This document shows, one piece after another, positions 1-55,288 of a stretch of 55,288 bases of DNA (position 1 is its first letter; each line of letters starts with the position of its first letter). The notes under the pieces were generated by a model. That model was not told the DNA's origin. It searched no databases and saw only the letters and a list, made by a program, of their open reading frames with translations. The stretch comes from Sulfobacillus benefaciens. GTDB taxonomy: Bacteria; Bacillota; Sulfobacillia; Sulfobacillales; Sulfobacillaceae. The stretch lies in NCBI GenBank assembly GCA_003023725.1, contig PXYT01000020.1, forward strand, positions 1 through 55,288, given 5' to 3'. The position numbers and the translations under genes were made by a program.

Positions 1-148
1 GACGACCAAAATTCACAGTGGAACTATGTTATCCGGCCCCATGTCAATACCGATCGCCAAGAGGTCGTAGGTTAAAATTTCATGGCTCCTAAAGACAAGA
101 TACAATGGCTGGCAGCCCCACTTCTACCTGCCCAATTGGGCGGCTCAC
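1..148. other. Left edge, no gene recognised
   Basis: Downstream of the GerD-like gene on the minus strand I see no credible complete gene, no T-tailed hairpin and no repeat. Short open stretches exist in several frames but none has a ribosome binding site or a recognisable motif. Confidence 0.5.
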
Positions 149-733
149 CTAGGAACCGCCGCTCTTGGAACCACCGGCTCCACCCGAGGATGGTGAGGAG
201 GAAGAAGAGCCCCCGGACGAAGAGGTCGATTTACCGGAACTGCTGCCGGAAGAGGATGAAGCCATTTTGACCAAGCTCGTCTTTACCGCAGTATCGATTA
301 TCGTCGTGATCTGCGGCGAACTTAGGGATTTGGTTATTTCCGTTTCCAAAGTCTTTTGAAATGCGGGGCTGCTCATCACCATCATGACAGCCTTTTCCAG
401 TGTTGCCTGGCCCGCAGGCGTCATTAAAGCCTGTTGGAGTTGAGTGGTGGAAATGGTCTCGGCAATAAGGCGTTGCATTCGCGGCGTTTCCATTTCATCT
501 CGGACGGCCTTTTGTATCTCCGTGGGGGGTTCTTTGCCTGAGGAAGATGAACTCGAACTGGATGAACCTCCCTTTGATGACGACGTGCCCGAGGCGGAAC
601 CGGTTGTTCCCTCAGTCTTGTTGCTGGCCGCCGTACTTCCGTGTTCAGGAGCCGGAGCTCCCATAGTGAAACTGCACGCAGGCATCACCACCAGAACCGC
701 ACTCATCAAGGTTAAACCCCATAATTTCCGCAA
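149..733 (-). CDS. gerD: GerD-like spore germination lipoprotein
   Basis: This is probably a lipoprotein of the GerD family, which clusters germinant receptors in the inner membrane of spores. The N-terminus is a short basic and hydrophobic signal ending in MPAC, with Cys20 as the predicted lipidated residue. Residues 70-150 form a helical core with the GerD-like pattern of short repeated segments (for example MTPAGQATLEKAV and MSSPAFQKTLETE). The core is flanked on both sides by very Ser/Gly-rich low-complexity tracts (about 33-68 and 155-194), longer than I expect for GerD. The start is a TTG preceded by GGAGGGG. It lies just downstream of purD on the same strand, but nothing links it functionally to purines. 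The family call rests on pattern similarity; the lipoprotein call is firmer. Confidence 0.62.
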   Translation of the reverse strand: MRKLWGLTLMSAVLVVMPACSFTMGAPAPEHGSTAASNKTEGTTGSASGTSSSKGGSSSSSSSSSGKEPPTEIQKAVRDEMETPRMQRLIAETISTTQLQQALMTPAGQATLEKAVMMVMSSPAFQKTLETEITKSLSSPQITTIIDTAVKTSLVKMASSSSGSSSGKSTSSSGGSSSSSPSSGGAGGSKSGGS

Positions 734-799
734 TCGTCATCCGCCCCTCCGAACACAACATGATCATGTGTTCAGAGTGCCCTAAGATCTGAAGATTAT

Positions 800-2089
800 T
801 CATTGATCCCCCTCTCTCGCAATATCATCTCTGTGCTGGCTTTGGGGAAAACGAATAGCTTCCACCTGCCTGTAACTTTGTTCCCGGGCTGTTTCCAATC
901 GGGATCCCAGGCCCACAACGGTTAATACACGTCCCCCCTGTGCCATCAAACGCCCTTGATCACGGACCGTCGCCGCATGGAAAATTAAACCTCCGGGAGA
1001 TGGATCAATCTCCAAGGGCTGGCCCGTCACCGGCTTTCTGGGATATCCTTCGGAAGCCATTACCACAGCCACCGCTGTACTTTGAGGGTCCGGCAAACGA
1101 GGCGCCAGCAAACGTCCTTGACCCAATGCCCACCACCACGCCGTCCAGGGAATGTCCAGAATCGGAATGATCACCTCCGTTTCCGGATCGCCCAAACGTA
1201 CATTAAATTCCAGTACTTTCGGTCCATCAGACGTCATCATGAGGCCCACATACAATATTCCATAATACAGCATCCGCTCTTGAGCAATCGCCTCAATAAC
1301 CGGTCGCAAAATTTCTTCATCAATTGTCTTTCGTTCCTCGTCGCTCAACCAATCCACAGGCGCATAGGCACCCATGCCTCCGGTATTGGGACTGTGCGGA
1401 TCGGAATTCAAACGTTTGTAGTCTTGAGCCAAGGGCAACCAGACATACTCTTCGCCGTTGGTGAGAACGTGAACGGACACCTCGCGACCTACCAGACATT
1501 CCTCGGCGATGATCCCGTCGTCATACACATGAGGATCTTCGTTCCATTGATCCGTCGCCCCGAATGCCTCATCTGGGTCATTGGCCACCACCACACCCTT
1601 CCCTTGCGCCAATCGGCTCTGTTTGAGCACGAGTGGCCATATCTTCCGGCCGACAAGGAAATTGTGCAGTTCTTTGGGGTCCTTAAAAAGTTGCCATGAA
1701 GCCGTTGGAATATGATATCGGTTCATGAATCGTTTAGCGAAGACTTTGCTGCTTTCCAATCGAGCCGCTTCGTAAGATGGGCCCACCACCACATGCCCCT
1801 GACGTCGCAACATATCGGCAATCCCTTGGGCCAATGGATCTTCGGGGCCCACAATCACCAGCAAACAACCTTTGTCTTCGGCCCATCGAACAATATCGGC
1901 GGGAGTATAGGCCGAAACACGTGTGGCTAGCGTTTCGATACCCGCGTTGCCCGGTGCGGCATATATAGGAACAGACGGTGAATCTTTCGAAATTCCCCAT
2001 AATATGGCGTGTTCGCGAGCCCCGCTTCCGATAACCAGAATTCCCGAGAGCCGGGATAGCGGCAATACTGTGGTCGTGTCCCCTGTCAT
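800..2089 (-). CDS. purD: Phosphoribosylamine-glycine ligase
   Basis: PurD joins phosphoribosylamine and glycine with ATP to give GAR, the second step of purine synthesis. It is an ATP-grasp enzyme of 429 residues, the usual length. The N-terminal motif VIGSGAREHAI sits near residue 20, GGMGAYAPV lies in the ATP-grasp core, and VLEFNVRLGDPETE is the metal-binding segment. The N-terminus is about 15 residues longer than many homologues, but the ATG follows a good AGAGAGGGG site, so I keep it. It is the last gene of the pur operon, 15 bases after purH. Confidence 0.97.
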   Translation of the reverse strand: MTGDTTTVLPLSRLSGILVIGSGAREHAILWGISKDSPSVPIYAAPGNAGIETLATRVSAYTPADIVRWAEDKGCLLVIVGPEDPLAQGIADMLRRQGHVVVGPSYEAARLESSKVFAKRFMNRYHIPTASWQLFKDPKELHNFLVGRKIWPLVLKQSRLAQGKGVVVANDPDEAFGATDQWNEDPHVYDDGIIAEECLVGREVSVHVLTNGEEYVWLPLAQDYKRLNSDPHSPNTGGMGAYAPVDWLSDEERKTIDEEILRPVIEAIAQERMLYYGILYVGLMMTSDGPKVLEFNVRLGDPETEVIIPILDIPWTAWWWALGQGRLLAPRLPDPQSTAVAVVMASEGYPRKPVTGQPLEIDPSPGGLIFHAATVRDQGRLMAQGGRVLTVVGLGSRLETAREQSYRQVEAIRFPQSQHRDDIAREGDQ

Positions 2090-2104
2090 CGTCTGACCCC
2101 TCTC

Positions 2105-3634
2105 TTAATGGCGGAAATGACGTTCACCCGTGAAGTACAGCGGTATTCCATGCAGATTGGCTTGTTCGATGGATTCGTTGTCCCGGACTGAGCCGCCAGG
2201 CTGAATCACCACACCGACACCGTATTGAGCCGCTTCCTTCATGACATCGCCAAATGGGAAAAAAGCATCGGAAGCGAGCACGGCACCCACAGCCCTATCC
2301 TTGGCCTGTTCCAAAGCTTGATGGGCAGCATCAATCCGGTTGGTCTGCCCTCCACCGATTCCCACTGTCATGCCGTCTTTGACAACTACTATCGCGTTTG
2401 ACTTGACAAATCCAACCGTAGTCCATGCCAGCGTAAGGTCTGTCTTCCACATAGCAAGATCCGCTTTGGGACCGCCCACATGGGTCAAGCTGTCCCAGGA
2501 AAGTGTCACGTTATCACGCTGCTGAACCAAAAATCCACCTGTGATGGTGCGGATTTCTTCGGCATAGAGAGGCAATTGAAAAGGCATGGCCAGCACCCGC
2601 AAGTTCTTCTTTTTAGCGAGAATGCCGAGGGCCTGATCGGTATATTCTTCGGCAATGACAACTTCCAGAAAGATGCTGGTCAGTTGCCGCGCCAGCGCTT
2701 CACCGACCGTACCTTTGACAGCCACAATTCCGCCGAAAATCGATACCGGATCGGCTTCATACGCTTTTTGGTACGCCTCCTCCAAAGTCCTGCCCAGTCC
2801 CACTCCGCAGGGTGTCTGGTGTTTTATCGCAACCGCATTGGGAGCAGGCAAACTGGCTGAGAGGCGCCAGGCGGTGTCCGCATCGGCAAGATTATTGTAC
2901 GATAAGGCTTTCCCCTGATGGAGAGTGGCGCTCTGAAATCCTCTCTGTCCGGGACTGGCATAGAAAGCCGCCTGCTGATGAGGATTTTCCCCATAGCGCA
3001 ACTCTCCCCATCTGCGCCCGCTCACCACAAACACGTCCTGGGTCACGGGCCTGACGGCAGGGTCGGTCCATTGGCTCAAGGCGTCTGCAATCACCGCATC
3101 ATAGTGGGCAATATGAAGAAATGCCTCTTGGGCTCGTTTCAGTCGCTCAGATGGAGACATTTCAGCCAAGGGCGTTTGTAATGCCTCATGATATTGCCTC
3201 GGGTCCACAAGAACCAGGGTTCGGGCATAGTTTTTCGCTGCCGCCCGGATAAGCGCCACCCCCCCAATGTCAATTTCCTCAACTAGTTGTTCTTGACTCG
3301 CACCCTCTTGCAAACGGGTTTCAAACGCGTACAAATTCACGACCACAGCAACAATCATGGGTGCGCCGATGCTTTCCCGGTCCCTCTCATCTTCCGGGGT
3401 TTCCCGTGACAAAATACCGGCATAAATCCGGGGATGAAGCGTTTTGACCCGTCCTCCCAAAATTTCGCTAAATCCGGTCAGATCTTCCAAAGGAGCAACG
3501 TCTATGCCTTCGTTTCGGAGAAACCGGTAAGTCCCTCCGCTTGCGATAAGCTTGATACCCTGAGACAAGAATCCCTGCGCCAACTCCGTCAGCCCGGTTT
3601 TGTCACTGACACTTAATATTGCCCATTGATCCAT
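2105..3634 (-). CDS. purH: Bifunctional AICAR transformylase / IMP cyclohydrolase
   Basis: PurH catalyses the last two steps to IMP: formylation of AICAR with 10-formyl-THF, then ring closure. The N-terminal IMP cyclohydrolase (MGS-like) domain covers about residues 1-195, with SGGTYRFL and LGGRVKTLHPRIYAG. The transformylase domain follows, with LRYGENPHQQAAFY, AIKHQTPCGVG and SDAFFPFGD. Length 509 is normal. The ATG follows GGAAGGAG and overlaps the end of purN by about 20 bases, so the two are probably translationally coupled. Confidence 0.98.
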   Translation of the reverse strand: MDQWAILSVSDKTGLTELAQGFLSQGIKLIASGGTYRFLRNEGIDVAPLEDLTGFSEILGGRVKTLHPRIYAGILSRETPEDERDRESIGAPMIVAVVVNLYAFETRLQEGASQEQLVEEIDIGGVALIRAAAKNYARTLVLVDPRQYHEALQTPLAEMSPSERLKRAQEAFLHIAHYDAVIADALSQWTDPAVRPVTQDVFVVSGRRWGELRYGENPHQQAAFYASPGQRGFQSATLHQGKALSYNNLADADTAWRLSASLPAPNAVAIKHQTPCGVGLGRTLEEAYQKAYEADPVSIFGGIVAVKGTVGEALARQLTSIFLEVVIAEEYTDQALGILAKKKNLRVLAMPFQLPLYAEEIRTITGGFLVQQRDNVTLSWDSLTHVGGPKADLAMWKTDLTLAWTTVGFVKSNAIVVVKDGMTVGIGGGQTNRIDAAHQALEQAKDRAVGAVLASDAFFPFGDVMKEAAQYGVGVVIQPGGSVRDNESIEQANLHGIPLYFTGERHFRH

Positions 3635-4224
3635 GATTTCGACTCCTTCCAGATTACCCTGTTCCCTTCCAATGCCACCAGTCCCGAATCGAGTGCGTCG
3701 ATGATCCGGGGATAGAGGTGATGTTCATGATAGTGAATTCGTTGGAAAAGATCGTCCAGCGTATCTTCGCGATACCTCGGCACAGCCGCCTGGGCAATGA
3801 TCGGCCCGGTGTCGTGACCGTTATCCACGAAATGAATTGTTACACCTGTCCACAACACCCCATAATCAAAAGCCTGCTCGACAGCGTTCAATCCGGGAAA
3901 AGCCGGCAGAAGAGCCGGATGCAGATTAACAGCCCGCCCCATAAAATCATTGACCACGGCAGGACCTAACCATCGGAGATATCCCGCCAGGGCGAGAGCT
4001 TCAATGCCCTCGTCAACCAAGAGATTTAGCAGAGCCTGATCATAGGCCTCTTTCGTAGGAAAACTTTTTGGCAGGAGAGTCATGCAAGGAACCCTAAACC
4101 TTTGTGCCACATCCAGCGCACGAACATTCGCTTTATGAGAGACTACCAAAGAAATGGGATTGCCATATTCCAGCATGGCTTCCAAATTGCTGCCGTAACC
4201 GCCCACCAGGGCCGCCCATTTCAT
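3613..4224 (-). CDS. purN: Phosphoribosylglycinamide formyltransferase
   Basis: PurN formylates GAR using 10-formyl-THF. The protein (203 residues) shows the phosphate loop GGYGSNLEAM, the catalytic Asn-His pair in NLHPALLPAF and the catalytic Asp in HDTGP. The loop begins GGYGSN rather than the common SGxGSN, a mild variation. I start at the ATG at 4224, which overlaps the purM stop as ATGA and follows GGAG; the upstream in-frame TTG at 4230 is less likely. Confidence 0.95.
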   Translation of the reverse strand: MKWAALVGGYGSNLEAMLEYGNPISLVVSHKANVRALDVAQRFRVPCMTLLPKSFPTKEAYDQALLNLLVDEGIEALALAGYLRWLGPAVVNDFMGRAVNLHPALLPAFPGLNAVEQAFDYGVLWTGVTIHFVDNGHDTGPIIAQAAVPRYREDTLDDLFQRIHYHEHHLYPRIIDALDSGLVALEGNRVIWKESKSWINGQY

Positions 4225-5258
4225 GCCCAAATCACTCCTCGTTCGGCCTCGCCTCGCACGATCCGGCCAATAACATACGAATCGATACCCTCTTCTGACA
4301 GGACAGATTGAGCAGACGGGAGGTGTCCGGGCGCAATCACTACAGTGAAACCAATCCCGTCATTAAATGTTCGCCGCCACTCTTCGTCACTCACCGGGCC
4401 CAATTCCTGCATCCATTGCATCAACCCACTTTTCGGCCACGCACTGCGATCAATAACCGCGGTAAATCCTTCCGGAAGGGTTCTGGGCACATTTTCCGTC
4501 AGTCCTCCCCCGGTGATGTGAGCCATGGCTTTAATGGCCGTGACACCCCAAAGTTTCTGGATTGCGCGGACATAAATCCGGGTGGGGGTCAGCAACGCAT
4601 CGCCTAACAACTCGCCGCCGGTGTGGGGATAACTTCGGTTCCACTCCAGCATGCTATCCCGGACAATTGTCCGCAGCAGCGCGTAACCATTCGAGTGAAA
4701 TCCGCTGGAAGCCAGGCCCAGTATCAAGTCGCCCTCTTCCACGGTGTTCTCGCAGACATAAGCCTGACGTCCCACACAAAAACCGGCCAAATCAAAGTGA
4801 CGTGGCTGGTAAAGATCAGGCAATTCCGCAGTTTCTCCACCCAATAGTGCACAGTGCGCCTGTAAACAGCCTTCGGCAATCCCTTGAACCAACTGCTCAA
4901 TTTCTGCCGGCACAATTTTGTGTGTCGCGATATAGTCCAAAAAGAATAGCGGCTCGCCGCCTTGTGCCAAGATGTCGTTGACATTCATGGCAACCAGGTC
5001 AATCCCGATGGTACCTAACCGATCGAGTTCCTGGGCAATCAATAGTTTGGATCCCACACCGTCGGCTCCCGCCAGCAAAACTCCCGGTTGTTCCCACTCA
5101 AATGAGCCGGCAAAGCCCCCAACGCCCGCCACTACTTCTGGGCGATGGGTTTTTAAGGCCCACGGTCGAATTCGTCGCACAGCCTCATTTCCTTGATCAA
5201 TATCAACGCCGGCATCTTTATATTCCAGACGTCTACGGCTTCGGTTCGGGTTTGTCAT
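4221..5258 (-). CDS. purM: Phosphoribosylformylglycinamidine cyclo-ligase
   Basis: PurM closes the imidazole ring, converting FGAM to AIR with ATP. Diagnostic segments are YKDAGVDIDQGNEAV near the N-terminus, GADGVGSKLLIAQ at the nucleotide site and ITGGGLTENVPRTLP in the C-terminal domain. I start at the ATG at 5258, four bases after the purF stop, with AAAGGCGG inside the purF end as ribosome binding site; this gives 345 residues. An earlier in-frame start inside purF is possible but adds no family-conserved sequence. Confidence 0.96.
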   Translation of the reverse strand: MTNPNRSRRRLEYKDAGVDIDQGNEAVRRIRPWALKTHRPEVVAGVGGFAGSFEWEQPGVLLAGADGVGSKLLIAQELDRLGTIGIDLVAMNVNDILAQGGEPLFFLDYIATHKIVPAEIEQLVQGIAEGCLQAHCALLGGETAELPDLYQPRHFDLAGFCVGRQAYVCENTVEEGDLILGLASSGFHSNGYALLRTIVRDSMLEWNRSYPHTGGELLGDALLTPTRIYVRAIQKLWGVTAIKAMAHITGGGLTENVPRTLPEGFTAVIDRSAWPKSGLMQWMQELGPVSDEEWRRTFNDGIGFTVVIAPGHLPSAQSVLSEEGIDSYVIGRIVRGEAERGVIWA

Positions 5259-5262
5259 CTCG

Positions 5263-6666
5263 CTAAGTGCCGCCTTTCGTAACACTAAAGGAAGTGGTCG
5301 CCTGGTCCGTTAAGGGCACGGGATAGCCCGCGCCAAAACACGCCATACACCAGCCGCCTTGAGACAGCCCGGCTTTCAGACCCTCGCGAGATAAATAGGC
5401 TAGGGAGTCCGCGCCTACGGCCGTCCGGATCTGTTCGACATTCATATTGCGTGCGGCCAGTTCTGTAGCCCGGGACGTGTCAATGCCGTAATAACAGGGA
5501 TCCGTGTATGGGGGAGAAGCAATCCGCATGTGAACCTCCGTGGCTCCGGCATGACGCAAGATCTGGACCAAATGCCTAGAGGTGGTTCCTCGCACCAAGC
5601 TGTCATCGACGAGCACAATGCGTTTCCCGTCGACGACTTCCTTGACTGTAGAGAGTTTTAGCTGAACCCCGGCTTCTCTTAGTGACTGATTGGGCGAAAT
5701 GAAGGTCCTGGCCACATATCGATTCTTGACCAGCCCCATATCGAAGGGAATGTTGGCAGCCTGGGCATATCCCATGGCTGCAGGTGTAGAGGAGTCTGGT
5801 ACCCCGATGACCACGTCGGCCTCGGCAGGAGCTTCCCGAGCCAGAATTTCTCCAAGTCGACGCCGAACCATATGGGTACTTTGCCCTTCCATGCGAGAAT
5901 CCGGACGAGCGAAATAAATCATCTCAAAACTGCATAGAGAACGAGGGAGGGGAAAATCGACGAAGTACTTCGTTTCCACGTGATTTTCCCGGATTGTGAT
6001 CAGTTCTCCCGGTTCAATTTCCCGAACATAATGCGCACCAATAACATCAAAAGCACACGATTCCGAGGCGAGCACATAGGCACCACGCTCTGTTCGGCCC
6101 AGTGCCAGCGGCCGGATTCCTCGAGGGTCGCGCGCCCCATAGAGTGCATCTTGGGTCAAGACAGTAAAGGCAAAGCCTCCCTGAAGTTTTTGCAAGGACT
6201 CTTTGAGCGCCTCGTCAAACGAGTTCTTTTCGCTTCTGGCAATCAGATGCGCAAGCACTTCACTGTCCGTAGTTCCTTGGAAAATGGCGCCTTCTCCCTC
6301 CAGTTGCTCGCGAAGCGCCATGGCGTTGACGAGATTGCCGTTTTGTCCCAAAGCCAAAAGCCCGAAACGCGTCTTCATGAGTAGCGGCTGGGCATTTACA
6401 AGGGACGATTCCCCGGTGGTCGAATACCGCACATGCCCCATGGCAGCATAACCGGGACGCTGATTTTCCTGCTCGATTTTCAGTGCCTCGGTCACAAGTC
6501 CCATTCCCTTATGAACCGTGATCTCTTCGTTATGCAACACCGCTAGTCCCGCGCTTTCCTGGCCCCGATGCTGAAGGCTGAAGGTACCCCAATAGGATTT
6601 TAACGCCGCCTGGCTGTCACCGAAGATCCCGAACACACCGCATTCATCATGCAATTCGTCTGCCAT
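5263..6666 (-). CDS. purF: Amidophosphoribosyltransferase (Fe-S type)
   Basis: PurF makes phosphoribosylamine from PRPP and glutamine, the committed step of purine synthesis. A short propeptide precedes Cys9 in DECGVFGIFG, the expected N-terminal nucleophile after processing. The PRPP site is VLVDDSLVRGTTS. Cysteines in SLCSFEM, TDPCYYG and WCMACFG match the four ligands of the regulatory [4Fe-4S] cluster in the Bacillus-type enzyme, which makes that type oxygen-labile. Length 467 is typical. It sits 2 bases after purL. Confidence 0.97.
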   Translation of the reverse strand: MADELHDECGVFGIFGDSQAALKSYWGTFSLQHRGQESAGLAVLHNEEITVHKGMGLVTEALKIEQENQRPGYAAMGHVRYSTTGESSLVNAQPLLMKTRFGLLALGQNGNLVNAMALREQLEGEGAIFQGTTDSEVLAHLIARSEKNSFDEALKESLQKLQGGFAFTVLTQDALYGARDPRGIRPLALGRTERGAYVLASESCAFDVIGAHYVREIEPGELITIRENHVETKYFVDFPLPRSLCSFEMIYFARPDSRMEGQSTHMVRRRLGEILAREAPAEADVVIGVPDSSTPAAMGYAQAANIPFDMGLVKNRYVARTFISPNQSLREAGVQLKLSTVKEVVDGKRIVLVDDSLVRGTTSRHLVQILRHAGATEVHMRIASPPYTDPCYYGIDTSRATELAARNMNVEQIRTAVGADSLAYLSREGLKAGLSQGGWCMACFGAGYPVPLTDQATTSFSVTKGGT

Positions 6667-6668
6667 GG

Positions 6669-8837
6669 TTACCCTCCATAACCGAATCGAAATGTTCTGT
6701 CGAGTTTTGTTCGCTCGAACCGATGTGCGCGACCCGCACGAATGACGAGATTAGAATCGGGTGTTACCGATCCGATGATCTCTCCCGCTATGCCAGGTCC
6801 CAACAGTTCCATCAAACGGGGCGTAGCCTGGGGATCGCAAAAAATCAGAAATTGCCCTGACACCTCGCTGAACAGTTGTCTCACCGCGTCATCCGGCGAT
6901 ACGCTAATTTCCATTCCCAATGAAGCGGGCATAGCCAACAACGCCTTGGTTGCGGCAACGAACAGGCCTCCCGCTCCAATCATGCGCACCCCATAGGACG
7001 GAATCTTGTTCCAAGCCTCGTCTAATGCCTGATACACTCGCCGAATGCGTTCCAGATCGGGACGAGGATATGCGCTCAACTGGCTGAACAAAAGCTCAAA
7101 CACACTGGCACCAAGGCTCCAGTCACCCCCTGGATAAATGCGGACAATATCCATTCCTTCCTGCCATGGGGAATCGGGCACGGGTTCCAGCGGATGGTGA
7201 TGGCGTCCCACCGCCCCAATGACCACGGTCGGCCAGATTGAATCCCCTTCCGTTTCATTATGCAACGATACGTTACCCCCGGTTACCGGCACGGCAAAGA
7301 TGTTACAGGCGTCTGCCACGCCCGCTATTAAGCCAGTGAGCTCACGAAACACGCGTTCCTTATCGGGATTGCCCGCATTGATGCCATCCGTCAGTCCCAG
7401 CACATCAGCTCCTTGAGCGGCTAATAGGCCAACAACCCGACTGACTGCGGCCAGTCCGCCGCTGTACGGATCACGGGCCGCATAACGCCCGGGTCCCGAG
7501 AGAGCTATGGCTAGTCCTTCTTTTGACCCTTTTGTACGTAAAATAGCCAAATCATGAAGGGGACCCCACACCGTATTGGCTAAGATCATGGAATCATAGC
7601 GTTCAAATATCCTATGCCGACTACGGCAGTCGACAGAACCCAGTACCGCCAGGGCTTGCTCCGGGTCAAATGTCAGGGGTCGGAACGAGGTTAGGTGGGG
7701 CACATTTTGCCGGATCTCATTGGCCCATTCTGATCGTGCCGGGCGGCTGGGGCACGATCCGGCCAATATCTCGGGAGGCACCATTGCATGAATATCGCCC
7801 CTCATCGTAATCACCAGATGGGGTTCGTCCATAATTTCCCCAATAACACTGTACGGCACTTCCCAATGTTGCACGATGGGTTCGATTCCCGGCCAGTTGT
7901 CCGGGGAGACCACCAGCAACATACGCTCCTGGGTCTCCGACAACATAATTTCGTAGGGAGTCATACCCTGTTCCCGGCACGGTACCTCCTCCAGCCGGAT
8001 AGTTGCGCCGACTCCCGATCGATAACACAGTTCAGCCACGGAGGAAGTCAGTCCCGCAGCTCCCAGATCCTGAACTGCGTCCAGTTTATGGGTGGCAATG
8101 GCCGCAAGTGTGGCTTCCATCAGCATCTTCCCCATGAAGGGGTCGCCCACTTGTACTGTTGGTCGCATGTGCTCCGTGGCGTCTCCAAAGTCTTGCGAGG
8201 CCAATAGGCTCGCTCCATGGATCCCGTCGCGCCCCGTGGGCTGACCGAGAAGAACCAGATAGGATCCGGGACGGGCCCCTTGTGCGTTCACACCGCGGTC
8301 CAAAGGCAGCAACCCCACTGCCATGACATTGACTAAGGGGTTTTTGTCATAGACCGAGCTATACGCAACTTCCCCGGTTACCGTAGGAATACCGATAGCA
8401 TTGCCATAACGCCCAATTCCTTCCACCACACCGTTTTGAATGATGGCCGCAGAGTTATCGGTTCCAAAGCGCAAGGAATCGGCCAATGCCACAGGGCGGG
8501 CCCCCATGGCGATGATATCGCGTAAAATTCCGCCCACGCCCGTGGCGGCTCCTTGAACCGGTTCGACATACGACGGATGGTTGTGGCTTTCGACCTTGAA
8601 AGCCACATGAAGGCGATCATTTAAGGCCACTACCCCAGCGTTTTCGCCTGGGCCCTGAACCACAGCCCGGCCCTCATGTGGCAGCCATGACAACAAACTT
8701 TTTGAGCTCTTGTAGCTGCAGTGCTCAGACCACAATACGCCAAACAAGCCGAGTTCCAAATCATTCGGATTGCGCCCCAACTGTGATTGGATAATCTCAA
8801 ACTCTTCCTGGGTCAGTCCAACATCCCTGAAATTCAC
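6669..8837 (-). CDS. purL: FGAM synthase, large subunit
   Basis: PurL converts FGAR to FGAM using ammonia supplied by PurQ. It is the short (about 720-residue) form that needs separate PurQ and PurS, both encoded next door. Recognisable segments are GPGENAGVV, AFKVESHNHPSYVEP and QGAATGVGG. I start at GTG 8837, which overlaps the purQ stop (GTGA) and lies six bases after GGGGAGGG; an ATG 21 bases upstream would place that ribosome binding site inside the gene. Confidence 0.97.
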   Translation of the reverse strand: MNFRDVGLTQEEFEIIQSQLGRNPNDLELGLFGVLWSEHCSYKSSKSLLSWLPHEGRAVVQGPGENAGVVALNDRLHVAFKVESHNHPSYVEPVQGAATGVGGILRDIIAMGARPVALADSLRFGTDNSAAIIQNGVVEGIGRYGNAIGIPTVTGEVAYSSVYDKNPLVNVMAVGLLPLDRGVNAQGARPGSYLVLLGQPTGRDGIHGASLLASQDFGDATEHMRPTVQVGDPFMGKMLMEATLAAIATHKLDAVQDLGAAGLTSSVAELCYRSGVGATIRLEEVPCREQGMTPYEIMLSETQERMLLVVSPDNWPGIEPIVQHWEVPYSVIGEIMDEPHLVITMRGDIHAMVPPEILAGSCPSRPARSEWANEIRQNVPHLTSFRPLTFDPEQALAVLGSVDCRSRHRIFERYDSMILANTVWGPLHDLAILRTKGSKEGLAIALSGPGRYAARDPYSGGLAAVSRVVGLLAAQGADVLGLTDGINAGNPDKERVFRELTGLIAGVADACNIFAVPVTGGNVSLHNETEGDSIWPTVVIGAVGRHHHPLEPVPDSPWQEGMDIVRIYPGGDWSLGASVFELLFSQLSAYPRPDLERIRRVYQALDEAWNKIPSYGVRMIGAGGLFVAATKALLAMPASLGMEISVSPDDAVRQLFSEVSGQFLIFCDPQATPRLMELLGPGIAGEIIGSVTPDSNLVIRAGRAHRFERTKLDRTFRFGYGG

Positions 8838-9517
8838 TGGCTGCCCTCCCCTAACCATGCCTTAAGGAACCTTTGACCGTCAGATGAACCCAGGTACGAT
8901 GCCATAGCCCGCTCGGGATGAGGCATCAACCCAACAACGAGCCCCTGACTGATGCCGGCGACATTGGCGACGGCTCCGTTCGGATTGGTGAGAGCATGAA
9001 CGGACCCTGTCTCGTCACTGTATTGAAGAAAGATCTGGTGATTCTCGAACAATGACTGCAATTGCCCTGGTTGCACTGCATAAGCCCCCTCATGATGGGC
9101 GATGGGCAACCGCAACACATCACCCTCCTTCAAACCGGCAAACCCGCGAGGAACAGATGTGATGCGCATATACTCCCATGTGCACCGAAATTCTCCCGAT
9201 GAATTAGGCCTCAGGGCTCCAGGCAGCAATCCTCGTTCGCACAGAATCTGAAATCCATTGCAAATACCCAAAACCGGCAGTTCCTGACGCGAAACGGCCT
9301 GCTCCACAGCTTCCATAATTGGGGCCTGGGCCGCCAACGCCCCGCTCCGAAGATAATCGCCATACGAAAATCCCCCCGGCAAGATCAACCGGTCAATGCC
9401 TGTCAAAGACTTCCGCGTGTACCATAAAGGGATCGCCTCCATCCCCAACCGTTCCACGGCTTCAATAGTATCCCTGTCGCAATTCGAACCGGGAAAAATG
9501 ATAACCCCCACTTTCAT
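8834..9517 (-). CDS. purQ: FGAM synthase, glutaminase subunit
   Basis: PurQ is a class I glutamine amidotransferase that supplies ammonia to PurL. The nucleophile elbow GICNGFQIL (Cys near residue 87) and the C-terminal His-Glu pair in HPERAM complete the triad. The N-terminus VIIFPGSNCDRD is typical. Its ATG overlaps the purS stop as ATGA, and its stop overlaps purL, so the three subunits are coupled. 227 residues is normal. Confidence 0.97.
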   Translation of the reverse strand: MKVGVIIFPGSNCDRDTIEAVERLGMEAIPLWYTRKSLTGIDRLILPGGFSYGDYLRSGALAAQAPIMEAVEQAVSRQELPVLGICNGFQILCERGLLPGALRPNSSGEFRCTWEYMRITSVPRGFAGLKEGDVLRLPIAHHEGAYAVQPGQLQSLFENHQIFLQYSDETGSVHALTNPNGAVANVAGISQGLVVGLMPHPERAMASYLGSSDGQRFLKAWLGEGSQ

Positions 9518-9762
9518 GGCTCAGTCACCAGAATCTCATACGTTTCGAGTACTGGGTTCGCTAATAGCTTTTCTGCCATTTGGCGGGCGTTCTCTTTCGC
9601 TTCGGTAAGATCGGCCGCCTGAAAACGGAGCTTAATCTGTTTTCCAATGCGCACGTCCTCCATCGCGTAACCCATATTGTGCAAGACTCTGGCCACCTGC
9701 TGGCCAGCTGGGTCCAAAACGGCCTCTTTAAGCGATACGTTGACAACAACGTCGTAGGTCAT
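9514..9762 (-). CDS. purS: FGAM synthase, PurS subunit
   Basis: PurS is the small subunit that bridges PurL and PurQ. The real protein is 82 residues, beginning MTYDVVVNVSLKEAVLDP and containing the conserved GYAMEDVRIGK region. A longer open frame extends 37 codons upstream with an Arg-rich stretch, but that part lies inside purC and is not PurS-like. The ATG at 9762 overlaps the purC stop as ATGA. Confidence 0.95.
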   Translation of the reverse strand: MTYDVVVNVSLKEAVLDPAGQQVARVLHNMGYAMEDVRIGKQIKLRFQAADLTEAKENARQMAEKLLANPVLETYEILVTEP

Positions 9763-10463
9763 GACAAAACCCTCTCCAACACTTCGTGGTATGCGTCTTC
9801 GACGCCTCCGAGGTCGCGTCGGAACCGGTCCTTGTCCAACTTCTTCAGTGTCTTTCCATCCCACAGCCTGCACGTGTCCGGGGAGATTTCATCGCCTAAA
9901 ACCAATTGGCCGTGCCTGAGGCCAAATTCCAATTTAAAGTCGACAAGGATTAAGTCTCGCTGCCCAAAGAAGTTTTGTAAAATGGCATTGGCTGTTCCCG
10001 ATTGAGTGCGAAGCTGGTGCAATACATCCGGATCTGCCAGTCCCAGCACCCGAATGTGGTCATCATTCAACAAAGGATCACCCAACTGATCATTCTTAAA
10101 GTAGAGTTCCACCACCGGTTGTTCCAGTACGGTTCCCTCCTTTAATCCAATGCGCTTTTCCAAAGAACCGGCCACCCTGTTGCGGACAACCACCTCCAGA
10201 GGAACCATTTCTAGCCAGTCCACGACCAGATGGCGTGCATCCAACTGCTCTCGGAAATGCGTGGCAATTCCCTGAGATTCTAATACCTGGAACAACCTAG
10301 CCGAGATAGCAGCATTAGCGATCCCTTTGTCGGTAATCTGACCCTTCTTTTCTCCGTTAAACGCGGTGGCGTCATCCTTGAATTCGACAATCACCACACC
10401 CGGTTCATCACTGTGGAAAACTTTTTTCGCCTTGCCCTCATATATCAATTCTCCGGATGTCAT
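9759..10463 (-). CDS. purC: SAICAR synthetase
   Basis: PurC joins CAIR and aspartate with ATP. The start LIYEGKAKKVFHSDEPG and the segments LIVDFKLEFG-like (LILVDFKLEFG) and DEISPDTCRLWD are diagnostic. The length of 234 residues is typical. The ribosome binding site AAGGAGGG lies about 12 bases before the ATG, directly after purB. Confidence 0.97.
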   Translation of the reverse strand: MTSGELIYEGKAKKVFHSDEPGVVIVEFKDDATAFNGEKKGQITDKGIANAAISARLFQVLESQGIATHFREQLDARHLVVDWLEMVPLEVVVRNRVAGSLEKRIGLKEGTVLEQPVVELYFKNDQLGDPLLNDDHIRVLGLADPDVLHQLRTQSGTANAILQNFFGQRDLILVDFKLEFGLRHGQLVLGDEISPDTCRLWDGKTLKKLDKDRFRRDLGGVEDAYHEVLERVLS

Positions 10464-10468
10464 CTCAA

Positions 10469-11785
10469 TTATTCTCCCTCCTTGTCATCCAACAACCCGA
10501 TCCGCCGATAAATGGTGTCAACTTCTTTCAAATAGGGTTCAATGGCGAACAGCGATTGAATCTTCTCTGCTGAGAGATATTGACTGAGATCCGGATCGTG
10601 AAGGATGCGGTCTTTAAAACTTGGGACGGATTCATGCATCGCGGCCATCGCATGAGCCTGCACCCGCTTATACGCCTCTTCCCGAGTCATTCCCGCCTCA
10701 ACGAGAGTTAAAAGTATTTTTTGAGAGAACACCAAGCCGCCGGTTAAGTCAATATTTTCTCTCATTCTCTTGGTATTCACCGTCAGCCCTTGCATAATGC
10801 GGGTCACAATATGGAGCAAGTAATCCGCAAGAGTGGTCGCGTCAGGAAAAATTACGCGTTCAACCGAAGAGTGCGAGATGTCACGCTCGTGCCAAAGGGC
10901 CACGTCCTCCAAAGCTGGGGTCACGTATCCACGCAAAATCCGGGACAATCCCGAAATTTGTTCGGCCATGACGGGATTGCGTTTGTGCGGCATAGCCGAT
11001 GAACCGCGCTGACCCTCCTCGAAAGGCTCGGCCACCTCCCCGACTTCGGTGCGCTGCAGATGCCGAATTTCCGTAGCGATTTTGTCTAGAGTTCCCGCCA
11101 AAATCGCCAAAGAAGAAATAACTTCCGCATGCCGATCGCGTTGTAATACCTGGGTAGACAAAGGAGCCGGCTTCATCCGTAATTTTTGCGCAACGATTTC
11201 TTCAATATCAGGAGGTATATTGGCATAATTACCGACGGCTCCTGAAATTTTTATCACGCTTATCATGTCACGTGCCCGCCCGATGCGGTCGTAATCCCGT
11301 CCCAATTCCAGCCACCATAACGCAAGTTTTAATCCGAAACTGGTTGGTTCGGCATGGATGCCATGAGTTCGGCCCATAATGGGAACCATCTTGTAGCGAA
11401 CGGCCAGTTCACGCACAACCAGCCGTAATTGGATCAGGTCCTCCAAAATAATTTCCAAACTGTCTCGTATGAGGGAAGACAGCGCGGTATCCACAACATC
11501 CGTAGACGTCAGTCCAAAGTGAATATATTTGGCATCTTCCGGACTAACGGTTTCTCCGGCAGCATTAATGAAAGCAATCACGTCATGGTGAAACGTCTTT
11601 TCATAAATGTTTACCCGCTCGGGATCCACCGTGGCTTGTTTCAATCTCTCGGCCACACCTTGCGGAATAACCTTTAAAGATTCCCACGCTTCCACAACGT
11701 AGCGTTCGATATCCAGCCACCGGTTATACCGATTTTGATCGGACCAAAGATTTTCCATCACAGGCCGTGTGTAGCGGCTTATCAC
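10469..11785 (-). CDS. purB: Adenylosuccinate lyase
   Basis: PurB acts twice: it cleaves SAICAR to AICAR and adenylosuccinate to AMP. The fumarase/aspartase signature is GSSAMPHKRNPVMAEQ near residue 260. I choose GTG 11785 (protein V-ISRYTRP, 438 residues), which matches the usual ISRYTRPEM start and follows GAGGAAGGAG. The ATG 33 bases upstream would overlap a PurBox and lacks a binding site. It is the first gene of the pur operon here, because purE and purK are missing. Confidence 0.95.
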   Translation of the reverse strand: MISRYTRPVMENLWSDQNRYNRWLDIERYVVEAWESLKVIPQGVAERLKQATVDPERVNIYEKTFHHDVIAFINAAGETVSPEDAKYIHFGLTSTDVVDTALSSLIRDSLEIILEDLIQLRLVVRELAVRYKMVPIMGRTHGIHAEPTSFGLKLALWWLELGRDYDRIGRARDMISVIKISGAVGNYANIPPDIEEIVAQKLRMKPAPLSTQVLQRDRHAEVISSLAILAGTLDKIATEIRHLQRTEVGEVAEPFEEGQRGSSAMPHKRNPVMAEQISGLSRILRGYVTPALEDVALWHERDISHSSVERVIFPDATTLADYLLHIVTRIMQGLTVNTKRMRENIDLTGGLVFSQKILLTLVEAGMTREEAYKRVQAHAMAAMHESVPSFKDRILHDPDLSQYLSAEKIQSLFAIEPYLKEVDTIYRRIGLLDDKEGE

Positions 11786-11806
11786 TGAATCCGCTCCTTC
11801 CTCATG

Positions 11807-11879
11807 ATTACCGAACATTCAACTTAAATATTATAGAAATTGTTCGGGATTGTCGAGAGTTTACATATCTTCGAACAAT
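11807..11879. promoter_or_regulatory. Three PurBoxes (PurR operator) before purB
   Basis: Three 13-base matches to the Bacillus PurBox AWWWCCGAACWWT lie between guaA and purB. ATTACCGAACATT (11807-11819, plus strand) is a perfect match. ATTGTTCGGGATT (11839-11851) is the reverse orientation with one mismatch. ATCTTCGAACAAT (11867-11879, plus strand) has two mismatches. The last two are inverted and 15 bases apart, close to the paired arrangement that PurR uses. The -10 element falls between boxes one and two, so a bound repressor would cover the promoter. Binding is inferred. Confidence 0.72.
11830..11856 (-). promoter_or_regulatory. Promoter of the pur operon
   Basis: On the minus strand a perfect TATAAT (11835-11830) follows TCGACA (11856-11851) with a short 15-base spacer. 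The start point would be about 35-40 bases before the purB GTG. The sub-optimal spacing and overlap with PurBoxes fit a regulated promoter. Confidence 0.5.
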
Positions 11880-11916
11880 GAAAAAGAGAGCTGGATCCAT
11901 CGCGTCCCGGCCCTCT
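11879..11916 (-). terminator. Weak terminator after guaA
   Basis: On the minus strand AGAGGGC and GCTCTCT pair (one G-U) around an 18-base loop and are followed by TTTTTC. It lies just after the guaA stop and before the pur promoter, so it would separate the two units. The stem is short. Confidence 0.42.
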
Positions 11917-11937
11917 ATTTTCTTAAAAAATCAACCC

Positions 11938-13458
11938 TTACTCCCACTCAATGGTTCCGGGGGGTTTCGACGTCACGTCATAAACGACTCGATTCACCTC
12001 GGCAACTTCACCCACAATGCGACTTGCCATTTTTTCCAGCAAATCGTAGGGTAGGCGCGCCCAGTCGGCTGTCATACCGTCTGAGCTTTCAACAGCACGA
12101 ATCACCACAGGGAACCCATAGGTTCTCTCATCGCCCATGACACCTACCGTCCGAACGTCGACAAGAACGGCAAATGCTTGCCAAACGGATCGTTCAAGAC
12201 CGGCCCGACGAATTTCCTGGCGCACGATCGCGTCGGCTTTCCTCAATATCGCCACCTTCTCTGGTGTCACCGCCCCCATAATCCGCACGGCCAGTCCTGG
12301 ACCCGGAAACGGCTGACGCCACACGATCGTTTCAGGCAATCCCAGGGCTTCGCCTGTCTGCCGCACCTCATCTTTGAACAGCCATCTCAAGGGTTCCACA
12401 ATCTCAAACCCGATATCCTCGGGCAATCCTCCCACGTTATGGTGAGATTTAATGGTACGGGCCGTCTTGCCGCCAGATTCAATGACGTCAGGATAAACCG
12501 TACCTTGAATTAATACATCAACGGGGCCTATGGCCTTTTTTTCCTGTTCGAATGCCCGGATAAATTCCCGTCCAATAATTTTCCGTTTTGTTTCCGGATC
12601 GCTTACCCCCTCCAATGCCCCGAAAAATACATCCTGGCGTCTGACTACGCGGAGATCAAGAAAAGGAAACGCCGCAAGCACCTCTTCAATTTCGCCTTCC
12701 CGCATTAAACCATTGTCGATCAATAAAGCGATAAGCCGCGATCCTATAGCTTTTTGGGCAAGAGCCGCTGCCACGGCCGAATCTACTCCTCCGGAGAGGG
12801 CAATCAATGCCTTCCCTTCTCCAACCTTCTCCCTAATTTGCCTCACCGCGTCCGGAATAAACTGAGCGGGTTTCCAGTTAGGAGGTATGCGCGCAATGTC
12901 ATATAAGAAATTTTGCAGTATCTGAAATCCGGATTCGGTGTGATGCACTTCAGGGTGGTACTGCACCGCCCATAAATTTCGAGCGGGATCAGCCATAGCC
13001 GCAACGGGCGTGGTGTCCGTCGACGACAGGATCTGAAAACCCTCCGGCACCCGTTGAACATGGTCTCCATGACTCATCCAAACCGTGCTCACTTCCGGAA
13101 TGCGGGCAAAAAGCGGTGTGCTTTGAACGACGGTCATCGTCGTTCGGCCATATTCACGGCGTTCGGCCGGTCTCACCGTTCCATGCAGTAAATAAGCCAT
13201 CAGCTGCATTCCGTAACATATGCCCAATGTCGGTACTCCCAAAGACAAAATGGCCGGGTCCATGCCCGGTGCGTCAGTTTCGAACACACTGGCGGGACCT
13301 CCGGAGAGGATGATAGCGGCGGGATCTTTTTGTCTTACGTCCTGGGCGGATATATTGCCCGGCACGACTTCACAAAACACATGAGCTTCACGTACTCTTC
13401 GCGCAATCAGTTGGTTATACTGTGCGCCAAAATCCAATATAAGAACTGTTTCACTCAT
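11938..13458 (-). CDS. guaA: GMP synthase (glutamine-hydrolysing)
   Basis: GuaA converts XMP to GMP. The N-terminal class I amidotransferase domain has the Cys in GICYGMQLM and a His in YHPEVHHTE. The ATP pyrophosphatase domain begins with the PP-loop ALSGGVDSAVAAALA near residue 225, and the dimerisation domain ends KPPGTIEWE as in most homologues. Length 506 is typical. It overlaps the end of hpt by 8 bases, so it belongs to a merR-hpt-guaA unit. Confidence 0.98.
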   Translation of the reverse strand: MSETVLILDFGAQYNQLIARRVREAHVFCEVVPGNISAQDVRQKDPAAIILSGGPASVFETDAPGMDPAILSLGVPTLGICYGMQLMAYLLHGTVRPAERREYGRTTMTVVQSTPLFARIPEVSTVWMSHGDHVQRVPEGFQILSSTDTTPVAAMADPARNLWAVQYHPEVHHTESGFQILQNFLYDIARIPPNWKPAQFIPDAVRQIREKVGEGKALIALSGGVDSAVAAALAQKAIGSRLIALLIDNGLMREGEIEEVLAAFPFLDLRVVRRQDVFFGALEGVSDPETKRKIIGREFIRAFEQEKKAIGPVDVLIQGTVYPDVIESGGKTARTIKSHHNVGGLPEDIGFEIVEPLRWLFKDEVRQTGEALGLPETIVWRQPFPGPGLAVRIMGAVTPEKVAILRKADAIVRQEIRRAGLERSVWQAFAVLVDVRTVGVMGDERTYGFPVVIRAVESSDGMTADWARLPYDLLEKMASRIVGEVAEVNRVVYDVTSKPPGTIEWE

Positions 13459-13996
13459 CGATTGCCCTCACCAGCTTGCAGATATTGGGTAAATTACGGT
13501 ATTTTTCGTCAACGTCCAGGCCATAGCCGACAACAAATTCATCCGGAATTTCAAACCCCTTATAGTGCAAAGGCACAGCCACTTGCCGGCGTCCGGATTT
13601 GTCGAGTAATGAGCAAATTTTTACGCTAAGAGCGCCCCGCGATTTGATGTGTCCGTAAATGTAATTCAACGTCAATCCTGTATCGACGATGTCCTCCACC
13701 ACTAAGACATGATGGCCTTCCAAGCTGTAATCCAAGTCTTTGATGATGCGAACCACGCCCGAAGACTTGGTGGAATTGCCATAGGACGATAAAGCCATGA
13801 AATCGACGGAAATGGGCAAATCAATCGCCCGAATAAGATCGGCTAAAAAGATAAAAGCCCCTTTGAGGATTCCGATCAGAATCAAGGGTTTGTTTTGGTA
13901 GTCCAACGTAATTCGCTTACCAAGCGCGTCAACCCGACCCGCAATTTCCTTCGCAGACAAGAGCACCTCCAGCTCTTCTCTCTGTATTCCCTGCAA
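13451..13996 (-). CDS. hpt: Hypoxanthine phosphoribosyltransferase
   Basis: Hpt salvages hypoxanthine and guanine to IMP and GMP with PRPP. The PRPP-binding loop is VLVVEDIVDTGLT near residue 100, and FVVGYGLDVDEKYRNLP is the C-terminal base-binding region. 181 residues is usual. The gene is three bases after the MerR-type regulator and overlaps guaA, joining salvage with GMP synthesis. Confidence 0.96.
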   Translation of the reverse strand: MQGIQREELEVLLSAKEIAGRVDALGKRITLDYQNKPLILIGILKGAFIFLADLIRAIDLPISVDFMALSSYGNSTKSSGVVRIIKDLDYSLEGHHVLVVEDIVDTGLTLNYIYGHIKSRGALSVKICSLLDKSGRRQVAVPLHYKGFEIPDEFVVGYGLDVDEKYRNLPNICKLVRAIDE

Positions 13997-13999
13997 CCT

Positions 14000-14437
14000 T
14001 TACTGGTCCCCTTTCTTATCTTCGTGACCATTGGCATGGTTACGAGTTAACCGGCGTATAATTTCATGGCGGTTGATTAATGGATAGAGCGAATCCCGGT
14101 GGACTTCGGCTCTTCGGGCAATGAGCTTACCCTGAAAGTAACTTTCCGCATCGCGTTCCACCTCATCATCATAGTCGCGTTCGTAATTCATCAGGTCTTC
14201 CTGCTGTAGCTGGACACGAACCTCTTTTAGGGATACACCGTGATCCAGCAAACTCTTGATATATTTGAGGCGATCAATGTCTGCCTGCGTATACAGACGC
14301 TGATTGCCCTGTGTACGCCGGGGCGATATGAAATGCAACGTCTCATAATACCTTATTCGCCTCTCTGTTAAACCGGTAGCCTCTTTTACCACACCAATGG
14401 AAAACGTAGGCTGATCCGCATGATTGGCGTGTTTCAT
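14000..14437 (-). CDS. MerR family regulator, GlnR/TnrA-like
   Basis: This is a transcription regulator whose N-terminal 75 residues form a MerR-type winged helix. The stretch from FSIGVVKEATGLTERRIRYYE onwards, then ISPRRTQGNQRLY and DIDRLKYIKSLLDHGVSLKEV, resembles GlnR and TnrA of Bacillus. The C-terminal half is a charged helix with no Cys metal site and no clear GlnR feedback tail. I start at ATG 14437, seven bases after AAAGGAG; the frame extends to a TTG 30 bases upstream. No glutamine synthetase is nearby. Its place before hpt and guaA suggests a purine or nitrogen role, which is inference. Confidence 0.82.
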   Translation of the reverse strand: MKHANHADQPTFSIGVVKEATGLTERRIRYYETLHFISPRRTQGNQRLYTQADIDRLKYIKSLLDHGVSLKEVRVQLQQEDLMNYERDYDDEVERDAESYFQGKLIARRAEVHRDSLYPLINRHEIIRRLTRNHANGHEDKKGDQ

Positions 14438-14494
14438 AGCGCAACTCCTTTGTGTGTAACATGGCAACGAACTCTATTAACTCTCCGTCACCAT

Positions 14495-14507
14495 CTTACC
14501 GAACTTT
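14495..14507 (+). promoter_or_regulatory. PurBox upstream of merR-hpt-guaA
   Basis: CTTACCGAACTTT matches the PurBox consensus at 12 of 13 positions and lies about 60 bases upstream of the regulator start. I found no convincing partner box nearby, so it could be a half operator. Confidence 0.5.
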
Positions 14508-14616
14508 GACAGGAAACTAAACAGGATAGGTGAGATTTTGGTAAAAGCCTCCAAGGCTCCTGCCAAATCACCTACCCCTATTCTTGACACAGTTCCAAAC
14601 AACCTATGCTATCTCT

Positions 14617-15108
14617 CTAGGCTTGTTCAAGATGATTGTTGGAGCGATCCTTAAGCAAGCGTTCCAATCGCTCGATCTGTTGATGAGACTGTCCAAGTTT
14701 GTAGGACAACTCCTGCATTTCCCGGGCTTGCCTGTCCACACGCTCCTGACGGTGTCTCATTTCATCAGTTAACACCTCCAGCAGCTGCTTCATCATAGCC
14801 TGCTGTGACTCCATAATCTTCATAAAGGGTTGCCAGTTGGTGTCATTGGGCCCTGAAGAAGACGACGGCAGGCGGGATGATGGGCTCCGCCTTGGACGCA
14901 CAACCTCCCGTCCCGCCTCAAAATCTTGGGCCAAAAGACGAAAAGCCTCGCGATCCGATTCTAAAAGATCCTGCATATCAACAACATAGGGACGTCCGGC
15001 TACGCCTTCCTGCCGTTTGGCCGGCAACCGTCCCTTGCGTATATCCGACCGCAGAACCACTGCCAACTCCGGTGCTGATTCGATAAGTTGGGATAAGGTC
15101 ACTTCCAA
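14617..15108 (-). CDS. Coiled-coil protein with HTH-like N-terminus
   Basis: No family was recognised with confidence. The N-terminal 60 residues contain an excisionase/MerR-like pattern (LRSDIRKGRLPAKRQ, then RPYVVDMQDLL), and residues 60-95 are a Pro/Ser-rich linker. From about 95 to the end is a long charged helix (QQAMMKQLLEVLTDEMRHRQE onward) likely to be a coiled coil. This HTH, linker and coiled-coil order resembles RacA and the DUF3967 group. The start is a TTG at 15108 after AAGGAGG. It is separated from both neighbours, so it is probably transcribed alone. Confidence 0.6.
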   Translation of the reverse strand: MEVTLSQLIESAPELAVVLRSDIRKGRLPAKRQEGVAGRPYVVDMQDLLESDREAFRLLAQDFEAGREVVRPRRSPSSRLPSSSSGPNDTNWQPFMKIMESQQAMMKQLLEVLTDEMRHRQERVDRQAREMQELSYKLGQSHQQIERLERLLKDRSNNHLEQA

Positions 15109-15287
15109 TGAGATAAGCCTCCTTAGACTCTTAGATTCCTGTACTCTGACCCTGGTTTGGTAAAGGTATTATCTAATAGTCAGCTTTCCCCATTTTACTT
15201 ATTTCATTCCATAATCATATCTAACTCTTCGCGCACCGAAACAAACCGCCGTGGAATAACCCCCGCAGGCAAAATCGCACCAGCAAA

Positions 15288-15944
15288 TTAGCGGCCAAAA
15301 CGGGGCTCCTGGCCTTGTAACAAGCGGCGCCAGTTGCTTCGGTGAGCCCAAAACGCCAACATCACGGCGGGAACGCCGAAAAACCAGAAGTCAGTCGTTT
15401 GGCCAAATAACCAAAAACTCACAAGAGCCGCCACCATGGCTGCAAATGATGCCAGGGAAACAATCCGAAACAAGAACACGACCAAGGCAAACCCCAAAGA
15501 TGCGATAGCCGCTGCGGGCCAGAACAGCGCAATCAACACTCCGAGGCCAGTGGCAATTCCTTTTCCCCCCCTGAACTTCATAAACGGCGAGAAAACATGC
15601 CCCAGCATGGCGGCCACGCCTGCTAGCGAAACCCACGCCCCTTGATGAGGCAACAAGTGATATGCCATTGTAATGGCTAACGCGCCTTTTAGGGCATCCA
15701 AGAGCAATACACCCAATCCGACACGGATGCCGAAAGTCCGTGCGACATTGGTAGCTCCAATATTCTTGCTGCCATGTTCACGAATATCTGTCTGAAAACG
15801 CAACCGAGCCATTAAATATCCAAACGGCACTGACCCCACAATAAAAGACGCCAGCAACACCAAAACTGCCTGCAGTGGCGGCACACCATTTCCTCCTCGT
15901 TTGGTTCCGGATGCAGCCCCGTCGGTACGTCGGGAGTTTTTCAC
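15288..15944 (-). CDS. plsY: Glycerol-3-phosphate acyltransferase PlsY
   Basis: PlsY transfers the acyl group from acyl phosphate to glycerol 3-phosphate, the first step of phospholipid synthesis, in the membrane. Family motifs are GSVPFGYLMARL, GSKNIGATNVARTFG and FRGGKGIATGLGVL. About five membrane helices are visible. An N-terminal extension of about 20 polar residues precedes the first helix. The start is GTG after GAGGTTGAGGGG; a later start is possible. Confidence 0.93.
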   Translation of the reverse strand: MKNSRRTDGAASGTKRGGNGVPPLQAVLVLLASFIVGSVPFGYLMARLRFQTDIREHGSKNIGATNVARTFGIRVGLGVLLLDALKGALAITMAYHLLPHQGAWVSLAGVAAMLGHVFSPFMKFRGGKGIATGLGVLIALFWPAAAIASLGFALVVFLFRIVSLASFAAMVAALVSFWLFGQTTDFWFFGVPAVMLAFWAHRSNWRRLLQGQEPRFGR

Positions 15945-16054
15945 CCCCTCAACCTCACGTTCGTTCTTTACCAGGTCCCCGAGTCACACGACAGTCTCGT
16001 TACTTTTCCCCCACCGATGACTCTCCCTCTTTCGTCTATTATTAATGTCGAACA

Positions 16055-16101
16055 CAAAAAAAGAAAGAGGAGAGCGAAAAATCCCTCGGCTCTCCTCTTT
16101 C
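16055..16101 (-). terminator. Terminator of groES-groEL
   Basis: Perfect 13-base arms GAAAGAGGAGAGC and GCTCTCCTCTTTC enclose a 13-base loop, and on the minus strand the stem is followed by TTTTTTTGTG. It lies 16 bases after the groEL stop. This is the strongest intrinsic terminator in the window. Confidence 0.92.
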
Positions 16102-16116
16102 GGCAAGAATGGCCGT

Positions 16117-17772
<1,656 letters not shown>

Positions 17773-17797
17773 TTACCTCCTAGCCGATTCGCTATAG

Positions 17798-18100
17798 TTA
17801 AATGTGAGCCAGAGACGGACTCAGTGTCGCGAACACGTCGTCTTCTTTCAACAGCCAGTAATCGTGGCCCTCGACTCTCACTTTCGTTGCCGATGCGTCA
17901 TTGAACAACACAACGTCTTCCAACTGAATTTCTAAAGGTACTCGGGTGCCGTTGGGCAGCAACCGTCCTGATCCGACCGCCACCACACGTCCCCGCTGCG
18001 GATTGTCCTTCGCAGTGTCGGGCAACACAATCCCCGAAGGCATGGCATCGTCACTTACTGTCTGCACCACAATGTGGTCGCCAAGTGGACGAATTTCCAC
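17798..18100 (-). CDS. groES: Co-chaperonin GroES
   Basis: GroES caps GroEL. The protein is 100 residues, starting V-EIRPLGDHIVVQTV, with the mobile loop region around DAMPSGIVLPDTA and a normal C-terminal barrel. I choose GTG 18100, nine bases after AAGGAGGA. The open frame continues 54 codons upstream but runs through the CIRCE element and promoter, so that part is not coding. Confidence 0.96.
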   Translation of the reverse strand: MEIRPLGDHIVVQTVSDDAMPSGIVLPDTAKDNPQRGRVVAVGSGRLLPNGTRVPLEIQLEDVVLFNDASATKVRVEGHDYWLLKEDDVFATLSPSLAHI

Positions 18101-18144
18101 AGAAGTTCTCCTCCTTGCAACGTGTGATTTATGTTTTATTTTTG

Positions 18145-18171
18145 TTAGCACTCGACATCGGTGAGTGCTAA
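18145..18171. promoter_or_regulatory. CIRCE operator (HrcA site)
   Basis: TTAGCACTC (18145-18153), nine bases, then GAGTGCTAA (18163-18171): a perfect match to the CIRCE consensus. It lies between the promoter and the groES start, where HrcA would repress groES-groEL until heat shock. hrcA itself is not in the window. Confidence 0.97.
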
Positions 18172-18185
18172 CGTACCCATAAAGC

Positions 18186-18214
18186 AGTGTACTCAAAAGC
18201 TTAAGGGGCGTCAA
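18186..18214 (-). promoter_or_regulatory. SigA-type promoter of groES-groEL
   Basis: On the minus strand TTGACG, a 17-base spacer, then TACACT. It lies directly upstream of CIRCE, so the transcript starts just before or at the operator. Confidence 0.8.
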
Positions 18215-18295
18215 ATAATTCCCAGACAAAGATAGTCCCGATATTTGGGCATTTTCCTCCAAATATCATAGAATTTCTCTGGAAAACTATATAAA

Positions 18296-18778
18296 TCACG
18301 AATTTTTGTGTTCTGTCTGTCCGTGTATCAGTGAGAGAGCATGGTCAAGCACGGGCAGCACGACCGGAAGGAGTTCCTGAACCGCCTTTAGCGATCCGGG
18401 AAAGTTGATGATAAGAGTATCATCGGCCTGAGCGCATACGTTTCGGGACAGCATGCCCAGTGGTGTGTGCTTGCGGGATTCCTCCCGCAAGGCCTCGCTC
18501 ATCCCGATTATCTCACGGGTCATCACCCGGCGCGTAGCCTCGGGCATATTGTCTCGGGGCCCCAACCCCGTGCCGCCGGTGGTCAAAATCAGGTCAACGC
18601 CTTGGGCAATCCACGCGCGCAATTGCGCCGCTAAACCGTCCTCGTCGTCCGGAAGGACTTGGTGATCCACGACGGTTCCAAGTGTCCTCACGCTCTCATG
18701 GAGAAAACGGCCTGATGTGTCCTCACGTTTGCCGGCTGCACCTTGATCGCTACTGGTGAGAATCGCTATTTTCCACAT
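18296..18778 (-). CDS. moaB: Molybdenum cofactor protein MoaB/Mog
   Basis: This MogA/MoaB-family protein adenylates molybdopterin before metal insertion. The family signature GGTGLGPRDNMPEATRRV is near residue 68, with the usual C-terminal NFPGSLKAVQELL. I start at ATG 18778 after GGGAGG, giving 160 residues. It overlaps the end of moaC by 29 bases. It may serve the molybdopterin oxidoreductase at 47016-49067. Confidence 0.92.
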   Translation of the reverse strand: MWKIAILTSSDQGAAGKREDTSGRFLHESVRTLGTVVDHQVLPDDEDGLAAQLRAWIAQGVDLILTTGGTGLGPRDNMPEATRRVMTREIIGMSEALREESRKHTPLGMLSRNVCAQADDTLIINFPGSLKAVQELLPVVLPVLDHALSLIHGQTEHKNS

Positions 18779-19259
18779 AGTCTTCGCCCTCCCGGATAAA
18801 ATGGCCCGAACGCCCTCCTGATTTCTCCACAAGATTGATATCACTCAAAACCATGGTTCGATCCATGGCTTTGAGCATGTCATATAGCGTCAATAGACTC
18901 GCAGTAACAGCGGTTAAGGCTTCCATTTCCACCCCCGTGGGAGCGGTTGTGCGGACGTTGGATTCAACCACAAAGCGATCCTGGCCCACCTCGATTCGGA
19001 TTTCCGTTCCCGTCAACGGCAGAGGATGACATAGAGGAATCCAGTCTCCGGTTTTCTTGGCAGCCATAATGCCGGCAACGCGGCTCACTGCCAGAACATC
19101 TCCTTTGGGAACGCGGCCCGACAGCACGGCCTCACAGATTTGCGGGGATGCGCGCAATATCCCGCGCGCCCGTGCCATGCGTTCAGTGGGAGCCTTTTGC
19201 CCCACATCAACCATGTGTACCTCTCCGCGTTCGTTTAAATGATTGGGATAATTGTCCAT
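18750..19259 (-). CDS. moaC: Cyclic pyranopterin monophosphate synthase
   Basis: MoaC acts after the radical-SAM enzyme MoaA to make cyclic pyranopterin monophosphate. It shows KTGDWIPLCHPLPLTG, GVEMEALTAVTAS and a C-terminal EKSGGRSGHF with the catalytic Lys. I choose ATG 19259, eight bases from AGGGAGG; an in-frame GTG nine bases upstream is too close to that site. moaA is not adjacent. Confidence 0.95.
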   Translation of the reverse strand: MDNYPNHLNERGEVHMVDVGQKAPTERMARARGILRASPQICEAVLSGRVPKGDVLAVSRVAGIMAAKKTGDWIPLCHPLPLTGTEIRIEVGQDRFVVESNVRTTAPTGVEMEALTAVTASLLTLYDMLKAMDRTMVLSDINLVEKSGGRSGHFIREGEDYVENSDSHQ

Positions 19260-19339
19260 TGACCACACCTCCCTAACTTTTCTCTCTCAAAAGCCGACCA
19301 CCCTCACCACCACGTCCGCCACCTTTCCCCTTGTATTCT

Positions 19340-20491
19340 CTACAAATAAAGAGCCACCGCGGCATAGGCTTTGGCTCCCGTCAACAGTGCTCTTTCATCG
19401 AGATTAAACTGAGACGAGTGAATACCGGTCACGAAATCCGGACCCACCACACCCACATGCAAATTAGTAGCGGGAACTTTTTGCGCAATATACGCGAAAT
19501 CCTCGGCCCCCATGGACGGAGCGGACAAACGCAAGACTGCCTCGGATCCCAATTCCCGCCGCAATAGGGTTTCCACCTGATTGGTCCATTGGACATCGGC
19601 CAGTAAAGGCGGATATCCCCGGTTTATTGTCACCTCTGCTCTCGCCCGGTAGCTTCGGGCCATCTGGTCCACCAGCGTGGCGAATCGTTCCAGGATCGGC
19701 TCTACCTTATTGGGAGATAAAATGCGGATCGTTCCAGTCAATTCGACATAGTCCGCAATAACATTTTCCCGGTATCCGCCGTGAATGGTGCCGAAGGTCA
19801 CAACCAACGGCTCAGTCGGGTCCTGTTCCCGGCTCACCAAGATTTGGCAACCCTGAACAATGGCACTGGCCGCCACGATGGCGTCAATTGTCACATTGGG
19901 ATGGGCTCCGTGCCCGCCCCGGCCGTACACTTGAATGGTGAAATCGTTGGGAGAGGCCATGGCCGCACCACTGAACACTCCTATTGTTCCCCATGGCAGG
20001 TCGCTGTCGACATGCGTCATCAATGCACACTTTACGGGGGGATTGGCCAACACTCCGGATTCGATCATGGGTAACGCTCCGCCCGGTCCCTCTTCTCCTG
20101 GCTGGAACATCAGTGTGACCGGGTGGGTCAACTCCGACTCATAGCGGCTTAAATAATACGCCGCACCCAGCAGCATGGCGGTGTGGGCGTCATGCCCGCA
20201 GGCATGCATACGGTTGGGAACCCCGGAACTAAAAGGGAGGTTGGTCTGTTCCATTACAGGGAGGCCGTCCATATCCGCACGCAATAGACCCGCTTCGCCT
20301 TCGCTAGGCCCGAGATGCGCTACGACCCCAGTTTCAATAACACGGTTGTGGCGGACTCCCAACTTGTCCAGTGCCTCCTCGATAAGAGCCGCCGTTTTTG
20401 GGGTGTCGAGGCCGAGTTCCGGATATTGATGAATTTGACGTCTTATATTCACCATCCAGGGCTGAATTTCTTGCCACAGTGTTTGGTCCAT
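19340..20491 (-). CDS. M20 family metallopeptidase / amidohydrolase
   Basis: An M20D-type amidohydrolase (hippuricase, N-acyl-amino-acid or N-acetyldiaminopimelate deacylase group). The metal-binding Cys-His pair is in HACGHDAHTAMLLGAA, the catalytic Glu pair in PGEEGPGGAL, and the dimerisation-domain His in GRGGHGAHP. 383 residues from ATG 20491 after AAAGGAG; 21 codons of upstream open frame are discarded. The substrate cannot be told from sequence. It stands alone, divergent from the polysaccharide deacetylase. Confidence 0.88.
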   Translation of the reverse strand: MDQTLWQEIQPWMVNIRRQIHQYPELGLDTPKTAALIEEALDKLGVRHNRVIETGVVAHLGPSEGEAGLLRADMDGLPVMEQTNLPFSSGVPNRMHACGHDAHTAMLLGAAYYLSRYESELTHPVTLMFQPGEEGPGGALPMIESGVLANPPVKCALMTHVDSDLPWGTIGVFSGAAMASPNDFTIQVYGRGGHGAHPNVTIDAIVAASAIVQGCQILVSREQDPTEPLVVTFGTIHGGYRENVIADYVELTGTIRILSPNKVEPILERFATLVDQMARSYRARAEVTINRGYPPLLADVQWTNQVETLLRRELGSEAVLRLSAPSMGAEDFAYIAQKVPATNLHVGVVGPDFVTGIHSSQFNLDERALLTGAKAYAAVALYL

Positions 20492-20599
20492 GATTTCCCA
20501 GCTCCTTTGCCCTCGTTCCTTATTGCATATTGTTTTCCAAATTGGCGTACACATCAGGTAAGCTTGGACGGGTGCGCTCTGGAAGGAGATGACTTCACA

Positions 20600-21310
20600 G
20601 TGAATGACAGCTCAAGATGGCTTCTTCTCAGTCCCATGATCATCATAGCGCTAGCCTTTTGGTTAGTCAGCCAGCCTACAAGCGTTCAGGGGGCTTTAAT
20701 CCATGTGGTCACCAACAAGAAAATCGCGGCCCTGACGTTCGACGACGGGCCTTCCCCCACATACACTCCTCTCATTCTCAGGACCTTGTCGCGGTACCAT
20801 GCCCATGCCACCTTTTTCGTTGTTGGCCGTGAGGCTCAGCGTTTTCCTTACCTTGTCTTGGACATCGCCAAACAGGGATCGGTTGTGGCCAATCACGGGT
20901 GGAGCCATCTCAATTTACGCAATGAAGGAGCGACGGCCCTCTGGGCCGATGCCGACAAAACCGCCCAATACATCACATCGCTGGGTATATCCGTTGTCCC
21001 CTTTTACCGGCCTCCTTATGGTCTGGTATCTCATGATCTCCTGAAAACCTTTAGTGAACACGGTTATCGGGTCGTGTTATGGTCAATTGACACCAAGGAC
21101 TGGACCCGTCCGGGAGTGACATCCATCATTCAACATGTAAGGGCACAAATTAAGCCCGGTGCCATTATTTTAATGCACGACGGCGGCGGCAACCGTTCCC
21201 AAACACTGGTAGCGTTAAATACGATTTTGGAACAGTTAACCCAAATGGGATACAAAATCGTGACCTTGCCAACTCTAGTCAAGGACAGCACCTCACCCCC
21301 CGCACTTTAG
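20600..21310 (+). CDS. Secreted polysaccharide deacetylase (NodB domain)
   Basis: A carbohydrate esterase 4 enzyme that probably removes N-acetyl groups from peptidoglycan or another surface glycan. After a signal or anchor helix (residues 7-30), the NodB motifs appear in order: ALTFDDGPSP with the metal Asp pair, ANHGWSHLNL with the two His, FYRPPYG, WSIDTKDW and ILMHDGGGN. I use GTG 20600, 11 bases after GGAAGGAG; 236 residues. The upstream open frame overlaps the M20 gene and has no signal sequence. It is the first gene on the plus strand. Confidence 0.93.
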   Translation: MNDSSRWLLLSPMIIIALAFWLVSQPTSVQGALIHVVTNKKIAALTFDDGPSPTYTPLILRTLSRYHAHATFFVVGREAQRFPYLVLDIAKQGSVVANHGWSHLNLRNEGATALWADADKTAQYITSLGISVVPFYRPPYGLVSHDLLKTFSEHGYRVVLWSIDTKDWTRPGVTSIIQHVRAQIKPGAIILMHDGGGNRSQTLVALNTILEQLTQMGYKIVTLPTLVKDSTSPPAL

Positions 21311-21336
21311 CACCCACCCCCCAAAAGTTTGGACGC

Positions 21337-22194
21337 TTAGCCGTGCTTCTTGTCGGAATAATCATAAAACCCACGACCGCTCTTGCGACCAAGTAGTCCG
21401 GCATCCACCATTTTCTGCAACAAAGGGGCCGGACGATACTTTGAATCTCGGAATCCTTGATACAAGACCTCCATAATCGCTAAACACGTATCAAGGCCAA
21501 TGAAGTCTGCAAGGGTCAAAGGTCCCATAGGATGATTCATGCCCAGTTTCATCACCGTATCGATACCTTCTTTGCTGGCGACCCCCTCTTGCAAAGCAAA
21601 TATGGCTTCGTTAATCATGGGCATCAAAATTCGGTTGGATATAAACCCAGGATAATCCTGAACCATGACCGGAGTCTTGTCCATCATCCGCGCCCATGCA
21701 CTCACCTGGTTGATGGTCGCGTCTGTGGTCAGCGTTCCCGCTATCACTTCCACCAGGCGCATAATGGGTACGGGATTCATAAAGTGCATGCCAATAACCC
21801 GCTGCGGGTCAGGCACACAACTAGCCAAACGGGAAATGGAGATAGACGAGGTGTTGGAGGCCAAAATCGTAGACTGGTCAAAAAGAGTGCCCAATGTTGT
21901 GAAGAGTTTGGCTTTCTCGTTTTCCCGCTCGACAATGGCCTCGACGACCAAGTCGACCCGAGGCACGATCTCGAGACGCGAAGGAACCATAATCCGGCCT
22001 AAAATGGCCTCCTTGTCCACAAGTTCCCCTTTTTGCATGGCCCGGTCCATATGAGCGCGTATTGTCTCGAGAGCCTTGTTCGTCTGTTCAGCCACGCTGT
22101 CCCACAAAAACACTTCAAATCCGTATCGGGCTGCCGTTTCGGCAATACCTCCGCCCATTTGTCCAGCACCCGCCACAAGTATACGCAATGACAC
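21337..22194 (-). CDS. hbd: 3-hydroxybutyryl-CoA dehydrogenase
   Basis: An NAD(P)-dependent 3-hydroxyacyl-CoA dehydrogenase acting with the thiolase upstream in fatty-acid oxidation, butyrate or polyhydroxyalkanoate metabolism. The Rossmann motif [19 protein letters not shown] starts the protein, the catalytic His is in MHFMNPVP near residue 139, and [16 protein letters not shown] is the C-terminal signature. 285 residues is the single-domain Hbd size. It lies 13 bases after the thiolase gene. Confidence 0.95.
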
Positions 22195-22207
22195 GCGCCA
22201 TCATCTC

Positions 22208-23389
22208 CTAATCAACACGAATCAATGTGGCTTCGCCCTGTCCGCCACCGCTGCAGATGGTCGCCACACCATAGCCGCCACCTATGCGCTGAATTTCACG
22301 AATCAGGGTCATGAGAATTCTTCCCCCCGAAGCCCCAATAGGATGTCCCAAAGCTACTGCCCCCCCGTTGACATTCACAATGTCGGGATTGAATTCGCCC
22401 ACTTTGATGCTGGTCAAAGTCACTGCGGCAAAAGCTTCATTGATTTCTATACGCTTCAACTCGGATCTATCGATTCCCGCTCGTGCCAATGCCATATGGG
22501 CCGCATAGGCTGGAACCGTGTGAAGGTACTTTGGCTCCCTAGATACATATCCGGAACTCACAATAGTGGCGAGAGCCTCGAGGCCCAATTCCTTCGCTTT
22601 TTGCCGTTCCATGATCACCAATGCGGATGCGCCGTCGGTTAGCCCCGGAGCATTACCAGCAGTAACCGTCCCGTCCTCCACGAACACGGGCCGCAATGAA
22701 CTGATTTTCTCTAACGTTGTATCGCGGCGCGGACCGAGGTCGTGTTCAATGACCGTTCTTTCCCCATGTCGTCCTTGGACCATAAACGGCTCAATTTCTT
22801 CGGCAAAGATCCCTTTGTCGATGGCTTGAATGGCGCGCATATGACTCCGGTAGGCCCACTCGTCCTGCGCCTGGCGGGATATATTGAATTCTTTGGCCAC
22901 TTCACTGCCGTAGACTCCCATATGGCATTGTCCAAAACTGCACCATAAGCCGTCTCTAACCACAGAATCCACCAGAACACCGTCTCCCATGCGCAATCCG
23001 TACCGTGCCCCCTCTATGAGGTACGGAGCCTGGCTCATGGATTCCATGCCCCCTGCGACCGCCGAGTGGATTTCTCCCGCCCGAATGGCCATATCTGCAA
23101 TATTTACGGCTCGCAGACTCGATGCACACACCTTGTTGATCGTGTCCGAAGGAACGGTTTCGGGCATCCCGGCTCCCATGGATGCCTGACGGGAGGGGAT
23201 TTGGCCGGAACCGGCTTGAACCACCTGACCCATAAATACATAATCAATAGTAGCGGGGTCAATGTGAACCCGACCCAAAGCCGTGCGAATGGCATGTGCG
23301 CCCAGTTCAGTTGCCGGCACATCTTTCAGGGCACCGCCAAATGGCACAAATGGAGTACGCGCTAAACTTACCACAACACTTTCCGGCAT
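22208..23389 (-). CDS. Acetyl-CoA acetyltransferase (thiolase)
   Basis: Thiolase II of about 393 residues. The acyl-accepting Cys is in NKVCASSLRAVNIAD, the His in ALGHPIGASGGRI and the second Cys in TICSGGGQGEA. It is co-directional with hbd, giving acetoacetyl-CoA synthesis or cleavage followed by reduction or oxidation. Whether the pair works in degradation or synthesis cannot be decided here, as no crotonase or acyl-CoA dehydrogenase lies beside it. Confidence 0.95.
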   Translation of the reverse strand: MPESVVVSLARTPFVPFGGALKDVPATELGAHAIRTALGRVHIDPATIDYVFMGQVVQAGSGQIPSRQASMGAGMPETVPSDTINKVCASSLRAVNIADMAIRAGEIHSAVAGGMESMSQAPYLIEGARYGLRMGDGVLVDSVVRDGLWCSFGQCHMGVYGSEVAKEFNISRQAQDEWAYRSHMRAIQAIDKGIFAEEIEPFMVQGRHGERTVIEHDLGPRRDTTLEKISSLRPVFVEDGTVTAGNAPGLTDGASALVIMERQKAKELGLEALATIVSSGYVSREPKYLHTVPAYAAHMALARAGIDRSELKRIEINEAFAAVTLTSIKVGEFNPDIVNVNGGAVALGHPIGASGGRILMTLIREIQRIGGGYGVATICSGGGQGEATLIRVD

Positions 23390-23611
23390 TGTCTGTCATC
23401 TGCCTTTCGTCCGCGAGCCTTCGCCTGCGGAACACTATTTAACCCAGGAAAACCAGGCACGATAACCACCCTGTTCTCGACCATTTGCCTTCTTACATAA
23501 GACGAAGGCGGCGGCACAAGTACACGGCCCGTTTTCAACTGGCTCTGTTGTCATTATACTGCCGTCCCAAAGGAATACATCCTAAGGGAAATGAGGGAAG
23601 GAACGATGGGG

Positions 23612-24871
23612 TCAGGATTCGCGATAAATCCGCGCTCCCAATCGCTCCAATTTTTCTTCCAGTCCGTGATAACCCCGATCAATGTATTCTACCCCTTCAA
23701 CGAGTGTCGTGCCTAAAGCCCCGAGTCCGGCTAATACCAGTGCTGCTCCCCCGCGAATGTCCTGAGCTTGAACCGGTGCTCCAGTTAACTCCAGAACCCC
23801 CCGAACAATCGCTGTTTCTCTTTCGAGATTAATATCTGCCCCCAATCGTACCAACTCGTGAGCGTAACCAAACCGGTTCTCAAACACCGTCTCCTGAACA
23901 ACAGCTACCCCATCCGCCAAGCTGAGACAGCTCACCATCTGAGGATGGAGGTCAGTAGGAAACCCCGGATGTGGTAAGGTTTCAATGTCGACAGATTTCA
24001 ACCGTTCCCCTACTCGAATTTGGATCCGGTCCATATCTTCATTAATACTGGCTCCTGCCTGTTCCAGCTTCAGCAATACGGTTCGAAGGTGTTCGGGTAT
24101 CACGTTCACGACATTGACCACGCCTCCGGTTACCCCAGCTGCAATAAGATAAGTCCCCGCTTCCAGACGGTCAGGAATAATTTCGTGGCGTACTCCGTTC
24201 AAGACGTTCACACCCTCAATGCGAATGAGATTGGTTCCAGCTCCTCTGACTTTGGCTCCCATAGCGTTAAGGAAATTGGCCAAATCCACAACTTCCGGCT
24301 CCATGGCCGCATTTTCCAACGTGGTCGTACCGGAGGCCAGACTGGCCGCAATCATAAGATTAATAGTAGTCCCAAATGATGCACGCTCAACGTAAACACG
24401 GTTCCCGGTCAGACATTGTTCCACTTTTCCATGAATGGATCCATGTTCAAGCCACATTGTCGCCCCCAGCGCCTGAAATCCCTGGATATGAAAATTGACC
24501 GGCCTGGACCCGATTTGACACCCCCCGGGAAACGCGACATCCGCTTGCTTGAGACGGGCCAGCAACAATCCCACAACATAAGTCGAGCCTCTGAGCTTTT
24601 TGGCCAGGTCATAAGGAGCATGGTAATTGGAAAGATTGGCCGCATTGATTTGAAGATTTCGGTCGCCTATCCAGTTCACATCCGCTCCCAGCTCCCGCAA
24701 AATCTCGCACAAATCCAGAATATCGGTGTAACGGGGCACATTTTCCAACACCGACGTTCCTTCCGCTGCCAGTGCCGCGGCCGCGATAATCGGCAACGCG
24801 CTGTTCTTGGATCCTTCCACACTCACGTCCCCATGGAGGGGATAGCGTCCTTCAATCACCAGCCGTCCCAC
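23612..24871 (-). CDS. murA: UDP-N-acetylglucosamine 1-carboxyvinyltransferase
   Basis: MurA transfers enolpyruvate to UDP-GlcNAc, the committed step of peptidoglycan synthesis in the cytoplasm. The PEP-binding, fosfomycin-target Cys is in FPGGCQIGSRPV near residue 115. SKNSALPIIAAA near the N-terminus and RGGAALVLAGL near the C-terminus are typical. 419 residues. It follows guaB by 24 bases and is in one run with guaB and murC. Confidence 0.97.
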   Translation of the reverse strand: MGRLVIEGRYPLHGDVSVEGSKNSALPIIAAAALAAEGTSVLENVPRYTDILDLCEILRELGADVNWIGDRNLQINAANLSNYHAPYDLAKKLRGSTYVVGLLLARLKQADVAFPGGCQIGSRPVNFHIQGFQALGATMWLEHGSIHGKVEQCLTGNRVYVERASFGTTINLMIAASLASGTTTLENAAMEPEVVDLANFLNAMGAKVRGAGTNLIRIEGVNVLNGVRHEIIPDRLEAGTYLIAAGVTGGVVNVVNVIPEHLRTVLLKLEQAGASINEDMDRIQIRVGERLKSVDIETLPHPGFPTDLHPQMVSCLSLADGVAVVQETVFENRFGYAHELVRLGADINLERETAIVRGVLELTGAPVQAQDIRGGAALVLAGLGALGTTLVEGVEYIDRGYHGLEEKLERLGARIYRES

Positions 24872-24895
24872 GTCAACCCGCCTTTCGTGCCCTCA

Positions 24896-26365
<1,470 letters not shown>

Positions 26366-26392
26366 TTATCTCTCCTTTGTTTCCTGTCCGCG

Positions 26393-26405
26393 ATCGTTCG
26401 GAATT
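26393..26405 (-). promoter_or_regulatory. PurBox upstream of guaB
   Basis: Read on the minus strand, AATTCCGAACGAT matches AWWWCCGAACWWT at 12 of 13 positions. It lies in the 56-base gap between murC and guaB. No second box was found in that gap. Confidence 0.5.
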
Positions 26406-26418
26406 TCTAATCAGTCTA

Positions 26419-27801
26419 TCACATCCCTTGGTCCAAAACACCTCGGGCTCCCAATTTCTTGGCCAGATCCCGGGCCACCAGATAAACATTGCCCGCGCCC
26501 ATAGTAATAAACAAGTCACCCGCCTCTAAGATATTCACCACGTCTTCGGCAACCTTAAACATATCTTGGCGAAAGTGAACCACTTTTCCGCTCTTGGCAA
26601 TATCCTCCGCCAACCGTTCCCCACTTACCCCGTCAAGGGGCAGTTCACCTGCCGGAGCATAAATGTCCGTGAGATATAACACATCCGTGTCGCCAAATGC
26701 TTCGACGAATTCATCCCATAGATTTTTCGTCCGAATGTACCGTTGGGGTTGAAAGAGCGCATAGACCCGGCCGTGCGCACGCTGTCTGCATGCACTAAGC
26801 GTGGAGCGAACTTCCGTCGGATGATGGGCATAATCATCCACTATCATGACGGGGTGGTCGAGAAGGACCTGAAAACGCCTGTGGGCGTTAATGAAACTTT
26901 CGAGACTGCGGGCTGATTGCTGCCACGAAACCCCGGCATGATGCGCCGCAGCCATAGCGCCGAGACTATTGACCACGTTATGAATACCGGGCACCGACAA
27001 GATGGCGTCGGCCACCGGATGCCCGTGCACTTGAACCTGAAAACGCGTCTGGTTTCCCATGAGCTCTATATGCTCGGCACGGACCATAGCCTCTTTGTGC
27101 AACCCGTAAGTCACCGACGGCACTTGGAGAACCCGTGCTAAATCCGCAAGATGCAGATTGTCAATCCCCATAACCGCCAGACCGTCATCCGGAACACGCT
27201 CCAAGTATGTTCGGAATGATCCAATTAAGGCGGAAAATTGCCCGCGATAGTGATCGAGATGCTCCGCCTCGATATTCGTCGCTACCGCGATCCAGGGATC
27301 ATACCGTAGAAATGTTCCGTCACTTTCATCAGCTTCGGCTACCGCATAACTCCCCTGTCCAATCCGCACATTTCCTTCAAATTGAGGCACTTCACCGCCC
27401 ACCAGCACGGTGGGGTCCAAACCGGCATCTTGCAACATGGTTCCAATCATGGTCGTGGTTGTCGTCTTGCCATGAGTTCCGCTGATCGTAATAGCCTTGT
27501 GCCCCGCCAAGGACTGCGCCAAAATTTCGGAGCGGTGAAACAAGGGAATGCTCTGGTCCTTGGCAGCTTGCCTTTCCGGGTTGTCTTCGCGCACATCTGT
27601 ATTGTAAACAACCCAATCGGCTCCCTGCACATTTTCCGGCTTGTGCATAAATTCAATCCTTATGCCATAAGCTTGAAGACGTTCGGTTCGGCTGGAAGGA
27701 TTCACGTCGGAGCCGGTTACCCGGTATCCCTGCCGATGGAGTAACAACGCCAGACCGCTCATACTGTATCCGCCGATCCCAATGAAGTGTACGTGCTTCA
27801 C
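26419..27801 (-). CDS. murC: UDP-N-acetylmuramate-L-alanine ligase
   Basis: MurC adds L-alanine to UDP-MurNAc. The N-terminal Rossmann motif is HFIGIGGYSMSGLALLL, the ATP loop GTHGKTTTTTMIG near residue 107 and the C-terminal signature DDYAHHPTEVRSTL. I place the start at GTG 27801, seven bases after GGAGGG; the upstream ATG choices put this site inside the gene. 460 residues. It precedes guaB and murA on the same strand. Confidence 0.96.
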   Translation of the reverse strand: MKHVHFIGIGGYSMSGLALLLHRQGYRVTGSDVNPSSRTERLQAYGIRIEFMHKPENVQGADWVVYNTDVREDNPERQAAKDQSIPLFHRSEILAQSLAGHKAITISGTHGKTTTTTMIGTMLQDAGLDPTVLVGGEVPQFEGNVRIGQGSYAVAEADESDGTFLRYDPWIAVATNIEAEHLDHYRGQFSALIGSFRTYLERVPDDGLAVMGIDNLHLADLARVLQVPSVTYGLHKEAMVRAEHIELMGNQTRFQVQVHGHPVADAILSVPGIHNVVNSLGAMAAAHHAGVSWQQSARSLESFINAHRRFQVLLDHPVMIVDDYAHHPTEVRSTLSACRQRAHGRVYALFQPQRYIRTKNLWDEFVEAFGDTDVLYLTDIYAPAGELPLDGVSGERLAEDIAKSGKVVHFRQDMFKVAEDVVNILEAGDLFITMGAGNVYLVARDLAKKLGARGVLDQGM

Positions 27802-27876
27802 AATGAATCCCTCCATGCCTTTTGGGGTATGATTTACCAACCTTCAGGTATTCATGCCTTCCCTGCCGCATGCATC

Positions 27877-28389
27877 CTACCGGAAATGCCAGCCTTGCTG
27901 AACCCATAGATCCCGGTAATGGCTGGCCGCACGGGAAATTGCCGCCACTTCCTCCGACCTGACAGGCCTGATGACACGGCAAGGACGTCCCATTGCCAGC
28001 ATCCCTTCCGGGATTTCCATTCCCTCGGGTACCAGTGACCCGGCGGCAATTAATACGTTCCGGCTAATTTTGGCTCCATTCATCAGCACACTTCCCATAC
28101 CAATCAAAACCTCATCCGCGATTTGGGCTCCATGAATCACCGCATTGTGCCCAATAGTAACATTTTCCCCGATCAAACAAGGAAACCCGGGATCGGCATG
28201 GATGGTGACATTGTCTTGAACATTACTGCCGCTTCCGATCCGGATCATCTCTGTGTCCGCGCGAATAACGGCATTAAACCATACCGACACATAATCTCCC
28301 ATGCTCACCTGACCGATGATATAGGATCCCGGAGCGATGAAAATCGGATTTCCCACCTGCGGATAAAAATCGCCAAATTTTAATAGCAT
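27877..28389 (-). CDS. Gamma-class carbonic anhydrase family protein
   Basis: A left-handed beta-helix protein of the gamma-carbonic anhydrase (YrdA/PaaY) family, 170 residues. Hexapeptide repeats run through most of the chain. His residues in VTIHADPG and IGHNAVIHGAQI are in the positions of the three zinc ligands. Many members have unproven activity, so hydration of CO2 is possible rather than shown. The ribosome binding site is weak. It lies between murC and tsaD on the same strand. Confidence 0.9.
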   Translation of the reverse strand: MLLKFGDFYPQVGNPIFIAPGSYIIGQVSMGDYVSVWFNAVIRADTEMIRIGSGSNVQDNVTIHADPGFPCLIGENVTIGHNAVIHGAQIADEVLIGMGSVLMNGAKISRNVLIAAGSLVPEGMEIPEGMLAMGRPCRVIRPVRSEEVAAISRAASHYRDLWVQQGWHFR

Positions 28390-28451
28390 ATCTGCTTACC
28401 AACCTCTTCCCGGTCCCTGGACCAAACGCGACCACGGTCCTTCCCCGATCC

Positions 28452-29435
28452 TCACGACAAGGGTAGCGTAGCCAAAGGTCCTTCAAAAATGTTTAAAGTA
28501 TTTCCTTCCCGCAGTCGATAATAGCCAAGTGCCGCCACCATGGCTGCGTTATCGGTGCAATATTCGATTCTGGGGATATGGATGCTTATGTTCCGTTCCT
28601 CTCCAAGATGTCTAAGGGCATCACGCAATCCCTGGTTGGCGCTGACCCCGCCAGCAATGTAAATGTGCTGGACCCTATAGCGAGCCAGGGCCTTTTCGAG
28701 ATTTCCGACCAAAGCTTTCACAACGGCTTGTTGTAAAGCATAGGCTACTTCCTCCGGCTGATCGGAATGATTCTGCCACAAACTTTTGGTAGCGGTCTTG
28801 ACCCCTGAAAAACTAAAATCGAGAGTGTCCCCTAAATTTGCAACCGGCAACCGTAAAGATCTCTTTTGAGCCTGGCGAGCCAATCGTTCAATTTCCGGTC
28901 CCCCAGGATATCCCAATCCCAAAATTCTGCTCCCTTTGTCGAATGCCTCACCGGCCGCGTCGTCGCGAGTTTCTCCCAAAACATCCCAATCGAGATAGTC
29001 ATTCCACAACAACAATGAAGTGTGGCCTCCTGACACCAACAGGCCCAAGGCTGGGAAATGAAGAGGTTCTTCCAGTGCATTCGCATACAGATGCGCCTGG
29101 AGATGGTGTACCCCGACCACCGGAATTTCCAGTGCCATGGCCAGGGTTTTGGCAAAAGTGACACCAATCAGCAGGGCTCCCAAAAGGCCCGGACCTTGCG
29201 TCACGGCAATACCGTCCACGTCATTCAGCGTCAAATTGGACAGATTCAATACCGAGTCCACCACCGGTAAAATAGCCATGGCGTGCTCTCTTGCCGCCAC
29301 CTCCGGGACCACGCCGCCGTATTGGGCATGAATTTGAGCGGATGAGGATAAACTTGTAGCGATAAGGTGACGGCCATCTTCAACGATCGCTGCCGCTGTT
29401 TCATCGCATGATGATTCTATGCCTAGGATTTTCGT
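28452..29435 (-). CDS. tsaD: tRNA t6A synthesis protein TsaD (start unclear)
   Basis: TsaD transfers threonylcarbamoyl to A37 of ANN-decoding tRNAs with TsaB and TsaE. It has ILGIESSCDETAAAIVEDG at the N-terminus, the metal-binding REHAMAILPVV, SGGHTSLLLW and AGGVSANQGLRDAL. Homologues begin MKILGIE; here the matching codon is ACG (29435). No ATG, GTG or TTG lies in frame until a TTG at 29552, which has no ribosome binding site and adds 39 unrelated residues. A GTG at 29455 is out of frame by one base at an AAAA run (29432-29429). The start given is the homology-based one. tsaD is separated from tsaE-tsaB-rimI by an opposite-strand gene. Confidence 0.9.
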   Translation of the reverse strand, partial: TKILGIESSCDETAAAIVEDGRHLIATSLSSSAQIHAQYGGVVPEVAAREHAMAILPVVDSVLNLSNLTLNDVDGIAVTQGPGLLGALLIGVTFAKTLAMALEIPVVGVHHLQAHLYANALEEPLHFPALGLLVSGGHTSLLLWNDYLDWDVLGETRDDAAGEAFDKGSRILGLGYPGGPEIERLARQAQKRSLRLPVANLGDTLDFSFSGVKTATKSLWQNHSDQPEEVAYALQQAVVKALVGNLEKALARYRVQHIYIAGGVSANQGLRDALRHLGEERNISIHIPRIEYCTDNAAMVAALGYYRLREGNTLNIFEGPLATLPLS

Positions 29436-29555
29436 AGGATCTCGCCGCCCTTCACTTTCTTGTCCAGCCGGGTACCCGCAACCGTGTATATTTCCCGGGA
29501 TACGCCCAATACTACATGCTATGTGACCCGTAGACTCGAAAAGAGGAGGCAAAAG

Positions 29556-30044
29556 GTGACGAAGACAACAGGACTGATCGCCTTTCTCTGGCTGCTCCTG
29601 GTCATGAGCAGCCCTTCTCTCCTCGCCTTGTCTGCCTCAACCTACCGCTACCTTACCCCCAGCCACCTCATAACCTTCATCGTAAGTGGTCTCACTTTTG
29701 TCATTCTCGGCAGGCAGCTCAAAAAACGGGGACATGCACCTTTTTGGCCAGGCACAATCATCGGTTCCGCCACAGCTATTTTGGGTTCCGCCGTCTACCA
29801 ATACACGATTCGCTTACCCCACGCTCAGCACGCCCTATCGTTAAGCCTACATGGCGTACCGCCCCTCGCTGTCTCTGCTATGTTGCACATTCACCCGGTA
29901 TCGGGCGCCCTGATTATCTCAGCATTTAGTGCCGGGTTTTATGGATTATGGGGCGGCTTTGCCACTTGGTGGGGTGCTCAAAGTGCCCCCTTTTCTCATA
30001 CCCCCGGTCCGAAAGACAATGTTCAAACGAAATCGCGAACCTGA
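29556..30044 (+). CDS. Small membrane protein, unknown
   Basis: Function not recognised. The protein is 162 residues with about four hydrophobic segments: 6-26, 33-53, 63-80 and a Gly/Ala/Trp-rich one around 110-145. A short charged linker (QLKKRGHAPFW) follows the second, and the tail is polar. The start is GTG 29556, right after AGAGGAGG; the open frame reaches back 32 codons but that part overlaps the tsaD start region. It is the only plus-strand gene inside the thiL-tsaE-tsaB-rimI-tsaD series, so read-through of that operon would be antisense to it. Confidence 0.75.
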   Translation: MTKTTGLIAFLWLLLVMSSPSLLALSASTYRYLTPSHLITFIVSGLTFVILGRQLKKRGHAPFWPGTIIGSATAILGSAVYQYTIRLPHAQHALSLSLHGVPPLAVSAMLHIHPVSGALIISAFSAGFYGLWGGFATWWGAQSAPFSHTPGPKDNVQTKSRT

Positions 30045-30083
30045 GGCAGCCTTCTCGCAAATTGCCGCCAACCTAAAGAACCG

Positions 30084-30575
30084 TTACAACGGATCTTTCC
30101 ACATAATAAAGGCATCTTCCCGCGTGTCGGTATAATATCCCCGCCGAACGCCTAATTGCACAAATCCCAACTTATTGTACAGGTTTTGGGCAACAAGATT
30201 TCCTCGCCGCACCTCCAGCGTCATCCGGACGACCTTGGAATGTTTAGCCCGGGCCATGAGGCCTACCATGATTGCCTCCCCCAAATGATGACCGCGGTAG
30301 TCTGGGTGAACGGCAATGTTGGTCACATGCGCCTCATCCAAGATAATCCACATGCCGCCGTAAGCCACAACCTTGCCATGAAACTCCACAACAAGATAGG
30401 TTGCAAAGGTGTTCTCCAAAAGCTCCGTTTGAAAGGCATTGCGAGACCATGGCGTTGTAAAAGAGTGACTTTCAATACCCAAAACCGCATCCAAATCGGC
30501 CATGTACATGTCCCGGATAACAATATCCGGCGAAGAGTCTGCCAATTCAGGAACTCGGTCGTCATTGACTGCCAT
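30084..30575 (-). CDS. rimI: Ribosomal protein S18-alanine N-acetyltransferase
   Basis: A GNAT acetyltransferase of the RimI type. VTNIAVHPDYRGHHLGEAIM is the acetyl-CoA binding segment, and RRGNLVAQNLYNKLGFVQLG is the RimI-typical C-terminal part. 163 residues. It lies two bases after tsaB, and rimI commonly accompanies tsaB and tsaD in Gram-positive bacteria, which supports the assignment. Confidence 0.9.
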   Translation of the reverse strand: MAVNDDRVPELADSSPDIVIRDMYMADLDAVLGIESHSFTTPWSRNAFQTELLENTFATYLVVEFHGKVVAYGGMWIILDEAHVTNIAVHPDYRGHHLGEAIMVGLMARAKHSKVVRMTLEVRRGNLVAQNLYNKLGFVQLGVRRGYYTDTREDAFIMWKDPL

Positions 30576-30577
30576 AC

Positions 30578-31267
30578 CTATTGTCTTCCTTTCCCGTCAG
30601 GTCTTATTCGCCCTCGCGGCGTTGATATCGCGGGTGGGCGAATATATACGGGAGCCAGTGTCATCGGATCGTCCACCTGTCCCAATTGTAACCTGCTTTG
30701 ACCCAGAAATGCCACTCGGCTACCCAATATCGGGCACGTCAAGGCGTGCGGTTTGACACTCACCCGTAACATCTCCGACGGTTCGGACGCCAAAGGGCCC
30801 AGCACAGCCACCGACTCCGTCAAAGGGAATCGGTCCGGCAAGGTCCCATTCACCGCCCATTCCGGAATGATAACTTCTGGCAGGGGATTGCGTCCAATAA
30901 AATATAATCCGGCATAAAAAGCTAGACCTCTCTTCTCACTGGAGACAAAAACCGTTCCCTGATACCCACTTACCGAATAAGCCCACGCCTGTAGCGACGA
31001 CACACCCACTAACGGCAGTTTCCAGGCAAAGGCCAAGGCTTTTGCTGCACTGAGAGCGATGCGGACACCGGTGAACGACCCGGGTCCTAGACCCACGACG
31101 ATACCATCCGGCCGACCAAATTCGCGCACCACCATCTCAACCCATGCCACCAGATGACTTCCCGCTGTGCGCGGATGTTTCCAGTATAGATCCGCAAGCA
31201 CATCCTGATCAGCAATGCAACCTACGGACAACGTCGGTCCGGACGCATCCAATCCCAACACGCGCAT
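30578..31267 (-). CDS. tsaB: tRNA t6A synthesis protein TsaB
   Basis: TsaB is the TsaD partner and scaffold in t6A synthesis. It begins MRVLGLDASGPTLSVG and holds the family block GLGPGSFTGVRIALSAAKAL and VGVSSLQAWA. 229 residues from ATG 31267, two bases after tsaE. The open frame reaches 51 codons further upstream but that overlaps tsaE and is not TsaB-like. Confidence 0.94.
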   Translation of the reverse strand: MRVLGLDASGPTLSVGCIADQDVLADLYWKHPRTAGSHLVAWVEMVVREFGRPDGIVVGLGPGSFTGVRIALSAAKALAFAWKLPLVGVSSLQAWAYSVSGYQGTVFVSSEKRGLAFYAGLYFIGRNPLPEVIIPEWAVNGTLPDRFPLTESVAVLGPLASEPSEMLRVSVKPHALTCPILGSRVAFLGQSRLQLGQVDDPMTLAPVYIRPPAISTPRGRIRPDGKGRQ

Positions 31268-31269
31268 CG

Positions 31270-31785
31270 TTAGTGCCCTATCTCCTTCTCTATCGTCTCT
31301 GAGCTGCCAAGCCACTTCTCCCACCTTCGGTAATACGCTTCTCCCTGGGCATCGAGACGAAAACATCGGCACCGCGAACCGCAGGATTCGCAGGTCAAAT
31401 GAAAATGGTCCGGGTACCACGGAGCCAACATGTCACCCCATTCGGCCAAGACTAAGGTGCGGTCCTCACCGGCATAAGGCAAATCAAGTACAGACAGTTC
31501 GTCGGCGCTCTGAACCCGGTATAGATCAACATGATAAATGCGGACAGCATCACACTCATAAACGTGAACCAAGTCAAACGTGGGGGATTTTACGGCACCC
31601 CGATAGCCTAAACTTGCGGCGATGGCCTGGATTAAGGTGGTTTTGCCGCTGCCGAGGTCTCCGGAGAGCAGCACAACAGCCGAGGGCAGAATGAGGCGCG
31701 TCAGGATGTCGGCAATTTTCCGGGTTTCCGTCACACTATGACTCATCACGGTCCACGGCAAAGTGTTGGAATCCTTTTCGCTCAT
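31270..31785 (-). CDS. tsaE: tRNA t6A synthesis ATPase TsaE
   Basis: TsaE is the small P-loop ATPase that powers the TsaB-TsaD complex. The Walker A motif is GDLGSGKTTLIQAIA near residue 44, followed by KSPTFDLVHVYE, HVDLYRV and LAEWGDML. The chosen ATG 31785 has AGGAG ten bases upstream; a second ATG at 31746 is also possible. The gene overlaps the end of thiL by about 50 bases. A CESCGSRCRC cysteine cluster near the C-terminus is unusual for TsaE. Confidence 0.94.
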   Translation of the reverse strand: MSEKDSNTLPWTVMSHSVTETRKIADILTRLILPSAVVLLSGDLGSGKTTLIQAIAASLGYRGAVKSPTFDLVHVYECDAVRIYHVDLYRVQSADELSVLDLPYAGEDRTLVLAEWGDMLAPWYPDHFHLTCESCGSRCRCFRLDAQGEAYYRRWEKWLGSSETIEKEIGH

Positions 31786-32800
31786 CGATCACCAGCTCCT
31801 CTCCGTTTTTCACTAAATGAATTCCCAGTGTGTCCGTCACCACGCCAATTTCCGTGACGGGCACTCCACAGACCAGGCACAGCCTTTCAACCTCCTGAAC
31901 CCGGGACGGAGGTATCGCGGCCAGTAATTCGTAATCCTCGCCACCATACAAGGCAAAATCCAGAGCATCCTTGCCGTATTCATGCGCGACGGCCTTGGTG
32001 GCGTCATCTACCGGAATCTTCTCTGCGGCGATTTTCACGCCAATGCCCCCGAATCGGGTCATCGCGTTCAATTCGCTAATCAACCCATCCGATATGTCGG
32101 TCATGGCATGGGCCAAAGGACCAAGTTTTACGCCTGCCTCCACCCGCGCCATAGGAGCCAAATGGGCCTGAAGGACGCTGCGGTGATACAGAGAGGTGCT
32201 AGGCCACCTGACGTTGTGTGACAAGAGAATCAACCCCGCGTACGATGCCCCCAGACGTCCGGTGACGAAGAGCCTGTCACCAGGTTTCGCTCCTGTAAGA
32301 AGCACGGGGCCACGGCTTCCCGGATTCCCTAACACAACCACATCCAGCGTAAATTTATCCGGAGAAGACACGGTATCCCCGCCAATCAGGACCGCTCCGT
32401 GCCGGTCAAGAGCTTTAGACACGCCCCGGTACAGCTGCTCAATGGCCTCTACTTCAAAACAACCCGGGACGGCAATACTGGTTAAGATCGCTTTGGGAAT
32501 GCCTCCCATGGCGGCAATATCGCTTATATTGGCAATCACCGCCTTTTCTCCAAGTTGTTCGGGAGTGATCCACTCCCACCGGAAATGTACATCTTCAACC
32601 AGCATGTCCTGGCTGATGAGCCACCCCGCCGATGAAGGGGGAAGATATGCCGCGTCGTCCCCGATGCCCACATATCCCATGGGAACAATGGCTTGTAAAC
32701 GGTGAATGGCCGAGATAAGAGACCGCTCACCGACGTCTTTGACTTTGATCTTTGCACCCTGTTCAGGACGTCTTAGCTTTCTTATATCCAGAATATCCAT
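31736..32800 (-). CDS. thiL: Thiamine-monophosphate kinase
   Basis: ThiL phosphorylates thiamine monophosphate to the active diphosphate. The N-terminal VGIGDDAAYLPPS carries the nucleotide and Mg site, with VIANISDIAAMGG and MTDISDGLISEL further on. 354 residues; about 20 residues precede the usual start KVKDVGERSLI, and the binding site before ATG 32800 (AGAGAAG) is modest. First gene of the tsaE-tsaB-rimI unit. Confidence 0.94.
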   Translation of the reverse strand: MDILDIRKLRRPEQGAKIKVKDVGERSLISAIHRLQAIVPMGYVGIGDDAAYLPPSSAGWLISQDMLVEDVHFRWEWITPEQLGEKAVIANISDIAAMGGIPKAILTSIAVPGCFEVEAIEQLYRGVSKALDRHGAVLIGGDTVSSPDKFTLDVVVLGNPGSRGPVLLTGAKPGDRLFVTGRLGASYAGLILLSHNVRWPSTSLYHRSVLQAHLAPMARVEAGVKLGPLAHAMTDISDGLISELNAMTRFGGIGVKIAAEKIPVDDATKAVAHEYGKDALDFALYGGEDYELLAAIPPSRVQEVERLCLVCGVPVTEIGVVTDTLGIHLVKNGEELVIDERKGFQHFAVDRDES

Positions 32801-32890
32801 ATCTTCTCTTTTCTAAATTCTTCCCTTCTCTTCCCTATATGTGGGTGACAAGTTTACAATAACGTCAGTTTATGCAAGGAGGCGAAAACA

Positions 32891-33679
32891 ATTTCCATCG
32901 ATATTATACGTCACTCCAGTCAGTGGCGAGGACAACGATTTAGTTGGTTCGAATCCGGTCGGGGGTACCCTCTCGTCTTATTGCACGGAGGAGGCGGAAC
33001 CGGTAAAGCTTTCCAGGCACAACTCCAATACTTTGCATCGTCATACCGGGTCATTGCCCCCGATATGCCTGGATTTGGCCAATCAGAATGGATCGCCGAT
33101 ATCCACAGTGTCGATCAAATACCGCACGCACTACGCGGCTGGTTTGAAGTTTTGGGAATCACCCGGTGTATCTTGGGAGGGAATTCCATGGGCGGACGGG
33201 TGGCGCTCTCCTTTTCCTCCCGATATCCGCAAACAGTTTCAAATCTGATTATTCTTGACAGCGTTGGGTTGACACTGTCGAATGTCCCGGTCGTAAATCC
33301 CTTGACTCTCCCTCCTAACCAGTTCATGTCCGGTTTGGTGTACCATCCCGATCATTACCGGGCACTCACTCCTTACCGAACACTTGACGATGCTCGGGAA
33401 CTGAATCACGGACGGCAGATATTTGCCCGATATTTAGGATCCCAAGGCATTACCCCGGACCCGGAACTGGATCTGTCCCGAATAACCATGCCAACGTTGC
33501 TTATCTGGGGGCGAGAAGACCGCATCATTCCTCTGGCTTATGGAAAAGCTCTCGAAAAAGCCTTGCCCAACGCAGAACTGGTGGTCTTTGACGAAGTCGG
33601 TCACCTTCCCCACATCGAAGCCCCGCACTTGACTAATCAATCCATTCGCAGTTTCCTGGATCGGCACTCTCCATCCTAA
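32891..33679 (+). CDS. Alpha/beta hydrolase, apparent ATT start
   Basis: An alpha/beta hydrolase of the MhpC/BphD-like type, substrate unknown. The oxyanion segment LLHGGGGTGKAF, PDMPGFGQSEW, the nucleophile elbow GGNSMGGRVAL, the acid in WGREDRIIP and the His in GHLPHIEAP give a complete triad. The frame runs from a stop at 32846 with no ATG, GTG or TTG before the LLHGG motif. ATT 32891 lies eight bases after AAGGAGG and gives a normal N-terminus (about 262 residues, ISIDIIRHSSQWRGQRFSW). A TTG at 32981 would cut into the fold. It is divergent from thiL. Confidence 0.88.
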   Translation: MSIDIIRHSSQWRGQRFSWFESGRGYPLVLLHGGGGTGKAFQAQLQYFASSYRVIAPDMPGFGQSEWIADIHSVDQIPHALRGWFEVLGITRCILGGNSMGGRVALSFSSRYPQTVSNLIILDSVGLTLSNVPVVNPLTLPPNQFMSGLVYHPDHYRALTPYRTLDDARELNHGRQIFARYLGSQGITPDPELDLSRITMPTLLIWGREDRIIPLAYGKALEKALPNAELVVFDEVGHLPHIEAPHLTNQSIRSFLDRHSPS

Positions 33680-33682
33680 TTT

Positions 33683-33724
33683 GTGGCGTTCGCCTCCGTT
33701 CTCCACGGCGGAGACCAACGCCAC
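33683..33724. repeat. Inverted repeat after the hydrolase gene
   Basis: GTGGCGTT (33683-33690) and AACGCCAC (33717-33724) are perfect complements, with a smaller CTCCG/CGGAG pair inside. It begins three bases after the hydrolase stop. It could be a factor-assisted terminator for the hydrolase, but there is no T-run. Confidence 0.5.
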
Positions 33725-34538
33725 TTTCGCCATGGCACAACCCAGCCAGGCGTCTGCGAACTTCCGTGACAGAATTACGGTGCTGACGAGAACCCAGTTT
33801 TAAACTCAAAAACTTCCGTGCCAGTGGCCGAATCGGAAATCCGTATGGACCTGCGGTCCGGCCTGAGGCAACCCCAAAATTGCACAAATGGCGGGAGTAA
33901 CCGAAGCTGTTCCAGGTGCTTTCGCCGGCCCGCAGGCAATTGTCGTCATGTTTTTTCGAAAAATTGTAGGCCAGGCATCGCACCCGGGCTCGTTACTCCA
34001 AAGCCCTCGACCAGAAACCTTACACAGTTTGGCCAACCCATGCCTCGTCTGGTCCATCGCCATCCAGCCCATTGGGTGTTTTCGGCAGTGGAAGCGGATT
34101 CCGCTACCGGGTTTTGCGATCCTTTATTCCCGGCGGAGTATCGTGAGAGCATCCAGTCGAAGCGCGGGTGTGATTGTCCCTTCGGCTGCGCCCGAATAAT
34201 TACCGGGATCGCTTTTCGGTTCAAAGCATCAAATCTTTTGTTTGTGACCAACTCCTTTCCCCGTAAGAGACGGGTGACGTATTCTGCAAAAAGTCCCGCC
34301 TCGCCAACGTTCGATCAGGTGGTGACATGTCTTTCTCATGGCTTGCAATGGCCCTATTTGGTGTGTAACGGGAGCACCACAGAACACGGAATCGAAGTGG
34401 TTCCCCATGATATGCACCAATCGAGAAAAGCCCCTCGCTCCCTAAGACCCCTCAGTTCTCCCCGGTTTTCTGCGTTGTCCAGGCTGGTCAACCAATAGGG
34501 CTTGACGCAACCCACGCGCTCCAGCATCTGTCCTCGCT

Positions 34539-34576
34539 CCCTTCGCACAACGGAGATTTCTCGGGATTGCGAAGGG
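34539..34576. repeat. Nested hairpin in the gene-free region
   Basis: CCCTTCGCA (34539-34547) and TGCGAAGGG (34568-34576) pair perfectly, and inside them GAGA and TCTC (34553-34562) pair around two bases. There is no T-run on either side. Its role is unknown. Confidence 0.5.
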
Positions 34577-34651
34577 TGAGTGCCCTACGAAACGGCTTCA
34601 CGCTGCGTCCTTCCTCACTGATCAACGAAGCATGAAAGCGTTACAGCCATA

Positions 34652-35182
34652 TTAACCGTTGTCCGAAGTAAGGAAATCCACTTGTGCCGAGTCTTGTTTC
34701 TTCAACAACCAATAGGCCTTATTCACTAATGCCTCATCACCGCTGACTGTCACCAAATAGTCTCCTTGTTCGATTGAACGCTGATACCAAATGGCCTTTT
34801 CGTGTTTCATGCCCCATCCGACCAAGATACCGGCAAGACCACCAAAAACCGCCCCTTCGACGGCAGTGGTCAGCGCATAAGCCAAGGGCCCAAAGAGAAC
34901 TAACGGACCCGCAGTGGGACTAAATAAAATCGTGAAGCCCATGAGCAACCCCAAAACACCGCCCCACAAGGCTCCGAACTTGCTTCCCTGTTTTGCCACA
35001 CCGCTAATCGTGGTATACCCCAAAGGTCTTTCTTTAATCGAGAAATTTTTCCCCACGAGTGAAATGTTCTCAACCGGAATGTCATTGTCTATGAGGCCAC
35101 GAACCGCCTCTTCCGCTTGGACGTATGTTTTGAAGGTTGCGGCAACGTGTGCCTGGTGACGGTCATGCAATTCCGCCGCCAC
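34652..35182 (-). CDS. YflT-like general stress protein
   Basis: Resembles the general stress protein 17M (YflT) group. An N-terminal ferredoxin-like part reads AATFKTYVQAEEAVRGLIDN, then ENISLVGKNFS. The middle (about 60-125) holds two Gly-rich hydrophobic segments (LWGGVLGLLMGF and VFGGLAGILVGWGM), which may form a membrane hairpin. The C-terminal part returns to a soluble fold, DYLVTVSGDEALVNKAYWLL. Start GTG 35182. The role is not known; the name reflects resemblance only. Confidence 0.65.
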   Translation of the reverse strand: MAAELHDRHQAHVAATFKTYVQAEEAVRGLIDNDIPVENISLVGKNFSIKERPLGYTTISGVAKQGSKFGALWGGVLGLLMGFTILFSPTAGPLVLFGPLAYALTTAVEGAVFGGLAGILVGWGMKHEKAIWYQRSIEQGDYLVTVSGDEALVNKAYWLLKKQDSAQVDFLTSDNG

Positions 35183-35280
35183 TGCTCTTCACCCCTTTCC
35201 GACGCTGATCCGCGCACCATTATTTGGTGTCGCGGCCGTGATGATCAACATAATGCGCCAAAGCGCGATAAGCGTAAGAC

Positions 35281-35298
35281 TGCGACCCCCCGGTCGCA
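35281..35298 (-). terminator. Hairpin after the glycosylase gene
   Basis: TGCGACC and GGTCGCA pair around four Cs immediately after the stop of the uracil-DNA glycosylase gene. No U-tract follows, so termination is plausible but not certain. It marks the end of the rubrerythrin operon. Confidence 0.45.
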
Positions 35299-35299
35299 C

Positions 35300-35953
35300 T
35301 TATGACTCGCAAAACACGTCCCCAGGGCGCGTCTGTTTAGCACGATCAATGCCTATCTCATCCAAATAACGTCCAAGTTCCATCAAGTCATGACACATGA
35401 GCTGGCGAGACGCCCGACGATAGATCAGATAGGCTGGATGAAATAGAGGAAACAGAGCTGGTCCGCCGCTGATGTCCAGAAGTCGGCCGCGCTTTTCGGT
35501 AAAATCCTGCCGTCCGCTTACGGATTCGTAGGCGATGCGTCCCAGCGTCACGACAACCTTGGGGTCTACAGTTTCCATATCTTGCAGTAACCAGGGACGA
35601 CACGCCTCAATCTCCCCCATTCGGGGAGTACGATTTTTACGCCCGTTCAGAGGTCGGCATCGAATGGCATTGTTAAGCCATATTGTTTCCCGGGAAAGTC
35701 CCAGATAGGATAATAGCGCCTCAAAGATCTTTCCGGCCTGCCCTTGAAACCCAATCCCTTTGAGATCTTCTGCCTTTCCTGGCGCTTCTCCTGTAAACAT
35801 CACCGCTGCCCGAGGATTGCCCGATCCGTTAACGATTCGGGTTCTCGCCTTCCATAACCCGCAGCGCCGACAGTCTTCCAGCTCTAAGACCGCGAGGTCA
35901 TGCATGTCGGACAAATCCCTTCCCATATCACGGTTTGTTGGTTTATTTTCCAC
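35300..35953 (-). CDS. Uracil-DNA glycosylase, family 4 type
   Basis: An iron-sulfur uracil-DNA glycosylase of 217 residues. The catalytic motif is TGEAPGKAEDLKGIGF, followed by GQAGKIFEALLSYLGL and the C-terminal PLFHPAYLIY. Cys residues in DCRRCGL, AIRCRPL and EACRPWL fit the [4Fe-4S] ligands. It removes uracil from DNA. It overlaps the end of the fur-type regulator gene by 70 bases, so it belongs to the oxidative-stress operon, an uncommon place for this gene. Confidence 0.92.
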   Translation of the reverse strand: MENKPTNRDMGRDLSDMHDLAVLELEDCRRCGLWKARTRIVNGSGNPRAAVMFTGEAPGKAEDLKGIGFQGQAGKIFEALLSYLGLSRETIWLNNAIRCRPLNGRKNRTPRMGEIEACRPWLLQDMETVDPKVVVTLGRIAYESVSGRQDFTEKRGRLLDISGGPALFPLFHPAYLIYRRASRQLMCHDLMELGRYLDEIGIDRAKQTRPGDVFCES

Positions 35954-36324
35954 TTCCCGCCTCCTACTGGTATCTCCCGTGGTCCTGGAGTACCTAAAGC
36001 AGGCAAATCATCGGGAAAGTCTTCCAGTCTGTGGCATACTTGGCACAATAAGTGATCATGTTGTTCCAGGCGGAAATCGTAACGCCTTTTCCCATTGACT
36101 GTAACCACATGCACGAGCCCTTCCTGCACCAACCGTTCCACCGTATTGTAGACCGTCGCGACGCTCATGGCTGGGTACACGCCCCGAAGGCTTTCATAAA
36201 TCTCATCCGCTGCCGGATGGTCCAAAACGGCAATGCTTTCATACACTGCGAGACGCTGAGGAGTAATGCGGATTCCCGACGACCGCAAGATATCCAGGGT
36301 ACGGGTGGCCGATCTCATGCCCAT
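35884..36324 (-). CDS. Fur/PerR family regulator
   Basis: A Fur-superfamily repressor. The winged helix reads GIRITPQRLAVYESIAVLDHP and MSVATVYNTVERLVQEGLV. The dimerisation domain has a structural zinc site made of CQVC and CPTC, and a HDHLLC segment for the regulatory metal. The C-terminus, about 20 residues after the HDHLLC region, is atypical in sequence. The start ATG 36324 overlaps the DUF3501 stop (TGATG). It is likely to control its own operon through the palindrome at 38677-38692; PerR-type sensing is inferred from the rubrerythrin context. Confidence 0.92.
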   Translation of the reverse strand: MGMRSATRTLDILRSSGIRITPQRLAVYESIAVLDHPAADEIYESLRGVYPAMSVATVYNTVERLVQEGLVHVVTVNGKRRYDFRLEQHDHLLCQVCHRLEDFPDDLPALGTPGPREIPVGGGKWKINQQTVIWEGICPTCMTSRS

Positions 36325-36908
36325 CACCGGTCTTGAATGAGATCCGCCAACAGCGAAGCCTTGGTGGGTTGAGACAACTTCACCTGATACTCATATTGGG
36401 GATGATGAATGGCAAGGGCAATCTCGGGAGATTCCGCCAACTCCTGAACTTGATCGTGAGTAAAACCAAAAGTGAGATAGTGAACTGAACTGGTTTTCTC
36501 TTCCGTTGACCGTCCGGCTTCCGCTTGGGCATGAATGCGAAGATTCTGCCCCTCCAAGTAAACATGCTCTTCGACTCCGGACAACTGCCGAAGAATTTCC
36601 GGCATGTTATCACCCGTATTGAGAGCAATCAAGAGCGTCGCCCCAATAGCGTGGCCAACCGGCAACAAATCGTTGTAAACGTCCAATTCCTGCTGAATCA
36701 GCTCAGGTTGGGTAATGTGTTCAATTCGACACATTTCCTGCACCTGAAATTTCATCGTGTCGCGGTTCTCAAATACCACGGAGACCCTTGGCCCCACATC
36801 AACCCGACGAATTTTTTTGACATCTATGACCCGGCGGCGAAAAGGATCCCGGGTCTTCACATAATCTTCAATCGGCATAATATCCGCTAAAGTCAATGGT
36901 TTCATCAC
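36324..36908 (-). CDS. DUF3501 family protein
   Basis: A DUF3501 protein of 194 residues with no known function. It opens LTLADIMPIEDYVKTRDPFR and has a conserved-looking FENRDTMKFQVQEMCRIE. DUF3501 genes are known to sit next to rubrerythrin and CCG-domain Fe-S protein genes, exactly as here. The ATG overlaps the Fe-S gene stop as ATGA. No membrane helix or signal is seen, so it is cytoplasmic. Confidence 0.88.
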   Translation of the reverse strand: MMKPLTLADIMPIEDYVKTRDPFRRRVIDVKKIRRVDVGPRVSVVFENRDTMKFQVQEMCRIEHITQPELIQQELDVYNDLLPVGHAIGATLLIALNTGDNMPEILRQLSGVEEHVYLEGQNLRIHAQAEAGRSTEEKTSSVHYLTFGFTHDQVQELAESPEIALAIHHPQYEYQVKLSQPTKASLLADLIQDR

Positions 36909-38170
36909 TTTCCCTCACTTTCTAAACCATAAGCGGCACTTAGGATTTCCACCGGATGTTTGGGAGCCGAATCGGTTACGGTTTCAATTTGTAATCCGGC
37001 CAAAGCACAATCGGAACACGCCTGGGTATCATGGGCCTGACGGAAGGATTCAGTCAATTTGGCCGCAACTTTCTGCGATTCATCGTAAAACTCGGCTTTA
37101 AGTCCCCATGTTCCGTCAATGCCCGCACAACGGTCGACAACATTGACGGTTGTCCCCTCGATATAGGTCAAAAGGTCTTTGGCCGAACGCCTCAACCCCT
37201 GGGCTTTGCTATGACATGACAAGTGATAGGTCACAGTGCCCACCGAATTTTGGAGGAAGTCTTTTTTCAGTTCCTTGCGACGGGCCATTTGGGCAAAATA
37301 CTCGGTCACGTCAAGCGTCGCCTCACTAACCTTTTTGGCATCATCCGTTCCTACTAACAGAGGATACTCTTCTTTCAAAACATATGCACAAGTGGGCTGC
37401 AACGCCAAAATCTTCTTACCCGCCTTGGCATAGGGCGCCAAAATCGCAACATTTTGCTGCGCACGTTCCCTGGCACCCGGAATGTCTCCACCGTCCAAAG
37501 CAGGCATGCCGCAGCACCGCTGATTGGCAGGGACATCCGCATGGATGTCGTGATGAGTCAACACGTTCATAGTAGCCTGGCCGATTCCGGGATGATGATA
37601 TTCCACCGTACAAGTGGTAAAAAGAGCCACATCTGCTTCGCCTATCGATTTTTTCCGATTGAGAGCCCATTTGGAAAAACGTGTCACGGCAAATTTGGGT
37701 AGATGCCTCCGGTGATCAATTCCCGTCATTTTTTCCATGATCCGCCGCATCGCGGGGCTGCGGTTACTCCAGTTGGATAAGCCAGGCAGACGGGTGCCCA
37801 TTTGGCCAATCCGCTCGGGGTCGCCCAAAAACCGGTCAACGGAAGCCAATCCCTTCTTCTTCGTGCGTACGGCCTTCGAGCGCAACATTAACCTAGGAAA
37901 ATCCAAATCGAACCGGTGAGGAGGAGTGTATGGACATTTGATGTAACATAACTTGCACTGGTAGCACAAATCCGCTGGCCGGGACAACTCTTCGTCGGTT
38001 AATAGGTCCACTGAATCGTCATGGCCCTCAACCGATTTGAAAAGATCCGGAAAAGATGGGCACAGACTGTAACAGAGCCGACAACCGTTGCAAATGTCAA
38101 AGGCTTTTTTCATGTCAGCGGCCAAGGCACTTTCGTCCCAGTACGTTTCCGTATTTGGATTATATTCCAT
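36905..38170 (-). CDS. Fe-S oxidoreductase with CCG domains
   Basis: A GlpC/HdrD-like protein of 421 residues. Two [4Fe-4S] ferredoxin motifs lie at the N-terminus, CNGCRLCYSLCPSFP and CYQCKLCYIKCPYTPP. Two CCG-type cysteine-rich segments follow: the first around CCGMPALDG, the second around HLSCHSKAQGL and CAGIDGTWG, with ACSDCALAG at the end. Such subunits pass electrons between a redox partner and a soluble acceptor; here it may feed rubrerythrin. I start at ATG 38170 after GGGGGGA. Confidence 0.9.
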   Translation of the reverse strand: MEYNPNTETYWDESALAADMKKAFDICNGCRLCYSLCPSFPDLFKSVEGHDDSVDLLTDEELSRPADLCYQCKLCYIKCPYTPPHRFDLDFPRLMLRSKAVRTKKKGLASVDRFLGDPERIGQMGTRLPGLSNWSNRSPAMRRIMEKMTGIDHRRHLPKFAVTRFSKWALNRKKSIGEADVALFTTCTVEYHHPGIGQATMNVLTHHDIHADVPANQRCCGMPALDGGDIPGARERAQQNVAILAPYAKAGKKILALQPTCAYVLKEEYPLLVGTDDAKKVSEATLDVTEYFAQMARRKELKKDFLQNSVGTVTYHLSCHSKAQGLRRSAKDLLTYIEGTTVNVVDRCAGIDGTWGLKAEFYDESQKVAAKLTESFRQAHDTQACSDCALAGLQIETVTDSAPKHPVEILSAAYGLESEGK

Positions 38171-38229
38171 AAAACATCCCCCCTCACGCCATATTGGAGG
38201 GGGCTGGCGCCCCCTCATTACTCATTTCG

Positions 38230-38652
38230 TTACTCCTCAAGGGCCGCTAATCCCTTGGTAAAGCGCCCGGCGTGACTCTTTTCAGCCCGCGCCAAAGTTT
38301 CAAACCACTCCGCGATTTCATCGAATCCTTCTTCCCGGGCATCTTTGGCAAAGCCCGGATACATTTGGGTATATTCGTATGTTTCTCCTTCGATGGCGCT
38401 CTTCAAATTGTCTTCGGTACTGCCCACGGGCACACCCGTCACTGGATCACCAACTTCTTCCAGAAATTCAAAGTGACCGAAAGCATGCCCCGTTTCTCCT
38501 TCTGCCACGTCACGAAACAATCCTGCCACTTCAGGACGTCCTTCAATATCGGCCTTTTGAGCAAAAAATAGATAACGGCGGTTCGCCTGTGATTCACCAG
38601 CGAATGCTTCTTTGAGATTCGTATGAGTCTTGCTGTTCGCTAAGGCTGGCAT
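38230..38652 (-). CDS. Rubrerythrin
   Basis: A di-iron ferritin-like rubrerythrin that reduces peroxide. [30 protein letters not shown] and [11 protein letters not shown] supply the Glu and His ligands of the di-iron site. At about 140 residues it lacks the C-terminal rubredoxin domain, so it is the short (sulerythrin-like) form and needs an external electron donor, probably the Fe-S protein next door. Start ATG 38652 after GAGGGGG. First gene of its operon. Confidence 0.95.
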
Positions 38653-38676
38653 GATAATCCCCCTCATTGTATTTTT

Positions 38677-38692
38677 GGTAATAATCATTACC
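38677..38692. promoter_or_regulatory. Fur/PerR-type operator before rubrerythrin
   Basis: On the minus strand GGTAATGATTATTACC: six-base arms GGTAAT/ATTACC around GATT. It shares the TAATNATTAT core of the PerR box (10 of 14 fixed positions). It lies a few bases downstream of the -10 element, where a repressor would block transcription. Confidence 0.65.
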
Positions 38693-38700
38693 TAGTAATT

Positions 38701-38729
38701 ATTCTAAGATACGATCTAAAATAATACAA
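38701..38729 (-). promoter_or_regulatory. Promoter of the rubrerythrin operon
   Basis: On the minus strand TTGTAT, a 17-base spacer, then TAGAAT. The transcript would start just before the palindromic operator. Confidence 0.6.
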
Positions 38730-39083
38730 TACCTTGTTTTCACTAACCAGGAACTCCTCCCGCTCGCTTTTGTAATTCTTGTGCCTACCACACCCTGGCA
38801 GGTTGAAAGGCAGCAGTTCGGATCAGGACAAAGAAGCAGCTTGGACCGGATCCAAGAACGGGGCCACACAACTTTGGACCGCTAAATAAGCTAATCTCAC
38901 TTAGGGCGGGTGAATCCTTTCCCTGACCGGTACCATCCTTCGAGGGACTCGCAGAGGCGTGGTATTCACCTTGCGCTTTTCGTTCCGTTACAACTTAAGA
39001 CTGTGGCATTCCCGTACCAACCATCTTAGTTGTCACAAGAGGCCAATATCGGCTATTGATTAAAACTGTGATCAAAAAGTGGC
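38730..39083. other. Gene-free region upstream of the tnpB remnant
   Basis: No gene seen. It contains short inverted repeats: CTTGGA/TCCAAG (38840-38856) and GGTGAAT/ATTCACC (38909-38970). These may be remains of the insertion sequence end, but I cannot define an element boundary. Confidence 0.4.
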
Positions 39084-39500
39084 TTGATATCGGCAATACG
39101 AAAAGCACGTCCAACGGGACTACGCCCACTAAACAAGTCATCACGGCAGGCCATGATGATTATTGAGGGCCTCAAAATCCAAAATAAGCCAAAGCACCCC
39201 AAGGGCGAGCGCGATGCCAACGGACGATTTCTTCCGAACGGAAGACGGGCCAAGCACGGGCTCAATCGGGCCGTCCTGGTAAATTGGTCACCACCATCCT
39301 GCCCGCCCAAAGTTCCCAGAAATGTGCCCAAGTGCTCAGGTATCAGCGGAACAATCGGTTCAATCGGCTAAGTGCCATGCGAGGTTGGAATTTCCGGCTT
39401 TTTCGCCGAAGCCATCCTCTGCGGCCATCGAAACTCAGGTTGGAATGGCTACTTCTCCGCAACGGCTTTGCATGCCTCACGAGTTGGAAACTCAATCGGA
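39084..39500 (+). pseudogene. Broken IS200/IS605-family tnpB (OrfB) remnant
   Basis: The translation reads MIIEGLKIQNKPKHPKGERD and then DANGRFLPNGRRAKHGLNRA, which matches the central to C-terminal region of OrfB/TnpB (EDLKIQN, FLPN, KAGLNR). The frame then breaks: LPAQSSQKCAQ, the expected segment before the zinc finger, appears in another frame, and pieces around SAKCHARLEFPAF follow in a third. The N-terminal half, start codon and element ends are missing. It is a dead insertion, and the sequence before it shows no tnpA. Confidence 0.68.
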
Positions 39501-39612
39501 GTGCTCCGTGATGGAGCACCTGCGAATCATGGATCACAGCGATGGGTTGAGGGCCGGTGCCAGTGCACAAACGCCCCCATTACCGCAATAAGGAATACGG
39601 TTCCGAACATGG

Positions 39613-40104
39613 CTAAAACCCCTTAATCATCTTGAAATTGCCCATCGAAACACCACGCACCGAGATGGTTTGAGGACAAACGGCTACGTATCCCTTGTGT
39701 TCAAAAAATGGTTTGGCCGTAATACTGACATCCGTGCTTATCTGTTTCACGCCACGGCCAAGTGCTTCTGGTTCAACACGGCGCAATAGGCCAGAAGCAA
39801 TACCTTGTCCTTGAAAATCTTTGTGCACGAATAGGTGATCAAGATATCCATTCCCGGTAATGTCTGCAAAGCCAATAACGGTGTCACCCACGACGGCAAC
39901 ATAGGAAATATTCTGCGACAAAGATGCCCTAAGGCGCTGAATCTTTTCCTCGCGCTCGTCTGCCGACAATTTTGGAGCCCAAGCAGCCAACTGCTCCGCC
40001 GTGTAATCGTGCGCATTGATCGCGTGTACGGTGTCGTAAAAAAGCGTCGCAATCTGATCGACGTCTGTGAGCTGAAATTCACGCACAGAAAACAACGTTC
40101 CCAT
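39613..40104 (-). CDS. GNAT family N-acetyltransferase
   Basis: A GNAT acetyltransferase of 163 residues resembling the YafP group. LDHLFVHKDFQGQGIASGLL is the acetyl-CoA binding motif A, preceded by VVGDTVIGFADI and followed by FFEHKGYVAV. The substrate is unknown. It has its own promoter and no operon partner; the tnpB remnant lies just downstream. Confidence 0.85.
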   Translation of the reverse strand: MGTLFSVREFQLTDVDQIATLFYDTVHAINAHDYTAEQLAAWAPKLSADEREEKIQRLRASLSQNISYVAVVGDTVIGFADITGNGYLDHLFVHKDFQGQGIASGLLRRVEPEALGRGVKQISTDVSITAKPFFEHKGYVAVCPQTISVRGVSMGNFKMIKGF

Positions 40105-40124
40105 GCCCCTGTACTGATCCCCCC

Positions 40125-40152
40125 ACTATACACGTCAAGTTACCGGCGTTAA
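40125..40152 (-). promoter_or_regulatory. Candidate promoter of the GNAT gene
   Basis: On the minus strand TTAACG, a 16-base spacer, then TATAGT, about 20 bases before the ATG. Confidence 0.42.
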
Positions 40153-40341
40153 CCCCTGATCTGAGCGTGATGCTGACTATTAAACCCCCAACTCAGGCAG
40201 CTGGGTCAACCACGGGTTGCACAAAACACACCGAATCACTCACAACGAGACATAAAATATCCAACCAGAGATTGCAAATAGCCGTCCATCACGCCCAGTT
40301 TGTCTGTCAACGCTGTGCTCACACAACCCTCTTAGCGCGTA

Positions 40342-40372
40342 AAGGTGGCCCCGATCCTCGCATCGCCACCTT
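40342..40372 (-). terminator. Hairpin at the end of the asparaginase gene
   Basis: AAGGTGGC and GCCACCTT pair perfectly around a 15-base loop, touching the stop codon of the asparaginase-like gene. Only three T bases follow, so this is a modest terminator. Confidence 0.42.
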
Positions 40373-41415
40373 CAAGATACCGAAGAAGGCTGCACTCCCC
40401 CTTCGAGTCTTCCTTTGTGCAAATGGAAAATCGCCTTAAGACGGCCCACTTCAAGCCGCCGGTGATTCAAAATCACTGGGCTAATGAGTGGTTCCAGTGC
40501 CATCCGTTCGCCGGAAGAAAGAATACCCATTTCTTCCAGAACACGACCAAGTGTGGGGGCTATCGTACGGGCGGAGCCATCATCCATCTTGATCGCTATC
40601 CCCAGCCCCTTTTCGGGAATACCGACGCAAAAGACGGCTTCTGCACCACCTTTGGCAATAAATCGGTTTTGAGTCGCCTCAGCCAGGGTGACTTCCAGTC
40701 TGCCTTCCCCACTGACCAAATACGGGTGAATCCGCATGGCCTCGGCAATCACTGCCGCCCCTGCCTGAATTTCCTCCGGCAGTCCCCGGGGATCCACCAG
40801 GCGTGCGTAGGCCAGAGCCATTCTAGCCAAGGGCAGATAAAATGTCGGAACACTGCATCCGTCGGTAGCTGTGAGCAGGTCCGACTCATTCACATCGGTC
40901 ATCAGGGCGATCATTCGACGAATGCGCTGCTGGACCGGGTGATTGGGTTTTTCGTATCCGGCTAAGGGGGCCTTCAGCATACGAGCCATGGTCAGCATCC
41001 CCGTATGTTTTCCGCTGCAGTTGTTATGCAAAGCCGTCGGACTTTCACCCGATTCCTGTAAAAGTCGTGCCGATGGCTGGTGACTGGGAAGATGTACTCC
41101 GCAGGCCAGATCCTCTGGAGTGGCGCCTATTCGCTCCAACAAGGAAACCACTTGCCGAACATGGCGAGGTTCTCCTCCGTGAGAGGCGCAAATAATAGCC
41201 ACATCTTCTCCCGAAAACTGGTATCGGTCCATTGCACCCGATAAAATCACGGGTAAAGCCTGAAAAGGTTTGGCGCTGGACCGCCAAAAAGTTGAGCGCT
41301 CCGGATCGCCCAGCCAATACCGGATGTGTCCCAAGCTGTCCACGACGGCAATATCGGCAAATGCCCCACTCTCTACCATTGTACCTCGTATAATATCTAC
41401 TGCTCTTTCCGCCAT
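40372..41415 (-). CDS. Asparaginase II family protein
   Basis: Matches the L-asparaginase II family (Rhizobium AnsA-like, unrelated to the E. coli enzymes). Diagnostic blocks are RSSAKPFQALP, ICASHGGEP, NNCSGKHTGML and TDGCSVPTFYLPL. 347 residues. It would hydrolyse asparagine or a related amide in the cytoplasm. It overlaps the end of the amidotransferase gene upstream by 19 bases, so the two are coupled. Confidence 0.9.
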   Translation of the reverse strand: MAERAVDIIRGTMVESGAFADIAVVDSLGHIRYWLGDPERSTFWRSSAKPFQALPVILSGAMDRYQFSGEDVAIICASHGGEPRHVRQVVSLLERIGATPEDLACGVHLPSHQPSARLLQESGESPTALHNNCSGKHTGMLTMARMLKAPLAGYEKPNHPVQQRIRRMIALMTDVNESDLLTATDGCSVPTFYLPLARMALAYARLVDPRGLPEEIQAGAAVIAEAMRIHPYLVSGEGRLEVTLAEATQNRFIAKGGAEAVFCVGIPEKGLGIAIKMDDGSARTIAPTLGRVLEEMGILSSGERMALEPLISPVILNHRRLEVGRLKAIFHLHKGRLEGGVQPSSVS

Positions 41416-42164
41416 GCTCGACTACTTGCCTCCCGATATTGTCGTGCGGCCTGCACGAACGAAATAAATAACTGCAAAGCTTCCGGACGGGAATCTACCA
41501 GATCTTCAGGATGCCACTGCACCCCAATGGCAAACGGATAATCCGGACGTTCCATTCCTTCTATCAGCCCGTCCTCGGCGTATGCCGTGACAACCCAACC
41601 GTCGGGCACGGTGTTCACGGCTTGATGATGAAACGAATTGACCCAAACTTCTTGGGTTCCCAAAATGGTCCCCAAATGGCTGGATTCTTCCACACGCACC
41701 GGGTGCGTAACCTGAGACCGGGCCTCATCCTGATAGTGGTGCAATTCTGACGACGGATATCTGGAAGGAATGTCCTGGATTAATGATCCCTCCCCTGCAA
41801 CTGCTAAGGCCTGGATCCCTCGACAAATGCCAAAAATGGGCAGAGACAAGGCATAAGCGGTTTCAGTCAGCAAGAGTTCCGTGCTGTCACGATCCGGTGA
41901 CACACCGTCCCACTTTGTTCCGGCGTCACTCGCTCCGTAACGAGCCGGATCAAAATCTCCTCCACCGGTCAACAGGAGTCCATGGCAGGACTTCAAAGTT
42001 TCAGCGCTCTCGTTGATATTCGCCAGCATCACCGGAACCCCTCCGGCACGTTGAATGGCATGGAGATAAGTTGAACGCACAAAATCGCGGGGTACACCAT
42101 CGGATCCAGTCTCACGCGAGACGGAAATCCCAATTAGAGGTCTCATTGCCTCGGACGCTGTCAC
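41397..42164 (-). CDS. Class I glutamine amidotransferase (PuuD-like)
   Basis: A gamma-glutamyl-GABA hydrolase-type peptidase C26. The nucleophile is in FGICRGIQALAV, and VNSFHHQAV and VQWHPEDL carry the remaining catalytic residues. The N-terminal segment PLIGISVSRET is typical. 255 residues. Paired with an asparaginase-like gene it suggests catabolism of gamma-glutamyl or amide compounds. No other polyamine genes are near. Confidence 0.88.
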   Translation of the reverse strand: MTASEAMRPLIGISVSRETGSDGVPRDFVRSTYLHAIQRAGGVPVMLANINESAETLKSCHGLLLTGGGDFDPARYGASDAGTKWDGVSPDRDSTELLLTETAYALSLPIFGICRGIQALAVAGEGSLIQDIPSRYPSSELHHYQDEARSQVTHPVRVEESSHLGTILGTQEVWVNSFHHQAVNTVPDGWVVTAYAEDGLIEGMERPDYPFAIGVQWHPEDLVDSRPEALQLFISFVQAARQYREASSRAWRKEQ

Positions 42165-42235
42165 TATTGCCGCCTCTTTCCACGAATTATTATAAGGTTT
42201 CCATCGATGATTGCTATGATAGGATGGACCGAGTC

Positions 42236-42266
42236 AAAAGAAAAGTGAGCCCTCAAACGGACTCAC
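42236..42266 (-). terminator. Terminator after mazF
   Basis: On the minus strand GTGAGTCC and GGGCTCAC pair (one G-U) around six bases, followed by TTTTCTTTT. It lies ten bases after the mazF stop and ends the acpS-nnr-alr-mazEF series. Confidence 0.85.
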
Positions 42267-42275
42267 CACAATTCC

Positions 42276-42641
42276 TCACAAATCAGTCAAACCGAGACTA
42301 ATCACGATGGCTTGATTGACTCTGTTCATCGCTTCAGGACTTAAATGAGCGATACGCTCTTTCAGTCGCCGTTTGTCGATTGTGCGGATTTGTTCCAGTA
42401 AAATCACCGAATCCCGGTCGAGATTGGACTCCTCAGCTCTCAGTTCCACGTGAATCGGCAACCGCGTCTTGAATATTTGTGAGGTCACCGCACAAATAAT
42501 TGTTGTCGGACTGTAGCGGTTGCCAATATCATTTTGCAAAATCAGGACGGGACGTATCCCGCCTTGCTCCGAACCCACCACAGGCGAAAGATCCGCAAAA
42601 AAAATGTCGCCACGCTTCACTGCAAGATCTGAGGTCGCCAC
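42276..42641 (-). CDS. mazF: mRNA interferase MazF (EndoA)
   Basis: A MazF/PemK toxin that cuts mRNA at short sequence motifs. RGDIFFADLSPVVGSEQGG and RPVLILQNDIGNRYSPTT, then LLEQIRTIDKRRL, closely follow Bacillus EndoA. 121 residues. It lies three bases after the antitoxin gene and follows alr, the same gene order as in Bacillus subtilis. Confidence 0.97.
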   Translation of the reverse strand: MATSDLAVKRGDIFFADLSPVVGSEQGGIRPVLILQNDIGNRYSPTTIICAVTSQIFKTRLPIHVELRAEESNLDRDSVILLEQIRTIDKRRLKERIAHLSPEAMNRVNQAIVISLGLTDL

Positions 42642-42644
42642 CTT

Positions 42645-42899
42645 TTACTCCCTGAAATATCCGGCATATTCCCAGTGTTCTTCGGCGAGGGCGGCGTTGA
42701 GCGAACCAAGTTCCTGATATCCTTGAATCAGTTCCTGCCGGAGTTGTTGCTTTCGCTGTTCTGCAAGATAAAACTCGACGCTTTCGCGAATCACTTCGCT
42801 TCGATGACGGCCTTCTCCATCCGCCATCTTATCCAGTGCATCTACCAAACGATGAGGTAAACGCACTATTACGCGACGGTTTTCTTCCAAACTGCCCAC
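42645..42899 (-). CDS. mazE: Antitoxin MazE (EndoAI-like)
   Basis: A ribbon-helix-helix antitoxin of 84 residues. RRVIVRLPHRLVDALDKMAD is the DNA-binding strand and helix, and the acidic, aromatic tail (LAEEHWEYAGYF) would block MazF. The first start is GTG 42899, but a TTG nine bases downstream has better spacing from GAAAGAGG. It has its own consensus promoter. Confidence 0.92.
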   Translation of the reverse strand: MGSLEENRRVIVRLPHRLVDALDKMADGEGRHRSEVIRESVEFYLAEQRKQQLRQELIQGYQELGSLNAALAEEHWEYAGYFRE

Positions 42900-42920
42900 C
42901 TCTTTCCGTCTTCCAGGTCA

Positions 42921-42950
42921 ATTATAGACTTCACAAAATTTTACTGTCAA
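42921..42950 (-). promoter_or_regulatory. Consensus promoter of mazEF
   Basis: On the minus strand a perfect TTGACA, an 18-base spacer and a perfect TATAAT. It overlaps the last codons of alr, so mazEF can be transcribed without alr. Confidence 0.85.
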
Positions 42951-44053
42951 TTACCATATACGCGAGGAATTCTTGGCGACAAGCCGGTTACGATCTCATA
43001 ACCAATGGTACCCAGCAAACCAGCCAATTGGTCCGCTGAAATTGATTGTTCCTCCTGTTCTCCAATGAGTACGACCTTGTCGCCGACCCTCAGCTCATCC
43101 TCCAGTCCCACGCCCACGCTCAGTTGGTCCATGGAAATACGGCCGATCACGGGGTAGGACCGGCCACGGATTAAAACGCTGGCCCGGTTCGACAGTCCAC
43201 GCCGGTAGCCATCGGCGTACCCTATAGGCACCGTGGCAATTTTCATAGGCTCGGGAGTTACATAGGTACTGCCATATCCCACAGGAAACCCTTTCCCCAC
43301 TTCTTTGACAAATACCACTTCAGAATTCAGTTCCAAAACCGGTTTTAAGGGAGACGGCATGCCTTCATAAGCTTCCAGTCCATACATGGCAATGCCAACC
43401 CGCACGAGGTTAAAATGTGTTCCGGGTAAGCGGAGAGTGGCGGCCGAATTGGCTGCGTGCACCCAAGGAGGATCCATTCCGCCTCTCCGGCACTTTTCGA
43501 TCACGTCCAAAAATCGCGATACCTGCCTTGTTGTTCCTCGGTGATCTCGGGCGTCCGCGTTAGCAAAATGAGTCATCAGCCCCTGAAACATTATCTCTGG
43601 ATGTCGCAGGCGTTCAAGCCAATGCTCATCAAAGTCCTCCGCCTTCAAGCCGATACGGCCCATTCCGGTGTCAATCTTGATGTGCATTCTCACCGGCTTT
43701 CCGCTCTTTTTCCCCGCCATCACAGCCTGGTCGAATGTTCGGGCATCAAACACCACCATATCCAAGTCGGATTGTACCGCATCATCTATTTGACGAAGGG
43801 GAATTTGTCCCAGAACCAGGATCGGTGCCCGAATTCCCCGATCCCTCAGGGCAATTCCTTCTTCCACCAACGCGACTCCCAGAGACTGTGCACCCGCTTC
43901 CAGTGCAGTTCGAGCCACCGGTTCCGCCCCATGCCCGTAGCCATCGGCCTTGACCACCGCCATCAAGGAAACGCGGGGATTCAATTGAGATTTAATCCAC
44001 TGTACATTGTCACGCAATCGATCTAAATGAACCGTCGCAACTGTCGGCCTCAT
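42947..44053 (-). CDS. alr: Alanine racemase
   Basis: Alr makes D-alanine for the cell wall with PLP. The PLP Lys is in VVKADGYGHGAEPVA near residue 37, the segment RVGIAMYGLEAY follows, and the catalytic Tyr region is near FPVGYGSTY with GRISMDQLSV. I start at ATG 44053 (368 residues); the binding site before it is distant. The frame opens 18 codons further upstream. Confidence 0.96.
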   Translation of the reverse strand: MRPTVATVHLDRLRDNVQWIKSQLNPRVSLMAVVKADGYGHGAEPVARTALEAGAQSLGVALVEEGIALRDRGIRAPILVLGQIPLRQIDDAVQSDLDMVVFDARTFDQAVMAGKKSGKPVRMHIKIDTGMGRIGLKAEDFDEHWLERLRHPEIMFQGLMTHFANADARDHRGTTRQVSRFLDVIEKCRRGGMDPPWVHAANSAATLRLPGTHFNLVRVGIAMYGLEAYEGMPSPLKPVLELNSEVVFVKEVGKGFPVGYGSTYVTPEPMKIATVPIGYADGYRRGLSNRASVLIRGRSYPVIGRISMDQLSVGVGLEDELRVGDKVVLIGEQEEQSISADQLAGLLGTIGYEIVTGLSPRIPRVYGN

Positions 44054-44110
44054 TAAACTGTGCCTGCCTCTCCTTGTTCCCTTCTTGCACACGGCAGAGG
44101 ATTTCAACTT

Positions 44111-45619
44111 TTACAGGCTTTCCGGCAAAGATGGAGGTGCTTCACCCTGCCGCAGACTCTCCCACGCCTTGCCTACAGCCGCTATAATATCCGTAGCAAT
44201 GACCCCGCGCCCCTGATCGCGTTCGGCGTGAATACCCGCCCATCCGTGCAAATAGGTGGCCAGGGCAACGCGTTCGCCATACATGTCAGCAGGCGATCCT
44301 GCCAGCAAGGCAGCGACAATCCCGGATAGTACATCACCGGAACCGGCAGTCGCCAAAGCCGGGGTATTGGCAGTATTCACAAAAAATCCTGCTCCGCCCG
44401 TTAATGAAAAAGCTCCTTTGAGGACAACCGACACCTTAAAACGGTGGACAGCTTCTTTCAACGCCCGGTAACGAAACCTATCCACATCCTGCGCAGTCAT
44501 CCCCAAAAGCCGCCCCATTTCCCCGCTATGTGGCGTGAGAACACTGCCGGAAGGGAGCGCCACGGAAGAGTCCTCGCTCAATAGACGAAGACCATCCGCA
44601 TCAACCACCAAAGGTTTATTTAGAGCGGCAATATCGTGAAGAACGCGAGGATGAGCACGAGGTCCAAGGCCTGGCCCCACGATAATAATATCCGCCCGCT
44701 TCAATCTCTCCCGGTCCTCGGGGCTGAACACCCACGGCCCATTAGACCCTATCCCTCTAACCAAAAGCGGTGTGGGAGCCTGTACTCTATTCAAGATGTC
44801 CTCCGGGACAAACAGTTCGACCAACCCGGCTCCCGTCTTCAGCGCCGCGAGGCCAGCCAGAACCGGCGCTCCCGGCATAGACTCCGATCCTCCGAGCACC
44901 GCCACCGTTCCTCGCCGATATTTATGGGTATAGAAATCGGGAAGAGACACCCGCTGTTGAGCCCATAATGGATTCAACCAGTAACCGGACGAGGATCCCA
45001 TGTCGGGCAATCCAATATCCAACACGACCAGTTGTCCACCATAACGGGCTCCTGGATAGCCGAAATGCCCCCATTTGGCTGCTCCAAACGTCAGCGTCTT
45101 GGTGGCATAGACGGGTTCCATACCATACTCCCCGCTGTCCGCGTCGATCCCGGACAAAATGTCCAGGGCGTAAACTGGAATCTTGCTCTTTGACAATTCT
45201 TTCGATAGACGGTTCAATTCGGCGCTCGCCACGGTCCCATGAAATCCTGTGCCAAATACGCCGTCGACAATCCAGTGGTAATTCCCTGGATTCACGGAAG
45301 CGTCAACAACCTGAACACCATAGGATCTGGCTGCCTGAAGCAGTTCTTCACTACGGGGAAATGACGGCTGACCCAAAGGCATCACCAAAGAGACATCCAG
45401 ATACCGCGCCAGGTGCCGGGCCACAACGAGCGCGTCTCCTCCATTATGTCCTTTTCCTGCCAGGATCAGCCCTGGCCCGGATAATTCCGGCAGCAGATAA
45501 TACGCCGCACGGGCTCCGGCCGTCTCCATCAGCCAAGATAGATCGATATGCAATTTCTGGGCGTGTTGGTCATGTGCACGCGATTCATCGACTGTCCAAA
45601 CCGCACAATTTCCTCTCAC
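44111..45619 (-). CDS. nnr: Bifunctional NAD(P)HX epimerase / dehydratase
   Basis: It repairs hydrated NADH and NADPH. The N-terminal YjeF_N epimerase domain (about 1-215) has AGKGHNGGDALVVARHL and a VDGVFGTGF segment. The C-terminal ribokinase-like ADP-dependent dehydratase has VDADGLRLL, LTPHSGEMGRLLG and GSGDVLSGIVAALLAGSP. I choose GTG 45619, which overlaps the acpS stop as GTGA and follows GGGAG; 502 residues. It lies between acpS and alr, as is common in Bacillota. Confidence 0.95.
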   Translation of the reverse strand: MRGNCAVWTVDESRAHDQHAQKLHIDLSWLMETAGARAAYYLLPELSGPGLILAGKGHNGGDALVVARHLARYLDVSLVMPLGQPSFPRSEELLQAARSYGVQVVDASVNPGNYHWIVDGVFGTGFHGTVASAELNRLSKELSKSKIPVYALDILSGIDADSGEYGMEPVYATKTLTFGAAKWGHFGYPGARYGGQLVVLDIGLPDMGSSSGYWLNPLWAQQRVSLPDFYTHKYRRGTVAVLGGSESMPGAPVLAGLAALKTGAGLVELFVPEDILNRVQAPTPLLVRGIGSNGPWVFSPEDRERLKRADIIIVGPGLGPRAHPRVLHDIAALNKPLVVDADGLRLLSEDSSVALPSGSVLTPHSGEMGRLLGMTAQDVDRFRYRALKEAVHRFKVSVVLKGAFSLTGGAGFFVNTANTPALATAGSGDVLSGIVAALLAGSPADMYGERVALATYLHGWAGIHAERDQGRGVIATDIIAAVGKAWESLRQGEAPPSLPESL

Positions 45620-45993
45620 ATCACAAGACTCCCTTGCTCCAGCACGACCATCGCAATCGCGTAGTGCCGTTCGTGCGTAAAAGACATCCAAATTTTCAAC
45701 CGATGCTGCCTAATCCATTCGCCCAGTGGCCCCTGAACACGCACCTCGGGTTCTTGATGAACCCGGCGAATGATTTCGATATCGGTCCACTGGCTGTGAC
45801 GGATGCCGCCACACGCTTTAATCAAAGCTTCTTTGCCTGCAAACCGGGCAGCCCAGCGTCTAACGCTTTCAGGACCATTTCCGACGCTTTGAGCTTCTGC
45901 GGCGGTAAACAGCCGGGAAACGAAGCGGGGATTCCGTAACGCTTGGGCTATTCGGGCAATCTCCGTGGCATCGATCCCAATTCCGTAAATCAT
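45616..45993 (-). CDS. acpS: Holo-[acyl carrier protein] synthase
   Basis: AcpS attaches 4'-phosphopantetheine to acyl carrier protein. GIGIDATEIARIAQAL gives the Mg-binding Asp, and RFAGKEALIKACGG carries the catalytic Glu-Lys motif. From ATG 45993 it is 125 residues, matching the family; GGAG lies nine bases upstream. Earlier in-frame ATGs exist at 46008 and 46032. It leads the nnr-alr-mazEF series. Confidence 0.94.
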   Translation of the reverse strand: MIYGIGIDATEIARIAQALRNPRFVSRLFTAAEAQSVGNGPESVRRWAARFAGKEALIKACGGIRHSQWTDIEIIRRVHQEPEVRVQGPLGEWIRQHRLKIWMSFTHERHYAIAMVVLEQGSLVM

Positions 45994-46104
45994 GGAACGG
46001 TTCTCCATTCTTTTCCCATCCAGAGCTGACATCTTCTGACCCGTCCATTATAGCCGAAAAATCCCGAACGGGAACAAGGCAGCCAATCGTGGTGTTCATG
46101 GGAT

Positions 46105-47019
46105 TCATGAAAGCTCTCGGCCTTGGTCTTCTTCCTGCGGACGGCATAAAGCCCATTCTAAAACATCGGTCAACTCAAAATCGAATTGTTGCAGATAATA
46201 ACGCGCCGTATCCACCAACGCCTGCGCCGGCATGAAACCCACCAGTTCCGTTCGAAATATGCTGACACCCCAGCGCCCTGCTTCCTCCCGCACCATTTCC
46301 AGAGCCCTGGGAAGGGGAGTTTTGGGATAGTCGACAAGGTTCATGGAAACCTGGACCTTCCCCTGACTCACGGTATTCATGGGCAATGCTTTGACCCCAA
46401 TCAGCCCGCCCGTGGATCCGCGCACAGATTCCGCTACCTTCCCGGCCACATCCATGCTATCCGTATTCAATAAGACATTAAAGGCGATCAAAGGATTTCT
46501 GGCTCCCACCGCGACAGCTCCTGCGGTCGGATGGGGGTATGCCGGCCCAAAGTCCGGAGGATCATTCGCCATTTTGGATGACAATCCTTCAAATTGCCCC
46601 CGACGAACGTCCGCCAGGTTTTTATGGTACGACTTTGTGGCCGCCATTTCATATAAATAGACAGGCAGCTGAAGCTCTTTACCCATGCGGCGTCCAAGTT
46701 TCTCGGCTACTTGCACCGCATTCTCCATTGTCGCACCTACTAACGGCACGAATGGCATTACGTCGACGGCCCCCATGCGGGGATGCGTGCCCTGATGCAC
46801 CCGCAAATCAATGTATTCCACAGCGGTCCGAGCCGCACGAAACATCGCCTCGGACAAGTCCTCAGCTTCTCCCACAGCCGTCATCACCGAACGGTTGTGA
46901 TCGGCGTCCATAGCTATACCCAACACACGAACGCCTGGAATTTCAGCCGATCGTGCAATAGCCTCCACAACGTCGGGGCGGCGTCCTTCCGAAAAATTGG
47001 GAACGCATTCCAATATCAT
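46105..47019 (-). CDS. ftcD: Glutamate formimidoyltransferase
   Basis: FtcD transfers the formimino group between formiminoglutamate and THF, and in some bacteria also handles 5-formyl-THF. It begins LECVPNFSEGRRPDVVEAI and has VHQGTHPRMGAVDVMPFVP and GVKALPM. 304 residues means it lacks the cyclodeaminase domain. No other histidine-degradation gene is near. It overlaps the oxidoreductase upstream as ATGA, an unusual partner. Confidence 0.94.
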   Translation of the reverse strand: MILECVPNFSEGRRPDVVEAIARSAEIPGVRVLGIAMDADHNRSVMTAVGEAEDLSEAMFRAARTAVEYIDLRVHQGTHPRMGAVDVMPFVPLVGATMENAVQVAEKLGRRMGKELQLPVYLYEMAATKSYHKNLADVRRGQFEGLSSKMANDPPDFGPAYPHPTAGAVAVGARNPLIAFNVLLNTDSMDVAGKVAESVRGSTGGLIGVKALPMNTVSQGKVQVSMNLVDYPKTPLPRALEMVREEAGRWGVSIFRTELVGFMPAQALVDTARYYLQQFDFELTDVLEWALCRPQEEDQGRELS

Positions 47020-49067
47020 GATGGTTCCTCCCGTCTACAAGCTTCGACTCTTACCCAAGCGTCATAAAACGTAGAACCGCCGCCATAGTCCGATAATTCC
47101 TGGCTCGTTAACTGATTCACGTTGACACCGTCTTTATCGCGGTTCCACCTGACGGCGTAACTCAGAAGCAGTCCGGCCGATACCCGCTCGCTGGCCTGCA
47201 CTATGAATCTGGCCGAACCTTGGGTATTGGAAAGAAGGACTTCGTCGCCGTCCTTAAGATGGAGCGAGCTCATATCCTGGACATGCATATAAACTGTGGG
47301 TTCCGCCTCGTGGGCAAGCAGACTTGTGATATTGCCGAAACTTGACTTGATGGTATTTTTTCTAGAGGGGGTCAGGAGTCGAAACCCAACCCCCTCCGAG
47401 TGAAAATTCACGGGATTTTCCTTCACTTTTTGACTGTCCGCAATGGGCAAAGGCTCAAGGCGCAAGGCGTGCAGAGGGATATTAAAGTCGATAAACGGGC
47501 GGAATTGTGGTGAAATGTTCACTTTTTGCACGGGATTGCGCTGAAGAGATTCCCAACTGATTCCCTCAAGCCAGGGGCTAGACGTCTGCAGAGCCTGGCG
47601 GACTAATGTTTCATCCGAGTCCTTGGCCCAGCCTTCTCCTCCATAGCCCACCGCCTTGGCAAGCCGGCGGAAGAACTCTGTGTTCGACACCGCTTCTCCC
47701 TGTGCCTCAACAGCCTTGTGATTCAATTGAATATAGCGGTGCCAGTAAGACAAGTGTAAATCGAGAATTTCTGGAAACATTGCCGCAGGAAGCACCCAAT
47801 CCGCATAACGGGCCGTATCCGTCATCATTTGTTCGTGCACCACGGTCAACAAATCCTCCCGCGACAAGCCTTCAAGTACCGCCGATTGGTCAGGAGCCGT
47901 AGCCGCCGGATTAGCGTTATAGACGATTAATGCCTTGACGGGAGGATTCAAATCCGGAGACAAAGCCCGTCCCAATTGCAGCATATTGATCTCCCGAGGG
48001 GTTCCCTGCAGCAAATCAGGTCGTGTCAGAACTTTCCAGTTGATCGGAAAAGCGTCCCCGTTGCCAAGCAAATGTCCTCCTCCGGAATGACGATAAGACC
48101 CACTTAAAATGGACAATGCAGATATTGCCCAAATAGCCTGGGCCCCATAGCGATGCCGCTGCACACCGTATCCGGTGCGAATCAGCAAGGGAGGAACCCG
48201 AATCAGTTCATGGGCAAGATTTTCAATGACGGATTGGGTGAGTCCGGTGGCTTGCTCCGTTCGAGACAAGGTCCAAGGCTCCACGGCCTGACGGTATTGC
48301 TCCAAACCCGACCCGTAGTCCGCAACAAAATCGGCATCAAAGAGCGACTCTCTTAACCAATAACGGCCTATGCCCATAGCCAACATAGCGTCGGAACCGG
48401 GATTAACGGCGATATATGTCCCGTAACGTGCGGCAGTTTCGGTCTTTACCGGATCAATGACGATAACCTTGGCTCCCCCGGCAACTGCTTGGTCCAAAAG
48501 AGGAATCTCATGCAGGTTGGTAGCGACCGGATTCGAACCCCACAAGACAATCCGGCGAGTTTGAGGAATCATCTCCGGATCGGGGCCAATGCGAGAGCCA
48601 TATACCCACTTAAGCGCAGCATCAGCCGATGCGCTGCAAATCGTTCTTGCCAATCGGCTGGCCCCAATCCTATGAAAAAACCGCCGGTCCATGGACGCCT
48701 CGCTCAAGACTCCCATATTTCCCGAATAACTATAGGGAAGAATGGCCTCTCCGCCGAATTTCCGCACAATTTGGCCGAGGCGGAATCCGATGTCGGCCAT
48801 CGCCTCATCCCAACTGCTGCGAATAAAAAGTCCTGAACCTTTTGGACCCTGACGGCGCAGGGGGAAAAGAATACGGTCCTCATGGCTAAGGCGTTGCAGG
48901 TAGCGATTGACCTTTAAGCAAGCAAAGCCACGCGTTACAGGATGATTGTGATCGCCTTGAATTTTCACTACACGGTTCCCCGAAACCGTCAACTCCAAGC
49001 CACAGGTATCATAGCAATCATGAGGACAGACCCCATGCACTGGATAACTCTCCACGTTCTGATCCAC
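47016..49067 (-). CDS. Molybdopterin oxidoreductase (DMSO reductase family)
   Basis: A molybdo-bis-MGD enzyme of 683 residues. An N-terminal CPHDCYDTCGLEL plus the Cys in GFACLKVNRY bind a [4Fe-4S] cluster. WGSNPVATNLHEIPLL and VIDPVKTETAARYGTYIAV are cofactor-binding, and the C-terminal molydopterin dinucleotide domain starts near FRLLTPSRKNTIKSSF. I see no selenocysteine codon. There is no signal peptide, so it is cytoplasmic like the YoaE/formate dehydrogenase-like group. The substrate is unknown. It could use cofactor made with MoaC and MoaB at 18296-19259. Confidence 0.92.
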   Translation of the reverse strand: MDQNVESYPVHGVCPHDCYDTCGLELTVSGNRVVKIQGDHNHPVTRGFACLKVNRYLQRLSHEDRILFPLRRQGPKGSGLFIRSSWDEAMADIGFRLGQIVRKFGGEAILPYSYSGNMGVLSEASMDRRFFHRIGASRLARTICSASADAALKWVYGSRIGPDPEMIPQTRRIVLWGSNPVATNLHEIPLLDQAVAGGAKVIVIDPVKTETAARYGTYIAVNPGSDAMLAMGIGRYWLRESLFDADFVADYGSGLEQYRQAVEPWTLSRTEQATGLTQSVIENLAHELIRVPPLLIRTGYGVQRHRYGAQAIWAISALSILSGSYRHSGGGHLLGNGDAFPINWKVLTRPDLLQGTPREINMLQLGRALSPDLNPPVKALIVYNANPAATAPDQSAVLEGLSREDLLTVVHEQMMTDTARYADWVLPAAMFPEILDLHLSYWHRYIQLNHKAVEAQGEAVSNTEFFRRLAKAVGYGGEGWAKDSDETLVRQALQTSSPWLEGISWESLQRNPVQKVNISPQFRPFIDFNIPLHALRLEPLPIADSQKVKENPVNFHSEGVGFRLLTPSRKNTIKSSFGNITSLLAHEAEPTVYMHVQDMSSLHLKDGDEVLLSNTQGSARFIVQASERVSAGLLLSYAVRWNRDKDGVNVNQLTSQELSDYGGGSTFYDAWVRVEACRREEPS

Positions 49068-49094
49068 CCTCTCGTTTCCTTCTGACCGGGTCCG

Positions 49095-49631
49095 TTAGAG
49101 ATGCAGCGACGGCTTCCCCCCCGAAGTAATCACAAGCCGAGCCCACATGCCCGACACTTCGTGTTCCGGCACCAGGCTTGCCAGACGGTAATTCCCCACC
49201 CGCGAAGCCCGAAAGGAAAAGACCTGAGTGGCTTGAGGCGGCAAACCCGTACTCAGATCACGGGTTGACGCCCCTGGAAAGGCCGCCTTTCGGCTTCGGG
49301 CGGTTGATACAACGGCTAAGGAATTGGACAGACCCGAATCATTGACAAAGTGAATTGTCACCTTGTAGTTTTTCGGTACCGTCACTTGCATAGCCCCGTT
49401 CTGGGTTCCGTTGAAGTTAAACCCATGATTTTGGTAGCCGGCAATCACAGTTAGTTGAATGGAGTGCGCAGAACGATTCACACGCATCCAACGCTTTGTA
49501 CTGTGGGACGGAGAAGGAACCACCATCGACGACACCTTTTGGGGCGGTGGACCGGCAAACAGTCCGCAACCCGACAACCCCATCCCTAAAAGGCCTAATA
49601 TCAGCACATAACGAGATTTCATCGCCATCAT
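49095..49631 (-). CDS. Sulfocyanin-like lipoprotein lacking copper ligands
   Basis: A cupredoxin resembling sulfocyanin (SoxE), the blue copper protein of acidophiles. The N-terminus is a lipoprotein signal ending LSGC (Cys22). The fold segments align as FNFNGTQNGAMQVTVP, NYKVTIHFVN, FPGASTRDLSTG and VPEHEVSGMWARLVI. Sulfocyanins bind copper with His (in LPHN), Cys (before the xPGH loop), His and Met. Here the first His is replaced (LSNS), the Cys is Ser (LASLVPEH), while His and Met remain. It probably does not bind copper as a blue site. The start is one of the ATG codons near 49631. Confidence 0.72.
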   Translation of the reverse strand: MMAMKSRYVLILGLLGMGLSGCGLFAGPPPQKVSSMVVPSPSHSTKRWMRVNRSAHSIQLTVIAGYQNHGFNFNGTQNGAMQVTVPKNYKVTIHFVNDSGLSNSLAVVSTARSRKAAFPGASTRDLSTGLPPQATQVFSFRASRVGNYRLASLVPEHEVSGMWARLVITSGGKPSLHL

Positions 49632-49802
49632 GACCTTCTTTGTTTAAATATAGTGCCGTCTCTCCCTCTGAAATCATTCGCCACGGCGTTACAGCCTCAC
49701 AAAAAATATTTCTGAGCTCATTAGCCTATTGTACATCACCGCCATGAGCTCTTTCCCCAACCCGCAAAATCCCTGTTGGACAAATTTTCTTTATAAAACC
49801 TC

Positions 49803-49832
49803 TTTACACACACGCGGAACTATGTTTATAAT
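49803..49832 (+). promoter_or_regulatory. Promoter of the T-box/serine operon
   Basis: TTTACA (49803-49808), 18 bases, TATAAT (49827-49832). The start would be near 49839, just before the T-box leader. Confidence 0.78.
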
Positions 49833-49838
49833 TTCACA

Positions 49839-50052
49839 AACACCCAATGAATGGGAAGAGTCAGGTGATTCTCCAGAAAGTCGGTAGGATGGAACCCGAT
49901 GAGTTGCCTGAACCCGATTCCGCCCAGGAGGATGTCAGCGATGAGTTGGCCGCAGTGCTGCGTTATAGCCAAAGAGAGGGCAGAATGTAACATCTGTCAA
50001 ATAGGGTGGCACCGCGGTGACTACCGTCCCTAATGGTTTAGGGGCGTTTTTT
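49839..50052 (+). ncRNA. T-box leader, probably tRNA-Ser responsive
   Basis: A tRNA-sensing leader. The Stem I signature runs from GGGAAGAG through CCAGAAAGTCGGTAGGATGG and GAACCCGA. The T-box AGGGTGGCACCGCGG lies at 50003-50017, then a terminator. The variable base in the T-box bulge is C (TGGC), which pairs with a tRNA discriminator G, as in bacterial tRNA-Ser and not tRNA-Pro (A). A TCC serine codon occurs at the 3' side of the specifier region, though the triplets right after the GAA are CCC/CCG. Downstream serA supports serine. Confidence 0.9.
50025..50052 (+). terminator. T-box leader terminator
   Basis: CGTCCCTAA and TTTAGGGGCG pair (one G-U), followed by six Ts. The antiterminator uses the T-box 5' of it. 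Uncharged tRNA should prevent termination. Confidence 0.88.
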
Positions 50053-50157
50053 GTTTTGCGATTCACCGTTCCCTCTTCTCATAGCCAGCTAACCGCATCA
50101 TGTTATCAGATACCGGACAAATCGGCCCACAACAATATTTCGAGGAGGAATTTTTTC

Positions 50158-51309
50158 ATGTTATATCCGCCGCAAATCCTATTACCCGGCCCCACACCCG
50201 TGCCGCCCAGCGTAAATTTAGCCATGCAACAGGCCATGTCTGATCACCGGGGCAGTGTCTTCACAAAAGTCAAAGACCATGTGCTCGTTCAGCTGCAGGA
50301 ACTCTTTGATGTTGGTTCGGACGGCAGAGTTGCCGTGATTCCCACCAGCGGGACGGGAGCTTTGGAAGCCGCCGCCCAAAACTTCTTTTTGCCGGGAGAC
50401 AAGGTGATTGGAGTGAGCACCGGCACATTCGGCGAGCGCTTTGTGGACATCACCGAGAAAATGGGGGTTCAGGTGCGGCATATCCGCGTCGGTTACGGTA
50501 AGGCGTTCGACCCAGAGTATATTCTTGAGGTTTTGAAAGAAGAACCGAATGCTAAGGCCATCTTGGTAACTCATAACGAAACATCTACCGGCCTGTTGAA
50601 TCCGGTTGTGCAACTCGCCAATGCACTCCAGTTTATAGCCGATCCTCCCTTGCTGATTGTTGACAGTATCTCAGGGGTCCCGTCAGTGCCCTTGAAAGTC
50701 GTAGGTAATCACGTTGATGTTATTATCGCCGCATCACAAAAAGGCTTTATGTGTCCCCCGGGTCTGGGTATTTTGGCTGTCTCGCAGCGTGCCCGCAATC
50801 AGGTCATCACAGACCGTCCCGGCCGTTTGTTCTTCAACTTGCAACCCTATTTCGACGGACAGTTTCCTTACACTCCTGCGGTTTCTCTGTGGTACGGACT
50901 GGAGGAGGCGTTACATTTACTGGCGGAGGAAGGTGAACAGCCCCGTCTAGCCCGTCACCAACTGCTGAGCCGAATGGCCCGTGCTTTTGGTGAGGCTTCA
51001 GGAATGACACCTCCAGTCGAAGAAGAGTTTGCCTCCCCTACGGTTACCGCTTTAGCGGCTCCGAAAACCATGAATCCTGTTGAATTTCGCAAACAAACCG
51101 CCCGGTTGGGGCTGCAAATCGCCGGAGCAATGGGCCCGTGGCACCATGATTACATTCGCATCGGCCATGTAGGGGCAATATTGCCCGAGCAACTGTTCGA
51201 GGGACTGGCCACATTGGCTCACTTGTTGCCTGCCGGTTTCGACGGACTCCAAGCCGCTTGGGTCACTTGGCACCAGGCCATCACAATTGACGAGGAGGTT
51301 CACAGTTGA
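50158..51309 (+). CDS. Class V aminotransferase (alanine-glyoxylate/serine type)
   Basis: A PLP aminotransferase of the alanine-glyoxylate / serine-pyruvate group, 383 residues. It opens ILLPGPTPVPPSV with TSGTGALEAA near residue 58. The PLP Lys is in AASQKGFMCPPGLG near residue 199. Start ATG 50158 after GAGGAGG. Beside serA and behind the T-box, it likely makes phosphoserine from 3-phosphohydroxypyruvate in place of SerC, as in some other bacteria; that is inference. It overlaps serA by one base. Confidence 0.93.
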   Translation: MLYPPQILLPGPTPVPPSVNLAMQQAMSDHRGSVFTKVKDHVLVQLQELFDVGSDGRVAVIPTSGTGALEAAAQNFFLPGDKVIGVSTGTFGERFVDITEKMGVQVRHIRVGYGKAFDPEYILEVLKEEPNAKAILVTHNETSTGLLNPVVQLANALQFIADPPLLIVDSISGVPSVPLKVVGNHVDVIIAASQKGFMCPPGLGILAVSQRARNQVITDRPGRLFFNLQPYFDGQFPYTPAVSLWYGLEEALHLLAEEGEQPRLARHQLLSRMARAFGEASGMTPPVEEEFASPTVTALAAPKTMNPVEFRKQTARLGLQIAGAMGPWHHDYIRIGHVGAILPEQLFEGLATLAHLLPAGFDGLQAAWVTWHQAITIDEEVHS

Positions 51310-52868
51310 TGACACGCCCACGCATCCTTATCACCGAAACCTTGGGACAGGAAGGAATAGATATGTTGCGCGAGATTGCCGACGTCGATGCGTATGACCT
51401 TCTGCCAAAAGAACAGTTACCCGAAATTTTAGGAAACTATGACGCCGTAATTATCCGGAGTGCCCACCGACTTCCGCGCGAGGTTCTGGCGAATCGTCCC
51501 CAGTTGAAGGTTGTGGCCAGAGCAGGCTCGGGGGTCGACAACGTGGACCTCAAAGCCTGCACAGAATTTGGCATTGCCGTGGTCAACGCGCCCGGCGCCA
51601 ATGCCATTGCCGCCGCCGAACAGGCCTTTGGGCACATGTTGACCATTCTGCGAAATATCCACTTAGGCGATGCACACGTTCGGGAGGGCGGTTGGAACCG
51701 CAAGAAATTCCTGGGAGGTGAACTCCACGAAAGAAAGCTGGGCATCATCGGATTTGGAAAAGTCGGGCGGGAAGCGGCCCGCATTGCCCATGGGTTTCGC
51801 ATGACAGTTTATGCTTACGACCCGTTTGTGTCCGATGAAATTTTTCAGGCTCACAATGTCACCCGCATAGACTCGTTGGAAGACCTGATGCCCGTATCTG
51901 ATGTGTTGACCTTGCACACCCCCAAGTCGGGGCCGCAGATCGATATGAACCTGCTTTCACGCCTGCCTCAGGGCGCCATTGTCGTCAATGTCGCCCGAGG
52001 AGGCATGATTGACGAGGAAGCTTTAGCTGAATTGCTGGATATGGGCCACTTGCTGGGAGTCGGGCTGGATGTCTTTAGTCAGGAACCCCCGCCCCGTGAT
52101 TTTCCTCTCTTTAAACATCCGCGAGCCGTCCTGACTCCGCATTTAGGCGGAAGCACCCAGGAAGCCATGACGGGAGTGGCTGTCATGACTGCACAAGGTG
52201 TCATCGCCGCTCTTCAAGGCCAGACCCCGCCCAATATTGTTAATGTGCCGGTACCCCCTCTGAGTCCGGACGAATTCGGCATCCTTGACGAAGGGGCCCG
52301 GGTAGTGGGCCGGATCTTTGCCCAAATGAACAAGAAAATCACGGCCCCCCTGGTATTGACGCTGCAGGGTCCGATTGCCCAAAATGCCATCCCGTGGCTC
52401 AAGCAAACAGTCCTGGCAGCTGTGTTAAGCGAGCAGCTTGATGGACGCGTCAATGCCGTCAATGCTCCGATTAAAGCCGAAGAGCAAGGACTAAAACTGT
52501 TGGTCGAGGAACGCGACCCTAATAAACCTCCCGCTTTGGCTTTGCGTCTCGAAGGGCATGCAAAAACCACAACAGAAGTGGTACTAGACAACAGCACGCC
52601 GCGCATAAGGCACATCAGCGGTATCGCTATGGATCTGCCGTGGCCGAAAAATGCGCTCATGACCGTACACGGTGATGCACCCGGAGTAGTCGGAAAGGTC
52701 GGGACCTTGGTTGGCCAGTATAGTGTCAATATTGGCAATTTGCATCTGGCTCGCGACGAAATGACGCACAAGGCCCTGATGATTTTGTCTCTGGACCAGA
52801 CCGCTCCTGAAGATCTTGTTCAAGATCTTAAAAAAATACCGGAAATTGATCAGGTTTTCGTCTTCTGA
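51309..52868 (+). CDS. serA: D-3-phosphoglycerate dehydrogenase
   Basis: SerA starts serine synthesis by oxidising 3-phosphoglycerate. It has the NAD motif GIIGFGKVGREAARIA, the Arg in VNVARGGMIDEEAL and the catalytic His in LTPHLGGSTQEA, then an ASB domain (about 320-450) and a C-terminal ACT domain (VHGDAPGVVGKVG). The ACT domain usually binds serine for feedback. I start at ATG 51309 (519 residues), overlapping the previous stop as TGATG; TTG 51306 also fits the GAGGAGG site. Confidence 0.97.
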   Translation: MTRPRILITETLGQEGIDMLREIADVDAYDLLPKEQLPEILGNYDAVIIRSAHRLPREVLANRPQLKVVARAGSGVDNVDLKACTEFGIAVVNAPGANAIAAAEQAFGHMLTILRNIHLGDAHVREGGWNRKKFLGGELHERKLGIIGFGKVGREAARIAHGFRMTVYAYDPFVSDEIFQAHNVTRIDSLEDLMPVSDVLTLHTPKSGPQIDMNLLSRLPQGAIVVNVARGGMIDEEALAELLDMGHLLGVGLDVFSQEPPPRDFPLFKHPRAVLTPHLGGSTQEAMTGVAVMTAQGVIAALQGQTPPNIVNVPVPPLSPDEFGILDEGARVVGRIFAQMNKKITAPLVLTLQGPIAQNAIPWLKQTVLAAVLSEQLDGRVNAVNAPIKAEEQGLKLLVEERDPNKPPALALRLEGHAKTTTEVVLDNSTPRIRHISGIAMDLPWPKNALMTVHGDAPGVVGKVGTLVGQYSVNIGNLHLARDEMTHKALMILSLDQTAPEDLVQDLKKIPEIDQVFVF

Positions 52869-53539
52869 ACCTTGCCTTTTACCGAAACACAGGGATGGTC
52901 CTTGACCCAAAACCGCCAGGGATAGAGTGCGGCTTCCCCCGCATAATTCACATTGATCCTCGGACCCGCTGCGATGTCTTGGGAAGGCAGCGGGTCCTGA
53001 TCGTGATAAAGCAAAAGCCGGGAATCAAACAAGGCCAGTCCGTACTCGCTTTGACTAATCCCCAGTGCCTGGGCCAGTTTAGCCGGGCCGTTGGTGAGTC
53101 GGCATAAGTTCAGGGACGCCCCATCTATCTCGATGTGTCTCCGCTGAGCCATGAGTTCAATACCCTGGAGAGGTTCCAGGGCCCTGATGAGGATCGCCTC
53201 GGGACGTCCCGGAGGTCCACTGACGACGTTTAAGCAATAATGCATGCCGTAGACAAAGTAGACATAGGCATATCCGGGGGGACCATACATCACGCGAGTG
53301 CGTTCTGTAATTTTTCCCCCATAGCTATGGGCAGCTCTGTCTTCTGGCCCCTGATACATCTCGACCTCTACAATACGCCCAGCACACCATCCTAAGGGAT
53401 GGTCATGCACAATTACCATTCCCAGCAAACTTCGGGCCAGATCCAAAGTGGGTTGGTCGAAGAACTCCTTATCCGCTAACCCCCTCCAACTATACTCCAA
53501 GACCGGCTCACTCCCTTCTACCTGCAACATTTCCCACAT
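52850..53539 (-). CDS. 3-methyladenine DNA glycosylase (AAG/MPG type)
   Basis: A base-excision repair enzyme that removes alkylated purines. ARSLLGMVIVHDHP is the start of the domain, with EVEMYQGPEDRAAHSY, YGMHYCLNVVSGPPG and RLTNGPAKLAQALGI. 229 residues. The ATG at 53539 has a poor binding site; a TTG at 53500 after GAAGGGAG could be used instead. The 3' end overlaps the 3' end of serA by 19 bases on the opposite strand. Confidence 0.94.
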   Translation of the reverse strand: MWEMLQVEGSEPVLEYSWRGLADKEFFDQPTLDLARSLLGMVIVHDHPLGWCAGRIVEVEMYQGPEDRAAHSYGGKITERTRVMYGPPGYAYVYFVYGMHYCLNVVSGPPGRPEAILIRALEPLQGIELMAQRRHIEIDGASLNLCRLTNGPAKLAQALGISQSEYGLALFDSRLLLYHDQDPLPSQDIAAGPRINVNYAGEAALYPWRFWVKDHPCVSVKGKVQKTKT

Positions 53540-53697
53540 TAGAATAACGGAGCCGTGGGTCGCAGCGGAAGGACAAAGTCACTCTTATTCCGCGACTCCT
53601 CCTTCGTCACGACTCTCAGGCGGCATCAGCCCTCCCCTGAACGTCATGATGCCAAGCCATGGTATAATCGTAAAAGATTTCAAGGTGGTGATGAGCT

Positions 53698-54792
53698 GTG
53701 TCCAAAGTGGGCAGTGCGGTGTCTCCTTTGCATGGAGGACATTGCCCTCCATGGCTGTTTCAGAAAATGACGCACTTAAGCTCCGCGATTGTCGAGGCGA
53801 TTATTGTAGAATTTGGTCCAGACGAGATTTTGCGCCGCTTTTCGGATCCCGCATGGTTCCAGGCGTTTGGTTGTGTCATTGGCTTTGACTGGCACTCCTC
53901 AGGCCTCACCACAGTGGGATTAGGAGCATTAAAAGAAGGTCTGGCCCCAAAACAGAAGGAATTGGGACTCTTTATCGTCGGCGGCAAAGGCAAAGCATCC
54001 CGGCAGACTCCTCAAGAAATCGATGCTATAGGAGAATCGGCTGCACTACCCCAGGATATTGGCCAACTCAAAGACACGAGCCGTTTGGTGGCCAAAGTAG
54101 ACAGCGCTCTGGTTCAGGACGGATATCAGCTCTATCATCATGTGATGATCTTCACCTCCCGTGGACACTGGGCCGTGGTTCAGCAGGGAATGAATGATCG
54201 CCAGGGCACGGCCAGGCGATATCACTGGCTTAGCGAAACAGTTAAAAGCTACGTCGTAGAGCCCCACCAGGGGATTATTGGACAAACGGCTTCCCATGTT
54301 CTTAACCTGACAGAAAAAAGTAATGTACCGCTCCATAAATCCTCGCTGGAACTAGCCACGCGACCCCAAGACGTTCTTTTGACCTTGCGCCGGCTGGAAG
54401 AGCACGACGGCGAAAAACAGCTGGTCATGCCGCATCACCATGACATACCACGCTCACGCTACATCAACAAGGCCCTGAATGAAATTTACCGGCAGAGTCC
54501 CGAGAACTACCAGGACCTGGTCATGACGCCTGGAGTAGGAGCCAGCACGGTACGCGCTTTGGCCATGGTGTCTGAAATCATTTACGGATCTCCGATCACA
54601 TATCGCGATCCAGTGCGTTACAGCTTTGCTCACGGTGGTAAAGACGGTATTCCCTACCCGGTTAATCGAAAAGATTACACACGTTCCTTGCAAGTCCTGG
54701 AAGAGGCGTTGCGTAAAGCCCGCATCGATGACCGAACCAAAATGGAAAGCCTCAAACGACTAGCCGGCTTGGATGCAGGACACATACGTTAA
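53698..54792 (+). CDS. DUF763 family protein
   Basis: A DUF763 protein of 364 residues; function unknown. The N-terminal PLHGGHCPPWLFQKM matches the family opening, followed by FGCVIGFDWHSSGLTTV. The middle has HHVMIFTSRGHWAVVQQGM, and the C-terminus TPGVGASTVRALAMVSEII looks like a helix-hairpin-helix DNA-binding motif. Start GTG 53698. It is divergent from the DNA glycosylase, and the helix-hairpin-helix makes a nucleic-acid role possible. Confidence 0.87.
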   Translation: MSKVGSAVSPLHGGHCPPWLFQKMTHLSSAIVEAIIVEFGPDEILRRFSDPAWFQAFGCVIGFDWHSSGLTTVGLGALKEGLAPKQKELGLFIVGGKGKASRQTPQEIDAIGESAALPQDIGQLKDTSRLVAKVDSALVQDGYQLYHHVMIFTSRGHWAVVQQGMNDRQGTARRYHWLSETVKSYVVEPHQGIIGQTASHVLNLTEKSNVPLHKSSLELATRPQDVLLTLRRLEEHDGEKQLVMPHHHDIPRSRYINKALNEIYRQSPENYQDLVMTPGVGASTVRALAMVSEIIYGSPITYRDPVRYSFAHGGKDGIPYPVNRKDYTRSLQVLEEALRKARIDDRTKMESLKRLAGLDAGHIR

Positions 54793-54844
54793 GCAAGCCT
54801 TTCCCCACTGGCCCCATGAGATCCGTGTCTCTTTACGGTGAACG

Positions 54845-54873
54845 TTGATGGTATTACACTTAAAAGCAATAAT
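54845..54873 (+). promoter_or_regulatory. Candidate promoter of the 46-residue membrane gene
   Basis: TTGATG (54845-54850), 17 bases, AATAAT (54868-54873). It lies about 40 bases before the ATG of the miniprotein. Confidence 0.42.
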
Positions 54874-54911
54874 ATGAGTAAACAAGACAAAATGGGCGAA
54901 GGGGATTGATT

Positions 54912-55052
54912 ATGTGGCCGAAATTACCGCAAGTTTTATCTTATCATCCGACTGTTCCCACCATCATCGGGGCCATTATTGTCAGCACGGTTGTGTTTGG
55001 ATTTTTCGGGAAGTGGTTTCTGCACATTACTAAGCTGGATCAGGATGAGTAA
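54912..55052 (+). CDS. 46-residue membrane miniprotein
   Basis: A short gene: MWPKLPQVLSYHPTVP, a hydrophobic segment (residues 17-38, IIGAIIVSTVVFGFFGKWFL) and an acidic tail ending KLDQDE. The ATG follows AAGGGG with seven bases between. A candidate promoter lies before it and a clear terminator after it, which support real expression. It has one membrane span and no recognisable family. Single-span proteins of this size can be regulators or small subunits; nothing here decides which. Confidence 0.72.
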   Translation: MWPKLPQVLSYHPTVPTIIGAIIVSTVVFGFFGKWFLHITKLDQDE

Positions 55053-55085
55053 AATTGTGAATAACCAGTGATTGCAGACCGAACG

Positions 55086-55115
55086 GGCCCGTAAAACGGG
55101 CCTTTTACGTTTTTC
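55086..55115 (+). terminator. Terminator after the miniprotein gene
   Basis: GGCCCGT and ACGGGCC pair perfectly around three bases, followed by TTTTACGTTTTT. It lies 33 bases after the miniprotein stop. Confidence 0.85.
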
Positions 55116-55288
55116 GTATGCCCGCGATATTGCGAATCTTTACAGTGGCCCATGCATTTTCCGATGATCCCGGAACCATTCGGGGTCTCCATTGCTTTAT
55201 CTTGGCAAATTGGTCAAATCAGTGTATATTTTTCTGAACACCTATGCAATTCTCTCTTGGTGCCTATTTGTTTGTTGTTAAATTACTT
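55116..55288. other. Right edge, no gene seen
   Basis: No ribosome binding site or complete coding frame was found. The sequence is AT-rich towards the end, perhaps a promoter region of a gene outside the window. Confidence 0.4.

Follow-up and report, generated by a model that had tools for sequence, protein, structure and literature searches.

A sulfocyanin-fold lipoprotein of Sulfobacillus benefaciens with two of its four copper ligands replaced, and the recurrent loss of copper ligands among its SoxE relatives

Among described systems, the closest to the protein considered here is sulfocyanin (SoxE; PF06525, TIGR03094), for which the copper ligands of Q53765 are given as H110, C171, H176 and M181, with the spacing C-x4-H-x4-M (PMC517927 Table 2). 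In Sulfobacillus, iron oxidation has been ascribed to "sulfocyanin" genes found with PF06525 (PMC4062416, PMC6315122, PMC6803676), and the passages of these papers that concern SoxE treat it as a blue copper protein and do not discuss its ligands. Three genes of S. thermotolerans Kr1 have been annotated as sulfocyanins, and transcripts of the "sulfocyanin" Sulth_0453 are reported to have dropped when another iron oxidizer was present (PMC6315122). We found no report of ligand-less sulfocyanins in the open-access literature. Related tasks and shapes have been described in other families. PCuAC (PF04314) is presented as a cupredoxin-fold Cu(I) chaperone with His and Met ligands that builds CuA together with Sco (PMC6696091, PMC9145763). 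In Bacillus subtilis its place in CuA assembly is said to be taken by CtaK/YtkA, a Bacillus lipoprotein with conserved His and Met on which cytochrome c oxidase depends when copper is low (PMC9145763).

The gene under study lies in a window of 55,288 nucleotides of Sulfobacillus benefaciens DNA, by which we mean the whole stretch that was analysed. An earlier note on this DNA had proposed a lipoprotein of the sulfocyanin (SoxE) fold, a proposal borne out by a PF06525 match, an LSGC lipobox and a predicted cupredoxin model; the sulfocyanin motifs that it named were all found, on an open reading frame whose strand, unstated there, is minus. PF06525 is the sole Pfam family to score above its cut-off (E 1e-12; 48.2 bits, cut-off 21), and the sulfocyanin model TIGR03094 matches at E 7e-12 with 45.1 bits, far short of its equivalog cut-off of 168.4. 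The protein is laid out as a signal peptide, a linker and a single SoxE domain. Translation probably starts at the third Met codon (MKSRYV), and orthologues align from MKxxY onward. The lipidation site by motif, C22, is the only Cys of the protein and is unchanged in 7/7 genus orthologues; being the lipid anchor, it cannot replace the missing copper Cys. A promoter scan returned no promoter-like minus-strand site for the gene, and an Rfam scan at the gathering score returned nothing close to it. The structure prediction that the note had suggested, an AlphaFold model built with 22 sequences, gives a Greek-key cupredoxin fold with confidence (block-mean pLDDT 95-98 over residues 81-170, core about 97; pTM 0.72). 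The best structural neighbours of the model are rusticyanin, auracyanin, copper nitrite reductases and multicopper oxidases, with VIA-align Z of about 12-13 against rusticyanin and auracyanin.

At the type-1 copper positions the protein reads N103-S152-H157-M162 (N-S-H-M) instead of H-C-H-M, the set found in 38/38 compared intact relatives (Table 1). Comparison with Q53765 and an alignment to SoxE relatives, which the note had also advised, confirmed that these positions are correctly placed. The spacing S152-x4-H157-x4-M162 is that of sulfocyanin, and the N103 and S152 columns of a 67-row alignment contain H and C in all intact relatives, so that the note's account, in which Cys has become Ser, the first His is lost and only the last His and Met are left, holds by alignment and spacing alike. 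Chance or misaligned ligands are ruled out by the spacing, by the alignment and by N-S-H-M in 7/7 genus orthologues; the same orthologues rule out a sequencing error. A single base separates each new codon from the ancestral type (CAY to AAY, TGY to AGY). With two of four ligands replaced, an ordinary blue copper site would be impossible in this protein, as the note had supposed. Only 2/4 of the ligands that define a sulfocyanin (two His, one Cys and one Met) are present, and for this reason the protein should not be called one. Judged by sequence, it nevertheless belongs to PF06525 by descent: it is like sulfocyanin in fold, in FNFNG, in the spacing of the ligand loop and in extracytoplasmic anchoring, and unlike it in the Asn and Ser at the first His and Cys positions, in its score below the equivalog cut-off and in the lack of any predicted type-1 site. 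The residues T76, S99, N103, L105, S152, S160 and A164 are common to 9/9 N-S-H-M rows, and each occurs in at most 11% of the 38 intact rows. As a statistical correlate of copper loss S160 was rejected: only 2 independent pairs fall on well-supported branches, and we therefore make no statistical claim for it. The archaeal sulfocyanin signature, as given in PMC517927, permits S or A at the equivalent position, so Ser there is not incompatible with copper.

Table 1. Positions of the gene, its ligand-site codons and neighbouring features, numbered from the first letter of the window.
Feature	Position	Strand	Basis or remark
Ligand-less sulfocyanin-fold lipoprotein gene	49095..49631	(-)	178 aa; SoxE profile match, orthologue alignment
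Lipoprotein signal peptide, end LSGC	49566..49622	(-)	Lipobox motif, by eye
N103, first copper His position (AAT)	49323..49325	(-)	N in 9/9 N-S-H-M rows, H in 38/38 intact rows
S152, copper Cys position (AGC)	49176..49178	(-)	S in 9/9 N-S-H-M rows, C in 38/38 intact rows
H157, second His, kept	49161..49163	(-)	H in 9/9 N-S-H-M and 38/38 intact rows; Q in 7/7 membrane-fusion paralogue rows
S160, 2 residues ahead of axial Met	49152..49154	(-)	Ser in 24/26 ligand-less rows, 0/38 intact rows
M162, axial Met, kept	49146..49148	(-)	M in 9/9 N-S-H-M and 38/38 intact rows
Molybdopterin oxidoreductase (DMSO-reductase family)	47016..49067	(-)	683 aa; 27 bp downstream; conserved neighbour, probably not partner
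T-box leader	49838-50034	(+)	Before divergent aminotransferase-serA genes

Orthologues occur in 7/34 genomes of the family, all of genus g1 (Sulfobacillus), and none was found in the eighth genus genome, which is 61% complete; N-S-H-M is present in 7/7. The same set appears in two relatives, 41-43% identical, that belong to other families of the class (the class search covered 154 genomes, with 20 matches outside the genus read for ligand states), and the N-S-H-M rows, 9/9 members, thus come from three families of that class, with identities of 41-79%. In a 398-genome phylum sample, where at 1e-25 only the own genome, G087 and G089 match, no further N-S-H-M protein is known, and the sole ligand states read among the G087 and G089 matches, those of the G087 rows, are H-C-H-M. 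By the Nei-Gojobori method dN/dS is 0.056-0.137 for the four closest pairs, deeper pairs being affected by dS saturation, and values of 0.06-0.14 indicate that the protein is not decaying. The ligand loss is conserved under purifying selection.

The note had presented this protein as a single odd case. The oddity itself stands, and the singularity falls, given at least four independent ligand-less lineages. The genome of the window encodes five SoxE proteins, 0/5 of them intact, and the intact paralogue that the note had thought worth seeking there was not found when the protein, the Pfam model and a profile made from 10 intact relatives served as queries. A weak SoxE match in the window at 24122-24397 lies inside an EPSP synthase family gene (MurA-like) and is therefore false. 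Across the seven Sulfobacillus genomes with matches, 5/34 SoxE proteins are intact and 29/34 are predicted to be unable to hold blue copper; in G015 the count is 0/4 intact, and of the three SoxE proteins found in S. thermotolerans Kr1 (G019) only one has kept its ligands. The family set comprised 50 proteins (49 matches and the window protein), from which G031_C181, G012_C58 and G001_C15 were dropped as fragments or weak matches. A tally of 47 SoxE rows gave 13 H-C-H-M, 7 N-S-H-M, 8 N-S-Q-M, 17 with E and D/N and without a ligand set, and 2 H-S-D-L. In trees from which the four ligand columns were withheld, four transitions between the intact and the lost state are required, and by this account the ligands were lost at least four times independently. 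What is left in the ligand-less lineages differs (N-S-Q-M, H-S-D-L, E-D-x-x, H-S-Q-M), and most are without any metal-binding set. The N-S-Q-M proteins nest among intact ones, apart from N-S-H-M, which implies two separate origins for the paired change of His to Asn and Cys to Ser.

Some details of the trees are less firm. The first, which also took 20 of 43 named loci, has the G002 protein as the nearest intact relative; long branches meet where N-S-H-M, H-S-D-L and G002 join, and the rooting and some deep branches are weak. The second tree gained 20 rows from the class search; it excluded four rows of the H-C-H-H type, ten of the E-D type, five more that are intact and four duplicates, as did the counts of 9, 38 and 26 rows. 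With the added rows, support for grouping N-S-H-M with H-S-D-L went from 100/97 to 88/94, and support for grouping it with G002 from 97/84 to 59/67. That the nine N-S-H-M rows are monophyletic is neither rejected (p-AU 0.50) nor proved.

The wider family shows further variety. An actinobacterial SoxE relative (L146:5860-6507) has H-S-Q-M on a long branch, apparently a further independent loss. Two proteins near N-S-H-M in the tree (L056:7732-8469 and G029:C57:60993-61379) are H-S-D-L, with Cys changed to Ser, the second His to Asp and Met to Leu. The axial Met is His (GHW vs GMW) in 22/43 named loci, mostly of Verrucomicrobiota (e.g., L133, L145, L150); the four aligned rows of this type are H-C-H-H and may form an unusual copper site. 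Intact SoxE domains are joined to PQQ-dehydrogenase beta-propellers at L135:4255-6450 and L155:4312-6405, and another ends a 515-aa protein (L202; G088:C49:64934-65362) whose first part looks cytochrome b-like by eye. A polytopic membrane protein (L050:7560-9284; L049:8520-9425; L055:7912-8832), the G008 copy of which is without a Pfam match, has an intact cytochrome c-SoxE as its neighbour in other genera; in Sulfobacillus it is fused to N-S-Q-M SoxE (31-37% identity).

The two N-S-H-M proteins outside the genus stand in telling surroundings, each in one genome. In G101 (family f35) the N-S-H-M domain forms the C-terminal end of a protein of 534 aa that begins with a SCO1/SenC part (PF02630, residues 66-193, 2e-18; CxxxC as CTTIC at 96, His at 181), with a thioredoxin-like stretch between this part and SoxE. 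A second SCO gene directly follows the fusion and a CcmF gene lies about 4.5 kb off. Proteins matching the SCO-thioredoxin part alone are common in the class, Sulfobacillus included. In G076 (family f23; locus L121), the metagenome assembly Bacillota HOT.CON.150, the N-S-H-M gene stands between a COX operon and a UbiA-family gene (PF01040; CtaB-like by position), the operon comprising a SCO-like match (102351-103385), a cupredoxin-like 162-aa protein, CoxII, CoxI and CoxIII. A comparable setting, pointing in the same direction, recurs among the E-D type loci, 9/17 of which adjoin a Tat-signal cupredoxin-like protein of about 221 aa (cup221). The series SoxE, cup221, CoxII (with CuA motif), CoxI and CoxIII is complete in six of these nine, S. 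thermotolerans Kr1 included, the other three ending at contig ends, and 8/17 E-D loci have no cup221 neighbour in the stretch read except for one weak match. The G076 oxidase is homologous to that of the E-D operon (identity 62% for CoxI, 52% for CoxII and 59% for cup221), so that ligand-less SoxE proteins of two independent lineages are neighbours of one kind of oxidase. The E-D order is that of Sulth_0449-0453 in S. thermosulfidooxidans, and this gene order suggests that Sulth_0453, a transcript highlighted for iron oxidation, is also ligand-less. At L111:3732-8362, and likewise at L107, L091, L092, L110 and L113, an aa3-like oxidase operon opens with a fully ligand-less SoxE lipoprotein. 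The protein cup221 belongs to no cupredoxin Pfam family and has one Cys, at 200, with His and Met close by; it may be the real electron carrier of the aa3-like operon.

In Sulfobacillus, the surroundings of the SoxE-fold gene showed neither an oxidase gene nor a SCO gene. On the minus strand it is followed by the molybdoenzyme and glutamate formiminotransferase genes and then by acpS, nnrDE and alr (the last three by eye), and it is flanked by divergent genes for a BhcA/PhnW-like aminotransferase and serA. All six other genomes share this order. The syntenic region of G008 and G030 has instead an intact cytochrome c-SoxE fusion on the opposite strand, lying about 2 kb away from the gene for formiminotransferase and 3 kb away from that for the molybdoenzyme. 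The T-box leader in Table 1, which came up in Rfam under an E-value threshold, is a full-length match with E 3.6e-19 and 85.3 bits, and the Rfam gathering score of 93 is not reached.

We infer, tentatively, that the protein is a pseudo-cupredoxin derived from sulfocyanin that now serves as an accessory in oxidase assembly or copper handling. A membrane-anchored, extracytoplasmic protein would have descended from SoxE, the changes of the first His to Asn and of Cys to Ser would have removed the blue copper site, and with that site abolished the protein would no longer be an electron carrier. It would have been retained in copper handling or in the assembly of a heme-copper (CuA) oxidase, in the manner of a Sco partner. 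The H157/M162 loop may hold Cu(I) weakly and hand it over, or it may dock to Sco or subunit II, in which variant N103 and S152, perhaps with S160, would fill the empty site by hydrogen bonds. Copper handling, the partners and the same role for the Sulfobacillus copy, despite the lack of oxidase genes nearby, we likewise infer. Of the new roles that the earlier note had imagined (structural, metal delivery or sensing, beside a molybdoenzyme), metal delivery has gained support from the association of the distant N-S-H-M relatives with SCO1/SenC and with genes of cytochrome oxidase. The N-S-H-M rows retain H157 and M162 in 9/9 cases, and the other ligand-less lineages lose the second His; both residues are invariant in intact relatives too, so their retention could simply be inherited. 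PCuAC gave 0 matches in 34/34 family genomes, the own genome included, and is absent from G076 and G101 as well. The protein is like PCuAC in its cupredoxin-like fold outside the cell, its candidate His and Met ligands and its relatives' link to Sco and CuA oxidase, and unlike it in giving no sequence match, in its descent from a blue copper protein and in lacking, by eye, the motif H(M)X10MX21HXM, an absence that counts against a copper role. So does the fact that one His and one Met make a poor copper site. CtaK/YtkA, a lipoprotein of Bacillota in which His and Met are conserved, offers a parallel; it is, however, a separate family (PF13115) that coexists with the SoxE-fold protein, and its presence in 8/8 genus genomes means that the chaperone slot may be filled already.

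A purely structural or docking role, as a metal-free scaffold or accessory subunit of a surface or respiratory complex, is possible, though we hold it to be somewhat doubtful. It would account for a loss that recurs at least four times with differing leftovers, most without a metal-binding set, and the Ser at 160 of 24/26 ligand-less and 0/38 intact rows looks like the repacking of an empty site. It also has a named precedent in the early nodulin-like proteins, plant phytocyanins described as keeping the cupredoxin fold with the copper ligands lost (PMC10048054), albeit these are plant arabinogalactan proteins with no link to respiration. The invariance of H157 and M162 among N-S-H-M proteins down to 41% identity, when other ligand-less lineages lose the second His, speaks against such a role, and the SCO fusion points toward copper. 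That the site has instead been reshaped (type 2-like or Cu(I) only), with redox work continuing through His, Met and perhaps Asn and Ser, is improbable: two ligands are retained and four positions are fixed in 9/9 rows, but there is no thiolate and a single His, in 8/8 family rows of the second N-S lineage the remaining His is replaced by Gln, and no solved structure with N-S-H-M ligands stood out among the PDB matches of the model, whose hits were not inspected singly for ligands.

The functional link to the adjacent molybdoenzyme, which the earlier note had suggested, finds little in the comparison to sustain it. The two genes are adjacent on the same strand in 7/7 genomes, with 20-119 bp between their aligned parts, and this could mark the protein as a partner, sensor or maturation factor of the enzyme; we consider that very improbable, as no signal peptide is seen by eye in the enzyme, 18 of the 25 family genomes (among 34) that have it are without the SoxE-fold protein, and the G076 and G101 N-S-H-M genes have no such neighbour within the stretches read. 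Adjacency is thus a weak clue to function. Scarcely credible is a decaying, functionless leftover of gene duplication: although the intact G002 relative is adjacent in the tree, the dN/dS values given above, a frame open in 7/7 genus genomes and an invariant lipobox and synteny stand against it. Returning to the accessory role in oxidase assembly or copper handling, it has a broader form that we regard as unlikely, in which, on at least four occasions in acidophilic Bacillota, sulfocyanin would have become a copper-less accessory to heme-copper oxidases, the Cys being cleared each time and Ser mostly placed two residues before the axial Met, with the N-S-H-M branch as a new Sco-partner copper chaperone. 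If true, an electron carrier would have been converted into a tool that metallates its own terminal oxidase.

For Sulfobacillus, where so large a share of SoxE proteins (29/34) would be unable to hold blue copper and none is intact in the genome of the window, part of the electron path of iron oxidation must then lie elsewhere. For the family as a whole, a natural set of copper-less cupredoxins opens the study of how metal sites are emptied and reused.
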